This document shows, piece after piece, positions 1 through 64,000 of a DNA stretch of 64,000 bases (its first letter is position 1; each line of letters starts with the position of its first letter). Origin of the DNA: Lachnospiraceae bacterium (GTDB lineage Bacteria; Bacillota; Clostridia; Lachnospirales; Lachnospiraceae); assembly GCA_022510615.1 (NCBI GenBank), contig JAFLTC010000012.1, positions 1-64,000 on the forward strand, written 5' to 3'. A program made the translations under genes and the position numbers. The notes under the pieces are model-generated. The model was not told the origin of the DNA. It did no database searches and saw nothing but the letters and a program-made list of their open reading frames with translations.

Positions 1-551
1 CTTTTCACCCCCATTTTTTGCAGCCTTTCATGCAGCTCATCCACATAATAACTGACATAGCGATTATTGCTTCCCCAGGGGAACCGGTGAAGCTTCGGTT
101 CTTTACCCGTTATTTTTTTAATGGTTTCGGAAGCCATTTGAAAATCTTCAAAAAAACTGTCCGCGTCACAGTATATGGTATTTCTTTTGTGGCAATAGGT
201 GTGAACGCCGATACCATTCCCCTGTTCTATCGCCTGTTTTACAATATCTTCCCTCTCCGGTGTGATCTCATTTCCAATCAGAAAAAAAGTGGCAACCGCC
301 TCCTTTTCTCTCAGGGTCTCTAATATGGTTCTCGTCGTTTCACTGGGTCCATCATCAAAGGTGAGATAGGCAATCTTTTTACTGTCTTCCTCCTTTTCCC
401 TTTCTTTATTTTCTTCTGCCACCTGAGCAACAAAATGAGCAGTAGGTACATAAATTCCACTGCCTGTATGATGGCCCCAGTTTTGTTTTGCTTCATAAAA
501 TGTCAATACACTTAGCACGCACACGCATACAATGTAGACTGTTTTCTTCAT
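1..551 (-). CDS. Polysaccharide deacetylase, C-terminus cut by window edge
   Basis: Only the first 183 codons are inside the window. Residues 4-19 form a hydrophobic N-terminal anchor or uncleaved signal. A short charged linker follows, then a NodB-type (CE4) deacetylase domain. Visible motifs are TFDDGP (D66, D67: catalytic base and metal ligand), HTYCH (H117, H121: metal ligands) and RFPWG (156-160). The family removes acetyl groups from cell-surface glycans such as peptidoglycan GlcNAc or MurNAc, outside the membrane; the exact substrate cannot be read here. The ATG is chosen because GAGGGATG lies about 7 bases upstream. The gene sits downstream of, and in the same direction as, two teichoic-acid-type transferase genes, but a terminator separates them. 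Confidence in the family is high. Confidence 0.9.
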   Translation of the reverse strand, partial: MKKTVYIVCVCVLSVLTFYEAKQNWGHHTGSGIYVPTAHFVAQVAEENKEREKEEDSKKIAYLTFDDGPSETTRTILETLREKEAVATFFLIGNEITPEREDIVKQAIEQGNGIGVHTYCHKRNTIYCDADSFFEDFQMASETIKKITGKEPKLHRFPWGSNNRYVSYYVDELHERLQKMGVK

Positions 552-600
552 GGGACATCCCTCAATGAAATTTCCGCTTATCATATACTATGCGGTATCA

Positions 601-629
601 ATAAAAAGGTGCGCCAAAAGACGCACCTT
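601..629 (-). terminator. Intrinsic terminator after the TagF-HAD fusion gene
   Basis: An 8-bp stem (AAGGTGCG at 606-613 with CGCACCTT at 622-629) is followed on the minus strand by TTTTTAT. It lies just downstream of the stop of the gene at 663-5084, so it probably ends that two-gene transcript before the deacetylase. Confidence 0.75.
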
Positions 630-662
630 CCGACTGTAGGCAATCAATTTTCATCCAATACA

Positions 663-3600
663 CTATTCATTTTTCCGGTTTATCTTCTTTAACATATAGT
701 CCACTGTTCGATCCAGTGAATGTCCGTCACAACCGGCAAACAGCCGCTCACGAATCTCATCATGCTTACTATAATCATAGTTCTCCAGATTCTTCACATA
801 ATCTGCCAGTTCCTTTTCCGTTTCAACAATCGGACAAAATTGATTGTTTTCAAAAGAATTATACATACCATTCAGGTTTGGCGATTTCATCAACTGCTTT
901 TCATAGTCAAATGCCGTCGAGAATACCGGCTTGTGGAAAAATACCGACTGATAAAAAATATCTCTGTAATCTCCGACCACAATATCACTCGCAACCATAC
1001 AATCACGCAAAGAAATCTCTCCTGAAAGCCTCCTGCTGAATCCCGGAAGCGTAAATCGGTTGCGGGATGCTTTACCTTCCAATTGGTTATGATTGAGATA
1101 TACGGCCACTCTGTAATCATCACTCAAAAGTCTTCTCAGAATATCCATCTCAAACAAATCCAGCCACAGTTCACAATCCTGTCTTCTTCTGACTGAAGGA
1201 ATATAGAGAATAACCTTCTTCCCCCTGCTCTCAGGAAATACTTCATTCAGTTTTTTAACTGCCCTTGTTCTGTATGTCTCGTCAAAATATATATCTGTAT
1301 TAATACATCCCAGCAAATCTGTCTTCACTTCACTATTCGGACAATAGCTCTTTCGATACGTTTCTTCCGCACTTGGAGATGGTATCTGCATCACCGAAAC
1401 GTCATTAATCGAAACTGTTTCTGTATATTTCTGTTTCCATTTCAGACGGTAATTTGTCTGCAATCCCACATTGTACAGTTTGAACGGAGACAGGCAAAGC
1501 ATAATTTCTTCTGTTCCTTCTCTAAACTTTGTCTTACAAAAAAGTCCAACTGCTTCACCCACCACAATAAGCCGGGCTCTTGCTGCCAGTTCTGCTTTCT
1601 CTTGAAGCGATACATCGGATTGTCCGGCACAGAGTATTTCTAATTTTACACCACTTTCCGAACTCAGGCGTTTCTTTAACTTTCCAAGTGTCGTATCATC
1701 CGAAACTTTGGTAGAATTATTTGCAACAACAATCAGATTCGGCTCAACTTCCACTTTCTCAATCAACTCATCATACAAATTCCGGAACAACCGTGATTGT
1801 TCTGAAATATCACTATACTTCGCGCGGAATTTCTCATTTTCTTCCTGAGATTCCTCTGTCAACAACCAGTTTCCTGCCACATCATCCTCCGGGAAAATCT
1901 GATACATTCTATCATAGCGTTCACGAACCTCTCTGTCTGAACGCGTAACTGACATAGAAATACTGGTCGTAAGAACAGAGGAACCTCGAAACAGTTCCTT
2001 TTCCTGCAGCAAATCCAAATCTTCCATTGTATAAGGTGGCGCATATTCACGTTTTTTACCGTAAAGCGCCACAGAATCTACCAGAGAACCAATGTTTTCC
2101 GCAAAAAACTCGTTGGTGAGATTCTCCCCGTAATAATCCAGCGCAAATTCGTACAACAAGCGGTCTGTATTTTCCGGATCCTGCAAATCAAGTGCTGCGT
2201 ACTGTCTGGCAAATTCCGGAAGAATCCTCTCCATGGAGTCAAACAGATTTTTATCATAACTAATCGGCGTGATAATCGGCTCAATCCGACCATTTTTCAT
2301 TTCGTATGATTCCACACTCTTGTAAGGCATATTCGCGAAAAAGCTCTCAATAAAAAGCTGTCTTGTATCATTCGTAATGAAATTATGTCTCACCGCACCG
2401 CCCTTTGTCGGCTCAATGGAACGACTGTAATAATACGGGACATCCACTTCTTCCCCAATAATATGTTGCCACAGACGCACCATACAATCCTGCGTATAAC
2501 CTCTGCCCCAGTATTCAATAAAGGCAATCTTCTCATCTGCATCTATCTCCTGCTTTAAGTATCCACCGGACAGCACACGCTGCTCTTTCGCCAGCTCGAG
2601 CAAATACTGGTTATACGGTTCCGAAGCCGCAAATATTTCGAGAAGATCCTGAAATTCCTTTTTATCCAGAAAATTAATGGTGTCCGGATTTACAGACGGA
2701 AACAGTTCAGTAAACTTCTCCTCATCCAGTTCCATAGCCCGGAACAATTTTTCCTTCGATGTAATATCTGCAAAATTCCCATACGGTTGCCAGAATGCTT
2801 CATCCACCTCCGAAATAAAGGACGGAGTTCTCCATGCTCTTCTTGAAGCGTAAATATATTTTGTTTTCAGTGGAAGATTCCTCGTTTCAATAATCGCATC
2901 CGCAATTCTCTTCAACGGATGTCCGTCACGTGAAATAAAATAAATCGTCTCATATCCACGTCTCATGGAATCTCGCAGCGCCCAGTCAACATATGGCACC
3001 ATACACAGAGCAATATAAGAGGCAACAAACTCATCTTTTCTATGCACAGCCCCCTGATACAATCTCGTCTGCATAGCGGCAACCAAATAAGCGTCATAGG
3101 TCTGAAGCTTATCTACCATCTGCTGCTGCACATCATTGAACTCCGGTCTGTGAACAAGGCGGGTATATATGCCCATTTGTCTCGGATTTTTCTCATCCGC
3201 CAATTTATTATCACCATAATGAATCCACTTCTCAAAATCATACATCGGCTCAAAACTCTTGTAGACCTCAAAGAAAAGTTTCTTTGTCGTTTTCTGCACA
3301 CCATATTCACTGGACAAAAACAGCGGAAGTGTGGTCAGATACGGATCTGCCTTTTCCAACATCTTAGTTACAACTTCTCTGGACAGATACATATCACTGA
3401 TAAGAACTACCGTATTCCCCTCTTCCTTATATTTCTTTACCAATTCAATCTGTTCCGGCAGAGGAATCACATTGTCATATTCCGCTTCCAATTCCCAGCT
3501 CATCAATTCAGAAACCTGTTCTTCGCTCAAATTATAGACTTCCGCAATCCGTGCAAAAATCTCCTCAAACTGAATCTCAATGTGGTCGGTTTCTCTCGTA

Positions 3601-5084
3601 TCCTGCGTCTTCTGATAATACTCCCTCACATTAAACTCCGCTGAATGTCTCACCGATGGATAATTATTGGACAGCGCCAACGGATATCCGCCTTTCTCCC
3701 GCATTTTCCCCTGAACATAGTAGAAAATCCCAACAGGGTCAAGAACCTTTCTCGAAAACAGAGTGTCAAACACATCAAAACTGTACAGTATCGGGAATGT
3801 TCTCTTCTTTATCTCATACTCCATTGTTTTTTGAATGGTTTTCTCAAAATCAGCCTTCCCCTCTGCATATTCCCAAAACAAATCATTTAACTGTTCAAGA
3901 TTTTCCGATTGTTCCTCCTCATCATATGTCTCAATAGCCTGCAGAAGTTCATCGAAATTTCGGGCGACCTGCCCGGTCGTTCTCTCAAAAAATTCATTTT
4001 GCGTAAAACCATCCTGCATATATTCTTCGTAGTCGAAGATATATCTCACAAAATGCTTGATGCCAACTGCGACAAAATCAGAAAAGATAGCTGAGTAATC
4101 GATTATTGCCATATCCATCTGATCCATAATTTCATAGAAATCATCCTGATTATCCCAGAACCAGAAATGTTTCCGATTGCCATATGTCTCCCACGCTGTC
4201 AGAAAGCCAATTTCCTTCTCCATATTTGGGTGTACCTTAAAAATAAACAGGATATTATTTTCTTCACAGCACTTATACAACTTTTCAATATCGGTGATTG
4301 CCTTTGCAAAAGTACCGCCGAGTTTTGCGCGATAGGTCGGCGCGTAAACAACCATTCTCGCATCCGGCGAAAGACCTTTTATCTTCCTTAAATCATGATC
4401 AAAAGTAACAACCGGTTCAAAATTCTGCTGATACATGCAACGCAGATAACCGGAGCGAATCAGCTGCTCCTCCTCCAGGCCGCAGTCTACTTTAAATTCT
4501 CTTTCTATCATCGGAGAGGTAACTGTCATCAACTGGTTGTTTCGATAAAAAGAATTATACTTAATATATTTTTGTGACAATTCCATGGCGATATCTCCGA
4601 GAAACAATTTGCGCTCTATATGCTTAAACCCTACGCCATGCCAGAGATTCAGATACTTAATATCACGAAAGCCAACCGGAATATAGAGCTTCACTTGTTC
4701 TACAACCAGTACCCCTGTATGGGTCATAGCATAATGAGCGGCCGGCTCCTCCAGATTCAGGGCACGAAAACCAAGAGACCGTACCTGCTCAATCGTCTCC
4801 TCCGTGCTTGTCAGCCAATAGGTCTCAATATCCGGCCTGTATTTATTGATATAAACAAACAAATACTTGGGATTCCCGCGAAAATCCTGACTAAACTGTC
4901 CGGCAATAAACGCCCAGACATGTTCTTTATCTTTATCCGCAAATGCCTCTCTGACCTCTTCCAGTTCTTGCCTCTGCCGCTTCTCAATCTTAAGTGCCTC
5001 TTTTTCCTCTTTCGTATAAAATTTGGGAAGATGTCTTAAAACCTTTTTTACAACTTTTTTCGCTGTCCTCGTCAATTTTTTCAT
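663..5084 (-). CDS. Giant TagF - HAD - degenerate TagF fusion (wall polymer synthesis)
   Basis: This 1473-residue protein has three parts. Residues about 50-420 are a CDP-glycerol glycerophosphotransferase-type domain with the family motifs WHG (H149), YAPTYR, KVHP (H285-P286) and IDYS (329-331). Residues about 430-1110 are a HAD-type module that starts with SFDVFDTLF (nucleophile candidate D437) and contains a later FISRDG stretch. Residues about 1120-1473 again look like a TagF domain, but the HP motif reads HN (about 1332) and DYS reads DYR (about 1372), so this copy is probably inactive. TagF-type enzymes polymerise polyol phosphates on a lipid carrier at the inner membrane face. The role of the HAD part is unknown. 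The start lies 2 nt after the stop of the upstream transferase, so the two are cotranscribed. Confidence 0.85.
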   Translation of the reverse strand: MKKLTRTAKKVVKKVLRHLPKFYTKEEKEALKIEKRQRQELEEVREAFADKDKEHVWAFIAGQFSQDFRGNPKYLFVYINKYRPDIETYWLTSTEETIEQVRSLGFRALNLEEPAAHYAMTHTGVLVVEQVKLYIPVGFRDIKYLNLWHGVGFKHIERKLFLGDIAMELSQKYIKYNSFYRNNQLMTVTSPMIEREFKVDCGLEEEQLIRSGYLRCMYQQNFEPVVTFDHDLRKIKGLSPDARMVVYAPTYRAKLGGTFAKAITDIEKLYKCCEENNILFIFKVHPNMEKEIGFLTAWETYGNRKHFWFWDNQDDFYEIMDQMDMAIIDYSAIFSDFVAVGIKHFVRYIFDYEEYMQDGFTQNEFFERTTGQVARNFDELLQAIETYDEEEQSENLEQLNDLFWEYAEGKADFEKTIQKTMEYEIKKRTFPILYSFDVFDTLFSRKVLDPVGIFYYVQGKMREKGGYPLALSNNYPSVRHSAEFNVREYYQKTQDTRETDHIEIQFEEIFARIAEVYNLSEEQVSELMSWELEAEYDNVIPLPEQIELVKKYKEEGNTVVLISDMYLSREVVTKMLEKADPYLTTLPLFLSSEYGVQKTTKKLFFEVYKSFEPMYDFEKWIHYGDNKLADEKNPRQMGIYTRLVHRPEFNDVQQQMVDKLQTYDAYLVAAMQTRLYQGAVHRKDEFVASYIALCMVPYVDWALRDSMRRGYETIYFISRDGHPLKRIADAIIETRNLPLKTKYIYASRRAWRTPSFISEVDEAFWQPYGNFADITSKEKLFRAMELDEEKFTELFPSVNPDTINFLDKKEFQDLLEIFAASEPYNQYLLELAKEQRVLSGGYLKQEIDADEKIAFIEYWGRGYTQDCMVRLWQHIIGEEVDVPYYYSRSIEPTKGGAVRHNFITNDTRQLFIESFFANMPYKSVESYEMKNGRIEPIITPISYDKNLFDSMERILPEFARQYAALDLQDPENTDRLLYEFALDYYGENLTNEFFAENIGSLVDSVALYGKKREYAPPYTMEDLDLLQEKELFRGSSVLTTSISMSVTRSDREVRERYDRMYQIFPEDDVAGNWLLTEESQEENEKFRAKYSDISEQSRLFRNLYDELIEKVEVEPNLIVVANNSTKVSDDTTLGKLKKRLSSESGVKLEILCAGQSDVSLQEKAELAARARLIVVGEAVGLFCKTKFREGTEEIMLCLSPFKLYNVGLQTNYRLKWKQKYTETVSINDVSVMQIPSPSAEETYRKSYCPNSEVKTDLLGCINTDIYFDETYRTRAVKKLNEVFPESRGKKVILYIPSVRRRQDCELWLDLFEMDILRRLLSDDYRVAVYLNHNQLEGKASRNRFTLPGFSRRLSGEISLRDCMVASDIVVGDYRDIFYQSVFFHKPVFSTAFDYEKQLMKSPNLNGMYNSFENNQFCPIVETEKELADYVKNLENYDYSKHDEIRERLFAGCDGHSLDRTVDYMLKKINRKNE

Positions 5085-5086
5085 CC

Positions 5087-6265
5087 CTAAAGCTCCTTCT
5101 GATTTACATATTTATCAATTATTCCGGCAATACGCTCTCCACTGTGTCCATCACAGGCAGAGAGATACTTTGCCATGAAAGCTTTTCTCTTTTCTTTTTG
5201 AGGGTCATCTTTTTCCCCGATAAACCGCAAAAAATCCTCCGCCGACCGGAGCACTTCCCCCGGAAGATCCTCCGGATAATCGAGATAAAATCCCCGGTCA
5301 TATTCTTCAATGTCATAACAAAAAAATCCCATCGGTCGATCCATGAAAGCATATTCAAAAATAACCGACGAATAATCCGTAATCAGTGCTGATGATACAA
5401 ACATCAGCTCATTGGTGGAAAACTCTCTAATCTCCCAAACCTTATCATAATTATCTTTTAAAATCTTCTCCGTCATCACGGGATGAGGGCAGATAACAAG
5501 TCGATCATTCTTTTCCAGCGCGCCTGAAATCCGCTCAAAATCAAGTGGCGGGTGAAACACCCTTTTCTCCTTTGCCACTCCGCGAAATGTCGGAGCATAC
5601 AAAATAATTCTCTTGTCCTTTAACTCCGGATATTTGGCATACACCGATGACCTTATCTCCTGCGCCACAGACTCACCAAAAAACATATCCGTTCGCGGAA
5701 CTCCCATGGCACAAACCTTCACTCTGTCTACATCAAACGCTCCTGCGTAAATATCCCGAATCCCCTCACTACTTACGCATACCATGTTATATTGAGCATG
5801 CGTTGCCTTTTCCGTCCTGGGTTTCAGCTTTGTTCCATCCAAACCGAATTTTTTGAATGCTCCGCAGGCATGCCAAATCTGTACAAAACGCTGCTCTCTT
5901 TTCAACGGAAAATATCTTAGATATGGATTGTAGTCATCCGTAACAATTACTTTGCTCGTATACATATTGCGATAAATTCTTAATTTCTGCAACCATGTAT
6001 GAGGACTGCACAGAGCAATTATTTTCTTTTTACTCTTTACATGAGGGTACAGTGCCGCAAGATTCCCCTCCAGTTCTCTGTCTTTTCGTATTGTAAAAAA
6101 CAAAACACTGTCTTTAACTTTTCCCCGGCGAAGCAGGGATATCATTTTCCGAAAAAGAATTTGCAACGGCGTCCCCGATGGAAATTTCAACATTTTTTTT
6201 GAAATTCTCTTCCTGTCCGTCTCAAATTCCGGAGCCTCCAGTCTCCACTCATTCTCTGATATCAC
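5087..6265 (-). CDS. CDP-glycerol glycerophosphotransferase family (TagF/TagB-like)
   Basis: This is a single-domain transferase of about 392 residues. Motifs in order are QIWHACG (catalytic-region His), MGVPRTD, LYAPTFRG, CPHP and TDYSSVIFEYA, which is the complete TagF/TagB signature. The family transfers glycerol- or ribitol-phosphate from a CDP-activated donor to a lipid-linked acceptor during teichoic-acid synthesis. I place the start at GTG 6265, preceded by GAGGGGGG. The longer open frame reaches an ATG at 6307 but has no ribosome site there, and the promoter at 6337-6365 would leave it only about 23 nt of leader. It is followed after 2 nt by the TagF-HAD fusion, so both probably build or decorate the same wall polymer. 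Donor and acceptor cannot be assigned from sequence. Confidence 0.88.
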   Translation of the reverse strand: MISENEWRLEAPEFETDRKRISKKMLKFPSGTPLQILFRKMISLLRRGKVKDSVLFFTIRKDRELEGNLAALYPHVKSKKKIIALCSPHTWLQKLRIYRNMYTSKVIVTDDYNPYLRYFPLKREQRFVQIWHACGAFKKFGLDGTKLKPRTEKATHAQYNMVCVSSEGIRDIYAGAFDVDRVKVCAMGVPRTDMFFGESVAQEIRSSVYAKYPELKDKRIILYAPTFRGVAKEKRVFHPPLDFERISGALEKNDRLVICPHPVMTEKILKDNYDKVWEIREFSTNELMFVSSALITDYSSVIFEYAFMDRPMGFFCYDIEEYDRGFYLDYPEDLPGEVLRSAEDFLRFIGEKDDPQKEKRKAFMAKYLSACDGHSGERIAGIIDKYVNQKEL

Positions 6266-6336
6266 AGTGCCCCCCTCATTCCAAAAAATATCCAGCCCGC
6301 AACGCATGATAATGGCATCACAGGTCAGTTAAAATT

Positions 6337-6365
6337 ATTGTATCATGGTTCTTATCTCTTGTCAA
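6337..6365 (-). promoter_or_regulatory. SigA-type promoter for the transferase operon
   Basis: Read on the minus strand: TTGACA (6365-6360), a 17-bp spacer, then TACAAT (6342-6337). This gives a leader of about 65 nt to the GTG start at 6265. Confidence 0.7.
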
Positions 6366-6401
6366 AGCATGACTTCTGTCCGATAGGGAAAAATAAACCA
6401 C

Positions 6402-6430
6402 TTGTCTAAAAAACGACATACCTATATAAT
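6402..6430 (+). promoter_or_regulatory. SigA-type promoter for the beta-helix gene
   Basis: TTGTCT (6402-6407), a 17-bp spacer, then TATAAT (6425-6430), about 37 nt before the ribosome site. It lies back to back with the minus-strand promoter at 6337-6365. Confidence 0.7.
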
Positions 6431-6473
6431 AGAATTAACTTAAAACTTAACTTTAAACAAGGAGGACATTTTT

Positions 6474-9224
6474 ATGAAAAGAAACTTGGCATATTTTTTG
6501 GTACTTCTTCTCATCGTAAATCTCGTCCCTATAACCCGTATTTCAAATACATGCAAGGTTATGGCAGCAGAAACTTATGATATTAGTTTTACTAAAACTG
6601 AGCTTACCGAAAATGAATATTCTTTCCGGACGAAGGTGCAGGGAGCACTCAATCAGGCAAAACAAAACGGTACTGACGGGAAACCCTACACCATACACAT
6701 TCCTGCCGGAAATTACACTCTTCTCGGCACACTGAAAATCTACAGTAATACCTCTCTCATTCTCGACTCCAATGCAGTTGTAAAATCAGGAGGTACGGAC
6801 GCAAACGGTATTACCATTATGCTTGTCAACGGCAACTACCGCGGCACAGATGTGGAGGAAGATGAGTATTCCGGCTATGGTTCTTATAAAAACATTTCTA
6901 TTCAGGGTGGTATCTGGGACGGCAACGCTGGTGGCTTTTCCAAAGAAAACCCGATTATGTTCCGCTTTGCCCATGCCAAAAACATTTCTCTGAAAAATAT
7001 TACTTTTCAGAACGAAAAAGGCAACCACCATGTGGAAGCCGCTGCTGTTGACGGATTCACGGTAGACAATTGCACCTTTCGTGACACCAAATCCAGCGGC
7101 GACGCATCCATCGACTATGATCTTGAGGCATTGCAGATTGACATTAGTTCAGAAGACTATCCCGGATTTATGACCGATGAGAAAGAACAGGACAAAAGCG
7201 GTTTCGACAATCTTCCATGCAAAAATGTAACTGTTTCAAACTGTACCTTTAAAAATGTTTACCGCGGCGTTGGTTCACATCATCCGGAACCGACCGGAAA
7301 CAATGATGTATACTATGAAAACATCACAATCCGCAACAATAAATTCATCAATGTGCCTGACACCAATATCCTGGGGTGGCTTTGGAAAAACGCCGTTATT
7401 GAAAAAAATACCATTTCAGACACCACGAGAAAAAAAGAGATTGGTATCAGCATGCAGAACTGTGTCAACAGCAAAATATCAGGCAACACCGTTGCTTATA
7501 CAGAAAAAGAGGGAATTGTTATCGCCGGCGGAAGTGCCACCACCATTTCGGGAAATAGCATTACAAAAACTGACGGTATCGGCTTGTCCCTGACCGATTC
7601 ATCGGCAACTTCCGTTTCCGGCAACTCCATTACCAATGGAAAGTCACAGGGGCTGAATGTAAGCAACTCCACCATCCGTTCTGCCATTTCCAACAATACT
7701 ATCACCGGTAATACAGGCACGCAGATCACAATCAACACTTCCGGTTCCAACAAAAGTTCTGTGCAGACAATTTCCGACAACACTCTGACAGGGGGAACCT
7801 ATGGAATTATTGTCAGCAAGGGAGCAACCGCCACAACGATTGGGGGAAATAAGATTAGCTCTCCTTCCAAAAATGGAATCTCTCTCGATTCCTGCACTGT
7901 CACAAATGTCGGCATGTCAAATTCCCGGAATGTTATCAGTAATACCGGAAATGCCGGTATCGCCTTGACTTCCGGTGCAAAGGCAGGAAATATACAATAC
8001 AATCAGTTGACAAAAACGGGATCCAATGGCATTATACTGAGTGGCTCGGGAACTTCAGCATCCGGAATTATTTCCAATACAGTAAAAAATTCCGGTTCCA
8101 ACGGTATTATTGTTACCAACGGAGCAGGGTTAAGCGGCTCCATAAAATCCAACAGTGTGTCCGGAAGTAAGAGTATCGGCATTTACCTTAGCGGGAAAGC
8201 TGGCAGCATTGAGAACAATTCCGTTTCGGGTTCAGCCAGACACTCAATCCACACCTCAAATGCAGCTCTGAATAAAATCTCAAATAACACGACAACCGGC
8301 GGTACCGGCGGGATATCCTGCAACAGTGGTTCTTTAAAATATGTGAACAACAATACGACAACCTCCTCGGCCGCTTCCGGAATCACCATAACAAACATCA
8401 AAACAGTGGTCGAATTAAACGGGAATAAAGTCAACAAATCTGCAGCACATGGTATCTGTGTTAACACTTCAACAGTGACCAATGTCAAAAACAACCAGAT
8501 TAACAACTCAAAAAAACACGGACTTTTGTTAAACGGCGCGACGGCAACAACAGTGCACGACAATAAAATTAATACAGCGAGCTCTAATGGTATCAGTGTA
8601 ACCAACTCAACAGTCGCTACACTCAGCAGCAATAAGGTGACGGGCGCCGGCGAATACGGATTTGCCATCAATGGTACTTCTAACGTCAGCTCCACTTCAG
8701 GCAACACCGGAAGCAAAAACAAGAATGCCGGCATTGTTTCCAGAAGCTCCCGGGCAATCCTATACGTAAATCCCACACAAAAGATTGCCGTAAAGGATAA
8801 GACAACATATAATGCTCCTTATTACTCTCATGCTGAGAGCATATCCTATTCCTTATCAGGCACAGGTTCTGCCAGCATAACAGGTAAGGGCATCTTAAAA
8901 GGTAAGAAGGCCGGTATCGTTACTGTCACCGCAAAACAGGGTAATAAGACGGCAACTGCACAAATTACCGTTTTAAATGCTCCGAAAAAAGTCACGGTCA
9001 AGAAAAAGAAGCTTACACTAAAAAAAGGAAAAACTTATCAAATTAAACCTTCCGTAAACTCAGATACGATCTGCTACACATATAAATATAAATCCAGCAA
9101 AAAGAAGGTAGCTACAGTTTCTTCTGATGGTATGATCAAGGCAAAGAAAAAAGGCTCTGCCACAATTACGGTAAAGACTTATAACGGCAAGAAAGTCAAA
9201 CTCAAAGTTAAAGTTAAAAAATAG
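6474..9224 (+). CDS. Secreted right-handed beta-helix protein with basic BIG2-like tail
   Basis: The 916-residue product begins with a signal peptide (two Lys/Arg, a hydrophobic core at 7-24, probable cleavage near MAAET, residues 30-34). Residues about 35-760 form a parallel beta-helix: an N-terminal pectate-lyase-fold part, then many short NosD/PbH1-like turns of the type GNTITG or NGISV. Residues about 765-840 and 841-916 are two bacterial Ig-like (BIG2) domains; the last is very Lys-rich. There is no LPXTG or transmembrane anchor, so retention may be ionic. The beta-helix fold suggests glycan binding or cleavage, but no catalytic triad can be assigned by eye. The start has a strong AAGGAGG site. 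The gene is divergent from teichoic-acid-type genes, and the basic tail could bind an anionic wall polymer; that is inference. Confidence 0.85.
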   Translation: MKRNLAYFLVLLLIVNLVPITRISNTCKVMAAETYDISFTKTELTENEYSFRTKVQGALNQAKQNGTDGKPYTIHIPAGNYTLLGTLKIYSNTSLILDSNAVVKSGGTDANGITIMLVNGNYRGTDVEEDEYSGYGSYKNISIQGGIWDGNAGGFSKENPIMFRFAHAKNISLKNITFQNEKGNHHVEAAAVDGFTVDNCTFRDTKSSGDASIDYDLEALQIDISSEDYPGFMTDEKEQDKSGFDNLPCKNVTVSNCTFKNVYRGVGSHHPEPTGNNDVYYENITIRNNKFINVPDTNILGWLWKNAVIEKNTISDTTRKKEIGISMQNCVNSKISGNTVAYTEKEGIVIAGGSATTISGNSITKTDGIGLSLTDSSATSVSGNSITNGKSQGLNVSNSTIRSAISNNTITGNTGTQITINTSGSNKSSVQTISDNTLTGGTYGIIVSKGATATTIGGNKISSPSKNGISLDSCTVTNVGMSNSRNVISNTGNAGIALTSGAKAGNIQYNQLTKTGSNGIILSGSGTSASGIISNTVKNSGSNGIIVTNGAGLSGSIKSNSVSGSKSIGIYLSGKAGSIENNSVSGSARHSIHTSNAALNKISNNTTTGGTGGISCNSGSLKYVNNNTTTSSAASGITITNIKTVVELNGNKVNKSAAHGICVNTSTVTNVKNNQINNSKKHGLLLNGATATTVHDNKINTASSNGISVTNSTVATLSSNKVTGAGEYGFAINGTSNVSSTSGNTGSKNKNAGIVSRSSRAILYVNPTQKIAVKDKTTYNAPYYSHAESISYSLSGTGSASITGKGILKGKKAGIVTVTAKQGNKTATAQITVLNAPKKVTVKKKKLTLKKGKTYQIKPSVNSDTICYTYKYKSSKKKVATVSSDGMIKAKKKGSATITVKTYNGKKVKLKVKVKK

Positions 9225-9245
9225 AACCGTAGGCACACTAAAAAG

Positions 9246-9279
9246 AAAGCGCTGACAATCACTCATTGTCAGCGCTTTT
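9246..9279. terminator. Bidirectional intrinsic terminator
   Basis: A perfect 14-bp stem (AAAGCGCTGACAAT at 9246-9259 with its complement at 9265-9278) has a 5-nt loop, an A-tract on the left and a T-tract on the right. It lies between the convergent beta-helix gene and ABC permease operon and can serve both. Confidence 0.85.
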
Positions 9280-9307
9280 AAAATTGTAAGCTTGTACCAG
9301 CCTATGC

Positions 9308-10189
9308 TTATCCTTTTACCGAACCAAGGGCAATTCCCCTGATAATAAATTTGGACAAGCACAGATATACGATAATCAATGGTATAATGGCAAGACCAAG
9401 AACCATGTACACCTTTCCTAAGTCAAAGTTACCGTTGGCCTCTGCATTCAGTCCGGCGATAACTAACGGAAGTGTCGCATTCGGATTGTTGGTATCGATA
9501 ATCAGCTGTGGCAGGAAGAAGTTGTTCCAGGATGCCACGAACTGGAAAATCATCTGTACTGCCATGGCTGGTTTTAAGATCGGCAATACCACAAAGTTAA
9601 AGATGTAAAATTCGTGTCCGCCGTCAATACGCCCTGCCTCTACGATTTCCATCGGCAGAGAGCTCTCCATATACTGCTTAATGAAGAAGAATACGCCCGG
9701 TGTAGCAAGCATCGGGAAAATAAGCGGAATATAGGAATTCATCATTCCCCATCCTCTTATCATCTCCACATAACCGAGAGCGGATACCTGAGTCGGCACC
9801 ATCAGGATAACCATGATAAACACAAATGCCGCCTTTTTCAACCGGAAATCATAGGCGTAAAGACCGTATGCCGTCAGCGAAGAGATATATACACTGACCA
9901 CACAGGAAATTGCCGCCACAATAAGGCTGTTTAGCATGGCATCAAAGACCGGTTTATTCGTATCAATCAGTACCTTGTGAAAGTTGTCCAAAAAGGATGT
10001 GCCAGGAATCAGGTTAAAGGTGCTGGACAAAGTGGCATGATCCTTTGTCAGATTCACAAGCAGTACAACAAATGGGAACAATGCAATCACACAAACAACA
10101 GCAAGTACAATATAGGAAATAATCCGCCGCAGAATCAAAATTCTGTGACCACGGATTTCTGCAGCCGTCAGCGTCGTATTTTTAGCCAT
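9308..10189 (-). CDS. Carbohydrate ABC transporter permease (MalG type)
   Basis: This 293-residue inner-membrane permease has about six hydrophobic segments; the first lies at about 20-45. The EAA-loop region reads MEIVEAGRIDGGHEFYIF (about residues 180-197), where the permease contacts the ATPase. It pairs with the MalF-type permease directly upstream (the genes abut at 10189/10190) and with the binding lipoprotein at 11304-12710. No ATPase gene is present, so as in many Firmicutes sugar systems an ATPase encoded elsewhere (MsmK/MsmX type) is probably shared. The divergent GH94 cellobiose phosphorylase suggests that the sugar is cellobiose or a short beta-glucan. GGGGG lies upstream of the ATG. 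Confidence 0.92.
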   Translation of the reverse strand: MAKNTTLTAAEIRGHRILILRRIISYIVLAVVCVIALFPFVVLLVNLTKDHATLSSTFNLIPGTSFLDNFHKVLIDTNKPVFDAMLNSLIVAAISCVVSVYISSLTAYGLYAYDFRLKKAAFVFIMVILMVPTQVSALGYVEMIRGWGMMNSYIPLIFPMLATPGVFFFIKQYMESSLPMEIVEAGRIDGGHEFYIFNFVVLPILKPAMAVQMIFQFVASWNNFFLPQLIIDTNNPNATLPLVIAGLNAEANGNFDLGKVYMVLGLAIIPLIIVYLCLSKFIIRGIALGSVKG

Positions 10190-11185
10190 TTACTGCACCC
10201 CCTTTTTCGCATCTTTCATTGCCTTCTTCTTTGCCTTCTTATAAGCTCTTGCTTCCTTATCATCATCACTCTGCATCATTCGGAATAGGAAAATTCCTAT
10301 AATACCGGCAACAAAGAAGAGAATGACAGATTCTGTCGCAGCCAGTCCCACGTCACCGGAGCCTCCGATACCGGCACTGATATCCATCACTACTGTCTTG
10401 GCAATACCGCCCGGTCCGCCGGCACTGTTGGTAATCAGCTGCGGAATATCAAACATCTGAAGACCACCAATCATAGAAGTAACTAACACATACAGCATAA
10501 TCGGCTTCAGCATCGGAATCGTAATCTTTCTGAACTGTTGGGAAGCCGTGGCGCCGTCAATGGAGGAAGCCTCATACAAAGCCGGGTCAATTCCCATAAT
10601 ACCAGCCATTAAAAGAATGGTAGTATTTCCTGTCCACATCAAAAAGTTAATAAAAGCAATGATAATTCGGACGCCCCATTCGCTGTTTAAAAAATCAAAT
10701 GGTGCTCCACCAGTCAGGTCTGCCAATATATTATTAACCGGTCCTGTTACCGAAAATAATTTACTAAACAATACGGCAATCGAAGATGCCATCAGCATAT
10801 TCGGAAGGTACAAAATAACCTTTACCGCTCCCGTTCCCCTCAGTTTCAGACGAATGTCCGTAAACCAGGAGGCAAAGAGCAGGGAAACTAAAATCTGTGG
10901 AATAAATCCCAAAAGCCAGAGTATAAATGTATTACCAAAATATTCTACAATACGCCCCTCTGTAAAGACCTTGATATAATTACCGAATCCAACAAACTCT
11001 TCTACTGTTTCGAATACATCCTTATACTTTGTGAAGAAACTGTTGGAAAAGGTCATAATCAATGGATACAGCTGAAAAACAGAGTACGCAATAAAGAATG
11101 GCAGTATAAAAATAATGCCCCATTTTCCATATTTCAATTTGTGTGGGCGCTGGTACGCATGTGCCTGTGGTGTCTTTCCAGCCAT
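10190..11185 (-). CDS. Carbohydrate ABC transporter permease (MalF type)
   Basis: This 331-residue permease has a Lys-rich cytoplasmic N-terminus and about six membrane segments (first at about 24-46). Its EAA loop reads PALYEASSIDGATASQQF (about 205-222). The C-terminus is very Lys-rich. It is the larger partner of the MalG-type permease that follows without a gap. The start has a GGGGG ribosome site. A hairpin with a T-tract lies between this gene and the binding-protein gene upstream, so the permeases are probably made in lower amounts than the binding protein. Family and role as a sugar importer subunit are clear; the substrate is inferred from the neighbouring phosphorylase. Confidence 0.92.
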   Translation of the reverse strand: MAGKTPQAHAYQRPHKLKYGKWGIIFILPFFIAYSVFQLYPLIMTFSNSFFTKYKDVFETVEEFVGFGNYIKVFTEGRIVEYFGNTFILWLLGFIPQILVSLLFASWFTDIRLKLRGTGAVKVILYLPNMLMASSIAVLFSKLFSVTGPVNNILADLTGGAPFDFLNSEWGVRIIIAFINFLMWTGNTTILLMAGIMGIDPALYEASSIDGATASQQFRKITIPMLKPIMLYVLVTSMIGGLQMFDIPQLITNSAGGPGGIAKTVVMDISAGIGGSGDVGLAATESVILFFVAGIIGIFLFRMMQSDDDKEARAYKKAKKKAMKDAKKGVQ

Positions 11186-11222
11186 AAAATCCCCCTTTAC
11201 CTTTGATAAAATAAATGTTGGA

Positions 11223-11258
11223 TAAAAACAGCGGGAGGGGACAAGCCCCGTCCCGCTG
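11223..11258 (-). terminator. Leaky terminator between binding protein and permeases
   Basis: On the minus strand, CAGCGGGA-C-GGGG, loop CTTGT, then CCCC-TCCCGCTG (11258-11229) is followed by TTTTTA. It lies inside the transport operon, between the lipoprotein gene and the first permease gene. Partial termination here would keep the binding protein in excess; the effect is inferred. Confidence 0.65.
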
Positions 11259-11303
11259 CCTGTATACAGTTACAAATTGTGAACTACCCATTTATTGAGT
11301 AAT

Positions 11304-12710
11304 TTATTTGCTCAGTGCAGGATAACTCTTAATAGTCATATCCTTCCAGTTTTCAATTGCTTCTTCTTTCGTTGACTTTCCGTTATAGTAATCAGCCATT
11401 GCCGTCATCAGGTTCTCAAAGCACATCTGGTCATATGGAGAAAGATAAGACATGTTAATCTTGTCAATACCTGCTGACAGACCCTCAACCAAGGACTGTC
11501 CGCCAAGGAATGCAGAAGTAACACCGTCTGCCACCAGCTTATCATTTGCCTTCTTGTTATTTACAAACTCCTGGAAATCGATGGTCAGGTTATACATATT
11601 ATCGGTATCGCAGCAAAGTGTCTTCATAATATCAGCAACCAGTGCTGCATTATCGGTTCCTTTAGCACCGCAGATGAAGGTTCCGCCCCAGTTAAATGCC
11701 TGTGGTCCTTCACAAACTGCCCAGTCACCGTAGCTTCCGCCAGGTTCATAGGTACCGTCGTCATTTTTCTTCGCACCGGATCCCTCTGACATAGAGAAGT
11801 TAATTAACCATGCCGGTCCAAAGTATCCGAATACATTACCATTCTTTTTAAAGCCTGCCGACCAGTCATCAGACCACAGAGCAGTCTTAGCATTGTAACC
11901 GTTGTCTGTGTACTCTTTTGTGGCGTCAATCCACTTTTCAATCTCAGGGTCGATCTGAAGCTTTTTATCATCGCTTACCCATTTCTGTGTCACGTTAGCG
12001 GCGTATACTCTGAGGGCATCACTAAAGCCGGAAAGCATTGTGATTTTTCCGTCAGATTTTTCTTTTACTGTCTGGGCAGCTGCTGTGAACTTATCCCAGT
12101 CACTTACCTGCTCCTGAATTTTTGCCGGATCATCGGTACCGAAAATCTCTTTTGCATAGGAACGTCTGTAAATGAATCCAGCCGGGTTTGCCTGCCATGT
12201 TACACCACGGAGTATTCCGGAAGCATCAGTAGCAGCTGTCTTTGTGAAATCATACATCTGGCTCAGATCGCTATCTGTTATGCCAAGTGCTGAAATCGGA
12301 GCAGCCATGTCTGAGCTTGTGTACTTGTTTACATAGTCTGTTTCGCAGAGGAAGATATCTACCTTATCGTCTGCTGCTGCACTATCCTGTGCGGCAAGTG
12401 CGGCATCCAGTTTATCCTGATAGTTGCTTCCCTGGTTTGCATTCTGGATGATGTTTACTTTTACATCACCGATGGATTTCGTCTTTTTGTCGTAATCCTT
12501 GTAATATTTCTCGAATCTGTTCTGGAAGTCATCATTCCATACGTAGATATTCAGCACCTTTCCGCCGCCATCTGCGATGGTCTCTACCTGAGTACTGGAA
12601 TCATTGTTACTTCCTTCATTGGTGTTTGCTTCGTCACCACTGCCGCAGGCTGTCATCATGCCGACAATCATTGTCAGAGATAACGCTACTGCCAACCATT
12701 TTTTCATCAT
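11304..12710 (-). CDS. Extracellular sugar-binding lipoprotein (family 1 solute-binding)
   Basis: The 468-residue precursor has a lipoprotein signal with the lipobox MTAC (Cys at about residue 22), followed by a Ser/Asn/Asp-rich linker. The rest is a family 1 solute-binding fold (COG1653 type), with LNIYVWNDDFQNRF at the start of the mature domain. It would be anchored to the outer face of the membrane and deliver a sugar to the two permeases downstream. The start ATG-ATG has AGGAGG eight bases upstream. The regulator gene upstream ends 116 bp before, and I found no copy of the LacI-type operator word in that gap. Transcription may come by read-through from the regulator promoter or from a promoter I could not recognise. 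Substrate inferred as cellobiose or cellodextrin. Confidence 0.92.
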   Translation of the reverse strand: MMKKWLAVALSLTMIVGMMTACGSGDEANTNEGSNNDSSTQVETIADGGGKVLNIYVWNDDFQNRFEKYYKDYDKKTKSIGDVKVNIIQNANQGSNYQDKLDAALAAQDSAAADDKVDIFLCETDYVNKYTSSDMAAPISALGITDSDLSQMYDFTKTAATDASGILRGVTWQANPAGFIYRRSYAKEIFGTDDPAKIQEQVSDWDKFTAAAQTVKEKSDGKITMLSGFSDALRVYAANVTQKWVSDDKKLQIDPEIEKWIDATKEYTDNGYNAKTALWSDDWSAGFKKNGNVFGYFGPAWLINFSMSEGSGAKKNDDGTYEPGGSYGDWAVCEGPQAFNWGGTFICGAKGTDNAALVADIMKTLCCDTDNMYNLTIDFQEFVNNKKANDKLVADGVTSAFLGGQSLVEGLSAGIDKINMSYLSPYDQMCFENLMTAMADYYNGKSTKEEAIENWKDMTIKSYPALSK

Positions 12711-12735
12711 AAATATTTCCTCCTAACTATAATTC

Positions 12736-12749
12736 GGGAATACATTCCC
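12736..12749. promoter_or_regulatory. Perfect 14-bp palindrome upstream of the binding-protein gene
   Basis: GGGAATACATTCCC lies about 20 bases before the ribosome site of the lipoprotein gene. It could be an operator or a small leader hairpin. It does not resemble the two putative LacI sites at 13864 and 13996. Confidence 0.35.
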
Positions 12750-12826
12750 TTTGTTTGGTGTTTTGCTCGCTCTCCCTGACAACCTGTGTCAGACGCGTTT
12801 AGGCACGCTGCCGGATTGCTCGCTTA

Positions 12827-13837
12827 TTATTTACATTGCAGAACCGACTTTCCCTGAACCAATTCACCTTTCACGACAATCCGCTCAATCAGTGCTGATT
12901 CCGGTTTTTCAATCAGCTCGATGAGTTTTTTTGCCGCTATCCGTCCGAGTTCCTGCGTGTTCTGCTTGTACGTCGTAATCTTAGGTTCCATGACCTGCGC
13001 AATTCGCTGTCCGTCGTACCCCACTACGGAAATATCCGCCGGGATGGAAAGACCTTGGCGCTCAATTACATTAATACCGCCGATACAGGAAAAATCATCC
13101 GGGTATATGATACAGGTGGGTCTGTCCTGTAATGATAATAATTTCTCTGTTAATTTTGCCGACACATCCGGTGCGTGGTATACGCCTTCCTGCATATATT
13201 CCTTTCTCACCGGTATGCCGAACCGTTTCATGGTCTGAAAAAAACTGTTCAGACGGCTCTGGGTAACGGATGAATCCGCCCCATGAATATAAGCTATTTT
13301 TTCATGTCCCTGCCTTATTATATAAGTAACCAATTCTTCCATTCCATATACATTGTCAGAAAGAATACAGGTACGGTTATCAAACACAAAATCAATGGTA
13401 ATTACCGGTATATCGCCGTTTACAAGCTCCTTTAATTCCTCTGTGGAAAAGTCCACACAGGCTACCAGTACACCATCCACACCACGATATTTACTGTGTT
13501 CATAATAGGAAAAAATATTCTTCCCTGCATGTCTGCTGATAAACGTAATATCGTAGCCCTCTTCTTCCGCGCCCCGGCGGAAGCTGTCCAGTACATGAGA
13601 GAAATAGGAATGGGTCAGTCCGCTGTCCGCCTCATCTACAAACAAAACACCTAAATTATAACTCCGGTTGGTCTTCAATGCTCTGGCAGATGAGTTTGGC
13701 AGATAACCGAGTTCCTTTGCTACCCGGCAAATGCGTTCCCTGGTTTCCCGGCTTATGTCACCTCTGTTATTCAAGGCCTTGCTGACCGTAGCCACAGAAA
13801 CCTGACAACGCTGGGATATGTCCTTCATGGATACCAT
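12827..13837 (-). CDS. LacI/GalR family transcriptional regulator of the cellobiose locus
   Basis: This 336-residue protein has the usual family length. Residues 1-60 carry the LacI helix-turn-helix (MKDISQRCQVSVATVSKAL) and hinge helix (SSARALKTNRSYNLG). Residues about 60-330 are the periplasmic-binding-protein-like sugar domain. It lies between the transporter genes (same strand) and the divergent GH94 gene. The divergent region contains two identical 14-bp words (AATCGTTTTCGTTA), one at each predicted start site. It therefore probably represses both itself and the phosphorylase until a beta-glucoside or derivative binds. The start has GAGGG six bases upstream. Confidence 0.92.
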   Translation of the reverse strand: MVSMKDISQRCQVSVATVSKALNNRGDISRETRERICRVAKELGYLPNSSARALKTNRSYNLGVLFVDEADSGLTHSYFSHVLDSFRRGAEEEGYDITFISRHAGKNIFSYYEHSKYRGVDGVLVACVDFSTEELKELVNGDIPVITIDFVFDNRTCILSDNVYGMEELVTYIIRQGHEKIAYIHGADSSVTQSRLNSFFQTMKRFGIPVRKEYMQEGVYHAPDVSAKLTEKLLSLQDRPTCIIYPDDFSCIGGINVIERQGLSIPADISVVGYDGQRIAQVMEPKITTYKQNTQELGRIAAKKLIELIEKPESALIERIVVKGELVQGKSVLQCK

Positions 13838-13863
13838 TTATTTCCCTCTTTTTATAATTTCTT

Positions 13864-13877
13864 AATCGTTTTCGTTA
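13864..13877. promoter_or_regulatory. Putative LacI-type operator O1 (regulator start site)
   Basis: The word AATCGTTTTCGTTA, containing the CG-N4-CG core seen in LacI/GalR operators, overlaps the predicted transcription start of the regulator (its -10 is at 13882-13887). An identical copy lies 132 bp away. Confidence 0.6.
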
Positions 13878-13881
13878 CTTT

Positions 13882-13910
13882 ACTGTACCACAATTTATAC
13901 AATACGTCAA
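13882..13910 (-). promoter_or_regulatory. SigA-type promoter for the LacI regulator
   Basis: On the minus strand: TTGACG (13910-13905), a 17-bp spacer, TACAGT (13887-13882). The leader is about 40 nt to the ATG at 13837. Confidence 0.6.
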
Positions 13911-13953
13911 TATATTTTGCAAAAAAATTGGTAATAATAGACAAAAATATCTG

Positions 13954-13982
13954 TTGCTTTTCCGAATGACATCTTATATAAT
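13954..13982 (+). promoter_or_regulatory. SigA-type promoter for the GH94 gene
   Basis: TTGCTT (13954-13959), a 17-bp spacer, TATAAT (13977-13982). Operator O2 begins 13 bases after the -10, so a bound repressor would block initiation. Confidence 0.65.
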
Positions 13983-13995
13983 AAAATTATTGCGA

Positions 13996-14009
13996 AATCG
14001 TTTTCGTTA
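13996..14009. promoter_or_regulatory. Putative LacI-type operator O2 (GH94 start site)
   Basis: Second exact copy of AATCGTTTTCGTTA, just downstream of the predicted start of the phosphorylase transcript. Having the same word at both divergent starts is the main argument that it is the binding site of the local LacI protein. Confidence 0.65.
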
Positions 14010-14014
14010 TTCTG

Positions 14015-14034
14015 GCATAACAACGCCGTTATGC
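14015..14034. repeat. Intergenic palindrome GCATAAC, copy 1
   Basis: GCATAAC-AACGCC-GTTATGC, a perfect 7-bp stem, lies in the leader of the phosphorylase gene. The minus strand of 20889-20908 carries GCATAACAATGCCGTTATAC, identical at 18 of 20 positions. Confidence 0.5.
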
Positions 14035-14069
14035 ACACCATACGCAGCCGCGAAGAAAGGGAGGAAACT

Positions 14070-16508
14070 ATGAAATTTGGCTATTTTGATGACGCCCACA
14101 AAGAGTACGTCATTACAACACCGAAAACACCATTGCCCTGGATTAACTATCTGGGCAGTACCGATTTTTTCTCACTGATATCAAATACCTGTGGAGGCTA
14201 CAGTTTCTATAGGGATGCAAAGCTGCTCCGCCTGACCAGATACCGATATAACAACATTCCGGGAGATGAGGGCGGACGCTATTTCTATATTAAGGATAAG
14301 GATACCATCTGGAATCCGGGCTGGATGCCTGTAAAAACTGAGTTAGACGCCTATGAATGTCATCACGGCATGGGATATACCCGTATTTTATCCAAAAAGA
14401 ACGATATTCATTCAGACCTGCTCACCTTTGTGCCGGTTTCGGATCGCTGTGAAGTCAATCAGCTAACCCTGACAAACGATTCATCGGAAACAAAGGAAAT
14501 CAAACTCTTTTCATATATTGAATTTTGTCTCTGGAATGCCATGGACGATATGACAAATTTCCAGAGGAACTTAAACACCGGCGAAGTAGAGGTGATAGGC
14601 TCTACAATTTATCATAAAACGGAGTACAGAGAACGCCGCAACCATTATGCGGTCTTTTCTGTAAATCAGGAAATTGATGGTTTCGATACAAGCCGGGATG
14701 TCTTTCTAGGTGCTTACCGTGGTGTGGCAGACCCGGTTGTGGTGGAAAACGGAAAAGCCGAAAATTCTGTGGCCAGCGGCTGGTATCCGATTGGCTCCCA
14801 CCAGTTTAACATTACTCTGAAGGCCGGGGAGAGTAAATCTTTCATTTTTGTACTGGGCTATTGTGAAAATCCGGAAGAAGAAAAATTTGAAGCACCAAAT
14901 GTAATCAATAAGAAGCCGGCGAAGGAGCTTCTTTCCAAATACCAGACAGAGGAGCAGGTGGCAGAAGCTTTTGATAAACTGAACAATCACTGGGATTCCC
15001 TGTTATCGAAATATACAGTAAATTCCGGGGATGATAAACTGAACCGAATGGTAAATATATGGAATCAGTACCAGTGTATGGTTACCTTTAATATGTCCCG
15101 CTCTGCTTCCTACTATGAATCCGGTATCGGACGGGGTATGGGATTCAGGGATTCCTGTCAGGATTTGCTGGGCTTTGTCCATCTGATTCCGGACCGCGCC
15201 AGAGAGCGTATTATCGACATCGCTTCCACCCAGTTTGAAGACGGAAGCGCCTATCATCAGTACCAGCCTCTGACAAAGAAGGGAAACAGCGATATCGGCA
15301 GTGGTTTCAATGACGACCCGCTTTGGCTGATTGCCGGCACTTCCGCTTATATACGGGAAACCGGTGATTTCTCCATTCTGGATGAAAAGGTTCCATACGA
15401 TAATGATATGAGCGTTGCCACTTCTTTGTTTGAGCATTTAACAAGGTCCTTTGATTATATTATCAATCACAGAGGACCGCACAATCTGCCACTAATCGGA
15501 CGGGCAGACTGGAATGACTGCCTAAACCTCAACTGCTTTTCCAAAGAACCGGGAGAATCCTTCCAGACCTTTGGTCCAAGCGAGGGACCGGTAGCGGAGT
15601 CTGTATTTATTGCCGGTATGTTTGTCAAATACGGAAAGGAATATGCTGATCTCTGCGACGCTATAGGAAAACCGGAGGAGGCTGCCCGTGCCCGTACCGC
15701 TGTAGAGGATATGGTAAAAGCCATTGAAAAAGATGGCTGGGACGGCGAATGGTTTATCCGTGCCTATGATGCCAATGGGGATAAGGTCGGTTCCAAGGAA
15801 TGTGCAGAGGGTCAGATTTATATTGAGCCTCAGGGCTTCTGTGTCCTGGCAGGCGTCGGAGTGGAAAACGGACTTGCAAAAAAAGCTCTGGATTCCGTAA
15901 AAGAACGACTGGACACCAAGTACGGCATCGTAATTCTCCAGCCACCGTACAGCAAATACTATCTGAACCTGGGAGAGATTTCTTCCTATCCGCCGGGTTA
16001 TAAGGAAAACGCCGGTATCTTCTGCCATAACAATCCGTGGATTTCTGCTGCGGAGACACAAATCGGCCGTGGAGACCGCGCCTTTGAAATTTACCGGAAA
16101 ACCTGTCCGGCATATATTGAAGATATCAGTGAAATCCACCGCACGGAGCCTTATGTCTATTCCCAGATGATAGCAGGAAAGGATGCCAAATTCTTTGGCG
16201 AGGCGAAAAACAGCTGGCTCACCGGAACGGCTGCCTGGACCTTTATGAACGTTTCCCAGTATATTCTCGGTGTGCAGCCAACTCTGCAGGGACTCAGCAT
16301 CAACCCGTGTGTACCGAAGAATTTCGGCGATTTCCAGATAACGAGAAAATATAGAAATGTGGAATACCGCATCCGGGTTGAGAACCCTTCCAACGTGGAA
16401 AAGGGCGTAAAGGAATTAATTGTAAATGGTAATAGTTTAGGAGCGACTACGGTGATTCCTTATGATGAAGCGCAGGAGTGTGTGGATGTTAAGGTTGTAA
16501 TGGGGTGA
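14070..16508 (+). CDS. cbp: Cellobiose phosphorylase (GH94)
   Basis: This 812-residue cytoplasmic enzyme should convert cellobiose plus phosphate to glucose 1-phosphate plus glucose, saving ATP. From memory it closely resembles clostridial cellobiose phosphorylases along its whole length, including the N-terminal MKFGYFDD, the segment [11 protein letters not shown], and [14 protein letters not shown] in the (alpha/alpha)6 barrel. The WND motif (ADWNDCLN) puts the family's general acid at D483. I start at ATG 14070 because GGGAGG lies six bases upstream and the family begins there; the frame is open 13 codons further up without a ribosome site. It is divergent from its LacI regulator and the sugar ABC genes. 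A related disaccharide specificity (cellodextrin, chitobiose) is possible but less likely. Confidence 0.93.
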
Positions 16509-16545
16509 GACGTTAAGTAGTTGTTACTTTCGCAGTGCAAATACG

Positions 16546-16620
16546 AGAAAATCCCACTAATCAGTGAGAGCATTTAATGTGAAGCATTACTTCTGCTCGA
16601 ATCGATTAGTGGGATTTTCT
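16546..16620. terminator. Long-stem hairpin between convergent cbp and hflX
   Basis: A perfect 17-bp inverted repeat (16546-16562 and 16604-16620) encloses 41 nt that can itself fold (GAGCA/TGCTC and AATG/CATT). A TTTTCT or AGAAAA run lies within each arm. It lies between the stops of two convergent genes, so bidirectional termination is the simple reading. The stem is much longer than other terminators here, and the inner loop carries GAAGCAT, as do hairpins in the pyrK-pyrD gap; it may be a repeat-family member. Confidence 0.6.
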
Positions 16621-16643
16621 TGATTATTTAACACTACCGAAAG

Positions 16644-17894
16644 TCACAACTTCCCTTCGATTTCCGCCGGCACACTGGCACGGACAAAAATTCCCGCCTC
16701 GGTATACTCCTCTTCTTCCAGCTTTCCATACTGCCTGATAAGCTGGATTTTACCTGCCTCGTCATAGGAAAAGGTCCTCTCGATTCTGACAAAGCCGGCA
16801 TTTAACAGCCTCTCTGCCTTTTCCAGTAAATCCTCCAGTCCCTTTCCTTCCCTTGCCGATATAAAAACGGAATCATCACACTGTAAATCCTTTAATCCCA
16901 TCTTTGACTCCGGCTCTATCTTGTCGATTTTATTAAAGGCGGTAAGAATCGGCTTATCTCCCACTTCCAGTTCCTTTAGTGTGTCATACACAACTTCCAT
17001 CTGAAGAGAATATTTCGGATTGGAAGCATCCACCACATGCAAAATTAAATCCGCATACTTTGCCTCCTCCAGCGTCGAACGAAATGCCCGGACTAAAGAA
17101 TGGGGCAGCTTGCTGATAAAACCAACGGTATCGGTAAATAGTATTTTCTGCCCGTCCTCCAGCTCCAACGCCCGGGTAGTAGGGTCTAATGTAGCAAACA
17201 GCTTGTCCTCTTCCAATACTTTCGCCTCTGTCAATGTATTTAACAGGGTGGACTTTCCGGCATTGGTGTACCCCACAATGGCCACTGTCGGCATCTGGTT
17301 TTTCACACGCTGTCTCCGCAGGGTTTCCCGGTTTTGCACAACCTCTTTTAACTGGCGGTTGAGAATGGAAATGCGCTCCTTAATCAGACGCCGGTCCACC
17401 TCCAGCTTTTTCTCACCGGGACCTCTCGTTCCGATTCCTCCTCCCAGACGGGACAGGGATTTTCCCAAACCCACAAGCCGGGAAGCACGGTATCTGAGCT
17501 GTGCCAGTTCCACCTGTAATTTCCCTTCGCTGGTCTTTGCATGGGCGGCAAAAATATCCAGAATCATAACCGTCCGGTCAATGACCTTCACCTGTAATTC
17601 CTCCTGCAGATTCGTAATCTGTGCCGGAGATAATTCATCGTCACAGACAATGGCATCTGCCCTTTCCCATTGGATTAAGGATAACAGCTCCTCCATTTTC
17701 CCCTTTCCGATGTAAGTGCCAGGATGAATCGCTTCCCTTTTCTGAATCAGACGCCCCACTGCCTCGGCCCCTGCCGTTTCCGAAAGTTCCTGTAACTCAT
17801 CCAGGGAATATTCCACGTCGGTTCCGTCATCAGTGTCCACCGCTACCAGTATGACTTTTTCTTTTTCTTCGGAAGTATCCAGCAATTTTGTCAT
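16644..17894 (-). CDS. hflX: GTPase HflX
   Basis: This 416-residue ribosome-associated GTPase has the N-terminal HflX domain (about 1-190, with GKGKMEEL and GTRGPGEKKLE) and a coiled segment before the G domain. The G domain carries GYTNAGKST (P-loop), DTVGFISKLP (G3) and NKID (G4), followed by a short C-terminal domain. HflX binds the 50S subunit and splits or rescues stalled or hibernating ribosomes. I place the start at ATG 17894 (MTKLLD) because GGAGG lies five bases upstream; the earlier in-frame ATG overlaps that site. It is the last gene of a long run that starts with ireB, 49 nt after birA. Confidence 0.95.
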   Translation of the reverse strand: MTKLLDTSEEKEKVILVAVDTDDGTDVEYSLDELQELSETAGAEAVGRLIQKREAIHPGTYIGKGKMEELLSLIQWERADAIVCDDELSPAQITNLQEELQVKVIDRTVMILDIFAAHAKTSEGKLQVELAQLRYRASRLVGLGKSLSRLGGGIGTRGPGEKKLEVDRRLIKERISILNRQLKEVVQNRETLRRQRVKNQMPTVAIVGYTNAGKSTLLNTLTEAKVLEEDKLFATLDPTTRALELEDGQKILFTDTVGFISKLPHSLVRAFRSTLEEAKYADLILHVVDASNPKYSLQMEVVYDTLKELEVGDKPILTAFNKIDKIEPESKMGLKDLQCDDSVFISAREGKGLEDLLEKAERLLNAGFVRIERTFSYDEAGKIQLIRQYGKLEEEEYTEAGIFVRASVPAEIEGKL

Positions 17895-17955
17895 TTCATC
17901 CTCCATTCCGAAGCGTCAGCATGATTATTCTCACTGCACTCCATTACTATAGGAT

Positions 17956-18933
17956 TTAACAGACCCGAAGGGTAATTTCTCCCGTCCGCAGTACTTTATT
18001 GTCCCCGTTTTCGCACTGCACGACCAGTCCGCCATCGTCGTCTATATCCACTGCTTTTCCATATTCCCAGGAATCCCCGGAGGAAAAGCGTACCTCTTTT
18101 CCCAACACATTAGACCATTTGCGATAATCCTCTAAAAAACTTCGCTCCGCCAGTCCGTCATATAGCTCATACAATTCATTTAACACCGCTGCCACCAGAG
18201 AATTTCTCGGCACCAGATTTCCCGCCGTACAAACAGAGCCTGCAATCTCCCGCAACTCTTCCGGAAATCCTTCCTCCGGCACATGGTAGTTAATACCAAT
18301 CCCCACCACTACCGTATCGATACGACCGCTCTCAAAATCCGAAACGGCCTCTGTGAGAATGCCACATATTTTTCGTCCTCTCAAATATACATCATTGACC
18401 CATTTAATTTCCGGTTCCTCCCCCAATACCTTTCTCACTGCCCGGCACACTGCCACTGCTGCCGCTGTCGTTATCAGCACAATATTTTCTGCCTGTTCCG
18501 ACTCTGGGCAAAACAAAACACTCATATAAATCCCGGTTCCCATGGGGGAAAAAAAGTTCCGCCCCCTTCGGCCCTTACCGGCGGACTGCTCCTCTGCCAG
18601 AACGACTAAGCCCTGCTTTTTCCCCTCCAATGCCTGTCGTTTTACCACCTGATTTGTGGAATCCACCTCTTTATAAATCTGGATTTCATAATCCTGATAG
18701 GCTTTTTTCAGCTCCAGCCGGATTCCCTCCGGGGATAAAACATCATTGTCCTTTGCAAGACGATAGCCCCTGTTATTGACGGCATCAATATGATATCCCT
18801 CTTCTTTCAGGGAGTTTACTGCCTTCCAGATGGCTGCCCTTGTGACACCGAGGTGCCCGGCAAGCTCCTGACCGGAAAGACTGCTGTCGCGATTTGCCTC
18901 CAGCAGTTTTAACACTTCACTCTTTACACTCAT
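17956..18933 (-). CDS. birA: Biotin-protein ligase / biotin repressor BirA
   Basis: This is a 325-residue bifunctional protein. Residues 1-60 form a winged helix (LSGQELAGHLGVTRAAIWKA). The central catalytic domain has DSTNQVV and the biotinoyl-AMP loop KGRRGRNF, followed by KWVNDVYLRGRKICGIL. The small C-terminal domain is typical. It makes biotinyl-AMP and transfers biotin to a lysine of carboxylase carrier proteins; with the DNA-binding domain it can also repress biotin genes. Its ATG overlaps the stop of the U32 gene (ATGA), so the two are translationally coupled. I saw no biotin biosynthesis genes or BirA operator in the window. Confidence 0.95.
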   Translation of the reverse strand: MSVKSEVLKLLEANRDSSLSGQELAGHLGVTRAAIWKAVNSLKEEGYHIDAVNNRGYRLAKDNDVLSPEGIRLELKKAYQDYEIQIYKEVDSTNQVVKRQALEGKKQGLVVLAEEQSAGKGRRGRNFFSPMGTGIYMSVLFCPESEQAENIVLITTAAAVAVCRAVRKVLGEEPEIKWVNDVYLRGRKICGILTEAVSDFESGRIDTVVVGIGINYHVPEEGFPEELREIAGSVCTAGNLVPRNSLVAAVLNELYELYDGLAERSFLEDYRKWSNVLGKEVRFSSGDSWEYGKAVDIDDDGGLVVQCENGDNKVLRTGEITLRVC

Positions 18934-20165
18934 TGTTCCTCATCCTCTTTTTTGCGCATAATATCATAAACCGCCGGCACCACGGAAAGCCGTACCCGTA
19001 TTCTCTCCTTTGGATGGGGACAGGATGAAATTTCCTCACCATATTGGTTATACATTTTCTCCACTACAGCCGTCACATTTTCCCCTGTCGTCTTCATCAG
19101 TTCAATTTCATCTCCCACCGAAAATTTATTTTTCTGCTCAAAGAAAAAGAAACCGTCCTCCGCTATTTCCTCTGCCATTCCCAGATAAGTATAACCTTGT
19201 ACATACGTGTTATGATCGTATATCTGGGTTTCATGGTCGGTGGAACCGAAGAAAAATCCGGTGGTAAACTGCCGGTAGGTACATTTGGCAATTTCCTCCT
19301 TATAGTATGGAATTCTCTCCTTATATTTTTCCGGATTATCAAAAAAATCATCCACCGCCTGACGATAGGTTCTGGCAACCACTGCCACATACAGTGCCGT
19401 CTTCATCCGTCCCTCTATTTTAAAGCTGTCAATACCCGCCGCCACAAGCTCCGGTATATGCTCTATCATACAAAGGTCCTTGGAATTAAAAATATAAGTT
19501 CCTCTCTCATTTTCCTCCACCGGAAGATATTCACCCGGTCTTGTCTCCTCCACAATATGATATTTCCAACGGCAGGGATGGGTACAGGCTCCCAGATTTG
19601 CATCTCTCCCGGTAAAGTAATGGCTTAGAAGGCAGCGACCGGAATAAGAAATGCACATAGCACCGTGGACAAAGGTTTCGATTTCCAAATCCTCCGGAAT
19701 ATTCGCATCGATATCTGCAATTTCCTCTAGGGATAGCTCCCTTGCAGTCACCACCCGGACAGCCCCCTGTTCTTTCCAGAACTGGAAGGTCAGATAGTTC
19801 ACATTATTGGCCTGGGTACTAATGTGGATATCAATCTCCGGACATACTTTTTTTGCAACGGAAAAGACTCCCGGGTCCGAAATAATCAGCGCATCCGGCT
19901 TTATTTCCTTTAATTCCGCAAAATATTGCTCTATCCCTGGTAAATCTCTGTTATGGGCTGTAATATTTGCCGTTACATATACTTTTTTTCCTCTTTCATG
20001 GGCATAGGCAATTCCTGTTATCATTTCCTCTTTGGAAAAGTTTTTGGCCTTGGCACGGAGTCCGTACATGTCTCCTCCGATATAAACGGCATCTGCCCCA
20101 TAGTTGACTGCTGTTTTTAACACCTCAAGACTGCTTGCCGGTGCCAGTATTTCCGGTTTTTTCAT
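18930..20165 (-). CDS. Peptidase U32 family, tRNA U34 hydroxylation (TrhP-like)
   Basis: This 411-residue U32 protein has the family signatures NYGADAVYIGG (about 20-30), an FVHGAMC segment followed by GRCLLS, and a Cys cluster CTHPC, consistent with the Cys-rich centre of TrhP/RlhA-type enzymes. TrhP-type U32 proteins work with prephenate in forming 5-hydroxyuridine at tRNA position 34. TrmR then methylates it, and the TrmR-like gene is directly upstream, matching the B. subtilis yrrM-N-O order. One U32 gene replaces the two of Bacillus. ATG 20165 (MKKPEI) is chosen because GGAGG lies five bases upstream; the longer frame would translate through a repeat (20174-20197). Confidence 0.9.
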   Translation of the reverse strand: MKKPEILAPASSLEVLKTAVNYGADAVYIGGDMYGLRAKAKNFSKEEMITGIAYAHERGKKVYVTANITAHNRDLPGIEQYFAELKEIKPDALIISDPGVFSVAKKVCPEIDIHISTQANNVNYLTFQFWKEQGAVRVVTARELSLEEIADIDANIPEDLEIETFVHGAMCISYSGRCLLSHYFTGRDANLGACTHPCRWKYHIVEETRPGEYLPVEENERGTYIFNSKDLCMIEHIPELVAAGIDSFKIEGRMKTALYVAVVARTYRQAVDDFFDNPEKYKERIPYYKEEIAKCTYRQFTTGFFFGSTDHETQIYDHNTYVQGYTYLGMAEEIAEDGFFFFEQKNKFSVGDEIELMKTTGENVTAVVEKMYNQYGEEISSCPHPKERIRVRLSVVPAVYDIMRKKEDEEQ

Positions 20166-20173
20166 CGCTTCCT

Positions 20174-20197
20174 CCATTCGCACACACTTTTTGTGCA
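20174..20197 (-). repeat. 24-bp intergenic repeat, copy 1
   Basis: On the minus strand TGCACAAAAAGTGTGTGC followed by GAATGG begins right after the trmR stop codon and runs into the ribosome site of the U32 gene. An exact 24-bp copy lies at 53331-53354 in the same position relative to another gene pair. It contains a small GCACA/TGTGC stem. Confidence 0.7.
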
Positions 20198-20851
20198 TTA
20201 TGCTCTTTTCTTCTTTTGGCTGACAGTCATGCCATCTCCCACCGGCAGACACAAAGTTTCCAGCTGTTCATGGCTTGTCAGCTCCTGTAAATATTCCCGC
20301 ATCCTGCCATGTATTGTGCGGTCTCTTCTCGTCACGGCATAGCGGGATTCTAACACATCCCCTTCATGTAAAATATTATCGGAAATGAGAATTCCCTCCG
20401 GTGCCAATATCGCTAAAATATCCGGCAGAAAGGAAAGATACTGCCCCTTCGCAGCATCCAGAAAAATAAAATCAAAGGTATCTTTCGCTTCTGCCAGTCC
20501 ATGGAGCACCTCGCCGGCCTCCCCCGCCAGCAGACGGATTCTTCCATCCGGGTCATGGGCGGCAAAGTTTTTTCGCGCCTCAGTAAGTCTCATTTCCACC
20601 TTTTCGATTGTGGTAATCCGGCTTGATTCCGGCAGGCATTCCCGCATAAACAGGGCAGAATATCCTACTGCCGTGCCTACCTCTAATACCTTCGCAGGTT
20701 TCCCTGTCCGAAGAAAATAGCGCAACACATCCTGTGTTCCCCGGCGGATAATCGGTACTTCTTCCGCCAATGCCTTCCTTTCAAGACGGCATATATATTC
20801 CGGCATCTCTTCCCGGAACATACTTAAAAACACTTCCATTCTGTCCTTCAT
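20198..20851 (-). CDS. trmR: O-methyltransferase, tRNA 5-hydroxyuridine methyltransferase (TrmR-like)
   Basis: This 217-residue class I SAM methyltransferase belongs to the CCoAOMT-like family. The SAM motif VLEVGTAVGYSALFM (about 55-69), the acidic TTIEK and the catalytic-region motif DFIFLDAAKGQY are visible. TrmR methylates 5-hydroxyuridine in tRNA anticodons to 5-methoxyuridine. The assignment rests on family plus synteny: upstream MltG-like, downstream U32 hydroxylase, as in Bacillus yrrL-yrrM-yrrN-yrrO. ATG 20851 (MKDRME) has GGAGG five bases upstream and is preferred to the in-frame TTG 12 bases earlier. A small-molecule catechol-type substrate is the alternative. Confidence 0.88.
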   Translation of the reverse strand: MKDRMEVFLSMFREEMPEYICRLERKALAEEVPIIRRGTQDVLRYFLRTGKPAKVLEVGTAVGYSALFMRECLPESSRITTIEKVEMRLTEARKNFAAHDPDGRIRLLAGEAGEVLHGLAEAKDTFDFIFLDAAKGQYLSFLPDILAILAPEGILISDNILHEGDVLESRYAVTRRDRTIHGRMREYLQELTSHEQLETLCLPVGDGMTVSQKKKRA

Positions 20852-20884
20852 AACAGCCTCCAAAACCTCAGAAATCCCAGCATC

Positions 20885-20912
20885 CTTAGTATAACGGCAT
20901 TGTTATGCTAAG
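20885..20912. repeat. Intergenic palindrome GCATAAC, copy 2
   Basis: An 11-bp stem (CTTAGTATAAC at 20885-20895 with GTTATGCTAAG at 20902-20912, one wobble) has loop GGCATT. Its minus-strand core matches the hairpin at 14015-14034 at 18 of 20 positions. It lies between the MltG stub and trmR; no T-tract follows, so it is not an obvious terminator. Confidence 0.5.
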
Positions 20913-20930
20913 ATGATGGGATTCCAAAAC

Positions 20931-21287
20931 TTACTTCACAATCTGTCCCAGAATTTCTTCATAAGACATACTGGTATTCAGCGTATAAGTTCCCTCCCTC
21001 AGAGAAGTTCCACTACTTTCCTGTAACTTCATCCGCAGATAAAAGGAATATTTGTTTTTTACCAGTTGCTGCTCCTCCAGATTTTCCGCTACCGCAAAAC
21101 CACCCTGCCCTTTTGTAATGGTAAACTGTCTGTTTTGTCCCGGTGGATAATCGGCTGCCGTATCTCCCAGCACTTCATAGGCAAAAGAATATCCGGCCTT
21201 GCAAAGCTGTACGCCTCCAAACAAAACCACTCCGTAAAAGATAATATTCAGTATAATAATCAGCATGGTTCGCACAGCCTTCAGCAT
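20931..21287 (-). CDS. Short MltG/YceG-like membrane protein without catalytic domain
   Basis: The 118-residue product has one N-terminal transmembrane helix (about 7-28) and an outside part that resembles only the LysM-like N-terminal subdomain of the endolytic transglycosylase MltG: FTITKGQGGFAVAENLEE, then REGTYTLNTSMSYEEILGQI. The catalytic YceG domain (about 200 residues more in MltG) is absent, and the frame ends cleanly at a stop, with no trailing remnant before trmR. Its place before trmR and the U32 gene is exactly that of mltG (yrrL) in Bacillus, so it is a reduced orthologue or a binding-only paralogue. Its ribosome site GGAGG lies within the end of rnj. Confidence 0.8.
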   Translation of the reverse strand: MLKAVRTMLIIILNIIFYGVVLFGGVQLCKAGYSFAYEVLGDTAADYPPGQNRQFTITKGQGGFAVAENLEEQQLVKNKYSFYLRMKLQESSGTSLREGTYTLNTSMSYEEILGQIVK

Positions 21288-21290
21288 GAA

Positions 21291-22964
21291 TCAGACCTCC
21301 ATAATTATCGGAAGAATCATAGGATTTCTCTTCGTCTTTTTCCAGAGATAGTCATTCAGCGAATCTTTAATTTCTGTCTTCATCCTGCCCCAGTCCGTAA
21401 TTCCTCTATCATAGAGGCGGTCCAGTGCAATATTCACAACCTCCCGGCACTCATCCATCAGATTTTCCGATTCTCTGACATAGACAAAACCACGGGATAC
21501 AATATCCGGTCCCGATAAAATCATATTGGAACCCTTTTCCAGTGTCAATACTACCACAAGCAATCCGTTCTCCGACAGATGCTGACGATCCCGTAGCACG
21601 ATGTTTCCCACATCGCCGACACCAAGTCCATCTACCATGATGCCTTGTGCCTGTACGGCTCCCACTATCTTTGCGCTGTCCTCCTTTAGTTCCAGTACTT
21701 CTCCGGAACTCAGGATCTGAATATTTTCCTTTGGCACTCCCATTTCCTGTGCCAGCTCGCCCTGGGAAATCAAATGACGGTATTCCCCGTGTACCGGTAT
21801 GGCAAATTTCGGTTTCACCAAGGAATATATCAGCTTCACTTCTTCCTGACAGGCATGCCCGGATACATGGGTATCCTGAATAATAACCTTTGCCCCTTTC
21901 TGGGACAGTTCATTCATCACCTTCGATACGGACTTTTCATTGCCCGGAATCGGACGGGAGCTGAAAATAACCGTGTCGCCCGGTTTAAGCGTAATTTTCC
22001 GGTGAATCGAAGCAGCAATCCGGGACAGGGCGGCCATCGCCTCTCCCTGGCTTCCCGTCGTAATCAGCACTAACTGGTCATCGGTATAGTTTTTCATTTC
22101 CTCCAGACTGATAATCATATTGTCCGGCACCTGAATATAACCAAGCTCCACCGCTGTATTTACGATATTAACCATACTTCGGCCCTCAATCACCACTTTA
22201 CGGTTTTGTTTTTCCGCCGAATTGATAATCTGCTGTACCCGGTCCACATTGGAAGCAAATGTCGCTACAATAATTCGGTTCTTTGCATTTTCTTCAAAAA
22301 TAGTATCAAAGGTTTTTCCCACCGTCCTCTCGGACATGGTAAAGCCGGGCTTCATTACATTGGTACTGTCACACATCAGCGCCAGCACGCCCTTTTTCCC
22401 AAGTTCACCAAATCTAGCCAAATCAATAGTTTCTCCAAAGACCGGCGTATAGTCGACTTTGAAATCGCCCGTATGGACAATGACACCGGCCGGCGTATAC
22501 AGGGCCAGTGCCGCGGAATCTGCAATACTGTGATTGGTACGGATAAATTCAATGCGGAAATCACCAAGATTAATGTACTGACCGTAGGTTACTACCTTTC
22601 GTTTGACAAAATTTAAAAGATTGTGCTCCTTTAATTTATTTTCAATAATCGCCATGGTAAGCCTGGTAGCATAAATCGGCACATTCAATTCCTGTAATAC
22701 ATAAGGAAGGGAACCGATATGGTCCTCGTGACCGTGGGTAATCACAAAGCCTTTTACTTTCTCCCTGTTGTCCTTCAGATAGGTAATATCCGGTATTACC
22801 AAATCCACTCCCAGCATATCATCTTCCGGAAATGCCAGCCCGCAATCTACTACAATAATACTTGTCTCTGTCTCAAAAGCAGTAATATTCATTCCAATCT
22901 GCTCTAATCCGCCAAGGGGAACAATCCGGACAGATTCGTTCCCTGTTTTCTCTTTCTTCTTCAA
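21291..22964 (-). CDS. rnj: Ribonuclease J
   Basis: This protein of about 557 residues is a metallo-beta-lactamase/beta-CASP RNase. The zinc motif HGHEDHIG (H77, H79, D81, H82) is near the N-terminus. MCDSTNV and the GRSM segment mark the beta-CASP insert, and HVSGHA and VHGEYRHL are the later metal or substrate motifs. RNase J combines 5' exonuclease and endonuclease activity and governs mRNA decay and rRNA maturation. I favour the TTG at 22964 (MKKKEK), which has GAGGTG six bases upstream; a GTG at 22973 overlaps that site. It lies 13 nt after the DUF1292 gene and overlaps the ribosome site of the MltG stub, so it is operonic. Confidence 0.93.
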   Translation of the reverse strand: MKKKEKTGNESVRIVPLGGLEQIGMNITAFETETSIIVVDCGLAFPEDDMLGVDLVIPDITYLKDNREKVKGFVITHGHEDHIGSLPYVLQELNVPIYATRLTMAIIENKLKEHNLLNFVKRKVVTYGQYINLGDFRIEFIRTNHSIADSAALALYTPAGVIVHTGDFKVDYTPVFGETIDLARFGELGKKGVLALMCDSTNVMKPGFTMSERTVGKTFDTIFEENAKNRIIVATFASNVDRVQQIINSAEKQNRKVVIEGRSMVNIVNTAVELGYIQVPDNMIISLEEMKNYTDDQLVLITTGSQGEAMAALSRIAASIHRKITLKPGDTVIFSSRPIPGNEKSVSKVMNELSQKGAKVIIQDTHVSGHACQEEVKLIYSLVKPKFAIPVHGEYRHLISQGELAQEMGVPKENIQILSSGEVLELKEDSAKIVGAVQAQGIMVDGLGVGDVGNIVLRDRQHLSENGLLVVVLTLEKGSNMILSGPDIVSRGFVYVRESENLMDECREVVNIALDRLYDRGITDWGRMKTEIKDSLNDYLWKKTKRNPMILPIIMEV

Positions 22965-22977
22965 AAATGACACCTCT

Positions 22978-23244
22978 CTATTCTAGTCTTAATTCTACGT
23001 CCTCTAACAGTTCTTCAAAATATTTGGAAATAATTTTTAGTTCCTTCTCGTCCTCTACTACCTCGTACATCATTTCGTCCGCTGCCGTATGTTCTCCCTT
23101 CAGAATCAGTGCTTCGGCATCTTCTTCTTCAGAGTCTGCCACCAACAGGTATTCTCCTCCTGCTATCGTAGCTTTTTCCATGACAAAAAAAACCTCCTCG
23201 CTGCCATCCTCAGCAGTGAGAATGATTTTACTGTTCTCTGACAT
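22978..23244 (-). CDS. DUF1292 family protein (YrzB-like)
   Basis: This is a small acidic 88-residue protein, rich in Glu and Asp, whose beta-strand-like spacing (KIILTAEDGSEEVFFVMEKAT, then YLLVAD) is typical of DUF1292. The family has no established biochemical function. Across Firmicutes it follows ruvX and ireB, and that order is kept here. The ribosome site GAGGAGG lies five bases before the ATG. Located between ruvX (25 nt) and rnj (13 nt). Confidence 0.88.
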   Translation of the reverse strand: MSENSKIILTAEDGSEEVFFVMEKATIAGGEYLLVADSEEEDAEALILKGEHTAADEMMYEVVEDEKELKIISKYFEELLEDVELRLE

Positions 23245-23269
23245 TTACGTCCTCCTCATATCCTACGTT

Positions 23270-23689
23270 TTACCGAATGGAATCTAAATAGCCCTGCAAA
23301 ATCAGGGAAGCGGCAAGCTTATCCACATATTCCTTGCGGTTTTCCCTGCGCACCTTTCCCTCTTTCAACACGTCCATTGCAGATACCGTACTGAGTCGTT
23401 CGTCCCACAACACGACCTCCAGTCCTGTTCTGGCTTTTAGTTTTTCCATAAATTCATTCGTATAGCGCACCCGCTCTCCTTCCGTGTTATTCATGTTTTT
23501 CGGGAATCCGAGTACGATACGCTCCACATCATTCTCCTGTACCAGCTCTTCAATCCGGGCAAGAGTCTGACGCAGCTTGTTTTCACTTTTTCTTTTTATC
23601 ACTTCAACGGGCTGTGCTGTCAATAGCATGGAATCACTGATTGCCACACCGACAGTGACAGAACCGTAGTCGAGTCCCATGATTCTCAA
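23270..23689 (-). CDS. ruvX: Putative pre-16S rRNA nuclease / Holliday junction resolvase RuvX (YqgF)
   Basis: This 139-residue RNase H-fold protein begins [14 protein letters not shown] (first catalytic Asp at residue 7). It has [13 protein letters not shown] in the middle, and [13 protein letters not shown] and a final conserved Asp region ([12 protein letters not shown]). The family trims the 5' end of 16S rRNA and has been linked to Holliday junctions. The open frame starts at TTG 23689, with AAGGAT about six bases upstream. An ATG three codons later is the alternative. It follows ireB by 10 nt. Confidence 0.93.
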
Positions 23690-23699
23690 AGCAATATCC

Positions 23700-23963
23700 T
23701 TAACCTTTTAAGTTATTCTTGATATAATCCTCTAAAAACACCTCGATAATTTCATCCCGCTCCGCACGCATAATCAGACTGCGGGCTCCCTTATGACTGG
23801 TAATATAAGTCGGATCGCCGGACATCAAATAGCCGACAATCTGATTCACCGGATTATATCCTTTTTCAGTTAATGCCTCATAGACAGACGCAATTACATC
23901 CCGTACATCGTAGTCCTTATCCATATCTACTTTAAAATACTGTGTATTACTGATTTCCTGCAT
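23700..23963 (-). CDS. ireB: IreB family regulatory phosphoprotein (UPF0297)
   Basis: This 87-residue protein has the usual family length and the conserved block [26 protein letters not shown]. In enterococci IreB is phosphorylated on N-terminal threonines by the PASTA kinase IreK and opposes cephalosporin resistance; a threonine is present at residue 7 (SNTQYF). Whether it is phosphorylated here is unknown. It is the first gene of the long minus-strand run to hflX. A SigA-like promoter lies upstream, overlapping the end of mtaB. Confidence 0.92.
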
Positions 23964-24006
23964 CTTGTCACGTCCTTTTTCTGATAATCATAATCAAATT
24001 ATACTC

Positions 24007-24035
24007 ATTGTAATATATCCATAAAAAAATCGCAA
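24007..24035 (-). promoter_or_regulatory. Promoter for the ireB operon
   Basis: On the minus strand: TTGCGA (24035-24030), 17-bp spacer, TACAAT (24012-24007). It directly abuts the mtaB stop codon. About 43 nt of leader precede the ireB ATG. Confidence 0.5.
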
Positions 24036-25361
24036 CTATTTTTTCATAACTTTCATTACCGGAATCCTATGGATTTCATTTTCCCGGTATCCGTATTTCT
24101 CCGCTTCCGCTACCGGAACACCAATCTTTACATAGCGCTCATTGTGCCCGGTCAGATAGTCCTCACCTCCCTCTGTCTCTACTTCTTCAAAGAGAACCAT
24201 TTCCTCCCTGCCCATAAACCAAGCTCCATATTCTTCTCTGTAGGTTCTTGTGTCCGAAAGCAGGATGTCACTACGCCTGCTTTTTACCTCCGGCAGAATC
24301 TGCTCCTCCATTGCTGCCGCCTTTGTCCCGGAGCGGGGAGAATATTTAAACACATGAATATCTGCCAGCCGGATGTCCTGCAAAAATGTTCTGGTCTGTT
24401 CAAATTCTTCCTCGGTTTCTCCCGGAAATCCCACGATTACATCTGTAGTAAGCGCTGGATTTTTAAAAAATTTACGCAAAAGATTTACGGTTTCTCTGTA
24501 TTCTACAGTTGTGTAATGGCGATTCATCCGCTTTAGGACTGTATCACACCCACTTTGAAGGGATAAATGGAAATGAGGGCAGATTTTTGGTATTTGTGAC
24601 AGCTCACGCAAAAATTCCTTCGAAATAATTCGAGGTTCCAAAGACCCCAGACGGATTCTATCAATCCCCTCTATCTCTGCCACACGACGGAGAAGAGAAA
24701 GAAGCGGTTTCCCCTTTAATTTTACGAAGCTTTTCTCTCCCGAAAAGTCTACCCCATAAGACGAAAGATGGATTCCCGTCAGAACAATTTCATGGTAGTC
24801 TCTCTCTGCCAGCACCTTTGCCCGGGAAACAACATCCTCCTCCGGCATACTGACAAGCTCCCCCTTTCCTCTGACATAGGGAATCAGGCAGTAGGTACAA
24901 AACTGGTTACATCCGTCCTGAATTTTAATATAGGCCCTTGTTCTCTCTCCGGGAATCTCCCGGGGAATCTTTCGGGAAATATCCCCTCTATCCCGGTATT
25001 CCTTTTGCAGCCTACCGGAAAGCCCGAATTTATCGATGATTCTCTCCGCAAGATTTCCCTTTTCTTTATTGGAAAAGGCAACATCGATTGCCTCATCTTT
25101 TTTCAGGGTATCTCCGCCACTCTCCACATAGCAGCCCACTGCCACCACCAGGGATTCCGGATTTTTCTTTTTTGCACGGTGGAGCATCTGTCTGGATTTC
25201 CGGTCCGCAATATTCGTGACAGTACATGTATTTACAATATAAATATCTGCTTTTTGATTAAATTCCACGATTTCAAAGCCTTTTTCCCGAAACTGCTCCA
25301 TCATTTTTTCCGTTTCGTAGAAATTCACTTTGCATCCCAGAGTCAAAAACGCAACTTTCAT
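24036..25361 (-). CDS. mtaB: tRNA t6A37 methylthiotransferase MtaB
   Basis: This 441-residue radical-SAM enzyme adds a methylthio group to t6A at tRNA position 37. The N-terminal UPF0004 domain has three cluster cysteines (C10, C46, C77). The radical SAM motif GCNQFCTYC gives C151, C155, C158. A C-terminal TRAM domain is present (about 375-440). The signature KVAFLTLGCKVNFYET at the N-terminus distinguishes MtaB from MiaB and RimO. ATG 25361 is preceded by AGGGAGG; the longer open frame adds 11 residues without a ribosome site. Monocistronic, divergent from the HPr-like gene. Confidence 0.94.
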   Translation of the reverse strand: MKVAFLTLGCKVNFYETEKMMEQFREKGFEIVEFNQKADIYIVNTCTVTNIADRKSRQMLHRAKKKNPESLVVAVGCYVESGGDTLKKDEAIDVAFSNKEKGNLAERIIDKFGLSGRLQKEYRDRGDISRKIPREIPGERTRAYIKIQDGCNQFCTYCLIPYVRGKGELVSMPEEDVVSRAKVLAERDYHEIVLTGIHLSSYGVDFSGEKSFVKLKGKPLLSLLRRVAEIEGIDRIRLGSLEPRIISKEFLRELSQIPKICPHFHLSLQSGCDTVLKRMNRHYTTVEYRETVNLLRKFFKNPALTTDVIVGFPGETEEEFEQTRTFLQDIRLADIHVFKYSPRSGTKAAAMEEQILPEVKSRRSDILLSDTRTYREEYGAWFMGREEMVLFEEVETEGGEDYLTGHNERYVKIGVPVAEAEKYGYRENEIHRIPVMKVMKK

Positions 25362-25467
25362 GAAATCCTCCCTATGTTCCGTCAAAAGTACCAAATAAAC
25401 ACCATATAATTAGCATTTTGCACAAAAAACCAGAATATTTATTATTTTACCTCGTAAATTTTTAACA

Positions 25468-25499
25468 TTGACATAATTTCCGCTTCATACTAGTATAAT
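25468..25499 (+). promoter_or_regulatory. Probable promoter for the HPr-like gene
   Basis: TTGACA (25468-25473) is followed by TAGTAT at a 17-bp spacing (25491-25496) or by TATAAT at 20 bp (25494-25499). Which -10 is used cannot be decided by eye. Confidence 0.5.
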
Positions 25500-25560
25500 A
25501 CATGAAGAGTGACCAATGTCATCGACAAAAGTCACCAAATATAAAAGGAGGTAAGATAAT

Positions 25561-25794
25561 ATGAAGACAGTACAAATCTCATTGAATTCCATTGACAAGG
25601 TAAAAGCGTTTGTCAACGAAGTAACAAAGTACGATGCTGAATTTGATTTGGTATCCGGAAGATATGTGATTGACGCAAAATCCATTATGGGTATTTTCAG
25701 TCTTGACTTATCCAAACCAATCGACCTTAACATCCACAGTGAGAGTAACGTTGATGAAATCCTCGAAAAACTGGATTCTTTCATCGTAAAATAA
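25561..25794 (+). CDS. HPr-like protein lacking the phosphorylatable histidine
   Basis: This 77-residue protein has the length and alternation of the HPr fold and the HPr motif AKSIMGIFSL (Ser at residue 41, equivalent to HPr Ser46). Where HPr has GLHARPA around His15, this sequence reads SIDKVKAFVNE with no histidine, so it cannot accept phosphate from enzyme I. It is therefore more like Crh, a regulatory paralogue that keeps only the serine site; whether HPr kinase acts on it is unknown. AAAGGAGG lies before the ATG. Single gene between divergent mtaB and convergent thiI. Confidence 0.8.
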   Translation: MKTVQISLNSIDKVKAFVNEVTKYDAEFDLVSGRYVIDAKSIMGIFSLDLSKPIDLNIHSESNVDEILEKLDSFIVK

Positions 25795-25904
25795 CAACTA
25801 AACATATTAGGTTTGTTACTTAACTTTGGGGCTACGCTGGTTCGCCGGCTAGCTTCTTTTTCTTTGCGCATCTTTTCTGTCTGCAGGCAGAACACTGCCA
25901 TGGT

Positions 25905-27086
25905 CTATGGCTCCACCTTCAGTATCTCCCTCTCAGAAATTGCTTTTTCCACCATTTCATCTATTTTCTCTGCCAGATTTTTTTCCGAATTCTCCATTTT
26001 TGCAATATTCGGCTTTGTCACCGGATGCTTTGCCACAAAAATCGTACAGCAGTCCTCGAAGGGCTGAATGGATGTCTCAAAGGTATTGATTTTTTCCGCA
26101 ATTTCAATAATCTCGTTTTTATCAAAAGCGATAACCGGACGGAATACCGGCATGGTACATACGGCATCTGTCGCCGCTAGACTCTGCATCGTCTGGCTTG
26201 CCACCTGCCCCACACTCTCCCCCGTAATGAGAGAAAGGCAGTCCGATTCCTTTGCAATCCTCTCGGCAATCCTCATCATATAGCGGCGCATCAGAATCGT
26301 CAGCTCGTCATGAGGACACTGGTCATAAATGTATAGCTGGATATCCGTAAAATTCACAACATGCAGTCGAATGGTACCGGCGTACTCAGCCACCAGCCTC
26401 GCCAGATCCACTACCTTTTGTTTGGCCCGCTCGCTGGTATATGGCGGAGCATGAAAATACACTGCTTCAATCTGCACACCTCTTTTTGCCATCATATAGC
26501 CTGCCACCGGGCTGTCAATACCACCGGACAGCAAAAGCATGGAGCGGTCACTGGTTCCCACCGGCATTCCTCCTGGGCCTTTCACACTGGACACATAGAT
26601 ATAGGCGCGGTGACGGATTTCCACATATACGGAAACCTCCGGCTGATGCACATCCACACGGGCATTTTCCATGTGGTCTAAAATATAAGCCCCTGCTTCC
26701 ACACAAATCTCCGGACTCTCCATGGGATAATTTTTATCACTTCGCTTGGCAAAGACCTTAAAAGTGAACGGCTTTTCTCCCAGTTCCTCCTTCATGTGAG
26801 CCACTAATTCCTCACACACATGGGAAAAGGTTTTGTCATTTACTAGCACCACCGGACATATATGGGCAATGCCGAACACATGGGTCAGGGCCTCTGTCAC
26901 TTCCTCCGGGTCAAAGGCTGTTTTTGCCTCCACATAGATGCGCCCCTGCTCCTTCTCCACAATAAATTCGCCCTCGCAGCGGGAAAGCCTCTCCAACACC
27001 CGATCCCGTAGCGCATTTTCAAAAACGTAACGGTTCTTTCCCTTAATGCCTATCTCCGCATATTTTATTAAAAAAGCCCGTACCAT
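25905..27086 (-). CDS. thiI: tRNA 4-thiouridine synthase ThiI
   Basis: This 393-residue enzyme has an N-terminal ferredoxin-like region, a THUMP domain (about 60-165) and a PP-loop ATPase domain with SGGIDSPVAGYMMAKRG. It activates U8 of tRNA by adenylation and transfers sulfur; it can also supply sulfur for thiamine. There is no C-terminal rhodanese domain, as in Bacillus, so sulfur is expected directly from the dedicated cysteine desulfurase encoded 28 nt upstream. ATG 27086 (MVRAF) has GGAGG six bases upstream; the open frame begins six codons earlier. Confidence 0.95.
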   Translation of the reverse strand: MVRAFLIKYAEIGIKGKNRYVFENALRDRVLERLSRCEGEFIVEKEQGRIYVEAKTAFDPEEVTEALTHVFGIAHICPVVLVNDKTFSHVCEELVAHMKEELGEKPFTFKVFAKRSDKNYPMESPEICVEAGAYILDHMENARVDVHQPEVSVYVEIRHRAYIYVSSVKGPGGMPVGTSDRSMLLLSGGIDSPVAGYMMAKRGVQIEAVYFHAPPYTSERAKQKVVDLARLVAEYAGTIRLHVVNFTDIQLYIYDQCPHDELTILMRRYMMRIAERIAKESDCLSLITGESVGQVASQTMQSLAATDAVCTMPVFRPVIAFDKNEIIEIAEKINTFETSIQPFEDCCTIFVAKHPVTKPNIAKMENSEKNLAEKIDEMVEKAISEREILKVEP

Positions 27087-27114
27087 AACATCCTCCACTT
27101 CCAACTCTTCTTCT

Positions 27115-28278
27115 CTATCTTCTTGTGTACCTTGCTAAAACCGGCACCAGTTTTTTCAATGCCTCCACTGCTTTGTCCAATTCCTCTTTTTTTGTAAATA
27201 CCGAAAAACTAAACCGCAGGGTGGAATCTAACATTTCCTGTGGCACACCGATGGCCTTTAGTGTTCCGCTGATACCTGGGTGATTAGACGAGCATGCCGA
27301 CCCGGAAGAAACATAAATCCCCTCTTCCTCTAAGGCGTGCAGCAATACTTCACTTTTCACACCGGCAAAGCTCACACTGACAATATGTGGTGCCGTACTG
27401 AAAATCTCTCCTGACGGGCAGGCATTCACCACTGCCCCCTCGATTTCACCGATACGTTGTATAAAATACTCCTTTAACCGATACAATCTGTCCTTTTTTT
27501 CCTCATGTTCCTCATACATCAGCTCCGCCGCCAGCCCAAGACCGGCAATCCCCGGTACATTTTCCGTGCCGGAGCGCATCCCCCTCTGCTGACCGCCACC
27601 ATGGATATAGGGATGGAATTTCACCTGCTCCGCGGCATATAAAAATCCAATTCCCTTTGGTCCGTGAAACTTGTGGCCGCTGACACTCATCAGATCAATG
27701 CCCAGCTTCTTTGGCTGCAATCGCATTTTCCCATAGGCCTGTATGGCATCCACATGAAAAATAATGTCCGGATTATATTCTTTTATGGTTTCCGATAACT
27801 CCTGTACCGGAAGAACCGCCCCCACCTCGTTATTTACAAGCATAACCGAGACTAAAATCGTATCTTCCCTCAGAGCCTCACATAATACTTCAGTAGATAC
27901 ATGTCCCCTTTCATCCACCGGAAGATAAGTAATCTCATACCCCATGTTTTCCAGATAGAGTAAGGGCTCGTGCACCGATGGATGTTCAAAGCAGGTCGTA
28001 ATAATATGCTTTCCCACGCGTCTTTTCGCCGCCGCTGTTCCTAACAGTGCCATATTATTGCTTTCGGTTCCGCCGGAGGTGAAAATAATATTCTTCGGAT
28101 TGCATTTTAGGGTTTTCGCCACCCTTTCTGCCGCCTGTCGGAGATAATACTCGCCCTCCACTCCCTTTTTATGGAGGGAGGAAGGATTTCCGTAGTCCTC
28201 GTACATAACCTTTTTCACCAGTTCACAGACCTCGGGAAAGGCTCTTGTAGTCGCCGCATTATCTAAATAACATTCCAT
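27115..28278 (-). CDS. Cysteine desulfurase (NifS/IscS family), partner of ThiI
   Basis: This 387-residue PLP enzyme has HVDAIQAYGK and the PLP-lysine motif SGHKFHGPKG; the active-site cysteine lies in SSGSACSS. It removes sulfur from cysteine as a persulfide. It starts 2 nt after the rsmE stop and precedes thiI, the arrangement of the NifZ-ThiI pair of Bacillus. tRNA thiolation is thus its likely main role rather than general Fe-S assembly. Confidence 0.93.
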   Translation of the reverse strand: MECYLDNAATTRAFPEVCELVKKVMYEDYGNPSSLHKKGVEGEYYLRQAAERVAKTLKCNPKNIIFTSGGTESNNMALLGTAAAKRRVGKHIITTCFEHPSVHEPLLYLENMGYEITYLPVDERGHVSTEVLCEALREDTILVSVMLVNNEVGAVLPVQELSETIKEYNPDIIFHVDAIQAYGKMRLQPKKLGIDLMSVSGHKFHGPKGIGFLYAAEQVKFHPYIHGGGQQRGMRSGTENVPGIAGLGLAAELMYEEHEEKKDRLYRLKEYFIQRIGEIEGAVVNACPSGEIFSTAPHIVSVSFAGVKSEVLLHALEEEGIYVSSGSACSSNHPGISGTLKAIGVPQEMLDSTLRFSFSVFTKKEELDKAVEALKKLVPVLARYTRR

Positions 28279-28280
28279 TT

Positions 28281-29021
28281 TTATCTCCCCTCAATCAAAA
28301 ACATTAATACCGATAACACAGCCATTCCCGCCGTCTCCGTCCGCAGTATACGCTTCCCGAGAGAAATTGGCCGCGCCCCCTCAGACACCGCCTGCTCTAC
28401 CTCACCTCTCTCAAAACCACCCTCCGGTCCGATAAATACCGCTATACTGTTTCCCTGCACCGCCTGCTTCATAGCCTCCACGGAGCCTGTCATATCCTCA
28501 CACAGCTCATAGGGAATCAGCATGGTATTCATGGATTTCCCATAGTCCAGTGCCTGGGAAAAATCCATAGTCTCCCTTATCTCCGGCACTCTGCCCCGAC
28601 CACTCTGCTTGGCTGCTGCCTCAGCAATAGTCTGCCACCGGAGCCGCTTTTTTTCCTCTTTTTTCTCATCCAGCTTTACCACACACCGCTTTGCCCGGAA
28701 AGGCACAATCTCTGCCGCCCCCAGTTCAACCGCCTTCTGGATGACAAACTCCAGCTTGTCCCTTTTCGGAAGTGCCTGAAACAGAGTAATCCGTACCGGA
28801 AGTTCCGTCACCGCCGCCTTTTTTTCTGTTATGGCAAGCAGAATCGCTTCCTCTTTTATATCCCGTATCACACAAAAATAATCCGTTCCCCTTCCGCAGG
28901 AAACTACCACTTTTTCTCCCGGCTGCATGCGCAGTACATTTTTGATATGATTGACATCATCTCCGGTAATCTGCACTTCTTTTTCTCTGATATTTTCTTC
29001 CGGAACAAAAAAACGGTACAT
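28281..29021 (-). CDS. rsmE: 16S rRNA (uracil1498-N3)-methyltransferase RsmE
   Basis: This 246-residue SPOUT methyltransferase has an N-terminal PUA-like domain (about 1-70: YRFFVPEEN, then HIKNVLRMQPGE) and the C-terminal trefoil knot with FIGPEGGFERGEVE and LGKRILRTETA. It methylates U1498 in the decoding-site region of 16S rRNA. It is the first gene of an rsmE-nifS-thiI run. Confidence 0.94.
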   Translation of the reverse strand: MYRFFVPEENIREKEVQITGDDVNHIKNVLRMQPGEKVVVSCGRGTDYFCVIRDIKEEAILLAITEKKAAVTELPVRITLFQALPKRDKLEFVIQKAVELGAAEIVPFRAKRCVVKLDEKKEEKKRLRWQTIAEAAAKQSGRGRVPEIRETMDFSQALDYGKSMNTMLIPYELCEDMTGSVEAMKQAVQGNSIAVFIGPEGGFERGEVEQAVSEGARPISLGKRILRTETAGMAVLSVLMFLIEGR

Positions 29022-29048
29022 GACAAAAAACCTTACCTTTCATTACTA

Positions 29049-29078
29049 ACGGCACAAATGGAAACCCATCTGTGCCGT
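29049..29078. terminator. Interrupted hairpin between the FliD-like gene and rsmE
   Basis: ACGGCACA (29049-29056) pairs with TGTGCCGT (29071-29078), and an inner ATGG pairs with CCAT. A T-rich run follows only on the plus strand. It may end transcription of the FliD-C-like gene, but the minus-strand T-tract is missing, so the role is uncertain. Confidence 0.4.
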
Positions 29079-29127
29079 CTCGTTACTTTTTTCAATTTAT
29101 GTTATCAACATACATCTTGAACGTTTA

Positions 29128-29817
29128 CTAGTATAATGTACCATACATTGAATAGGTGTATTTTCCTGAATTCGTAGCCATCTGATTCACACTCTGGTTA
29201 AACAATGTCGAAGCCTTCTGGCCAATACGTCCGGCTAAGGAACCGCTTCCAGAGAAGAGCGCCTTTAAGTCACTATCCTTTGCCTTTGCAAAAGCCTCTT
29301 CATCGATGGCTAATGTATTATCTGCCTTAATGGAGATACCTACCTTATTCAATAATCCCTCACTGATGTTCATCTGGTCTGTTGCCCATACAGCTGTCTG
29401 TAACATACTGTAGGAATTCAGGTTTTTGGTAGAAGAAAGCAGATTGTTATAATCAGAAGCAAACTTCTTTACGCTACTTAACAAATCCTCTCTGTCTACC
29501 TTGCTGTAATCAATATTCTGCAATGCTTTAGCAGATTCATTCAATTTTTTTGCATTGCTCTTTACGGAGGACAAACTGGTATCACTGTCTGCCTGTCCTG
29601 ATTTGGAAATGGACTCCTTCTCATCATCTGTCTTTACCTGCGCATAATAGGACTTCAAAGCCTTTTTGTATACGCCGCTCTGAATCATTTTCAAATCGCC
29701 GAGCATAGAATTCATTGAAAAAGCAGAATTATTTGTGCTGCTTCCTGTTGCACCAAAATAGGAGTCAAAAAATGAACTGCCTCCAAAACCTCCGATTCCA
29801 TAAAAATTTGTATTCAT
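29128..29817 (-). CDS. Orphan protein with FliD C-terminal-like region
   Basis: This 229-residue protein has no signal peptide or membrane segment. The N-terminus is rich in Gly, Ser, Asn and Phe; the middle is helical with Lys and Ser. Residues about 105-205 resemble the C-terminal part of the flagellar cap FliD: FASDYNNLLSS, then LNKVGISIKADNTLAIDEE and a KALFSGSGSLAGRIG segment. It lacks the FliD N-terminal D0 and the D2/D3 domains, and no flagellar gene lies in the window. ATG 29817 is chosen because AAAGGAG lies eight bases upstream; a GTG three codons earlier overlaps that site. It has its own AT-rich promoter. Function unknown; homology is by eye and modest. Confidence 0.6.
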   Translation of the reverse strand: MNTNFYGIGGFGGSSFFDSYFGATGSSTNNSAFSMNSMLGDLKMIQSGVYKKALKSYYAQVKTDDEKESISKSGQADSDTSLSSVKSNAKKLNESAKALQNIDYSKVDREDLLSSVKKFASDYNNLLSSTKNLNSYSMLQTAVWATDQMNISEGLLNKVGISIKADNTLAIDEEAFAKAKDSDLKALFSGSGSLAGRIGQKASTLFNQSVNQMATNSGKYTYSMYGTLY

Positions 29818-29890
29818 ATCCGTCACTCCTTTGAAATTATAACTGGTAATCCGTTACCTTGTTATATCTTATATCGGCATGTCATAAGAA

Positions 29891-29940
29891 AATATTAGCA
29901 ATTTATACTAATATTATAACAGATTGTTCTAAAATTACAA
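29891..29940 (-). promoter_or_regulatory. Promoter with overlapping inverted repeat for the FliD-like gene
   Basis: On the minus strand TTGTAA (29940-29935), 16-bp spacer, TATAAT (29918-29913). A perfect 8-bp inverted repeat AATATTAG / CTAATATT (29891-29898 and 29908-29915) overlaps the -10 and start site, so a repressor may bind here. The leader is about 90 nt. Confidence 0.45.
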
Positions 29941-29969
29941 GACCATATTATAAAGATTTATAACAAAAA

Positions 29970-31436
29970 TCATCCCAATGATGCCAATGCATTCGCCACA
30001 GCCTCCCTCTCGCTGTAATGATGCTTCACGCCATTGATTTCCTGATACTCCTCATGTCCCTTGCCCAACAGGATAATCATATCGCCATCCTTTGCATTTT
30101 GCACAGCGTAATTGACTGCCTCCTGACGGTCCGGAATCACAACATACTCACCCTTAGTCTTTGCCAGCCCGACCTTGATGTCCTCGATAATATCCATGAC
30201 ATCCTCTGTGCGGGGGTTGTCGCTGGTAACTACCGCAAGTTCCGCCAGATTTCCCACTGCCTCCCCCATTTCATAGCGGCGCAGCTTACTGCGGTTTCCG
30301 CCGCAGCCAAAAATGGCAATAATACGCCCCGGGTTGTAGCCTCTTAATGTCTTTAACACACTTTCGGTGCTGACGCCGTTGTGGGCAAAATCAATCAGCA
30401 CAGAGAAATTTCTTCCTGTAGGAACACTTTCCACCCTTCCTCTGACCTCCACATGTTCCAAGGCATGGAGAATAATGTCCTGTGGCATTCCTAACAGGGC
30501 TCCGACACAGGCGGCGCACATGCCGTTGTAAATATTGAAGCGTCCCGGCAGTCCCACAATAACATCGCCATTTAACAGTCCGCTGGCATGGAATTTCATG
30601 GAGAGCTCCCCACCCTCATTAATATGTTCAATGGCATCCGCTGTCATGTCTGCTTCCTTTGTGCCGTAGGTTTTTACTTCACAGGTGGCATTTTCAACAA
30701 TATCCTTCCAGTGCGGGTCATCGGAATTTACAATTCCCACCTGGCACATCCGAAACAGCTCCGCCTTGCAGGAAAGGTATTCGTCAAAATCCTTATGTTC
30801 ATTCGGTCCGATATGGTCCGGCGAAAGATTCGTAAATACACCGTAGTCAAATTCCATTCCTGCCACACGGTCCATTTTGATTCCCTGAGAGCTGACTTCC
30901 ATCACCATGTAATCACAGCCCGCCTCTACCATGTCGGCAAAGTATTTCTGCAAATCATAGGATTCCGGAGTAGTATGCTCTGTCGGTGTCACCTTGCCCT
31001 TAATGGACACGCCAATGGTTCCTACGATACCGCAGGTCTTTCCGGATTTTTCAATAATATCCCGTACCATATAAGTCGTGGTGGATTTCCCCTTTGTTCC
31101 GGTAATTCCGATGGAGGTCATTTTCTTTGACGGATAGTCAAAATATGCCGCCGACATTTTACTAAGCGCTGCCCTGCCGTTTTTTACCTTCACGACCGTA
31201 ACATCTTTATCTTCCACTGCCACGTCCTTTTCCACCACAAGAACAGAAGCACCTCTCTCCAGTACATCCGGAATAAATTTATGTCCGTCCACCACCGTTC
31301 CCTCTATCGCCATAAAGAGCATACCGGGTGCTATTTTCCGGGAATCATAGGCAATATCTGCTACCGGAGTTTCCAAACTCCCCTGCACCAGTTCGTATTC
31401 CGTTTTTTCCAATAAGTCTTTTAATATCTTTGCCAT
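29970..31436 (-). CDS. murE: UDP-MurNAc-L-Ala-D-Glu:meso-DAP ligase MurE
   Basis: This 488-residue Mur ligase has an N-terminal UDP-binding domain (AYDSRKIAPGMLFMAI), the ATP loop GTKGKSTT and a C-terminal domain with TSDNPRTED. The DNPR motif is characteristic of enzymes that add meso-diaminopimelate rather than lysine, so the peptidoglycan is probably DAP type. It works in the cytoplasm at the third amino-acid step of the stem peptide. ATG 31436 has AAGGAG eight bases upstream. It lies last in the run citrate synthase-dtd-HAD-murE, 17 nt after the HAD gene. Confidence 0.95.
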   Translation of the reverse strand: MAKILKDLLEKTEYELVQGSLETPVADIAYDSRKIAPGMLFMAIEGTVVDGHKFIPDVLERGASVLVVEKDVAVEDKDVTVVKVKNGRAALSKMSAAYFDYPSKKMTSIGITGTKGKSTTTYMVRDIIEKSGKTCGIVGTIGVSIKGKVTPTEHTTPESYDLQKYFADMVEAGCDYMVMEVSSQGIKMDRVAGMEFDYGVFTNLSPDHIGPNEHKDFDEYLSCKAELFRMCQVGIVNSDDPHWKDIVENATCEVKTYGTKEADMTADAIEHINEGGELSMKFHASGLLNGDVIVGLPGRFNIYNGMCAACVGALLGMPQDIILHALEHVEVRGRVESVPTGRNFSVLIDFAHNGVSTESVLKTLRGYNPGRIIAIFGCGGNRSKLRRYEMGEAVGNLAELAVVTSDNPRTEDVMDIIEDIKVGLAKTKGEYVVIPDRQEAVNYAVQNAKDGDMIILLGKGHEEYQEINGVKHHYSEREAVANALASLG

Positions 31437-31452
31437 TACCACCACTCCTTTA

Positions 31453-32238
31453 CTATATGATATTATATTGCTTCAATGCCTCTTCAATGCCATTTTCTAC
31501 AACAGTAGAAGTCACATAATCCACCTCCGGAAAAATCGCCGGATTGCCGCTTCCCATAGCAATGCTGATACCGGTATACCGAAGCATCGGTAAATCATTT
31601 GTACTGTCACCAATGCCGATGGTGTCGGCCTTCGGAATACCCAATTTGTCACAGAGAAACCGGATTCCTGTCGCCTTGGAATACCCCTTCGGAACAACCT
31701 CATAAAAGGTGGGATCTCTGAGAATAAACTCAAACCTGTCCTCGTATTTTCTCTTAAAGGCCCCCATGTCACTGCTGTCATCAAACCACAATGCCATTTT
31801 ATCAAAGGCCAGCTCATCCTCCCAGAAACTCTGGCAAATAGGGGAAAAGGTCCCGTTTTCCTCGAAAATCGCCTTTACCACCGGCATCCAGTAATCCCTT
31901 CTGAAATAGGAAGCTTCTTTTCCCTCCAGCACTCCGTCGATGTGGTATTTTACTAAGTCCTCGGCAATTTCTCTCTGTAAAGAGGGTTCCAGCTGTGCAT
32001 GTAAAAGTTCCTCTCCCTGATACACAATCTGGGTTCCGCAGCCCGCCACAACACCGTCAAAGCCGATATCCCGTACCTCCTTTGGTATAATGATCTGGCA
32101 TCTTCCGGTACAGAGAAACATCCGGTGTCCTTTCTTTCTCGCCTGGCGAATGGCCCTTACGGTGCTCTCCGGTATCACCCCGGTTTTCTCATCGATTAAG
32201 GTTCCGTCTATATCAAAAAAAATCATATGCTGTTTCAT
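31453..32238 (-). CDS. Cof-type HAD-IIB family phosphatase
   Basis: This 261-residue hydrolase has motif I FFDIDGTLID (nucleophile Asp, then acid/base Asp), motif II LCTGR, a large C2-type cap at about 85-185 and motifs III/IV with GIGDSTNDLPMLRYTG. Cof-type enzymes dephosphorylate sugar phosphates, nucleotides or cofactors such as PLP; the substrate cannot be predicted. The start at ATG 32238 (MKQHMIFFD) overlaps the end of dtd; an ATG four codons later is possible. The frame is open further upstream but that part overlaps dtd. Confidence 0.88.
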   Translation of the reverse strand: MKQHMIFFDIDGTLIDEKTGVIPESTVRAIRQARKKGHRMFLCTGRCQIIIPKEVRDIGFDGVVAGCGTQIVYQGEELLHAQLEPSLQREIAEDLVKYHIDGVLEGKEASYFRRDYWMPVVKAIFEENGTFSPICQSFWEDELAFDKMALWFDDSSDMGAFKRKYEDRFEFILRDPTFYEVVPKGYSKATGIRFLCDKLGIPKADTIGIGDSTNDLPMLRYTGISIAMGSGNPAIFPEVDYVTSTVVENGIEEALKQYNII

Positions 32239-32242
32239 GTCT

Positions 32243-32692
32243 TTACAACATCTCCTCTGTGTCCATCCATATCGTAACCGGGCCGTCATTGACAAGGGAG
32301 ATTTTCATATCGGCACCAAACTCTCCCCGTTCCACACCCGGAATCTCTTTTTCACACTGCTTTAAAAAATATTCATACAGAGGTTCTGACTGCTCCGGCC
32401 GCATGGCGTTCATAAAGTTCGGACGATTTCCTTTTTTACATCCGGCATACAGGGTAAACTGGGAGACAATCAAAAGTCTGCCGCCCACCTCCTGTAACGA
32501 CCGGTTCATTTTTCCCTCATCATCTTCAAATACACGGAGTTTACAGAGTTTGGAAGCCAGATAATCCGCTTCCTTTTCCGTATCCCCCTCCTTCGCTCCC
32601 CAGAATACCAGAAAGCCTTTGCCAATCTGCCCGATTACCTTTCCCTCTACGGTAACAGAAGCCTCTGTTACCCGTTGAATCAAAAGCCGCAT
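32243..32692 (-). CDS. dtd: D-aminoacyl-tRNA deacylase
   Basis: This is a full-length 149-residue DTD. The two active-site motifs are visible: SQFTLYA (catalytic Thr loop) and the cross-subunit NDGPVTIWMDT loop with its Gly-Pro. GNRPNFMNAM is also conserved. The enzyme removes D-amino acids and glycine mischarged on tRNA. It starts immediately after the citrate synthase stop and overlaps the following HAD gene, so all are cotranslated. Confidence 0.95.
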   Translation of the reverse strand: MRLLIQRVTEASVTVEGKVIGQIGKGFLVFWGAKEGDTEKEADYLASKLCKLRVFEDDEGKMNRSLQEVGGRLLIVSQFTLYAGCKKGNRPNFMNAMRPEQSEPLYEYFLKQCEKEIPGVERGEFGADMKISLVNDGPVTIWMDTEEML

Positions 32693-34066
32693 CTATCTGT
32701 CCCCAATCTCTTTAAATTCTTTATGGGTACCGACATATTTATATGCCGGACGAATAATTTTCCCTTTGTTTACCAGTTCCTCCAGACGGTGGGCACTCCA
32801 GCCGGAAATACGGGAAATCGCAAATATCGGAGTAAACAGTTCCTTTGGAATACCGAGCATGGAGTAAACAAATCCGCTGTAAAAATCTACATTGGCACAC
32901 ACCGGCTTAAAGCGGCGGTGTTTTTTCATAATCAAATCCCTGGAAATCCGCTCCACCGCTTCGTATAGCCGGAATTCCTCCTCCTGACCTTTTTCCTGCG
33001 AAAGCTTCTCCGCATATTTTTTCAGAATGACAGCCCTCGGGTCAGAGTCTGTGTACACGGCGTGACCCATGCCATAGATCAGGCCGGAACCGTCAAAGGC
33101 TTCCCGGTTCAGAATTTTTTCCAGATAACCGGCTATTTCATCCTCTCTATCCCAGCATTTGCAATGCTCCTTCAAGTCATCAAACATCTGAAGCACCTTT
33201 AAATTCGCACCACCATGACGGGGACCTTTCAGGGAGGCTATCGCCGCGGATACCGTGGAATAGGTATCTGTTCCGGAGGAAGTGACAACATGGTTCGTAA
33301 AGGTAGAGTTATTTCCGCCACCGTGCTCAGCGTGAAGGATCAAAGCCACATCCAGTACCCTTGCCTCCAACTCCGTAAACTTACCGTCCTGCCGAATCAT
33401 TTGCAGAATATTTTCCGCTGTGGACAGATTTTTATCCGGGGTGCGGATAAAAAAGTCATCATCGAATTTAAAGTGCCGGTAAGATTGGTAGGCATAGACG
33501 GCAATCATAGGAAGTTTGCCTATGAGCTGCAATGACTGGCGCAGCACGTTAGGGACGGAAATATCATCCGGATTTTCATCATAGGAATACAGGGTCAGCA
33601 CACTCTTTTGCAGTGCATTCATAATATTGGCACTGGGTGCTTTCATAATGACATCACGGACAAATTCACCGGACAGTTCCTGCAAACTTGTGAGAATATT
33701 CTCAAAATCTTGAAGCTGCTCTTTTGTCGGCAGTTTCCCGAACAAAAGCAGGTAAGTGATCTCCTCAAAGGCATATCGACGATTTTCAAAGCTGTCTACC
33801 AGCTCCATGACGTTATATCCCTGAAAATACAGTTCTCCATCACAGGGTACCTTTCTTCCGTCCTGTGTTTTATAACCGACAACATCGGAAATTTCTGTCA
33901 GACCGGTCAGCACACCCTTTCCGTTGGCATCGCGAAGCCCTCTTTTTACATCATACTCCGTATATAAATCCAGATTGATGGCACCGGAGAGCATACAATA
34001 TTCCACCAGAGCATCAAACTTTTTATTTAAGTCCTTATCCAGCTTCATCATTGATTCATTACCCAA
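32693..34066 (-). CDS. gltA: Citrate synthase
   Basis: This 457-residue enzyme condenses oxaloacetate and acetyl-CoA. Visible active-site segments are HAEHGGGNNSTFT, GPRHGGAN, YGMGHAVYTDSDPR (His) and NVDFYSGFVYSM (Asp). It has the extended N-terminus common to clostridial forms. In anaerobes of this kind it feeds a partial TCA route to 2-oxoglutarate and glutamate. The start is TTG 34066 with GGAGG seven bases upstream; the in-frame ATG-ATG five codons later is too far from that site. A methylcitrate synthase activity is less likely but not excluded. Confidence 0.93.
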   Translation of the reverse strand: MGNESMMKLDKDLNKKFDALVEYCMLSGAINLDLYTEYDVKRGLRDANGKGVLTGLTEISDVVGYKTQDGRKVPCDGELYFQGYNVMELVDSFENRRYAFEEITYLLLFGKLPTKEQLQDFENILTSLQELSGEFVRDVIMKAPSANIMNALQKSVLTLYSYDENPDDISVPNVLRQSLQLIGKLPMIAVYAYQSYRHFKFDDDFFIRTPDKNLSTAENILQMIRQDGKFTELEARVLDVALILHAEHGGGNNSTFTNHVVTSSGTDTYSTVSAAIASLKGPRHGGANLKVLQMFDDLKEHCKCWDREDEIAGYLEKILNREAFDGSGLIYGMGHAVYTDSDPRAVILKKYAEKLSQEKGQEEEFRLYEAVERISRDLIMKKHRRFKPVCANVDFYSGFVYSMLGIPKELFTPIFAISRISGWSAHRLEELVNKGKIIRPAYKYVGTHKEFKEIGDR

Positions 34067-34162
34067 ACCACTTCCTCCTTTCGTAACCCTTTTAACATCG
34101 TACTAACATAAAACTAATTATACACTATTTTATGGGCTTTGCATACTGTGAAATTTATCTGA

Positions 34163-34191
34163 TTGAAAAGAAACGCCACCGGTAGTATAAT
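34163..34191 (+). promoter_or_regulatory. SigA-type promoter for the alcohol dehydrogenase gene
   Basis: TTGAAA (34163-34168), 17-bp spacer, TATAAT (34186-34191); ribosome site AAGGAGG follows about 20 nt later. Confidence 0.7.
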
Positions 34192-34225
34192 AGAATCATC
34201 AAAAAATTAAGGAGGTAGTAACTCA

Positions 34226-35437
34226 ATGACACGTTTTACTTTACCACGGGATTTGTACCACGGAAAAGGTGCGCTGGAGGCTCTGAAGACCTTTGAAGGA
34301 AAGCGCGCTATTATCTGCGTAGGGGGCGGTTCCATGAAACGGAACGGTTTCCTTGACAAAGCTGTGGATTACTTAAAAGAAGCGGGAATGGAAGTCACAC
34401 TTTTCGAGGGAATTGAACCGGACCCTTCGGTGGAAACTGTTATGAAGGGAGCTGCTGCTATGCAGGAGTTTCAGCCGGACTGGATTATCGCCATGGGCGG
34501 TGGTTCCCCGATTGATGCAGCAAAGGCAATGTGGATTAAATACGAGTATCCGGAAACTACTTTTGAAGATATGTGCAAGGTATTCGGCTTGCCTAAGCTC
34601 CGCAAAAAGGCACATTTTTGTGCTATCTCTTCTACATCCGGTACCGCTACCGAGGTAACAGCCTTCTCGATTATTACAGACTATCAGAAGGGTATCAAAT
34701 ATCCGATTGCGGATTTTGAAATTACACCGGATGTGGCGATTGTCGATCCAGATCTTGCTGAGACCATGCCACCAAAACTGGTAGCCCATACCGGTATGGA
34801 TGCCATGACTCATGCAGTGGAGGCTTATGTGTCCACGGCAAACTGTGATTACACCGACCCTCTGGCTCTCCATGCGATCAAGATGATTCAGAATGACCTG
34901 GTAGATTCCTATAACGGGGATATGAAAAAGCGAAGCAGCATGCACAATGCCCAGTGTCTTGCCGGTATGGCATTTACCAATGCCCTGCTTGGTATTGTTC
35001 ACTCCATGGCACATAAAACCGGGGCTGCTTTCGAGGGCGGACATATTATCCACGGTGCTGCCAACGCCATGTACCTGCCAAAGGTAATTAAGTTCAACAG
35101 TAAGGACGCTACGGCTGCCGCACGCTATGCTGAGATTGCCGACTTTATGAATCTGGGCGGCAACACGCAGGAGGAAAAGATTGATCTTCTCATCGCTTAT
35201 CTGCGCAAGATGAATGATGATTTGAATATTCCTCACAGCATTAACCACTACGGCGCAGACGGACTTCCGGCAGAGACCGGATTTGTTCCGGAGGATGTAT
35301 TCCTTGAAAAGCTCCCTGATATTGCGGCAAATGCTCTGTTGGATGCCTGCACCGGCTCCAACCCGAGACAGCCGTCCCAAGAGGAAATGGAAAAGCTGCT
35401 GAAGTGCTGCTACTATGATACGGAAGTGGATTTCTGA
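34226..35437 (+). CDS. Iron-containing alcohol dehydrogenase
   Basis: This 403-residue cytoplasmic oxidoreductase belongs to the Fe-ADH family. The N-terminal half has the NAD(P) motif GGGSPIDAAKAMW. The metal ligands lie in DAMTHAVEAYVS, IVHSMAHKTGAAF and HGAANAMYL. It reduces an aldehyde (acetaldehyde, butanal or a lactaldehyde-type substrate) to the alcohol during fermentation; substrate is not readable. Single gene with its own promoter, AAGGAGG site and a strong terminator behind it. Confidence 0.93.
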   Translation: MTRFTLPRDLYHGKGALEALKTFEGKRAIICVGGGSMKRNGFLDKAVDYLKEAGMEVTLFEGIEPDPSVETVMKGAAAMQEFQPDWIIAMGGGSPIDAAKAMWIKYEYPETTFEDMCKVFGLPKLRKKAHFCAISSTSGTATEVTAFSIITDYQKGIKYPIADFEITPDVAIVDPDLAETMPPKLVAHTGMDAMTHAVEAYVSTANCDYTDPLALHAIKMIQNDLVDSYNGDMKKRSSMHNAQCLAGMAFTNALLGIVHSMAHKTGAAFEGGHIIHGAANAMYLPKVIKFNSKDATAAARYAEIADFMNLGGNTQEEKIDLLIAYLRKMNDDLNIPHSINHYGADGLPAETGFVPEDVFLEKLPDIAANALLDACTGSNPRQPSQEEMEKLLKCCYYDTEVDF

Positions 35438-35460
35438 TTTGGGAATGATGGAAATTAGGA

Positions 35461-35490
35461 AAATGCCCCGTCTGACGCGGGGCATTTTTT
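35461..35490 (+). terminator. Intrinsic terminator of the alcohol dehydrogenase gene
   Basis: AAATGCCCCG (35461-35470), loop TCTGACG, CGGGGCATTT (35478-35487), then further T. Confidence 0.9.
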
Positions 35491-35493
35491 GTG

Positions 35494-36003
35494 CTATTCC
35501 CATATCGGAAAAATATATGTAATTTTATAGTGTAAAAAAATTGATATTTTTCCGATAATGTAGTATACCAATATTTTTTGTATTGCATGTCCGCCAAGCA
35601 AAGTACTATTGCCTTTTGGACGGATGCGCCCAAATCCTGCATCATCTACACCACGTTCATAAATATTTTGCGAGAGGCGTTTTTCGGATTCCCGCAATCT
35701 GCCGCGAGCTTCGGTTCGTTCGATATAAGCAATTCTTTCTTCAATAAGTTCCTGCTTTCTTGTCTGCACTGCAAAATAGCCTTGTGCAAATGCAATCTCC
35801 TCTTTTTTAGGATCGCCATTCTGCGCAATAAGATAGCAGGCATACCGTGTCAACATATAATCTTTCATTTGACGTTTTGCGCCACTTCCCAACTGCACCA
35901 CCTGATGTTTGACACGACTCCAGGACACACTGTATTGCTTTGTCAAGGTTTTCCCAGCATTCATATCCTTCCTCCCCAAGCATACTTTCCCTTTATCATT
36001 CAT
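35494..36003 (-). pseudogene. Relic of a DinD-like gene
   Basis: The open frame (169 codons) matches only the middle of DinD (DNA-damage-inducible protein D), from WSRVKHQ to GFGRIRPKGNS, about 35574-35925: GSGAKRQMKDYMLTRYACY, NGDPKKEEIAFAQGYFAVQT and RLSQNIYERGVDD. The N-terminal BRO-like part is missing and the beginning is unrelated. After LLGGHAIQ the frame runs into AT-rich sequence that codes nothing recognisable, so the C-terminal third is lost as well. No clear ribosome site precedes it. It lies between the convergent adh gene and the divergent deacetylase gene. DinD genes often travel with mobile or phage DNA, so this is probably the scar of a past insertion. Confidence 0.75.
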
Positions 36004-36035
36004 ACACTATACAAAAGCATTCTGGAAGTCTGTCT

Positions 36036-36839
36036 ATGAATATCGAAATAGAGCGCAAAAAACTGATTCTTTTTACAAAGGTGGGGGCGATTGTTCTCAC
36101 TTCCATCGCCCTGCTGGCTGTCAGCTGGCTTGTCTATCCCCGTTCGGCGGAAACTCTGGAAACCCTGGGTACCTCCGTTATCAATCAGAAAGAACTTCCG
36201 ATTTATTGTGTGGACCAGCAAAAGCCATGGGTATCCATTAGCTTTGACGCTGCCTGGGGCAACGAGGATACCGGAAAGCTTCTGGAAACTCTAAAAAAGC
36301 ATCAGGTAAAGGCTACCTTTTTTATGACCGGAGGATGGATTGAAAAATACCCGGATGATGTCAAAGCCATTGCGGCAGACGGTCACGACCTTGGCAATCA
36401 CAGCGAAAACCACAAGCATATGTCACAGCTTTCTGCCGAGCAATGTAAAGAGGAAATTATGAAGCCCCACGAAAAGGTAAAAAAGCTGACTGGGAAGGAT
36501 ATGATTTTGTTCCGACCTCCTTATGGGGATTATAACGATAATCTGATTCAGGTATGTCGGGATATTAAGTATTATCCGATTCAGTGGGATGTAGATTCTT
36601 TAGACTGGAAGGATTATGATGCCTCTACCATTATCCGCCGGGTAACAGAGCACAAGCATCTGGGAAACGGCTCCATCATTCTCTGCCATAATGGAGGAAA
36701 GCATACGGCGGAGGCACTGGATGAACTGCTCTCCACTTTAAAGCAAAAGGGATATACTCTGGTACCGATATCCCAGCTCATCATGAAGGAAAACTATACG
36801 ATGGACACAGAGGGACGACAAAAGTCAGTTTCCAATTAG
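36036..36839 (+). CDS. Membrane-anchored polysaccharide deacetylase (PdaB-like)
   Basis: This 267-residue protein has a short cytoplasmic tail, one transmembrane helix (about 15-35) and an outside NodB domain. Motif 1 reads SFDAAWGNE instead of TFDDG, so the usual second (metal) Asp is Ala; the WGN variant is typical of the PdaB sporulation branch. Motif 2 is NHSENH, motif 3 RPPYGDYN, and LCHNGG near the end. PdaB is needed to maintain spores in Bacillus; a spore-cortex role is plausible as the window also encodes an ssp gene. ATG 36036 fits the hydrophobic N-terminus; only GGAAG precedes it. Upstream open frame is noise through the dinD relic. Confidence 0.85.
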   Translation: MNIEIERKKLILFTKVGAIVLTSIALLAVSWLVYPRSAETLETLGTSVINQKELPIYCVDQQKPWVSISFDAAWGNEDTGKLLETLKKHQVKATFFMTGGWIEKYPDDVKAIAADGHDLGNHSENHKHMSQLSAEQCKEEIMKPHEKVKKLTGKDMILFRPPYGDYNDNLIQVCRDIKYYPIQWDVDSLDWKDYDASTIIRRVTEHKHLGNGSIILCHNGGKHTAEALDELLSTLKQKGYTLVPISQLIMKENYTMDTEGRQKSVSN

Positions 36840-36856
36840 AGTCTCAAATGATTTAG

Positions 36857-36901
36857 CAAAAAAGGCGGTTCGGTGGAGCATATCACTCAATCCGAACCGC
36901 C
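36857..36901 (-). terminator. Terminator after pyrE
   Basis: A 10-bp stem GGCGGTTCGG / CCGAACCGCC (36864-36873, 36892-36901) is followed on the minus strand by TTTTTTTG. It also sits 24 nt after the convergent deacetylase stop and may serve both genes. Confidence 0.8.
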
Positions 36902-36911
36902 ACATAATTTT

Positions 36912-37589
36912 CTATTTTACACCATATTCCTCATAATATTTATCAATGGCATTTTTCATGGCATCATCAATAACAATTTTGTTTTGACATTCCTTATTAT
37001 AAAGCCTCTCCACCACCTCTTCCATTGTTACAATGGCGGCAGTCGGGAAACCATAGGTCTCACGGATTTCATCCAGAGCTGTCTTATCTCCACCCTTTCC
37101 TTTCTCCATGCGGTTTAAAGAAACCATCAGACCGACAATCTCTACCTCACCCTGGGCTTTTATAATCGGGAAGGTTTCCTCGATGGATTTCCCGGAGGTT
37201 GTCACATCCTCTATAATGATGATTCTTTCTTTGTCTTTTATTTTGCTCCCCAGGAGAATTCCGGTATCGCCGTGGTCTTTTACCTCCTTGCGGTTTGAGC
37301 AATAGCGGATTTCCTTGCCATACAATTCGTAAAAAGCGATTGTCGTCGCCACACTCAGCGGGATTCCTTTATATGCCGGCCCAAATAAAACGTCAAAATC
37401 CTCTCCGTAATTGTCATGGATAGCCTTGGCATAGTATTCTCCCAGGCGCTTTAGCTGAGAGCCTGTCACATAGGCACCTGCATTCATAAAAAATGGGGAT
37501 TTGCGCCCACTCTTTAGCGTAAAATCTCCAAATTTCAGCACATTTGCTTCCACCATAAATTCGATAAATTCCTGCTTGTATGCTTCCAT
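36912..37589 (-). CDS. pyrE: Orotate phosphoribosyltransferase
   Basis: This 225-residue enzyme has the PRPP-binding motif IIIIEDVTTSGKSIEE and FGPAYKGIPLSVATT. It makes OMP from orotate and PRPP. The ribosome site GGAGG lies ten bases before the ATG, and a good SigA promoter lies upstream, so it can be transcribed apart from pyrC-F-K-D. An XRE regulator gene separates it from pyrD. A C-terminal extension after SLNRMEKGKG is normal for the clostridial form. Confidence 0.95.
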   Translation of the reverse strand: MEAYKQEFIEFMVEANVLKFGDFTLKSGRKSPFFMNAGAYVTGSQLKRLGEYYAKAIHDNYGEDFDVLFGPAYKGIPLSVATTIAFYELYGKEIRYCSNRKEVKDHGDTGILLGSKIKDKERIIIIEDVTTSGKSIEETFPIIKAQGEVEIVGLMVSLNRMEKGKGGDKTALDEIRETYGFPTAAIVTMEEVVERLYNKECQNKIVIDDAMKNAIDKYYEEYGVK

Positions 37590-37622
37590 ATCGGTAAAAC
37601 CTCCTGAATCATAATCAGTTAT

Positions 37623-37651
37623 AGTATATCATTTTGGTCTCGCTCTTTCAA
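37623..37651 (-). promoter_or_regulatory. SigA-type promoter for pyrE
   Basis: On the minus strand TTGAAA (37651-37646), 17-bp spacer, TATACT (37628-37623). Just upstream are two copies of the short word AAGTGCAA, meaning not known. Confidence 0.6.
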
Positions 37652-37696
37652 CCATCATAGTTCCACCTGTTTGCACTTATTGCACTTTCCTTTTCG

Positions 37697-38059
37697 CTAT
37701 TTCCCAGCCTTTCGAAGCATTTTGAGTTCTTTCTTTAACGTATATAACATAGTCATAATAATTTTGGCTTCCGCCTCTGTGCAATCCTCCAAAAGGGTAT
37801 AATATTCCATAATCCTTGCCTGCCGGTTCGCTTCCCCCTTTAAGGAGTCACAAAGTAAAAGATCAAGTGGCACTTCTAATGCATTAGCAATACGGACCAG
37901 TTTTTCTGCACTGATCCCGGAGGATGCACTTTCAATATTATTAATATGGGAGGGAGATGTTTCCGTATATTCCGCAAGCTTTTCCACTGTCAATCCCATA
38001 TCTTCACGCCAGCGTTTCACATTTGCCCCCAAGGCCCTTGCATTAATTACTTTTTCCAC
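37697..38059 (-). CDS. XRE-family helix-turn-helix regulator
   Basis: This 120-residue protein has a Cro/C1-type helix-turn-helix at about 10-65 (LGANVKRWREDMGLTVEKLA, then TSPSHINNIES). A helical C-terminal part follows (AEAKIIMTMLYTLKKELKML), probably for dimerisation. Start is GTG 38059 with GGAGG nine bases upstream. It is set between pyrD and pyrE, and an imperfect 21-bp palindrome precedes it, so autoregulation is likely. A role in pyrimidine control is only suggested by position. Confidence 0.88.
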   Translation of the reverse strand: MEKVINARALGANVKRWREDMGLTVEKLAEYTETSPSHINNIESASSGISAEKLVRIANALEVPLDLLLCDSLKGEANRQARIMEYYTLLEDCTEAEAKIIMTMLYTLKKELKMLRKAGK

Positions 38060-38079
38060 TAAAAAATTCCTCCTTTATT

Positions 38080-38100
38080 GTAATATTATGTTAATACTAC
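38080..38100. promoter_or_regulatory. Palindrome upstream of the XRE gene, possible operator
   Basis: GTAATATTA-TGT-TAATACTAC: 8 of 9 arm positions are complementary. It lies 21-41 bp before the GTG start of the regulator. Confidence 0.4.
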
Positions 38101-38148
38101 TATCAGAGGAATTTTACTGAAATATGTTATTTAAGGTTATTTCCTGTG

Positions 38149-39063
38149 TTACGGATTTTTTACACATCCCACAATATCCACAATACTGCCAAGACCTTCC
38201 CGCTCCGCATATGCCTCTAATCCGTCAATAATCTCAGACGTGACACAGGGATTAAAGAAGTTCGCCGTTCCCACTGCCACCATAGTAGCGCCTGCCATAA
38301 GAAACTCTAGGGCATCCTCGGTATTTTGAATGCCTCCCATGCCGAGAATCGGGATTTTTACAGCATTCGCCACCTGATACACCATGCGAACAGCCACCGG
38401 TTTGACACAGGGACCGGACATGCCCCCGGTCTGGTTGGCTATGGCAAAGGTTTTCCGGTTTACATCGATTTTCATTCCCGTAATGGTATTAATTAAAGAT
38501 ACACCGTCGGCACCGCCGGCCTCAACCGCCCTCGCCATTTCCGTAATATCCGTCACATTCGGACTCAACTTCATAATGACCGGCTGCTTTGCCACCGCTT
38601 TTACCGCCTTCGTAATATCCTCCGCCATCTCCGGCTTCTGGCCAAAGGCGATTCCGCCAGCTTTCACATTCGGGCAGGAAATATTAATCTCCAGCATATC
38701 CACTTTTTCTTCGGAAAGCCGCTCCACTACCTCCACATAATCTTCTTTGGAGCGTCCGCACACATTGACAATAATGCGGGCACCCTTTTCGTGGAGATAC
38801 GGTAAATCTCTCTCTATCAATGTATCAATCCCCGGATTCTGAAGTCCAATGGCATTCAGCATGCCACCGTGAGTTTCCACAATACGAGGAGTAGGATTTC
38901 CCGGCCACGGCACATTTGCCACACCCTTTGTGGTCACTGCCCCCAACCTTTCCAGATTGACAAATTCACTATATTCCAGGCCGGAGCCAAAAGTTCCGGA
39001 TGCCGTCGTAACCGGATTGGGAAAAGATACTCCGGCAAAATTTACTTCCAATATATGACTCAT
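38149..39063 (-). CDS. pyrD: Dihydroorotate dehydrogenase catalytic subunit (class 1B)
   Basis: This 304-residue FMN enzyme oxidises dihydroorotate to orotate. The active-site loop ISCPNV carries the class 1 cysteine, and FMN-binding GGADGVSLINT and LGMGGIQNTEDALEFLMAGA are clear. It pairs with PyrK directly upstream in the NAD-linked class 1B enzyme. ATG 39063 (MSHILEV) has GGAGG five bases before it and matches the family's N-terminus. The frame is open for 52 more codons through a three-hairpin cassette, whose upstream repeat supplies a second GGAGG followed by an in-frame GTG at 39207, so a longer form cannot be excluded. Confidence 0.95.
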   Translation of the reverse strand: MSHILEVNFAGVSFPNPVTTASGTFGSGLEYSEFVNLERLGAVTTKGVANVPWPGNPTPRIVETHGGMLNAIGLQNPGIDTLIERDLPYLHEKGARIIVNVCGRSKEDYVEVVERLSEEKVDMLEINISCPNVKAGGIAFGQKPEMAEDITKAVKAVAKQPVIMKLSPNVTDITEMARAVEAGGADGVSLINTITGMKIDVNRKTFAIANQTGGMSGPCVKPVAVRMVYQVANAVKIPILGMGGIQNTEDALEFLMAGATMVAVGTANFFNPCVTSEIIDGLEAYAEREGLGSIVDIVGCVKNP

Positions 39064-39064
39064 T

Positions 39065-39232
39065 CTAACCTCCATTTCCGTAGCGCCAGCGAAGGAAGCA
39101 CGCCGAGAAATATGCTTCGCATTTTCTCGGCTGTGCATCAATACTATTTGTGATGCTTCAGCACAAATAGTGGTGTGAAAAATCATTGCATTAGCATGAT
39201 TTTTCACGCTAACCTCCATTTCCGTAGCGCCA
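39065..39232 (-). repeat. Three-hairpin cassette flanked by 24-bp direct repeats
   Basis: The 24-bp word at 39065-39088 (minus strand: TGGCGCTACGG, then AAATGGAGGTTAG) recurs exactly at 39209-39232. Between the copies are three hairpins: stem 39102-39110/39123-39131 with inner ATGC-TTC-GCAT; 39143-39152/39162-39171; and a perfect 12-bp stem 39175-39186/39196-39207. Two loops contain ATGCTTC on the plus strand (GAAGCAT in the mRNA). The repeat includes the pyrD ribosome site, so the unit duplicates it. The period is 144 bp, a multiple of three, and has no stop in the pyrD frame. Confidence 0.8.
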
Positions 39233-39236
39233 ACTC

Positions 39237-40019
39237 CTACAACTCAATTTCCGTCGATAAGAACACCGGACCATCTTTACAGATTCGTTTATTATGTACC
39301 TTGGAATGGTTGTCTACATCTGTAGACTGGCATACACAGGCAAGACAGGCCCCAATGCCACAAGCCATTTTTTCTTCCAGAGAAAGCCATGCTGGTACAT
39401 TTTCCTCCAGCCCCCAGGCTTTTACTCCCCGAAGCATCGGAGTGGGACCGCAGGAATAAATCACATCTCCTTGAATCTTTTCCCCACGAATGGCATCGAT
39501 TACATTCCCCTTGGTTCCAATACTGCCATCCTCTGTCGCCACCACCACCCGTTGGGCAGCTTTTTCAAGTTCCTGCAGTAAAAAAGTATCCGCGTTCCGA
39601 TAGCCCAGAACAACGGTGACCTCTCCCGGAATTTCTTTCGACAATTGTAGAAGCGGTGGTATTCCAATACCTCCACCAATGAGAACCGCCTTTTTTCCTG
39701 TCTGGCATTCCGATACCGGAAAACCATTCCCCAGAGGACCTAACACCCGGATTTCCTCTCCCGCATTCTTTTGGGAAAACTCCAAGGTACCGGCACCTAC
39801 CACCCGGAATACAATCCGAAGTGTCCCCTCTTCTCTATTTATCTCACAGAGACTAATCGGTCTTGGCAAAAGGGTATCTTTATTTTCACAGTACAAAGAA
39901 ATAAACTGTCCCGACACTGCCTGGCTGGCAATCTCCGGCACCAGAAGCCACATGGAAAAAATCCCCTCCGCTATTTCCGTTACCGCCGTGATTTTCGCCA
40001 TACACTGTAATTTTGCCAT
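39237..40019 (-). CDS. pyrK: Dihydroorotate dehydrogenase electron-transfer subunit
   Basis: This 260-residue FAD/2Fe-2S protein has an FAD domain with LPRPISLCEIN, an NAD domain with LIGGGIGIPPLLQLS and a C-terminal cluster motif CGIGACLACVCQ plus a later Cys in KRICKDGP. It passes electrons from PyrD to NAD+. It lies 18 nt after pyrF. The hairpin cassette separates it from pyrD. Confidence 0.95.
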   Translation of the reverse strand: MAKLQCMAKITAVTEIAEGIFSMWLLVPEIASQAVSGQFISLYCENKDTLLPRPISLCEINREEGTLRIVFRVVGAGTLEFSQKNAGEEIRVLGPLGNGFPVSECQTGKKAVLIGGGIGIPPLLQLSKEIPGEVTVVLGYRNADTFLLQELEKAAQRVVVATEDGSIGTKGNVIDAIRGEKIQGDVIYSCGPTPMLRGVKAWGLEENVPAWLSLEEKMACGIGACLACVCQSTDVDNHSKVHNKRICKDGPVFLSTEIEL

Positions 40020-40036
40020 GGTCTCCCTATCCTTTC

Positions 40037-40954
40037 CTAAAAAATACTGCTAATATCCTTTTTCATATCCAAAACTGCCTGACGGGAAGCCTCCGCATAG
40101 CCCTCCTCGCCCAGATGTGCATAGGCATCCTGCTTATAGGCACAGATAATTCCCCTGGAGGAATTGACGATTGCTCCCAGTCCATCCTCATTAAAATACG
40201 GTTTTAAATCCTTGGCCGCCCCACCCTGGGCACCATAGCCCGGTACTAAAATATAGGTTTTTGGCATAATTTTGCGAAGAACCTTACCCATTTCCGGATA
40301 GGTTGCTCCCACAACAGCTCCTACATAGCTGTAGGAATCTCCCATACAGTCCTCACCCCAGTTTGCCACATGTTCACCGACAATTTCATACAGTGGTTTG
40401 CCATCAATTTCCCGGTCCTGAAACTCACCGGAGGAAGGATTCGAGGTCTTTACAAGAACAAAAATCCCTTTCTTTTCCTCCTTGCACACATCCACAAAGG
40501 GCTTCACTCCATCCGTCCCCAAATACGGATTCACCGTTATGAAATCCTCGTTAAAGCCATAGCATTTCCTGCCGCCAATCTGCACGCCTCCCAGGTGACC
40601 GTTAGCATAGGCTGCAGAGGTGGAGCCGATATCGCCCCGTTTCACATCGCCGATGACAACCAGTCCCTTTTCCTTACAGTAGTCCACCGTCTTTTTGAAA
40701 GCGACAAGTCCCGGTATGCCAAACTGCTCATACATGGCTATCTGTGGCTTTACTGCCGGAATCAGTTCATAAACCGCATCAATAATTCCTTTGTTATATT
40801 CCCAGATTGCTTCTCCTGCTGCCTCCAGTGTCTCGCCCTGCTCCTTTACGGCCTTATTTAAAATATAGGACGGCACATAATCAATCATCGGATCCAGTCC
40901 CACCACAATCGGGGCTTCTGTCTTTTTGATATTTTCAATTAAGCGGTTAATCAT
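40037..40954 (-). CDS. pyrF: Orotidine 5'-phosphate decarboxylase
   Basis: This 305-residue enzyme is of the longer (type 2) class. The catalytic Lys-Asp network is in VIGDVKRGDIGSTSAAYA; the N-terminal VGLDPMIDYVP binds the phosphate-side region. It decarboxylates OMP to UMP, the last step of the pathway. AAGGAGG lies before the ATG. It lies 15 nt after pyrC and 18 nt before pyrK. Confidence 0.94.
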   Translation of the reverse strand: MINRLIENIKKTEAPIVVGLDPMIDYVPSYILNKAVKEQGETLEAAGEAIWEYNKGIIDAVYELIPAVKPQIAMYEQFGIPGLVAFKKTVDYCKEKGLVVIGDVKRGDIGSTSAAYANGHLGGVQIGGRKCYGFNEDFITVNPYLGTDGVKPFVDVCKEEKKGIFVLVKTSNPSSGEFQDREIDGKPLYEIVGEHVANWGEDCMGDSYSYVGAVVGATYPEMGKVLRKIMPKTYILVPGYGAQGGAAKDLKPYFNEDGLGAIVNSSRGIICAYKQDAYAHLGEEGYAEASRQAVLDMKKDISSIF

Positions 40955-40968
40955 AGAAAAACTCCTCC

Positions 40969-42270
40969 TTATTCTTTATATTCGTAAACAACCTCTCCGT
41001 CTACCATGGTGTAATGTACTCGTCCCTGTACCTTTACCCCATGAAACGGTGTATTTTTTCCCTTGGATACAAAGGTGTTTTTATCAATCACATATTCGGA
41101 ATCCATATCCGCTATCGTAATATCTGCCGGCATTCCCACCGCCAGATTTCCTCCCGGCACTCCCAGAATCCGGCATGGATTCGTACTCATCCGCTCTACT
41201 AACTGCATCGGCGTCAGATATCCCTTCCTCACAAGATACGTTACCGCCAGAGCATAGGCTGTCTCTGAACCCACAATGCCAAAAGGAGCTTCGGCGATGG
41301 ATTTTTTCTTTTCCTCCTCGCCATGTGGGGCATGGTCGGTGGAAATCGCCTCCATGATGCCTTCAGAAAGCCCTCGGCGCAGTGTTTCTACATCAGTAGA
41401 ACTTCGTAACGGCGGGTTCATCTTATAATTGGCATCATCCGCCGGAATCTCTTCCTCCGTCATAGAAAAATGATGCGGGCATACCTCTCCAGACACCTCC
41501 ACGCCGTCTTTCTTTGCCAGCTCAATCATGGCCACACTGTCTTTTGTGGAGCAGTGGCATAAATGAAGTCTCGCTCCGGTTTCCTTGGCAAGGAGAATAT
41601 CTCTCGCCACAATAACGTCCTCCACGGCATTGGTAATGCCTTGGATACCAAGTTCTTCTGCCTTTTTTCCGGCGTTCATGGCTCCTTTTCCCACCATGTT
41701 TTTATCCTCACAATGTGCCAGAACAGGAATCCCCGCCTTTTTTGCTTCCTTCATGGCGTTCCGGTAAAGCTCCGCATCCATAACGGATTTTCCGTCCTCA
41801 CTGATGGCCTTCGCTCCTGCCTTTACCATACCGGAAATATCCGTCATTTCCTCTCCTGCTTGTCCCTTTGTCACAGCTCCCACCGGATAGACATGTATTT
41901 TACTGTCTCTCTCTGCTATGGCAAGCACCTTCTGAATCATCTCCGGGCTGTCGGTGGCAGGGCTTGTATTTGGCATCGGACACACCGCCGTAAAGCCGCC
42001 CTTCGCTGCTGCCGCCGTTCCCGTCTTTATCGTCTCCTTGTATTCAAAGCCCGGCTCCCGCAGATGAACATGTAAATCTAAAAATCCCGGCATCACATAT
42101 TTTCCTGCCGCATCGATAATTCTGGTATTTTCACCGGTCACTTCTGCCTGCTTATCCGAAGAAAGGCTGCCTAATATAGCAACCTTTCCATCCTGAATCC
42201 ATATATCGCATATTTCATCCCGCCCATTTGCCGGGTCTAAAAGATGTCCATTTTTAATCCATAGGTTCAA
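40969..42270 (-). CDS. pyrC: Dihydroorotase
   Basis: This 433-residue amidohydrolase has the zinc motif DLHVHLREPGFEYKE, HCEDKN and STDHAPHGEEEK. It cyclises carbamoyl-aspartate to dihydroorotate. I start it at TTG 42270 (MNLWIKNGHLLDPANG), which fits the family N-terminus and has AAAGGTGG nine bases upstream; the open frame extends 12 codons up without support. It overlaps the end of the Nudix gene, so translation is probably coupled. There is no pyrB or carAB in the window. Confidence 0.93.
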   Translation of the reverse strand: MNLWIKNGHLLDPANGRDEICDIWIQDGKVAILGSLSSDKQAEVTGENTRIIDAAGKYVMPGFLDLHVHLREPGFEYKETIKTGTAAAAKGGFTAVCPMPNTSPATDSPEMIQKVLAIAERDSKIHVYPVGAVTKGQAGEEMTDISGMVKAGAKAISEDGKSVMDAELYRNAMKEAKKAGIPVLAHCEDKNMVGKGAMNAGKKAEELGIQGITNAVEDVIVARDILLAKETGARLHLCHCSTKDSVAMIELAKKDGVEVSGEVCPHHFSMTEEEIPADDANYKMNPPLRSSTDVETLRRGLSEGIMEAISTDHAPHGEEEKKKSIAEAPFGIVGSETAYALAVTYLVRKGYLTPMQLVERMSTNPCRILGVPGGNLAVGMPADITIADMDSEYVIDKNTFVSKGKNTPFHGVKVQGRVHYTMVDGEVVYEYKE

Positions 42271-42709
42271 TGAATAAATCCACCTTTCCAAAGTCATCCA
42301 GTTCAAAACTGTTCAACAGTCCTGCCTTTTCAATGTCCTTTACCACTGCCTGATTCGAAATTACCTGTCCAATCTTATCCTTTGGCACCCATCGGCTTCT
42401 GTGGAGTTCTTCCGATAAAACAACCTGATCCGTCTGGGCATCACAGAGAAAGGCAATACCGATGGTACATATCTCACCGGCACTAAAGCCCCATGTATAC
42501 AGAGGCTTATCCACCTGAACCGGGACACCGGCCTTTTCCTCTACAATACGCTGCACCGCCCTTTCCGGTGTTTCGCCAAACTCCATCTCGCCGTCAATAA
42601 ATTCCCACTGGTATGGCTCCACAATACGGTCATCATACCAGCGCTCCACTGCGAGATAGCTGTCTTTGTACTGTACAATTCCTTTTACCAGAATACGAAA
42701 TCTACCCAT
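42254..42709 (-). CDS. Nudix-fold protein with degenerate Nudix box
   Basis: This 151-residue protein has a recognisable Nudix fold. In the Nudix box the expected REUxEExGU reads RIVEEKAGV: the first Glu is Ile and the last Glu of the EE pair is Lys, while one metal Glu remains. Catalysis as a pyrophosphohydrolase is thus doubtful; it may bind a nucleotide or nucleotide-sugar as a sensor, or be a divergent hydrolase. Start at ATG 42709 (MGRFRI) because GGAGG lies five bases upstream and the ATG four codons earlier overlaps it. It lies between asd and pyrC, overlapping pyrC, and so belongs to the pyrimidine transcript. Confidence 0.82.
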   Translation of the reverse strand: MGRFRILVKGIVQYKDSYLAVERWYDDRIVEPYQWEFIDGEMEFGETPERAVQRIVEEKAGVPVQVDKPLYTWGFSAGEICTIGIAFLCDAQTDQVVLSEELHRSRWVPKDKIGQVISNQAVVKDIEKAGLLNSFELDDFGKVDLFIEPMD

Positions 42710-42745
42710 CTTATCCTCCATTTCATTACAATATATTACCGAACC

Positions 42746-43831
42746 TTATTTTTTCGCAATATATCCTTTTGCTTTCAAAAGTTCTGCCATTAACACTGCT
42801 CCTCCGGCTGCACCGCGGATGGTGTTATGGGAAAGTCCTACAAATTTCCAGTCGAAATAAGCATCCTCTCTCAGACGTCCGATGCTGACGCCAAAACCAT
42901 TTTCATAGTTTACATCCAGCGCCACCTGAGGACGGTTATCCTCCTCTAAGTACTGGATAAACTGCTTCGGTGCATTCGGCAGACCTAACTCCTGCGGAGC
43001 CCCCTTAAATTCCACCAATGCCTGTATCAATTCTTCCTTTGTCGGTTTCTTTGCAAAATTTACAAATACCGCCGCCGTGTGTCCATCTAATACCGGTACA
43101 CGGATACACTGGCTGGTAATCAGTGGAGCGTCGGCTTTGATAATTTCTCCATTTTCCACTTTGCCCCATATACGAAGAGGCTCCTGCTCGCTTTTTTCTT
43201 CCTCACCGCCGATAAACGGAATAATGTTATGCTCCATTTCCGGCCAGTCCCGGAAAGTCTTTCCGGCACCGGAAATCGCCTGATAGGTGGTAGCCACCAC
43301 CACCGTCGGTTCAAATTTTTTCCACGCCGTCAAAGCCGGCGCATAACTTTGGATGGAACAATTCGGTTTTACGCAAATGAATCCTCTCTCCGTTCCCAGA
43401 CGTTTTTTCTGACTCTCGATTACTTCCAGATGTTCCGGATTTACTTCCGGCACAATCATCGGCACATCCTTTGTCCATCTATGAGCGCTGTTATTAGATA
43501 CAACCGGGATTTCCGCTTTCGCATAATCCTCTTCAATTTTTTTAATTTCTTCCTTCGTCATATCCACAGCGCTGAATACGAAGTCAACCTCGCTGCTCAC
43601 AGTCTCTATATCATTGACATTCTTTACTACAATTTTCTTCACTGCCTCCGGCATAGGACTTGGCATTTTCCAACGTCCGCCCACGGCCTCCTCATAGGTT
43701 TTTCCTGCACTTCTTGGGCTGGCGGCAATGGTCGTTACCTCAAACCATGGATGATTTTCCAATAAAGAAATAAATCTTTGTCCCACCATACCGGTACCAC
43801 CCAGAATGCCTACCTTTAATTTGTCACTCAT
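42746..43831 (-). CDS. asd: Aspartate-semialdehyde dehydrogenase
   Basis: This 361-residue enzyme is of the archaeal/fungal-like class. NADP motif GILGGTGMVGQRFISLL at the N-terminus; catalytic Cys in KPNCSIQSYAPAL. It reduces aspartyl phosphate to the semialdehyde for lysine/DAP, threonine and methionine. It is first in the run to pyrD; both routes draw on aspartate. GGAGG and a SigA promoter (43865-43893) precede it. Confidence 0.94.
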   Translation of the reverse strand: MSDKLKVGILGGTGMVGQRFISLLENHPWFEVTTIAASPRSAGKTYEEAVGGRWKMPSPMPEAVKKIVVKNVNDIETVSSEVDFVFSAVDMTKEEIKKIEEDYAKAEIPVVSNNSAHRWTKDVPMIVPEVNPEHLEVIESQKKRLGTERGFICVKPNCSIQSYAPALTAWKKFEPTVVVATTYQAISGAGKTFRDWPEMEHNIIPFIGGEEEKSEQEPLRIWGKVENGEIIKADAPLITSQCIRVPVLDGHTAAVFVNFAKKPTKEELIQALVEFKGAPQELGLPNAPKQFIQYLEEDNRPQVALDVNYENGFGVSIGRLREDAYFDWKFVGLSHNTIRGAAGGAVLMAELLKAKGYIAKK

Positions 43832-43864
43832 TGTCTTCCTCCATATCTGTTCATAGTCCTCTTT

Positions 43865-43893
43865 ATCATACTACATTTTGTGATAGATTTCAA
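43865..43893 (-). promoter_or_regulatory. SigA-type promoter for asd and the pyr genes
   Basis: On the minus strand TTGAAA (43893-43888), 17-bp spacer, TATGAT (43870-43865). I see no PyrR-type attenuator in the short leader. Confidence 0.65.
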
Positions 43894-43939
43894 GAAAAAC
43901 CCTTGGGGTTCTGCTTAAGACTCTGTGTTACTAAATACC

Positions 43940-43968
43940 TTGAAAAATATCGGTAATTAGTTTACAAT
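43940..43968 (+). promoter_or_regulatory. SigA-type promoter for the signalling cluster
   Basis: TTGAAA (43940-43945), 17-bp spacer, TACAAT (43963-43968), then AAGGAG before the ATG at 44001. Confidence 0.65.
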
Positions 43969-44000
43969 TTGTATATAGACTTTGGACAAGGAGTAAGCGA

Positions 44001-45068
44001 ATGAAAAATGTTATTTTGGTAGTGGATGACGACAAAGCCAATTTAATGCGTGCACAGACAATCTTATCCTCAGACTACCGGGTTTCTGCCGCCAATTCCG
44101 GCAAAGCAGCATTGAAATATCTGGAAAACAACCGTCCGGATTTGATTCTTTTGGATATTAACATGCCGGAGATGGATGGTTTTGAGGTGATTGAGCAGAT
44201 TCGTCAGAACAAAGAAATAGCAGATATTCCTGTCATTTTTCTGACAGCGGATAATCAGGTAAATACCGAAATTAAATGTTTTCAGGCAGGGGCAATGGAT
44301 TTTGTCGGGAAACCTTTCGTGCCGGATGTTTTGAGAAGCCGTGTCAGCAAGGCGATTGAACTGGAACATTACCGCAACAACCTGGAACGAATGGTAGAGG
44401 AGCAGGCTGAGAAAATTACGGAAAACATGCGCCTCATCAGTCAAATGCAGGACTCCGTAATTGTTGGTATGGCGAACCTGATTGAGAGCCGGGACGGAAG
44501 TACCGGCAAGCACGTTAAAAATACTCAGATGTATGTCAAGATGATTGCAGATGAACTACATAAGCGGAATTTATTTCCGGAAGAACTGACGGATGATTAT
44601 ATTGAAAATCTCCGAAAGGCGGCACCGCTCCACGATGTGGGAAAGATTAATATACCGGATTCCATATTGAAAAAGCCCGGCAAGCTCGACGATGAAGAAT
44701 GGGAAATAATGAAATCCCATACCACCAAAAGCCGCAAAATTATTAAGATGATTATCGCCGATGTGGAAGATAAAGAGTATGTAAAGATGGCGGAAGACAT
44801 TGCCCTGTACCACCATGAGCGTTGGGACGGAACCGGATATCCCATGGGGCTCTCCGAAGAGGATATCCCTTTATCCGCACGGATTATGGCGGTGGCAGAT
44901 GTATTTGACGCTCTGTATGAAGAGCGGGTGTACAAGCCGCCGGTTCGTCCCATTGAGCGAATTGTCCAAATTATGATGGAGGGCAGAGGTTCTCAGTTTG
45001 ACCCAGTGATTATTGACGTGTTTGTGGAAATGATTCCACAGATGAAGATAACATTAAATTTGGAGTAA
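44001..45068 (+). CDS. Response regulator with HD-GYP phosphodiesterase output
   Basis: This 355-residue cytoplasmic protein has a receiver domain at about 1-120 (VDDDKANLM acidic pair, phospho-acceptor D52 in LLDINMPEMDGF, conserved Lys in GKPF) and a short coiled linker. The HD-GYP domain at about 150-350 has HD at 211-212 in PLHDVGKINIPD and HHERWDGTGYP at 271-281. HD-GYP domains usually hydrolyse cyclic di-GMP to GMP. It is first of three signalling genes; the receivers and histidine kinases downstream are its likely partners. All signature residues are present, so it should be active. Confidence 0.93.
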   Translation: MKNVILVVDDDKANLMRAQTILSSDYRVSAANSGKAALKYLENNRPDLILLDINMPEMDGFEVIEQIRQNKEIADIPVIFLTADNQVNTEIKCFQAGAMDFVGKPFVPDVLRSRVSKAIELEHYRNNLERMVEEQAEKITENMRLISQMQDSVIVGMANLIESRDGSTGKHVKNTQMYVKMIADELHKRNLFPEELTDDYIENLRKAAPLHDVGKINIPDSILKKPGKLDDEEWEIMKSHTTKSRKIIKMIIADVEDKEYVKMAEDIALYHHERWDGTGYPMGLSEEDIPLSARIMAVADVFDALYEERVYKPPVRPIERIVQIMMEGRGSQFDPVIIDVFVEMIPQMKITLNLE

Positions 45069-45130
45069 CCGAATCCGGTACACCGTGCCGTGTATGGGTT
45101 TTATTTTCAGGAAAGGGACGGTAATTTGCG

Positions 45131-47950
45131 TTGGAAGATAAATATTATTATGACGAAAAAATTTTAATTAGAACAGAACGGGCAGTGCTTGGCATCGTTA
45201 CCTGCTATATCATCGCCCTATTTGTTTTGAGTCAGGTGTTTGGCTGGAATATATTTGTAAGGGAACTTATTGTTGTAATGGCCATTGCCTTGTGGATCAT
45301 TTGTGTCAAAAAATACCGGGGTTTTAAATACCGTGCGATATGTATCGCCGTTGTGTCCTGGATTAATTTTATTATCTATGCCGTTCATATTGACAATATT
45401 CTGTTATTAACTCCTATTATGTCGGGATTAATTATTCTGCTCAGTCTGTTTTGCAATCTTTCCATTGTCTATACGGGACTGATTATATCAAATCTGGTCT
45501 TTGTATACCACGGTTTAATCGTTCGGACAATCCCCCTTGAGACCGGCAATGATATATTTATGTTAGTCCTGCATATCCTTGCCAGTTTTGTAACCACATT
45601 TGTGGCAGTGATTATGATACGCAGCCGAACGGAAAACAGCTTGAAATTGTATAAAATCATCCGTAATCTGGAAATTGCCGAACAGGGCAGAGATGACTTT
45701 ATGGTAAATATGTCCCACGAAATCCGCACACCGATTAATGCGGTATGCGGTATGAGTGAGGCAATTTTACAGGAAAATATTCCGGAAAATGTCAGAAAAG
45801 ACGTGATTGATATTCAGACGGCCGGACGAAACCTTCTGGCTACGGTCAGCAATATTTTAGATTATTCGGAACTGCTGGGCGGGGAACTGGATCTGGCAGA
45901 AGAAAGCTACAACATTACATCTACGATTACGGATATTATCAATATGGCACTGACACTGGAAAACGGCAGACATCTGGAGCTGATTGTAGATTGTGATGCC
46001 AATCTGCCCAGTAACATGGTAGGCGACGAGCAGAAAATCCGTCGTATCGTCATGAATATGTTGGAGAACGCCATAAAGTTTACACATGAGGGAGGGATTG
46101 TAATCACCATTAGGAGCAGAAAAGAAAAATACGGAGTCAATTTAATAGTAAATATCAAAGATTCCGGTATCGGCATTGAACCCTCCGATCTGGAACAGAT
46201 ATTCACAACATATACGCAGGTGGATGCCAAAAGAAACCGGGAGGAAGGCGGTGCGGGCATTGGGCTTGCCATTACCAGAGCACTGGTTCGCAAGATGGGC
46301 GGATTTATCACAGTAAACAGCGAGCCCGGAATCGGAAGTGAATTTCAGCTTACGATTCCGCAAAAAGTGTTGGATGAATCTCCGATTGTTTCCATTCGAA
46401 ATAGGCAGGAATTCTTTACGGCATGTTATATTAATATGGATAAATACAATTATTCCATTATACGGGAAGGATATGAAAAAATTCTGTACCATATTGTAGA
46501 GCAGTTTGGTATTATGTTCCGGTTCTGCAAAAATCTTTCCGAGTTAAAACGGCGTTTGGAACATGAAAATTACTCCCACGTTTTTATTGGATGGGAAGAG
46601 TACAGTGAGGATAAAAACTTTTTTGAGGAACTGGCTCAAAAATGCAGTGTCGTGCTTATTCTGGATTACAGGCAGGAGGTGCGGGCCGGCAGCAACATGC
46701 TCCGTATCTACAAACCGTTTACCGTACTGTCCATCGCAGCTATTTTCAACGGTGGCAAAATTATTCAAAGAGATGACCAGTACGCAAATACACGTCACCG
46801 TTTTATTGCTCCCGATGCAAAAGTCCTCGTGGTAGATGACAATACCATGAATCTGAAGGTTATGGCAAGGCTCCTTCTGCCATACCAGATTAAGGTAACG
46901 CTGGCGGGCAGTGGTGAAGAGGCTCTGGATAAGCTGGATACGATGGACTTTGACTGTGTCTTTTTGGACCACATGATGCCGGAAATGGATGGCGTGGAAA
47001 CGCTGCACAAAATACGGCAGAAACCGGGGACCTATTTTCAGACACTTTCGGTGATTGCCTTTACGGCAAATGCTATTGGCGGTGCCAGAGAAATGTTTTT
47101 GTCGGAAGGATTTAATGATTTTATTGCAAAGCCTATTGAACTGAGCGTACTGGAGCGTATGCTGCGTCGGTACATACCTGTCCAAAAGCAGATTGCCGTT
47201 GACAATACACCGAAAAACTCCGTCAGGGTAGATGACAATGTGGCAGAGGTGCAGGACAGGCGTAACTCGGACAAAGAAGCACTGGTAGCGCTGGAGAGGG
47301 CCGGTATCGATGTTAAACAGGGAATTTCCTACTGCGATGATGAAGAAGGATTTCGAGAGATCCTCGGTATATATCATACTGAGGGTCCAAAGCGCAGGCA
47401 AAATATAGAGGAACTTTTTGAGGAAGAGAACTGGAAAGATTATGTTATTTTGGTTCATGCCCTAAAAAGCAATTCCAAGGGAATCGGTGCAAATGAAGTG
47501 GCGAATCTTGCTCTTGAATTGGAAATGGCGGGAAAAGAGGGGCGTACGGACTTTATTTTACAAAACCATGAAAAATTAATGGAAATCCATGATGCTCTGC
47601 TGGAAGTTCTTGATGGCAACGCATTTGTCTATCCCGACAGCAAACCGGATACCGCCCCCGCACTAAAGGCGCCGCAGTCATCGACAGTTTCACCTGTTGA
47701 TGAAGGAAGTTTTGATAAGGCAAGCTTTGATGAGCTGCTTGCACAGCTGACGGAAAAACTGGACCGTTTTGAAAACGATGAACTGGATCAATTGTTGGAT
47801 CGCTTAGCAAAATGTCCGCTGCCTGACGGGGGAGAACAAAAAGCTCCGTTTGCACAAGTTGCAGAGCGGATTCGGGAAAAAGTAAATGACTTTGATTTCC
47901 TTGCTGCATCGGATATATTAAATTCATGGAAAGAAGAGCGGAAAGGTTAG
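45131..47950 (+). CDS. Membrane hybrid histidine kinase with pseudo-receiver, receiver and HPt
   Basis: This protein is 939 residues long. About six hydrophobic segments (15-175) form an N-terminal membrane sensor without a large outside loop. HisKA follows with MSHEIRTPIN (H196). The ATPase domain has NMLENAIKF, DSGIGIE and GAGIGLAI. Residues about 405-560 look like a receiver fold that has lost its acceptor (FIGWEEY where DLVLMD is expected, but KPFTVL kept). A true receiver follows (D613 in FLDHMMPEMDG), then an HPt domain (H776 in VHALKSNSKG). The start is taken at TTG 45131, as no ATG stands before the first membrane helix; its ribosome site is weak (AAGGGACGG). The full His-Asp-His relay could hand phosphate to the REC-HD-GYP protein encoded 62 nt upstream. 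Confidence 0.9.
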   Translation: MEDKYYYDEKILIRTERAVLGIVTCYIIALFVLSQVFGWNIFVRELIVVMAIALWIICVKKYRGFKYRAICIAVVSWINFIIYAVHIDNILLLTPIMSGLIILLSLFCNLSIVYTGLIISNLVFVYHGLIVRTIPLETGNDIFMLVLHILASFVTTFVAVIMIRSRTENSLKLYKIIRNLEIAEQGRDDFMVNMSHEIRTPINAVCGMSEAILQENIPENVRKDVIDIQTAGRNLLATVSNILDYSELLGGELDLAEESYNITSTITDIINMALTLENGRHLELIVDCDANLPSNMVGDEQKIRRIVMNMLENAIKFTHEGGIVITIRSRKEKYGVNLIVNIKDSGIGIEPSDLEQIFTTYTQVDAKRNREEGGAGIGLAITRALVRKMGGFITVNSEPGIGSEFQLTIPQKVLDESPIVSIRNRQEFFTACYINMDKYNYSIIREGYEKILYHIVEQFGIMFRFCKNLSELKRRLEHENYSHVFIGWEEYSEDKNFFEELAQKCSVVLILDYRQEVRAGSNMLRIYKPFTVLSIAAIFNGGKIIQRDDQYANTRHRFIAPDAKVLVVDDNTMNLKVMARLLLPYQIKVTLAGSGEEALDKLDTMDFDCVFLDHMMPEMDGVETLHKIRQKPGTYFQTLSVIAFTANAIGGAREMFLSEGFNDFIAKPIELSVLERMLRRYIPVQKQIAVDNTPKNSVRVDDNVAEVQDRRNSDKEALVALERAGIDVKQGISYCDDEEGFREILGIYHTEGPKRRQNIEELFEEENWKDYVILVHALKSNSKGIGANEVANLALELEMAGKEGRTDFILQNHEKLMEIHDALLEVLDGNAFVYPDSKPDTAPALKAPQSSTVSPVDEGSFDKASFDELLAQLTEKLDRFENDELDQLLDRLAKCPLPDGGEQKAPFAQVAERIREKVNDFDFLAASDILNSWKEERKG

Positions 47951-47959
47951 GTGCATGTT

Positions 47960-50647
47960 ATGATAAAAAAAATACGTATGTTAATGCAGCCGCTTTTTGG
48001 CAGCAAACTGGATTCCCGGGAAAAAGTAGCCCGGATGATTATACTGATGTCCCTGACCACTGCTTCTATTGGTATATTTCAGGTTTTGGTTGATAACGAT
48101 GTCCGCCTTTTGTTTATTTCTCTGCCGATGGTTATTACGCCGTTTATTTCTTACTGGCTTATAACCAAATTCCATAAAGTGAGGCTGGCATCCTGGATTT
48201 TAGTTCTTATATGGAATCTCATACTGTTCCCTTCGATTTTTATTATGACGGGTGGTTTAAAGGCCGGGGCTGCGACCTGTTTTGTGATAGAGATAGCCTA
48301 TGTATTTTGGTTGTTTCAGGGCAAGGACTTTGTTGTGGCACTACTCCTCTCTCTCTGCAGTAGTGCGGTAGCTTTTTATATATCCTACCAATATCCTGAT
48401 TTATCAATTTCCTCTTCAGGGCGTTTATCCGGCTATATCGCCTCCTACACCACGATTCTTATGACAAGCTTCATTGTAGGTATTATGAGTAAATTTCAGG
48501 CGTCAACTTATAGGCAGGAGAAACATCGTGCGGAGGAACAGACAAAAGAACTGGAGCAGATGGCACGCTCCAAAGACACTTTCTTTGCCAACATGAGCCA
48601 TGAAATCCGCACTCCGATTAATACGATTATCGGATTAAATGAAATGACACTGCGGGAAGATATTTCCGATGAAATTGCGGAGAATGCCATCAACATCCAG
48701 AACGCAAGTAAAATGCTTCTGACTACCATTAATGATATTTTGGATTTATCCAAACTGGAATCCGGAAATATGGAGATTGTGCCGGTTCAATATGCCGTCA
48801 GTACTATGTTCAGTGATCTTGTGAATCTGATTTGGATTCGGGCCCACCAGAAAGAATTGGAGTTTAAGGTGGATATTGACCCGGAACTTCCATCCACTCT
48901 GTATGGCGATGAGGTAAGGATTAAGCAGGTTATCACGAATATGTTGACAAATGCCATAAAGTACACGGAGACAGGTTCTGTCACGCTGACGGCACAGGCA
49001 GAAAAGATTTCTTCCGGCACTATTTTACTGCGTATCTCTGTTAAAGACACCGGCAAGGGAATCCGAAAAGAGAATCTGGAGGATTTATTCAGTTCCTTTA
49101 AGCGGGTAGATGAAACCAAAAATCGTAACATTGAGGGAACCGGGCTGGGACTCAGTATTTCCAAGCAGCTTATGGACATGATGGGCGGAACCATTTCGGT
49201 AGACAGCGTGTATCACAGGGGTTCCACCTTTACAATAGAACTTCAGCAGGAGATTGTGAGTTCGCAGCCGATTGGCGTCATTGATTTCGCTGCACAAAGA
49301 CGAGTGAGAAACCGCGAAAAATATAAACATCAGTTCACGGCACCAAATGCTAAGGTGCTGGTAGTAGATGACAATCACATGAACTGCATGGTTGCGAAAA
49401 AACTGCTTCGTAGTACGGAGGTACAAGTGGAGACAGTGTCAAACGGCAAGGAATGTCTGAGTAAAACGGCAGCGGAAGCCTATCATGTAATCCTTATGGA
49501 TCACATGATGCCGGGAATGGATGGAGAAGAAACACTAAAGGCCATTCGCGGGCAGACAAAGGGATATTGCCAGAAAGTTCCGGTCATTGCTCTGACCGCC
49601 AATGTGATGTCGAATGCGGATCAGGTTTACAGGGATATGGGATTTGACGGTTATCTGGCCAAACCGATTAATGCCGCTCTGCTGGAAGCCAGTCTGCTGC
49701 AGTATCTGCCGGATGATCTGATTGAATATGTGGCAGAGGAAGATGACCTGACAGATATAGATGACATCAATGCCGTGAACCAGTTTAGCGGCGTGAAAAA
49801 ACGTAAGATTGCCATTACGGCCGACTGCCTCTGTGATCTGCCTCAAAATCTGCTTGATAAATATCGTATTTCGTTAATGTATTTCTATATTTATACAGCA
49901 GAAGGACGTTTTTGTGACATATCGGAAGTATCCTCTGACAGCTTGTTGGCATATCTCAAGATTGAAGGAAATCACGCCCACACTTCCACCGCTGAACCGG
50001 AGGAATACGAATACTTTTTTGCCAATGTGCTGGGGACAGCAGAACATGTGATTCATCTGACAGCCACCAGTGGTGTAAGCGACTCCTATACCAAGGCCAT
50101 GCAGGCAAGTAAAAGCTTTGACAATGTAACGGTAATTGATTCCAGACATGTCAGCAGTGGTCACGGCTTGATGGTTTTACAGGCCGCACAGATGGCGGAG
50201 GAGGGAAAAAGCGTACAGGAAATCTGCAATGCGATGACAAAGTTTAGCGATGTGGTATGTACTAATTTTCTTGTGCCGACTACAGAAACTCTATACCGAA
50301 ACGGAAAAGTCAGCGGTATCGTTCACAAAATCTGTACACTGCTCCGTCTGCATCCGATTCTTTATATGTCTCATAATAAATTAAAAGTTTGGAAAATTGA
50401 AATTGGAGACGTACAGCGTATAAACCGGAAATATGTAAAAAAGATTCTGCGCCACAAAAATCACATGGACCAGCGTATTTTATTTGTTACCCATGCGGGA
50501 TGTACCGTTCGCCAGCTGGATGAAATCATAGAGGAAATTAAAAAACATGCTGATTTTGAGCATATTGTCTTACAAAAAGCTTCTGCCTCAATTTCCAGCA
50601 ACTGCGGTATGGGAACATTCGGACTTATATATGTCAAAACAGACTGA
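47960..50647 (+). CDS. Membrane hybrid histidine kinase fused to a DegV lipid-binding domain
   Basis: This 895-residue protein has an N-terminal membrane sensor of about six helices (20-180), then HisKA with MSHEIRTPIN (H214). The ATPase domain has NMLTNAIKY, DTGKGI and GTGLGLSI. A receiver with D514 in LMDHMMPGMDG and a short acidic linker follow. Residues about 614-895 are a full-length DegV domain: ITADCLCDLP, TSTAEPEEYEYF, ATSGVSDSY, VIDSRHVSSGHG, and an RNGKVSG segment before LLRLHPIL. DegV/FakB proteins hold a fatty acid in a buried pocket. A kinase-receiver-DegV chain is not an architecture I know. ATG 47960 has AGGTG six bases upstream and follows the previous stop by nine nt; GTG 47951 is the alternative. 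It closes the three-gene cluster. Confidence 0.9.
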   Translation: MIKKIRMLMQPLFGSKLDSREKVARMIILMSLTTASIGIFQVLVDNDVRLLFISLPMVITPFISYWLITKFHKVRLASWILVLIWNLILFPSIFIMTGGLKAGAATCFVIEIAYVFWLFQGKDFVVALLLSLCSSAVAFYISYQYPDLSISSSGRLSGYIASYTTILMTSFIVGIMSKFQASTYRQEKHRAEEQTKELEQMARSKDTFFANMSHEIRTPINTIIGLNEMTLREDISDEIAENAINIQNASKMLLTTINDILDLSKLESGNMEIVPVQYAVSTMFSDLVNLIWIRAHQKELEFKVDIDPELPSTLYGDEVRIKQVITNMLTNAIKYTETGSVTLTAQAEKISSGTILLRISVKDTGKGIRKENLEDLFSSFKRVDETKNRNIEGTGLGLSISKQLMDMMGGTISVDSVYHRGSTFTIELQQEIVSSQPIGVIDFAAQRRVRNREKYKHQFTAPNAKVLVVDDNHMNCMVAKKLLRSTEVQVETVSNGKECLSKTAAEAYHVILMDHMMPGMDGEETLKAIRGQTKGYCQKVPVIALTANVMSNADQVYRDMGFDGYLAKPINAALLEASLLQYLPDDLIEYVAEEDDLTDIDDINAVNQFSGVKKRKIAITADCLCDLPQNLLDKYRISLMYFYIYTAEGRFCDISEVSSDSLLAYLKIEGNHAHTSTAEPEEYEYFFANVLGTAEHVIHLTATSGVSDSYTKAMQASKSFDNVTVIDSRHVSSGHGLMVLQAAQMAEEGKSVQEICNAMTKFSDVVCTNFLVPTTETLYRNGKVSGIVHKICTLLRLHPILYMSHNKLKVWKIEIGDVQRINRKYVKKILRHKNHMDQRILFVTHAGCTVRQLDEIIEEIKKHADFEHIVLQKASASISSNCGMGTFGLIYVKTD

Positions 50648-50675
50648 AAAACACCCCGGAAACCGGGGTGTTTTT
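50647..50675 (+). terminator. Strong terminator after the signalling cluster
   Basis: A perfect 13-bp stem (AAAAACACCCCGG, loop AAA, CCGGGGTGTTTTT) starts at the last base of the DegV fusion's stop codon; the A and T arms allow function in both directions. Confidence 0.9.
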
Positions 50676-50776
50676 CATCGTATAATAGGGTGGGAGTAGT
50701 AGTCACTAAGTAACTACTGGGTATATAATATCAGTAAAATGTGGCATAAAAATGTAATTTTTTAATTTTTTTTGAC

Positions 50777-50820
50777 AAAAGCCGCCCAGTCTGAGTATTC
50801 ACTCAAGCCGGGCGGCTTTT
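50777..50820 (-). terminator. Terminator after ssp
   Basis: AAAAGCCGCCC (50777-50787) pairs with GGGCGGCTTTT (50810-50820), and an inner TGAGT/ACTCA stem extends it. It lies 28 nt after the ssp stop. Confidence 0.75.
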
Positions 50821-50847
50821 ATTTTTTACCGCTTATTTTAAATGCGA

Positions 50848-51048
50848 TTATTTCATGGACTCTTCCTGTTTCTTAATCATCTGACGTACCATCTCGCCGC
50901 CGATCGAACCAGCCTCACGAGATGTCAAATCTCCATTGTAACCATCCTTCAGGTTTACGCCGATTTCACTCGCAACTTCCATCTTGAATCTGTTCATGGC
51001 TTCCTTTGCCTGTGGAACTTCCATTCTGGATCCGCTTTTGCTTGTCAT
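50848..51048 (-). CDS. Alpha/beta-type small acid-soluble spore protein
   Basis: This 66-residue DNA-binding spore protein carries both family signatures: the germination-protease region FKMEVASEIGVNLKDG, and the motif GYNGDLTSREAGSIGGEM. It coats spore DNA and protects it from UV and heat. ATG 51048 (MTSKSG) has GGAGGTG eight bases upstream; the open frame upstream is noise. I looked for a SigG promoter and found no convincing -35/-10 pair. This gene is direct evidence that the organism can sporulate. Confidence 0.95.
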   Translation of the reverse strand: MTSKSGSRMEVPQAKEAMNRFKMEVASEIGVNLKDGYNGDLTSREAGSIGGEMVRQMIKKQEESMK

Positions 51049-51090
51049 AGTCTTTTCACCTCCGTGATATTTTGATTTATAGTGAAAGAT

Positions 51091-51120
51091 AAAGGAATGT
51101 GCAGGCAACCACATTCCTTT
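51091..51120. other. Perfect hairpin upstream of ssp
   Basis: AAAGGAATGTG (51091-51101) and CACATTCCTTT (51110-51120), 11 bp, loop 8 nt. It may end the recU transcript or fold in the ssp leader; only a weak T-rich run follows on the minus strand. Confidence 0.45.
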
Positions 51121-51264
51121 ATTGATACCCTTCAGTCTGAACTTTGTTCTTTCCAAATTTATCGTTTGAAATGCCGTTACCCTTTTCATTCGTTTATCTT
51201 GATACTATTGTAACCACAAAGGTTCATTTTATTTTGGTAATTTGTTCCACCAGACAAATGTTTT

Positions 51265-51795
51265 TTATCGCCGCTCCATATCCATCTGCAGCTGCTCTAA
51301 ATAATGTACAAAGGTGCCGGAATAGGTAGATATCTCAAAAGAAGCATCTAACTCTTCCCGCTTAAAATGTTTCGGTCCGCCACTTTCCATACGCTCCCAG
51401 AATTTTTTTAAATCCGCAAAGGGCAGATACATAAAACAATCCTGGTTTTTAAAATAAATCAATAAAAAGGCAATCCCATCCTGTGCTTCAAACTCTGACA
51501 TAAACTGTATCTGGTGTTCATGGACATTGGAAAGGGGAAAACGCTCTGTGGCACACTCCTTCGCATCGAAGCACACGGGAATCCCCTGTACCACACCGAT
51601 ATAGTCTACCGTACTTTTCTGTTCAAAATACGCTAATGTAATATGTCTTGTACTTTTATCAATATTAATCGGTTTAATCGGGGTCGGTACCTTCTGAATC
51701 AATGCCAGTTTCTGCGAACGGTATTTTTCATTCGTCAGATTAATTAATTCCTCTAAAAAGGAGCCCCGAAGTCCTCTGGAATTCCATGTCGCCAT
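51265..51795 (-). CDS. recU: Holliday junction resolvase RecU
   Basis: This 176-residue endonuclease has the N-terminal NSRGLRGSFLEELINLTN and the catalytic core STVDYIGVVQGIPVCFDAKE (Asp, Asp, Glu-x-Lys type). RecU cuts Holliday junctions in recombination and chromosome segregation in Firmicutes. ATG 51795 lies one base after the stop of the DJ-1 gene (TAATATG), with GGAG about 10 bases upstream; an upstream open frame overlapping that gene is not used. It lies last in the rluA-DJ1-recU run. Confidence 0.93.
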   Translation of the reverse strand: MATWNSRGLRGSFLEELINLTNEKYRSQKLALIQKVPTPIKPINIDKSTRHITLAYFEQKSTVDYIGVVQGIPVCFDAKECATERFPLSNVHEHQIQFMSEFEAQDGIAFLLIYFKNQDCFMYLPFADLKKFWERMESGGPKHFKREELDASFEISTYSGTFVHYLEQLQMDMERR

Positions 51796-51796
51796 A

Positions 51797-52354
51797 TTAT
51801 GCCAGCTCCTGATAAACAATTGCTTTTTTAATTTCCTCTGCCTTTTCCTTACTAACCAGTATCTCCAACAGGGCAAAAGCAAATTCCATCGCCGTTCCCA
51901 GTCCCCGGCTGGTCACAATATTTCCATCCACCACCACCGATTCTCGGGAAACATTCGCCCCAGTCAGGTTACACTCATGATCCGGATAGCTGCAGGCATT
52001 TTTTCCCTGTAACAACCCATGCTTACCGAGCACGCCCGGTGCCGCACAGATGGCACTGACAATTTTTCCGGCATCATTCATGGCAAACAAAGCCTGCTTC
52101 ACTGCCTCGCTCTCCCCTAAATGTAATGTCCCCGGCATTCCGCCCGGCAGGATAATGGCGTCATAAGAAAGACAGTCCACCTCTCCCAAAACGGCATCCA
52201 TTTCCACTAAAACTCCATGGGAACTTCGCACGGATTCTTCTTCTGTAATGGAAGCCATTGTCACCTCCACACCACCACGGCGGAGAATATCCACTGACAT
52301 AAGGGCTTCCACCGTCTCAAAGCCTTCCGCAAATAGCATCACTGCTCGTTTCAT
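51797..52354 (-). CDS. DJ-1/PfpI family protein
   Basis: This 185-residue protein has the family fold and the nucleophile elbow SAICAAPGVLG (Cys about 103) with an N-terminal Glu in AEGFETVEA. Members act as deglycase or glyoxalase-like stress proteins or chaperones; the subgroup with this sequence is YajL/ThiJ-like. Its ATG overlaps the rluA stop (ATGA), so the two are coupled. Confidence 0.9.
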   Translation of the reverse strand: MKRAVMLFAEGFETVEALMSVDILRRGGVEVTMASITEEESVRSSHGVLVEMDAVLGEVDCLSYDAIILPGGMPGTLHLGESEAVKQALFAMNDAGKIVSAICAAPGVLGKHGLLQGKNACSYPDHECNLTGANVSRESVVVDGNIVTSRGLGTAMEFAFALLEILVSKEKAEEIKKAIVYQELA

Positions 52355-53322
52355 TGTTTTCCTCCCTTCCGGAACAAAAGTCCGTCAAATAATGTTTTTT
52401 CTATATCTAAAAATTGCTGCGGCGGTAACGCCGTAAATTTCTTTTCACTGATTTTTTGAAAGGGATTCTCCAGTTTTGGAAAAATGAGTTCCTCTGAGTG
52501 AAGAAGATACCCTTGTAATCCCGGATAGGAATGTCCTCCGTATTTTATATCTCCTATCACCGGATGTCCGATGCTGCCCAGATGGCTTCTGATTTGATGG
52601 GTCTTTCCCGTCAAAAGCCGAACCTTTAAAAGAGTATAGCTGCCGTTATCCAAAAGAGGCTCATATCCGGTTTCAATATAAGAACGTCCCGGAGCATCTT
52701 CCTTATAAATACGAACCTTATTTTTCTCCTCATCCTTTATCAAAAATCCCTGTATTGTGTCGGGCTCCTTCATCACTCCCTCCACAATCGTCAGATAATA
52801 TTTCGATACGGTTCTCTCCTTCAAAAGCTCTGACATTTTCTGCAAGCCCCGCAGGCTCTTTCCGGCGATTACCAGTCCACTTGTGTTCCGATCCAGCCGG
52901 TTACAGACAGACGGAGTAAAGGTGCCGCCGGACTCCCACTTTCCCTGTTCCTGCAAATAACCGAGAAAATATTCTACCAGACTGACATCCTCCGGCTTTG
53001 CCTTCTGGGAAAGCATTCCCACCGGTTTATTAATCAGCGCAATCTCTTCATCCTCATATACAATTTCCAAATCCGTTACCGGATAGACAGTCCGAATCCC
53101 TTCTCCCCGGAATTTTCTCATTGTTTCCTCGGAAAAATAAATCGCCACCCGATCCCCCGAAAGAAGTATTTCCTTTCCCTCTGCTCTTTTTCCGTTCAGC
53201 TTAATATTTTTTTTGCGAAGCATTTTATAAATAAAACCGCTCTTTGCTTCCTTTAAATATTTCTGTAGAAATTTATCCAGCCGCTGTCCGCTGTCATTTT
53301 CCCCAATGCTTATCTCTTTCAT
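52351..53322 (-). CDS. RluA-family pseudouridine synthase
   Basis: This 323-residue enzyme has an N-terminal S4 RNA-binding domain (about 12-70: RLDKFLQKYLKEA) and the catalytic motif CNRLDRNTSGLVIAGK (Asp in RLDRNTSG). TGKTHQIRSHL is the second signature. It isomerises uridines in 23S rRNA or tRNA; the position cannot be told. ATG 53322 (MKEISIG) is family-consistent. The longer open frame would read through the 24-bp repeat at 53331-53354, giving the peptide MHKKCVRM, which also occurs before the U32 gene and is not real coding. Confidence 0.92.
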   Translation of the reverse strand: MKEISIGENDSGQRLDKFLQKYLKEAKSGFIYKMLRKKNIKLNGKRAEGKEILLSGDRVAIYFSEETMRKFRGEGIRTVYPVTDLEIVYEDEEIALINKPVGMLSQKAKPEDVSLVEYFLGYLQEQGKWESGGTFTPSVCNRLDRNTSGLVIAGKSLRGLQKMSELLKERTVSKYYLTIVEGVMKEPDTIQGFLIKDEEKNKVRIYKEDAPGRSYIETGYEPLLDNGSYTLLKVRLLTGKTHQIRSHLGSIGHPVIGDIKYGGHSYPGLQGYLLHSEELIFPKLENPFQKISEKKFTALPPQQFLDIEKTLFDGLLFRKGGKQ

Positions 53323-53330
53323 TCTTTTCA

Positions 53331-53354
53331 CCATTCGCACACACTTTTTGTGCA
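53331..53354 (-). repeat. 24-bp intergenic repeat, copy 2
   Basis: Exact copy of 20174-20197. It begins two bases after the stop of the upstream gene and ends in the ribosome-site region of the rluA-family gene. Confidence 0.7.
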
Positions 53355-53356
53355 CA

Positions 53357-53914
53357 TCAGACTGCCAGAGAGCGAAGATAGGAAACCACCTTTTCTTCCT
53401 TCTCCGGCGTCGTTTCTATCTGCGTCAGCCTGTCCAGCTGCTTAATGAGCTGCTCGTCCGTATCAAATACCCTCACATAAAAAGAAGGGGCTATTTTATG
53501 GATGTTTTCAGTCAGATATTCTTTCATATAGGAAACATCCTGCTTACAGTCTGCTATCACGCCTAAAACATTACCGTTTTTGACAACGACAAAATCCAAA
53601 TTCATAATTTTTTCCGTAGAGGTGAAAACATAATCCGTCAGAAGAACCGCTTCCCCTGCTGCCTCCTTAAGCCTGTCATAGCGCTCCTTTTTTACTCCCC
53701 TACGGGGAAGCATCACCACCAGTGCGACAATCCGCTTTGCCGCCGGTAAAACCATCAACACCGCCAGCACGGTAAAGATATTCGCCCTCGTATGGGTCCA
53801 CAGATATCCAATGAGAAATATTACCGCTCCTATCAGAATAAATACACCGAGCCACAGACTGTTCATCTTCTTCTGTCTTGTTATATAGCCCGGCTCACAT
53901 TTTTCAATTTTCAT
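53357..53914 (-). CDS. Unknown membrane protein, two helices plus cytoplasmic domain
   Basis: I do not recognise this 185-residue protein. It has two adjacent transmembrane helices (about 19-40 and 44-66), then a basic turn (LPRRGVKKERYDR) and a cytoplasmic domain of about 110 residues with alternating strands and helices (LDFVVVKNGNVLGVIADC, then ITPS-like helices to the end). By the positive-inside rule both ends face the cytoplasm. It is first of a run with rluA, the DJ-1 gene and recU. No catalytic motif is visible. Confidence 0.8.
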   Translation of the reverse strand: MKIEKCEPGYITRQKKMNSLWLGVFILIGAVIFLIGYLWTHTRANIFTVLAVLMVLPAAKRIVALVVMLPRRGVKKERYDRLKEAAGEAVLLTDYVFTSTEKIMNLDFVVVKNGNVLGVIADCKQDVSYMKEYLTENIHKIAPSFYVRVFDTDEQLIKQLDRLTQIETTPEKEEKVVSYLRSLAV

Positions 53915-53959
53915 CCGCCCGTTTCTCCTTTCACCGTACGTATTCAGTGTAGCACAAGT

Positions 53960-54796
53960 TTATTCCTGTGTGAACCCCACTTTGTAGCCCTCCAGATATT
54001 TCAGAATCGGATAAGGATTTACACTAATCTCCTTGCCATTCAAATCCAGATAAATCCCAAAGTGCAGATGCACTTCAAATTTCCCTACGGTCCCTTCCTC
54101 TCCATATCCAGAATCTCCCATATAACCTATAAGCTCACCTGCCTGAATCTTTTTTCCCTCTTCGATTCCGTTGGCATAATGGTCTAAGTGGGCATAGTAA
54201 TAATAACCGCCATGCTCGGAACGGATTCCCAGCCGGTAGCCGCCGAGATTCAGCCACCCTTTTTTCTCCACTATACCGTCGCTGACACTGACAATGGCAA
54301 AATACCCCCGCTCCTTTCGGGAAGGTATAAGGTCCGTCCCTTCATGACGCCTGTCTCCGCCGTAGCTTCTGACACCGCCCCAGGAATCCTCGAACTGAAT
54401 CGTCCCACCGCTGTCAACATCCTCTCCCACCGGAAATACCCGAACATCCTCTAACATTGCCTTCAGTGCCTGTACATACTCCTTCATAATAGGTTTTGGC
54501 ATAAGCATATAATACCAGGAAAATTTTCTGCACAAAGCATCTTTTTCCCGGATTTTCCCATTATAAAACAAAAAACTGACAGCGATTTTCCGGTATCTCT
54601 CCTCCGTCCATTTCCCCGGTTTGACAAAATGCTCCGCTGCAATGTCAAAAGCTCTGAATTTCTCCAGATTTTCAGAAAGCGCCGGTTCATTTCGAACCCG
54701 TACCGCGGATAATACAAAACCGGAAAGCACTGCCACACTGAAAAATAAAAGGATAGCAGCACAAACTGCCACCCTGTATTTTTTACTAATTTCCAT
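53960..54796 (-). CDS. Membrane-anchored M23 family peptidase
   Basis: This 278-residue protein has one N-terminal transmembrane helix (about 8-30) and a helical spacer of about 110 residues. A LytM-type M23 domain follows with RRHEGTDL (first zinc His and Asp), YYAHLDH and HLHFGI (last zinc His). It should cut peptidoglycan cross-bridges outside the membrane, or act on LytM partners. The zinc ligands look intact. ATG 54796 has GGGG six bases upstream; a GTG seven codons earlier has no site. It ends 46 nt before the unknown membrane protein. Confidence 0.88.
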   Translation of the reverse strand: MEISKKYRVAVCAAILLFFSVAVLSGFVLSAVRVRNEPALSENLEKFRAFDIAAEHFVKPGKWTEERYRKIAVSFLFYNGKIREKDALCRKFSWYYMLMPKPIMKEYVQALKAMLEDVRVFPVGEDVDSGGTIQFEDSWGGVRSYGGDRRHEGTDLIPSRKERGYFAIVSVSDGIVEKKGWLNLGGYRLGIRSEHGGYYYYAHLDHYANGIEEGKKIQAGELIGYMGDSGYGEEGTVGKFEVHLHFGIYLDLNGKEISVNPYPILKYLEGYKVGFTQE

Positions 54797-54862
54797 GAAT
54801 AACCCCGTTTCAAGCACCTTGTCACATTATATGCTTCCACTTTCAGGATTAATCATAAACAA

Positions 54863-55660
54863 TTATTCCACCGGCATTTCCAACAGCCGATAGCTTAAAT
54901 CAATCATATCCTGCCGCCCGGTGGAGTTTATAATCTCCACATGACCTTTTCTATTTTCCTCTCTGAGAAGATTTTTCTCTCCCAACCGTCTTTTTAACTC
55001 CATGGAGGTGCCAAGACTTCCGTCAATGAGCCGGGTGGCACTGTCTCCCAGAAAATTTTTCAGATATGGTTTTAAGAACGGATAATGAGTGCAGCCGAGA
55101 ACAATGGTCTCCGTATCCTCAGACAAGTACGGAGTCAGATGTTCTTGAAAATAGGTATTTAGCTCCTCTGCGTCAATACTGCCCCGCTCCACAAATTCCA
55201 TCAGTCCCTCACAGGGTACGGATATAATTTCCGCCTGATTATTGTAGCGTTCTAACAACTCCTGATATTTTTTCTGGCGGATTGTCATAGGGGTGGCCAT
55301 AACGAGAATACGCCCGTTTTTATGATTCATCACAGCCGGCTTAATGGCCGGCTCGATTCCCACGATCGGCAGTTCGGGATAGTCGCTCCGAAGCTTTCGC
55401 ACCGCCGCACTGGTGGCGGTGTTACAGGCAACCGCCAGTCCTTTAATACCCTGTTTTAACAGTTTTTTTACCACATCAAAAGTCAATTCACGGATCTCCT
55501 CCTGCTCCTTTGTTCCGTAAGGAGCATGGAGGGAATCACCGTAATATATAAAATCCTCTGCCGGCATGATTCTCACCGCCTCTCGCAGGACGCTGAGACC
55601 ACCAAGGCCGGAATCCATAAATCCAATCGGTAAATTTTTCTTCTGACCTAAATCAAGCAT
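54863..55660 (-). CDS. murI: Glutamate racemase
   Basis: This 265-residue enzyme makes D-glutamate for peptidoglycan. Both catalytic cysteines are present, in AVACNTATSA and VLGCTHYPF, and the N-terminal GFMDSGLGGLSVLREA is typical. Its ATG lies one base after the RND exporter stop, with the ribosome site AGAGGA inside that gene's end, so the two are cotranscribed. Confidence 0.95.
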   Translation of the reverse strand: MLDLGQKKNLPIGFMDSGLGGLSVLREAVRIMPAEDFIYYGDSLHAPYGTKEQEEIRELTFDVVKKLLKQGIKGLAVACNTATSAAVRKLRSDYPELPIVGIEPAIKPAVMNHKNGRILVMATPMTIRQKKYQELLERYNNQAEIISVPCEGLMEFVERGSIDAEELNTYFQEHLTPYLSEDTETIVLGCTHYPFLKPYLKNFLGDSATRLIDGSLGTSMELKRRLGEKNLLREENRKGHVEIINSTGRQDMIDLSYRLLEMPVE

Positions 55661-55661
55661 T

Positions 55662-58600
55662 CTAATCCTCTTTTTCTGTGATATCCTTTTTCCGATTTAA
55701 CAAATCATATATACATGGTACCACAAAAAGAGTTAAAAGTGTACCATAAATTAACCCGCCGATGGTGACAATCGCCATTGGTCTTGTCATGTCCGCACCC
55801 ATTCTGCCGCCAAAGGCCATAGGTATCAGACCGAGAACGGTAGTCATCGCCGTCATGAGAATCGGACGGAGACGGGTCCTTCCCGCATCCACTAAAGCCT
55901 CCCGTTTTTCCATGCCGCCCCGACGCAGCTGATTGGTATAATCCACTAATACGATACCGTTATTTACGATAATACCGGCGAGCATGACAAAGCCTATCAT
56001 GGCAATGACGCTGACGTCACTGCCGCTGATCCACAGGCCCATAAAGCCTCCGGTAAAGGCAAGCGGAATCGTAAACAATATGATAAACGGAGACAGTAAC
56101 GACTGGAACTGTGCCACCATAATTAAGTACATCAGCACGATGCCGAGGAACATCATGAGCAATACCTGCTCCATAGCTTCCGTGGTAGCCTCATCCTCAC
56201 CGTCAAACTCGACCGTATAACCAGCCGGTGGTTCATAGTCTGCCATGGCCTTCTTTACCTCGGCGCTGACATTGGTGACAATATAGTCCTCATTAATACC
56301 CGCAGCCACGGTCATATACCGCATCTGTCCCTCTCTCGTAATGGTATTCGGGGAGGCCACTGTCTGGAAGTCAGCAATCTTACTTAATTTTACCTTCTTT
56401 GTTTTCTGGGTCATGGAATCCGTATACTCCAGTTTCATTTTCCTTAAATCCGCCCGGGTCATTTCCTCATCTGAAGAATCACTGACATATACGCCCAAAT
56501 CGTCGGTGTCAGTGGAAACCGTAGAGGAGGATGACGCCTCCTGTACTTTGGCACTTACCTGCTGATAAACCTGTGCCACCGTCAGGGAATACTTCATCGC
56601 CTTTGCCTTATCTACCGTAATACGGTATTCCTTTCCGGCATCCTCTAAGCTGTTGTTAATATCCTCCAGACCTTCTACGCCTTCCAGTCGTTCCATGATA
56701 TCCTCGGTTATGCTCTGCAGCTTATCTAAGTCTTTTCCTTTAATATTAATTCTTACTCCTTCACCCATAAGCGCACTCATATCCATTGCCGAGGCATTGA
56801 CCGTCAGCTCACAGTCGAGGTCCTTCGTTTTTTCCGCAATCTGATTGGTAACCTCTTCATTGCTTAACTCTCTGTCTTCATTTAAAAGGATATATATTGT
56901 GACGGAATTTCCATCCTTTCCTCCGGTCAGCATGGACATGGAGGATCCGCTGCCGCTATAAGCACCTACCTTATCTACATCGGATACCTCCTGCATCCGT
57001 TTCATGGCCTCATTGGCAATTTCCTTTGTTTCTTTAAAGTCCTTATCCTCTTCTGTCGTGAGAGTTGCTGTCATCTGGGTACTTTCCATCTCCGGCATCA
57101 TGGACATACCATTTTGAATAGCAAGAAAGGCAAACAACACTAAAAATACAACGGAAGCTGCCAGCACGACTGCCTTAAAACGAAGCGCCTTCGCCAGTAT
57201 TTTTCCATAGCCCTCTTGTACCTTGCCGATCAATCGGAATTCCTTTTCATTGGATTTGCGCATCATACCGCCGGACATGGCCGGTACCAGTGTCAGAGCA
57301 ACTAACAGACTGGCGCCCAGCGTATATGCTAAGGTCAATGCCAAATCCACAAATAACTGCTTCGTAACACCCTCAGTAAAGATAATCGGTGCAAATACAC
57401 AAATGGTCGTCAGGGTAGATGCCACAATGGCACCTGCCACCTGTTTGGCCCCCTCCACTGCCGCCTTTTTCGTGGAATGGCCTTCCTTTTTCAGACGGAA
57501 AATGTTCTCAATGACAACCACCGAGTTATCCACTAACATTCCCACGCCAAGAGCCAGACCGGACAGGGAAATAATATTCAATGTCACCCCGCTGAAATAC
57601 ATCGCCACGATAGCCGCCACTACACTGAGGGGAATGGAGCATGCCACGATAATGGTCGGACGGATATCCCGCAGGAAAAACAACAGAATCAAAATCGCCA
57701 GTATACCGCCAAGAAGCAAATTCTCTAACACCGCATCCACGACTAAATCGATATAGACTCCCTGATTCATCAATATCGAAATACTCAGACCTTCATTATT
57801 TTTCTCCAGTTCTTCAAACTGGTCTAACAAATCATTGGTGACATCACCGGTAGAGTATCCCGACTGCTTCTGTATCGTCAACGCCACTGCCGGATTTCCG
57901 TTTACAACAGTGTAGACATCATCGGCATTGTTCGTTTCCGCAACGTCTGCCACATCTTCCAGCGTAATAGGACTCAGACCATCCAGATCCAGATCACAGA
58001 TCACAAGGTCCTTCATGTTATCTACGGATTCTATTTTATCCCCGACACGCACCAGATAGGAAGCATCCTCTTCTGCCACATAGCCGGAAGGCATGTCAAA
58101 GTTTTCCGCCTTTAAGATGTTTTCCACCATTTCCTTTGTAATCAGTTTTTTCAGGCTGACGCCTTCCTTTGTTGTCTTCTTGGTTTCCTTCATCTGGCTC
58201 TTTGCTTCCGTGAGTTTCTCAGAGCCGCTGTTTAACTGGGCCTCTGCCACACTAATCTGAATACTGGAGAGAATTTTTTGTTTATTTAACTGCTCCAGCG
58301 CCTCGGTGGTGGATACCTTACCGGTCTCCAGTTGTTTTTTTGCTTTGTTCAGCTTCTTGAGACCGGAAGTGATTTTTGCTTTCGCTTTCGTAATGCTCTT
58401 CTTATTCTTTTTCAGAGTGGCCTCCTGGGTATTTAACTGGGTAATACCAGCTTCCGTGGAGGCAATTCCCGATTCTACCTCAGCAAGCTTCGTGCCGAGA
58501 GTAGCCTCCGAAAGTCCCTGTTTCTTTAATTCCGCTCTAATTACCTGCAGCTGGGTCTGCACGGAGGTCAGTGCGGTAGTCAGTGACGCCGACGCATTGT

Positions 58601-59603
58601 CTCCCAATGCCTCTATCTGTTTTTTCAAGCTGGCTTCCTGTGATATCAGCTGATCCAGAGAGTTTTTCAGCGTCTCCAGCTGGGTTTTCGTCGTTTGCAG
58701 TGTTTTCAGTGTCGTATTCAGCTTTGTTTTATTTGCCGCAATGGTTGCCAGCCCGTTATTTACCTGCTTCTCGGTATTTTTCAGGGTAGTCTGCTGCTCC
58801 TTTACCTGCTTAATCTGCTCATCGATTTGCGCCAGACCATCTTTGATTTTTTCACTGGCATCCTTCAGCTTCGTCTCTCCTTTTGCCATTTTATCGGCGG
58901 CATCTTCCTTTTGGGAAGTAAGGGTGTTTTTACCATCCTTTAATTTCTTTTCATTTTTCTCTATTTCATCCTCGGCATCGGAAAGCTTGCCATCAATGGC
59001 CGCCTGAACCTTCTTGTTCATCTTGTCAATCTTATCCTGCTGTATGATGACATCAATTTTTTTCTGCACAGAACCGGAGGTATTTACGGATGCCACACCC
59101 TCTACACTTTCTATGTCCGGAATTATATCCTGATTTGCTTTTTTGGTAACTTCAGTGCTTTCCATGTTATCATAATCCAGTGCCGCTACCATAATCGGCA
59201 TCATGTCCGGATTCAGTTTCATAATCGTAGGACTGCCGATACCATCTGCCCATTGCGCCGTTATCCTGTCCAGACTTTCTCGCATATCTACAGTTGTAGA
59301 ACCCATGTCGGTACCATCGTTGAATTCCATAATAACCATGGACATATTACTGATGGACATGGACTGCACCATTTTCACATTATTAATTCTTGCCATCGCC
59401 TGTTCCACCGGATCGGTAACTGCCCTCTCTACCTCCTCCGGGCTGGCACCGGCATAGGTCGTCATTATAATGGCATAGGGAAACTCCATGCTCGGCAAAA
59501 AGTCCATACTCATATTCCGGAAAGACAAAACCCCCAGAACTAACGTTATTACTACCGCCACAAATACGGTGTATGGGCGTCTTACACTAAACTTCGATAA
59601 CAC
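55662..59603 (-). CDS. RND-family exporter with a ~285-residue coiled-coil insertion
   Basis: At 1313 residues it is about 270 longer than AcrB-type RND pumps. TM1 is at about 11-28; the PN1/PN2 porter region follows. At about 200-485 there is a Lys/Glu/Gln/Thr-rich coiled coil with heptad-like repeats, inserted in the docking-domain region before MVENILKAENFDMPSG. Then come TM2-TM6 with GLALGVGMLVDNSVVVIENI, in which the charged intramembrane Asp of proton pumps is present. The second half repeats the fold, with GIVLVDYTNQLRRGG. No membrane-fusion or outer-membrane partner is nearby. The coil may span the wall in their place. Start GTG 59603 has GGAGG seven bases upstream. Substrate unknown. 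Confidence 0.9.
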   Translation of the reverse strand: MLSKFSVRRPYTVFVAVVITLVLGVLSFRNMSMDFLPSMEFPYAIIMTTYAGASPEEVERAVTDPVEQAMARINNVKMVQSMSISNMSMVIMEFNDGTDMGSTTVDMRESLDRITAQWADGIGSPTIMKLNPDMMPIMVAALDYDNMESTEVTKKANQDIIPDIESVEGVASVNTSGSVQKKIDVIIQQDKIDKMNKKVQAAIDGKLSDAEDEIEKNEKKLKDGKNTLTSQKEDAADKMAKGETKLKDASEKIKDGLAQIDEQIKQVKEQQTTLKNTEKQVNNGLATIAANKTKLNTTLKTLQTTKTQLETLKNSLDQLISQEASLKKQIEALGDNASASLTTALTSVQTQLQVIRAELKKQGLSEATLGTKLAEVESGIASTEAGITQLNTQEATLKKNKKSITKAKAKITSGLKKLNKAKKQLETGKVSTTEALEQLNKQKILSSIQISVAEAQLNSGSEKLTEAKSQMKETKKTTKEGVSLKKLITKEMVENILKAENFDMPSGYVAEEDASYLVRVGDKIESVDNMKDLVICDLDLDGLSPITLEDVADVAETNNADDVYTVVNGNPAVALTIQKQSGYSTGDVTNDLLDQFEELEKNNEGLSISILMNQGVYIDLVVDAVLENLLLGGILAILILLFFLRDIRPTIIVACSIPLSVVAAIVAMYFSGVTLNIISLSGLALGVGMLVDNSVVVIENIFRLKKEGHSTKKAAVEGAKQVAGAIVASTLTTICVFAPIIFTEGVTKQLFVDLALTLAYTLGASLLVALTLVPAMSGGMMRKSNEKEFRLIGKVQEGYGKILAKALRFKAVVLAASVVFLVLFAFLAIQNGMSMMPEMESTQMTATLTTEEDKDFKETKEIANEAMKRMQEVSDVDKVGAYSGSGSSMSMLTGGKDGNSVTIYILLNEDRELSNEEVTNQIAEKTKDLDCELTVNASAMDMSALMGEGVRINIKGKDLDKLQSITEDIMERLEGVEGLEDINNSLEDAGKEYRITVDKAKAMKYSLTVAQVYQQVSAKVQEASSSSTVSTDTDDLGVYVSDSSDEEMTRADLRKMKLEYTDSMTQKTKKVKLSKIADFQTVASPNTITREGQMRYMTVAAGINEDYIVTNVSAEVKKAMADYEPPAGYTVEFDGEDEATTEAMEQVLLMMFLGIVLMYLIMVAQFQSLLSPFIILFTIPLAFTGGFMGLWISGSDVSVIAMIGFVMLAGIIVNNGIVLVDYTNQLRRGGMEKREALVDAGRTRLRPILMTAMTTVLGLIPMAFGGRMGADMTRPMAIVTIGGLIYGTLLTLFVVPCIYDLLNRKKDITEKED

Positions 59604-59675
59604 AATATATCCTCCTTTTTATGCTCTATCAGTAATATATGTATCATTCTGACCATTCTGATATAGAAATGACGA

Positions 59676-59742
59676 CGGGATAATAAAATTATCCCGCCGC
59701 CCTTTATCTTAACACTGCTACCCCCCCAGTGTCAACTTGACA
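59676..59742 (-). promoter_or_regulatory. Probable promoter, operator and leader hairpin of the RND gene
   Basis: On the minus strand TTGACA (59735-59730), 18-bp spacer, TAAGAT (59711-59706). The -35 lies in a perfect palindrome TGTCAA-C-TTGACA (59730-59742), a likely repressor site. Downstream a 9-bp hairpin CGGGATAAT/ATTATCCCG (59676-59696) would fold in the leader. Confidence 0.5.
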
Positions 59743-59816
59743 ATAGTAATATAATTGTGTTTTTTCTGTGACTAGCGTCAGATTGGGCGAAATCGACAGA
59801 CTCCACTCCCTCCCAC

Positions 59817-62537
59817 TCAATACGTCTCCTGCTTCAGCGTTTCCACCACATTATCCTTACTGATTTTTTTCATGGAATACATCATCGGGGCAAACACTAC
59901 TAAAAATACACTGCCCACTGCGATGGCTATGCTGTACCACGGAACATAAAAGCCAATCCGGATACCACCGGAAAGCACATGATAAATCAAATAGGTTATC
60001 CCAATCGATACGGGAAGACCATATAAAAGTCCTTTCAATCCATATAAAAGACATTCGAAACGAATCATCCGGTAGAAGCCTTTCTGAGTCATTCCCACTG
60101 ACCGGAGCATGGCAAATTCCCGTCTTCGCAGCGACATATTTGTGGATATCGTATTAAACACATTGGCAGTTGCTATCAGGGAAATCAATACAATAAATCC
60201 ATAGGAAAACACCCGGATTACTGTCAGCAGAGCACGATTTGCCATGATGCTGTCATAAATATTATATATTCCATCCGTAGACCTCTTTCGGAGCGAGAGC
60301 TCGGAGCACATCTTCTGATAAGATAAGTCCGGATTTTCAGAAGAAAATACCATTTCCATCTGAAGGTTTCCTTTTTCTTTGCACACGGTATCCAGAGCAC
60401 TTTCCGGGTATAAGAAGATAAGGCATCCGCCCCGGTAGGTATCCAGTCCCATCGGCACCTGCTCTGCCATGGCCCCTATCTCAAATTCTGATATATGCCA
60501 GGCTTCCCCCAGTGGCACATCTCTGTCACTCCCTTCAATAGATTCCAGCCCGTTTTCCACTTCTTTCATCTCAACAATGGTACACAGTATCTGCCCTTTT
60601 TCGTCCATTTTCAGTTCATCTGTTAAAACCTCTTCATTATCTCTCAACTTTTTTCTCTGTAACAGTTTTCCCGTAAGAGGTTTCGTATCCTGCTCCAAGA
60701 TATGATAAGTCTCGTAAAATCCGCCGGAAGCATCATATTTCCGTATTTCGTCCATCACGATAGGCATCGGCTGCTCCCTATTCATAAACTGCTCTTTATC
60801 CAGACCATTTTCCGAGCAATACTTTTCATACGTGCCATCCTTTACAAAAGCCGTTATCACACCTATCGCATAGTAACCGGTGTCATTCTCCACCAGACTA
60901 TCTTCGATATACTTTTTATTTAAGTGTTCTTCCGGTACAAGAACCTGAAGGGCAGTTACATCATTGGTTATGTTATAAGAAGCGTTTGTAATGCCAGGAA
61001 CCCCCGCCAGTACCGGATAAAGGGCTTTCCCATTTTCCGTTTTGCCGGATGACCGGTAAATAATATCAAACTTATAATCCTGAATCATCTCCTCCGCACT
61101 GGAAGTCATGTAATCACAAAAACTGCTGGCAGAAATAAAAAGTACAATGCTGATAAAGAGGGAAAATACAGTGGCACGGTATTTTTTCTTATTCCTCTTG
61201 AAGTTTTTGGATGCCAGTACCCCTCCCAGACCAAAGAGCTTTTGGGTCCACGGCAGAGTTCTTACCTGTCGCGGTTTTACACGAATATCCTCGGACTGGC
61301 GAATTGCTTCAATGGCAGAAATCCTTAACGCCCTTCTCGCCGGAATCCATGCAGAAATTAAAACGGTCACAAAGCCGAGAATTCCCGCTATAATGACAGA
61401 TGCCACGGATGCCGACAGAGTCAGCCGGATAGACCCCCCTGCCATCGGATTTAAGAAACGGGAAAACGTATCCCTGAGCAGATAAAAGGTAACACCGATG
61501 CCCCCCAGTCCCAATAAAATTCCAAGGGGGATTCCTATAACGCTCAATACCACCGATTCAAACAATATACTCCGTTTCAGTTGTTTTCTCGTAGCTCCGA
61601 CGGAGGACAACAAACCATATTGCTTTTTTCTCTCATTAATAGAAATAGCAAAGGAGTTATAAATGAGTGCCACCGAACCAAACATAATAATGCCGATGAG
61701 AACAAACAACAAACCGGACATCATTTCCGCAATTGTCTTGTTCTGGGATTTTCCCAAAAAAGTAAGATAGTTTGAATTAATATCTCTTTCATAAGTTTTC
61801 ACTACATTACTCTTTAAGAATGAATTTGTGTTTTCCGGCTCAAATAGTGTTATATACAGTCTCTCACCCTGAGCTTCCACCTTCTCGTCTGCTTTTGTCA
61901 AGGCTGTATAGCCGGCAGCATCTTCATAAAAATCCGCACTTGTATACCGTCCGACTACACGATAGGTCTTTTCCCCGTCAGTTAAAAAGCTTTCCCTTGC
62001 GGAGCTATCTTCCTGATACTTCTCCGTCTGCCATAACACGGTCCCATCCTGTGACTTTCTTACTCCTGTCTCTACTTTTAATTCTTCGCCGATCTGATAC
62101 GAAATCCCACCATTGTCCTGCAACTCTTTTGGAATCACAATTTCAGAAGAATTCTCCGGCAAACGTCCCTCTGTTATATGAACCGATAACAGATTTGTAA
62201 AATCACCGGTGTATGCCCCCAGAAACAGATAGGGACGGAACTCATTCCGGGACTCCTCAAGCTTTGCATATCCTATATTCCCCAGCGCACCAAAACTTTC
62301 TACTTCCTCTTTCTGTACCAGCTTATCAGCATCTTCCCCGGCTATATTATCCACCATTCCATGCCAGCAGCCATCCTGCTCTATCGTTACCCGGAGCATA
62401 TAATTCTGTAAGCTGGACACACTGGCAGTAACGGCAACAAACAATGCCGTCGACAGCATAATTCCGATAATGGTAACAGCCGTACGCATCTTGTTCTTTT
62501 TCAGTGACCGGCAGGTAAATTGTCTGAAAATTTTCAT
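59817..62537 (-). CDS. FtsX-type ABC transporter permease
   Basis: This 906-residue permease has an N-terminal helix (about 18-40), a large outside domain (about 45-265) and a three-helix FtsX module (about 268-410, with ERKKQYGLLSSVGATRKQL). A second helix (near 455), a second outside domain (about 475-770) and a second FtsX module (780-906, RRREFAMLRSVGMTQKGF) follow. This doubled layout is that of Gram-positive export or antimicrobial-peptide-type ABC permeases. The ATG overlaps the ATPase stop (4 nt). No two-component sensor of the Bce kind is adjacent. Substrate unknown. Confidence 0.92.
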   Translation of the reverse strand: MKIFRQFTCRSLKKNKMRTAVTIIGIMLSTALFVAVTASVSSLQNYMLRVTIEQDGCWHGMVDNIAGEDADKLVQKEEVESFGALGNIGYAKLEESRNEFRPYLFLGAYTGDFTNLLSVHITEGRLPENSSEIVIPKELQDNGGISYQIGEELKVETGVRKSQDGTVLWQTEKYQEDSSARESFLTDGEKTYRVVGRYTSADFYEDAAGYTALTKADEKVEAQGERLYITLFEPENTNSFLKSNVVKTYERDINSNYLTFLGKSQNKTIAEMMSGLLFVLIGIIMFGSVALIYNSFAISINERKKQYGLLSSVGATRKQLKRSILFESVVLSVIGIPLGILLGLGGIGVTFYLLRDTFSRFLNPMAGGSIRLTLSASVASVIIAGILGFVTVLISAWIPARRALRISAIEAIRQSEDIRVKPRQVRTLPWTQKLFGLGGVLASKNFKRNKKKYRATVFSLFISIVLFISASSFCDYMTSSAEEMIQDYKFDIIYRSSGKTENGKALYPVLAGVPGITNASYNITNDVTALQVLVPEEHLNKKYIEDSLVENDTGYYAIGVITAFVKDGTYEKYCSENGLDKEQFMNREQPMPIVMDEIRKYDASGGFYETYHILEQDTKPLTGKLLQRKKLRDNEEVLTDELKMDEKGQILCTIVEMKEVENGLESIEGSDRDVPLGEAWHISEFEIGAMAEQVPMGLDTYRGGCLIFLYPESALDTVCKEKGNLQMEMVFSSENPDLSYQKMCSELSLRKRSTDGIYNIYDSIMANRALLTVIRVFSYGFIVLISLIATANVFNTISTNMSLRRREFAMLRSVGMTQKGFYRMIRFECLLYGLKGLLYGLPVSIGITYLIYHVLSGGIRIGFYVPWYSIAIAVGSVFLVVFAPMMYSMKKISKDNVVETLKQETY

Positions 62538-63217
62538 GACCGGATCACCTCATCTCTGGTAATTTTTCCGTCCTCAATGGCAAGTATCCGGTCTGCCTGC
62601 AAGGCTATTTTTTCATCATGGGTAATAACAATCAGCGTCTGGTTATATTTTTCATTGGATGTCTTTAAAAGCTCCAGTATTTCCTGTGAGTTTTTAGAAT
62701 CCAGATTTCCCGTCGGCTCATCCGCCAGAACTACCGCCGGAGATGTAATCAGGGCACGCCCGATAGAAGCTCTCTGCTGCTGCCCTCCGGAGAGCTGATT
62801 CGGCAGATTCGTCTCCTTCCCCTTCAGTCCCAATATCGTGAGAAGCTCCTCCAGGTACTCCCTATCTACCCTTCTGCCATCCATCAGAACCGGCAGAGTC
62901 ATATTCTCCACCACATTCAGAATCGGTATCAGATTGTAAAACTGATAGATCAGCCCCACCTGCCTTCTGCGAAAGATGGCAAGCTGCTCCTCCTTTTGCT
63001 GATAAACATCCTGCCCATTCATAAACACCCGGCCGGAGGTAGGTCTGTCCACACCGCCCAGAATATGCAGTAACGTGGATTTACCCGAACCGCTCGGTCC
63101 GATAATCGCTACAAATTCGCCTTTCTCTACGGAAAAGGATACATCATTCAGGGCTGCCACTTTATTCTCGCCCTGCCCGTAGTGTTTTGATAAATGTTCT
63201 ACCCGTAAGATCTCCAT
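62534..63217 (-). CDS. ABC transporter ATP-binding protein (MacB/LolD type)
   Basis: This 227-residue ATPase has Walker A GPSGSGKST, a Q-loop in QVGLIYQFYNL, the signature LSGGQQQRASIGRAL and Walker B VVLADEPTGNLDS, then the H-loop in VITHD. It drives the FtsX-type permease that overlaps it. Ribosome site GGAGG lies 11 bases before the ATG. Inverted repeats upstream (63306-63358) may regulate the pair. Confidence 0.95.
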   Translation of the reverse strand: MEILRVEHLSKHYGQGENKVAALNDVSFSVEKGEFVAIIGPSGSGKSTLLHILGGVDRPTSGRVFMNGQDVYQQKEEQLAIFRRRQVGLIYQFYNLIPILNVVENMTLPVLMDGRRVDREYLEELLTILGLKGKETNLPNQLSGGQQQRASIGRALITSPAVVLADEPTGNLDSKNSQEILELLKTSNEKYNQTLIVITHDEKIALQADRILAIEDGKITRDEVIRS

Positions 63218-63305
63218 ATTTTCTCACTAGCCTCCATTCCTATTGTTAGCAGATTTATACTACGGATATATCCTATCATTTCCGGATGACTTCAGTATGA
63301 CTGAT

Positions 63306-63358
63306 AAGTGACGATTTTGTCACTTTGGGGGGAGATCCTATTCTTTCTATACCCCCAA
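63306..63358. promoter_or_regulatory. Two inverted repeats upstream of the ABC exporter genes
   Basis: AAGTGAC/GTCACTT (63306-63312, 63319-63325) is followed by TTGGGGG/CCCCCAA (63325-63331 and 63352-63358). They may be an operator and the end of the MATE transcript; neither is followed by a clear T-tract. Confidence 0.35.
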
Positions 63359-63421
63359 CTAATGACCTTGTATACTATTTAATGCTTTGCAATTCTGGCT
63401 TTCCAACAAACCAGACCGACT

Positions 63422-64000
63422 TCATTCCCGTTTCCATTTCCCACGCAGAAAATGCGTCCATGCAATTACACAACCAAGTCCCCAGCCAAAAATTGTATTC
63501 CACCAGATCATGTGATAACCCACGTCTGGAATTCCCTGCAAAAGATAAGTAGATGCCGCACGAATCGTCAATGCACCGGTTGCTACAAAAGTAGAAAATA
63601 AGGCATTGTTTGCACCCTGAAACAAACCCAATAGTGGAAAGTAAGACGCAAACAAAGGCAGGCAAAGTGCCACAAACCGTACATGAGAGGTGCAATAATC
63701 AACAGCTTCCGGTCCCAATCCAAACGCAGCCACAATAGGTTTTGCAAAAATAAAAACTGCCGTCAAAATACAAACGGATATTATTTCCGAAATCAATACG
63801 GTTTGTTTTGCGCCAGTCCTCACCCGGTCAACTCTGCCCGCACCAATATTTTGTCCCGTATAGGTTCCCTGAGTTGTCATCAGTGCATTTGCGGGTAAAA
63901 CCATATATGTCTCCACTTTCTGGGCAACTGAGAAAGATGCTGTCATGGCCTTCCCATAGCTGTTAACAGCTCTTTGAATGAAGACAAAGCCAACTGACAC
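63422..64000 (-). CDS. MATE-family efflux transporter, N-terminus outside window
   Basis: The last 192 residues of a MATE transporter are present; the true start lies beyond 64000. At least five hydrophobic segments are seen, and the family region AQKVETYMVLPANALMTTQGTYTGQNIGAGRVDR... corresponds to the start of the second six-helix bundle (TM7-8 side). MATE proteins export cationic drugs or metabolites with Na+ or H+. The Met at 64000 is internal, not a start. Confidence 0.88.
   Translation of the reverse strand: MSVGFVFIQRAVNSYGKAMTASFSVAQKVETYMVLPANALMTTQGTYTGQNIGAGRVDRVRTGAKQTVLISEIISVCILTAVFIFAKPIVAAFGLGPEAVDYCTSHVRFVALCLPLFASYFPLLGLFQGANNALFSTFVATGALTIRAASTYLLQGIPDVGYHMIWWNTIFGWGLGCVIAWTHFLRGKWKRE

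Follow-up and report, generated by a model that had tools for sequence, protein, structure and literature searches.

What does a DegV domain, the fold of the fatty acid-binding FakB proteins, do at the C terminus of a membrane-bound hybrid histidine kinase? The question is raised by an open reading frame (ORF) at positions 47960..50647 (+ strand) of the window, i.e., the whole 64,000-nucleotide stretch of Lachnospiraceae DNA analyzed here. To our knowledge, the signals of most histidine kinases (HKs) in gut Lachnospiraceae are unknown, and a FakB fold wired to a phosphorelay beside c-di-GMP enzymes provides a concrete candidate ligand class.

The fusion protein and its operon

The earlier note, made from the sequence alone, described this ORF as one uninterrupted frame encoding six membrane helices, a HisKA domain with the phospho-acceptor H214, an ATPase domain, a receiver (REC) domain with D514, and a complete DegV domain. 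The 895-residue frame is indeed continuous, and Pfam recognizes HisKA (48572..48766), HATPase_c (48905..49249), REC (49355..49690), and DegV (PF02645; 49805..50638, residues 616-893), all on the + strand. The protein thus has the HisKA, HATPase, and receiver domains of a hybrid histidine kinase with their key residues intact. The same residues are conserved in the relatives, with the HisKA His retained in 128 of 133 sequences, the N-box Asn in 129 of 133, and the receiver Asp in 129 of 129. Six membrane helices, spanning residues 19 to ~178 (48014..48493, + strand), are predicted in the full-length AF2 model, the sixth being weaker; hydropathy backs the stretch 23-144 but lends the sixth helix no support at the threshold used. 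The PF02645 match covers profile positions 1-279 of 280 with 157.8 bits against a curated cutoff of 27, and the predicted C-terminal fold, for which the earlier note had proposed a structural check, is over its full length that of FakB and DegV proteins (PDB 2dt8, 5uto, and 4x9x). The full-length model has a pTM of 0.40 and does not resolve inter-domain contacts. The best NCBIfam scores, far under the cutoffs, are those of BarA/TorS/LuxQ-type hybrid kinases.

The fusion ORF begins 9 bases past the stop codon of the gene for a partner hybrid kinase (45131..47950, + strand) that contains membrane helices, HisKA (H196), HATPase, a pseudo-receiver, a receiver (D613), and an Hpt domain (H776); these are Pfam assignments, except for the pseudo-receiver, which is labeled from its position and sequence. 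Upstream of the partner lies the gene for a REC-HD-GYP response regulator (44001..45068, + strand; Pfam Response_reg at residues 5-115 and HD_5 at 157-336). Its HDVGK and HHERWDGTGYP motifs are both intact, and its product is likely to provide a c-di-GMP phosphodiesterase output. The trio is transcribed from the + strand and is surrounded by genes on the − strand. A terminator-like 15-pair stem across the stop codon of the fusion (50645..50677, − strand) marks the probable end of the operon and also of the facing genes; it comes from a pattern scan only, which found 8 such sites in the region against a shuffle mean of 7.1. The promoter scan of the region gave 19 sites against a shuffle mean of 17.0 and was disregarded. 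Elsewhere in the window, the − strand gene at 55662-59603 encodes an RND-like transporter of 1313 residues with a long coiled-coil-like insert, recognized by eye, at approximately residues 195-480. Two weak partial PADLOC hits fall inside the kinase and receiver parts, and a defense function was rejected.

Conservation and phyletic distribution

The genome_contigs scan returned 36 loci, 34 of them with a DegV kinase (L041 lacks it, and L042 breaks off where its contig ends). Directly upstream of the DegV kinase, 33 of these 34 loci carry the REC-HD-GYP and partner genes, and the three conserved genes of the operon are all signaling genes. Could the fusion still be an artefact, with two genes joined by assembly or a frameshift? 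It is broken in 3 of the 34 loci (L013, L033, and L037), but the other 31 have one unbroken ORF, a second copy exists in the same genome, and the DegV part is under purifying selection throughout: in 8 close pairs, dN/dS is 0.047-0.094 for DegV, compared to 0.015-0.046 for the kinase core and 0.08-0.24 for the membrane part. An assembly join was rejected on the strength of the unbroken ORFs in other records, and the chance of an artefact of any such kind is practically negligible.

The genome of the window (G000; 2.1 Mb in 129 contigs, 88% complete) has four DegV matches, half of them free genes and half fusions. The other fused copy is found on another contig (C86; L005:5038-10767) together with genes for a lone REC domain and an HK-pseudoREC-REC-Hpt kinase, with no HD-GYP gene; close by, on the opposite strand, is a GGDEF gene truncated at the end of the contig.

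Whether the architecture recurs among relatives, as a domain search was meant to reveal, was clear from the family sample: the fusion is present in at least 71 of 397 genomes, with at most six candidates scored per genome and with a few ORFs cut by contig ends and one with an internal stop (G342) included. The profile of the fused domain matched 137 of the 397 genomes at E ≤ 1e-40; long frames scored above ~175 bits, whereas most free DegVs (~290 residues) stayed below 170 and some reached intermediate values. The 120 stretches fetched comprised the high-scoring group, some free relatives, and hits from the other samples. Fusions outside family f1 were found in two genomes of family f17 when the order was sampled (383 genomes, E ≤ 1e-50), and in the phylum sample (388 genomes, E ≤ 1e-50), all fusions identified among the matches listed belong to f1; the other matches listed in these two samples, of which a part was fetched, had frames of ≤580 residues. 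Most genome_contigs relatives carry names pointing to Lachnospiraceae. Two contigs filed under Gastranaerophilales and Alistipes (L009 and L010) contain the operon at 64-66% identity to the window protein and are probably mis-binned.

The probable two-kinase relay and its neighborhood

Pairs of adjacent kinases show a regular placement of the Hpt domain. Among 117 pairs, it is found in the partner only in 91 (including the exact duplicates L062 and L063), in the DegV kinase only in 22, in both in none, and in neither in 4, so that exactly one of the two kinases bears Hpt in 113. In three of the Hpt-less pairs (L052, L113, and L115), Hpt is encoded by an adjacent gene, and in the fourth (L140) the DegV ORF is cut by a contig end. 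These counts are not independent, as 21 of the 22 rows with DegV in the middle of the protein fall in one clade, and the Fisher test value of 4e-20, which ignores shared descent, was not used as a probability. Given that some clusters contain further Hpt genes (e.g., L103, L118, L121, and L124), the rule of one Hpt is true per pair, not per cluster. The pair count excludes 17 kinase-DegV ORFs with no recognized adjacent partner and 14 ORFs without a kinase domain. The former comprise cases of contig ends, split or broken partners, the proteins of L060 and L145 described below, and L079, where two tandem DegV kinases adjoin genes of the HK-REC-Hpt type. In the partners of the relatives, the HisKA His is kept in 129 of 129, the receiver Asp in 126 of 127, and the Hpt His in 98 of 99 sequences, while most of their pseudo-receivers lack an acceptor Asp where one would be expected. 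The proteins of L135 were left out of Pfam scanning.

The position of DegV varies. In the 135 ORFs with kinase and DegV domains, it is C-terminal in 110, in the middle in 22, and N-terminal in 3; it can follow the receiver, lie between receiver and Hpt, precede the membrane helices, form a separate gene, or be fused to Hpt without a kinase. Among the 14 ORFs that lack a kinase domain, five are stand-alone DegV genes adjoining a kinase and two encode DegV-Hpt proteins. The smallest form, L119, comprises REC-REC-HD-GYP, a single HK-pseudoREC-REC kinase, and DegV-Hpt as a soluble protein, and any phosphate exiting via that Hpt thus exits on a DegV protein; the Pfam Hpt score is under the cutoff for L119 and over it for L111. 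Several unusual forms were also seen. L060:4790-7378 and L145:5251-7863 encode HK-pseudoREC-DegV proteins; the Pfam scan of L060 found no HisKA, and this protein is perhaps a pseudo-kinase bearing DegV. L043:808-5544 encodes a 1578-residue protein with an N-terminal DegV, a dCache sensor, HK, REC, and Hpt.

Within 9 kb on the same strand, 54 of the 143 loci have a REC-HD-GYP gene alone (34 of these 54 being the window and its close relatives), 14 have REC-GGDEF alone, and 4 have both, which gives totals of 58 for REC-HD-GYP, 18 for REC-GGDEF, and 72 for either one; such nearness is a raw count, uncorrected for the frequency of c-di-GMP genes around unrelated kinases, and does not prove an operon. 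No response regulator was found in the stretch taken at 37 loci, a lone receiver only at 23, and only a receiver protein of 250 residues at 11. Such ~250-residue genes (L044:593-1351, L045:9396-10154, and similar ones) adjoin pairs with a middle DegV; the two that were scanned have the receiver in the C-terminal half and an N-terminal part of ~130 residues without a Pfam name. Both catalytic motifs are kept in 59 of 62 REC-HD-GYP proteins, REC-GGDEF genes were confirmed by Pfam in three loci, and the window genome has ten GGDEF matches. Where REC-HD-GYP or REC-GGDEF is present, the window included, the target of the relay is probably c-di-GMP.

The DegV lineage, its likely role, and known systems

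In a tree of 177 rows, calculated by a quick method and midpoint-rooted, 143 kinase-linked DegVs are separated from 34 others by a branch with an SH-aLRT value of 100. All members of this lineage among the rows examined are associated with a kinase or Hpt. Five DegVs that are encoded by a gene of their own, next to one hybrid kinase, diverge close to the base of the tree, which suggests that the association of DegV with kinases preceded the fusion; the separate DegV of L053 is a later split or frameshift.

In FakB1, a network of Thr62, Ser95, Ser171, and His270 holds the carboxylate of the fatty acid, while catalysis depends on Arg173 and FakA binding on Arg205 (PMC8892158). Pocket columns were assigned by alignment to FakB2. 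The place of His270 is occupied in the window by Asn881, and Asn is found there in 129 of 139 fused and 6 of 6 kinase-linked free domains, versus His in 21 of 22 canonical and 10 of 11 unlinked free ones; in the deduplicated sets (143 kinase-linked against 33 others), Asn accounts for 93% and 0%, respectively. Around Asn881, Ser875 and Gly883 are nearly fixed, and the Asp626-Leu627 core is conserved. The Thr62 equivalent is Ser or Thr in 120 of 139 fused domains and the Ser95 equivalent is Ser in 98 of 139; with these two sites kept only in part, some members may bind nothing. Ser171 is variable. A fatty acid or a similar compound is the candidate ligand suggested by the fold and by what is left of the carboxylate site, and Asn at the place of His270 hints at a changed head group. 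At the place of Arg205, the window has Ile815-Gly816, and Arg is retained in only 2 of the 139 fused domains, compared to Arg or Lys in 22 of 22 canonical and Arg in 11 of 11 unlinked free DegVs; the alignment is not exact here, 15 of the 139 having an Arg no more than one column away. Arg173 is replaced by Lys783 in the window; the 139 fused domains have Lys in 44, Arg in 41, and other residues in 54.

These data bear on whether the domain could still be in the service of FakA. Its fold is that of FakB, and Dak2 genes, with FakA and DhaL types counted together, occur in 383 of 394 family genomes. Nevertheless, the docking Arg is nearly always gone, free DegVs with all FakB residues coexist with the fusion in the same genomes (L164 of G338 and L165 of G112), and one genome listed as 100% complete (G180) has no Dak2 match and, with 6 of its 7 candidates scored, no DegV match besides the fusion. 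DegV thus seems independent of FakA, and service to FakA is highly unlikely. The window genome likewise gave no Dak2 match and no FakA-like_C match save a cross-match to its own DegV, which carries no weight, as Dak2 is present in the congener G108 and the window genome has a completeness of 88%.

The reading that we prefer, with a probability of roughly 55%, is that the window protein and its partner together make up a two-kinase phosphorelay with DegV as ligand sensor and HD-GYP, and hence c-di-GMP, as target. Both kinases would autophosphorylate and pass the phosphate to their own receivers; the shared Hpt would then hand it to the stand-alone response regulator, and in the window this would set the phosphodiesterase activity of HD-GYP and the level of c-di-GMP. 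DegV, no longer serving FakA, would act as a cytoplasmic sensor in which a bound, probably lipid-like ligand shifts the conformation and so biases the kinase, phosphatase, or phosphotransfer state, and the membrane helices would bring a second input. Gut bacteria with this relay may thus read an internal lipid-like molecule to set c-di-GMP.

The earlier note had left two mechanisms side by side: the bound fatty acid as the signal, or receiver phosphorylation controlling lipid loading. DegV as a ligand-binding input or gating module fits better than a receiver-driven output, because an obligate output should stay after the receiver, whereas DegV is found at several positions within the protein and also as a subunit with its own gene. 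Control of lipid loading for FakA agrees less well with the data, given the Arg205 and Asn counts and G180. An output could also act without FakA, with receiver phosphorylation opening or closing the pocket at the membrane, so that lipid is released to or captured from another acceptor. The usual slot of DegV, C-terminal after a receiver in 110 of 135 ORFs, is also typical of outputs and speaks against a sensor, and the kinase is located at the membrane, where FakB1 opens (PMC8892158). Such an output is nonetheless quite improbable, as DegV may also precede the membrane helices, separate the receiver from Hpt, or have a gene of its own, Arg173 is kept as Arg in fewer than a third of the domains and Arg205 in almost none, and the three conserved operon genes are all devoted to signaling. 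Alternatively, DegV might have lost ligand binding and become a structural part that docks the DegV kinase on its partner or holds Hpt. Its changed pocket residues, the adjacency of the DegV kinase to its partner in most cases (117 pairs), and the existence of DegV-Hpt proteins are consistent with this; yet loss of function should scatter the pocket, whereas a single replacement, Asn for His, prevails in the clade and is absent outside it, amid nearly fixed neighbors, and FakB stability depends on its ligand (PMC8892158). A purely structural role is therefore unlikely. What stands of the proposed lipid-linked phosphorelay is a real and conserved DegV-kinase relay architecture; its lipid link is a guess, the carboxylate site being altered.

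The sensor reading offers direct handles: Asn881 is a defined, testable pocket change, and the natural variants with DegV as a separate or Hpt-fused protein are simple enough for reconstitution. If true, DegV would join the list of signaling input domains, which could account for DegV proteins lacking FakA residues.

Compared to FakB/DegV proteins, with which it shares the full-length fold, the core, and mostly Ser or Thr at Thr62, the domain described here lies within a membrane kinase, has Asn for the pocket His, has nearly always lost the FakA-docking Arg, and forms its own clade. The HisKA-HATPase-receiver core is common to BarA/TorS/LuxQ-type hybrid kinases, in which we know of no DegV. 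DhaQ/DhaK of dihydroxyacetone kinase operons serve transcription control, in contrast to the phosphorelay here. The earlier note knew of no described kinase with a DegV output; no description of a DegV-kinase phosphorelay and no paper joining DegV with c-di-GMP was found in open-licence PMC papers, a set without most subscription papers and bioRxiv preprints. Among papers that merely co-mention the terms, the DegV passages of PMC3146951, PMC12688256, PMC9912610, and PMC3533761 contain no DegV kinase.

RpfC/RpfG of Xanthomonas is the nearest working analogue. It combines a membrane hybrid kinase, in the order kinase, receiver, and Hpt, with a REC-HD-GYP regulator, and the partner kinase and the 44001-45068 product have the same layout with an extra pseudo-receiver. 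In DSF quorum sensing, a fatty acid binds RpfC and activates the kinase directly (PMC5391125). The ligand site of RpfC is a 22-residue N-terminal region, unlike the cytoplasmic DegV domain that is the candidate ligand module here, and two kinases would share one Hpt in the present system. A tentative and rather doubtful scenario is that Lachnospiraceae took a FakB fold from fatty acid metabolism, freed it of FakA, replaced the pocket His by Asn, and turned a separate subunit beside a hybrid kinase into a fusion with a second kinase or Hpt. The relay of two kinases and one Hpt to c-di-GMP enzymes would then be gated by an intracellular lipid-like ligand, making it a Firmicute counterpart of RpfC/RpfG whose sensor is intracellular. 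All parts of this system belong to known families; what appears new is their combination and DegV as a novel candidate sensor.
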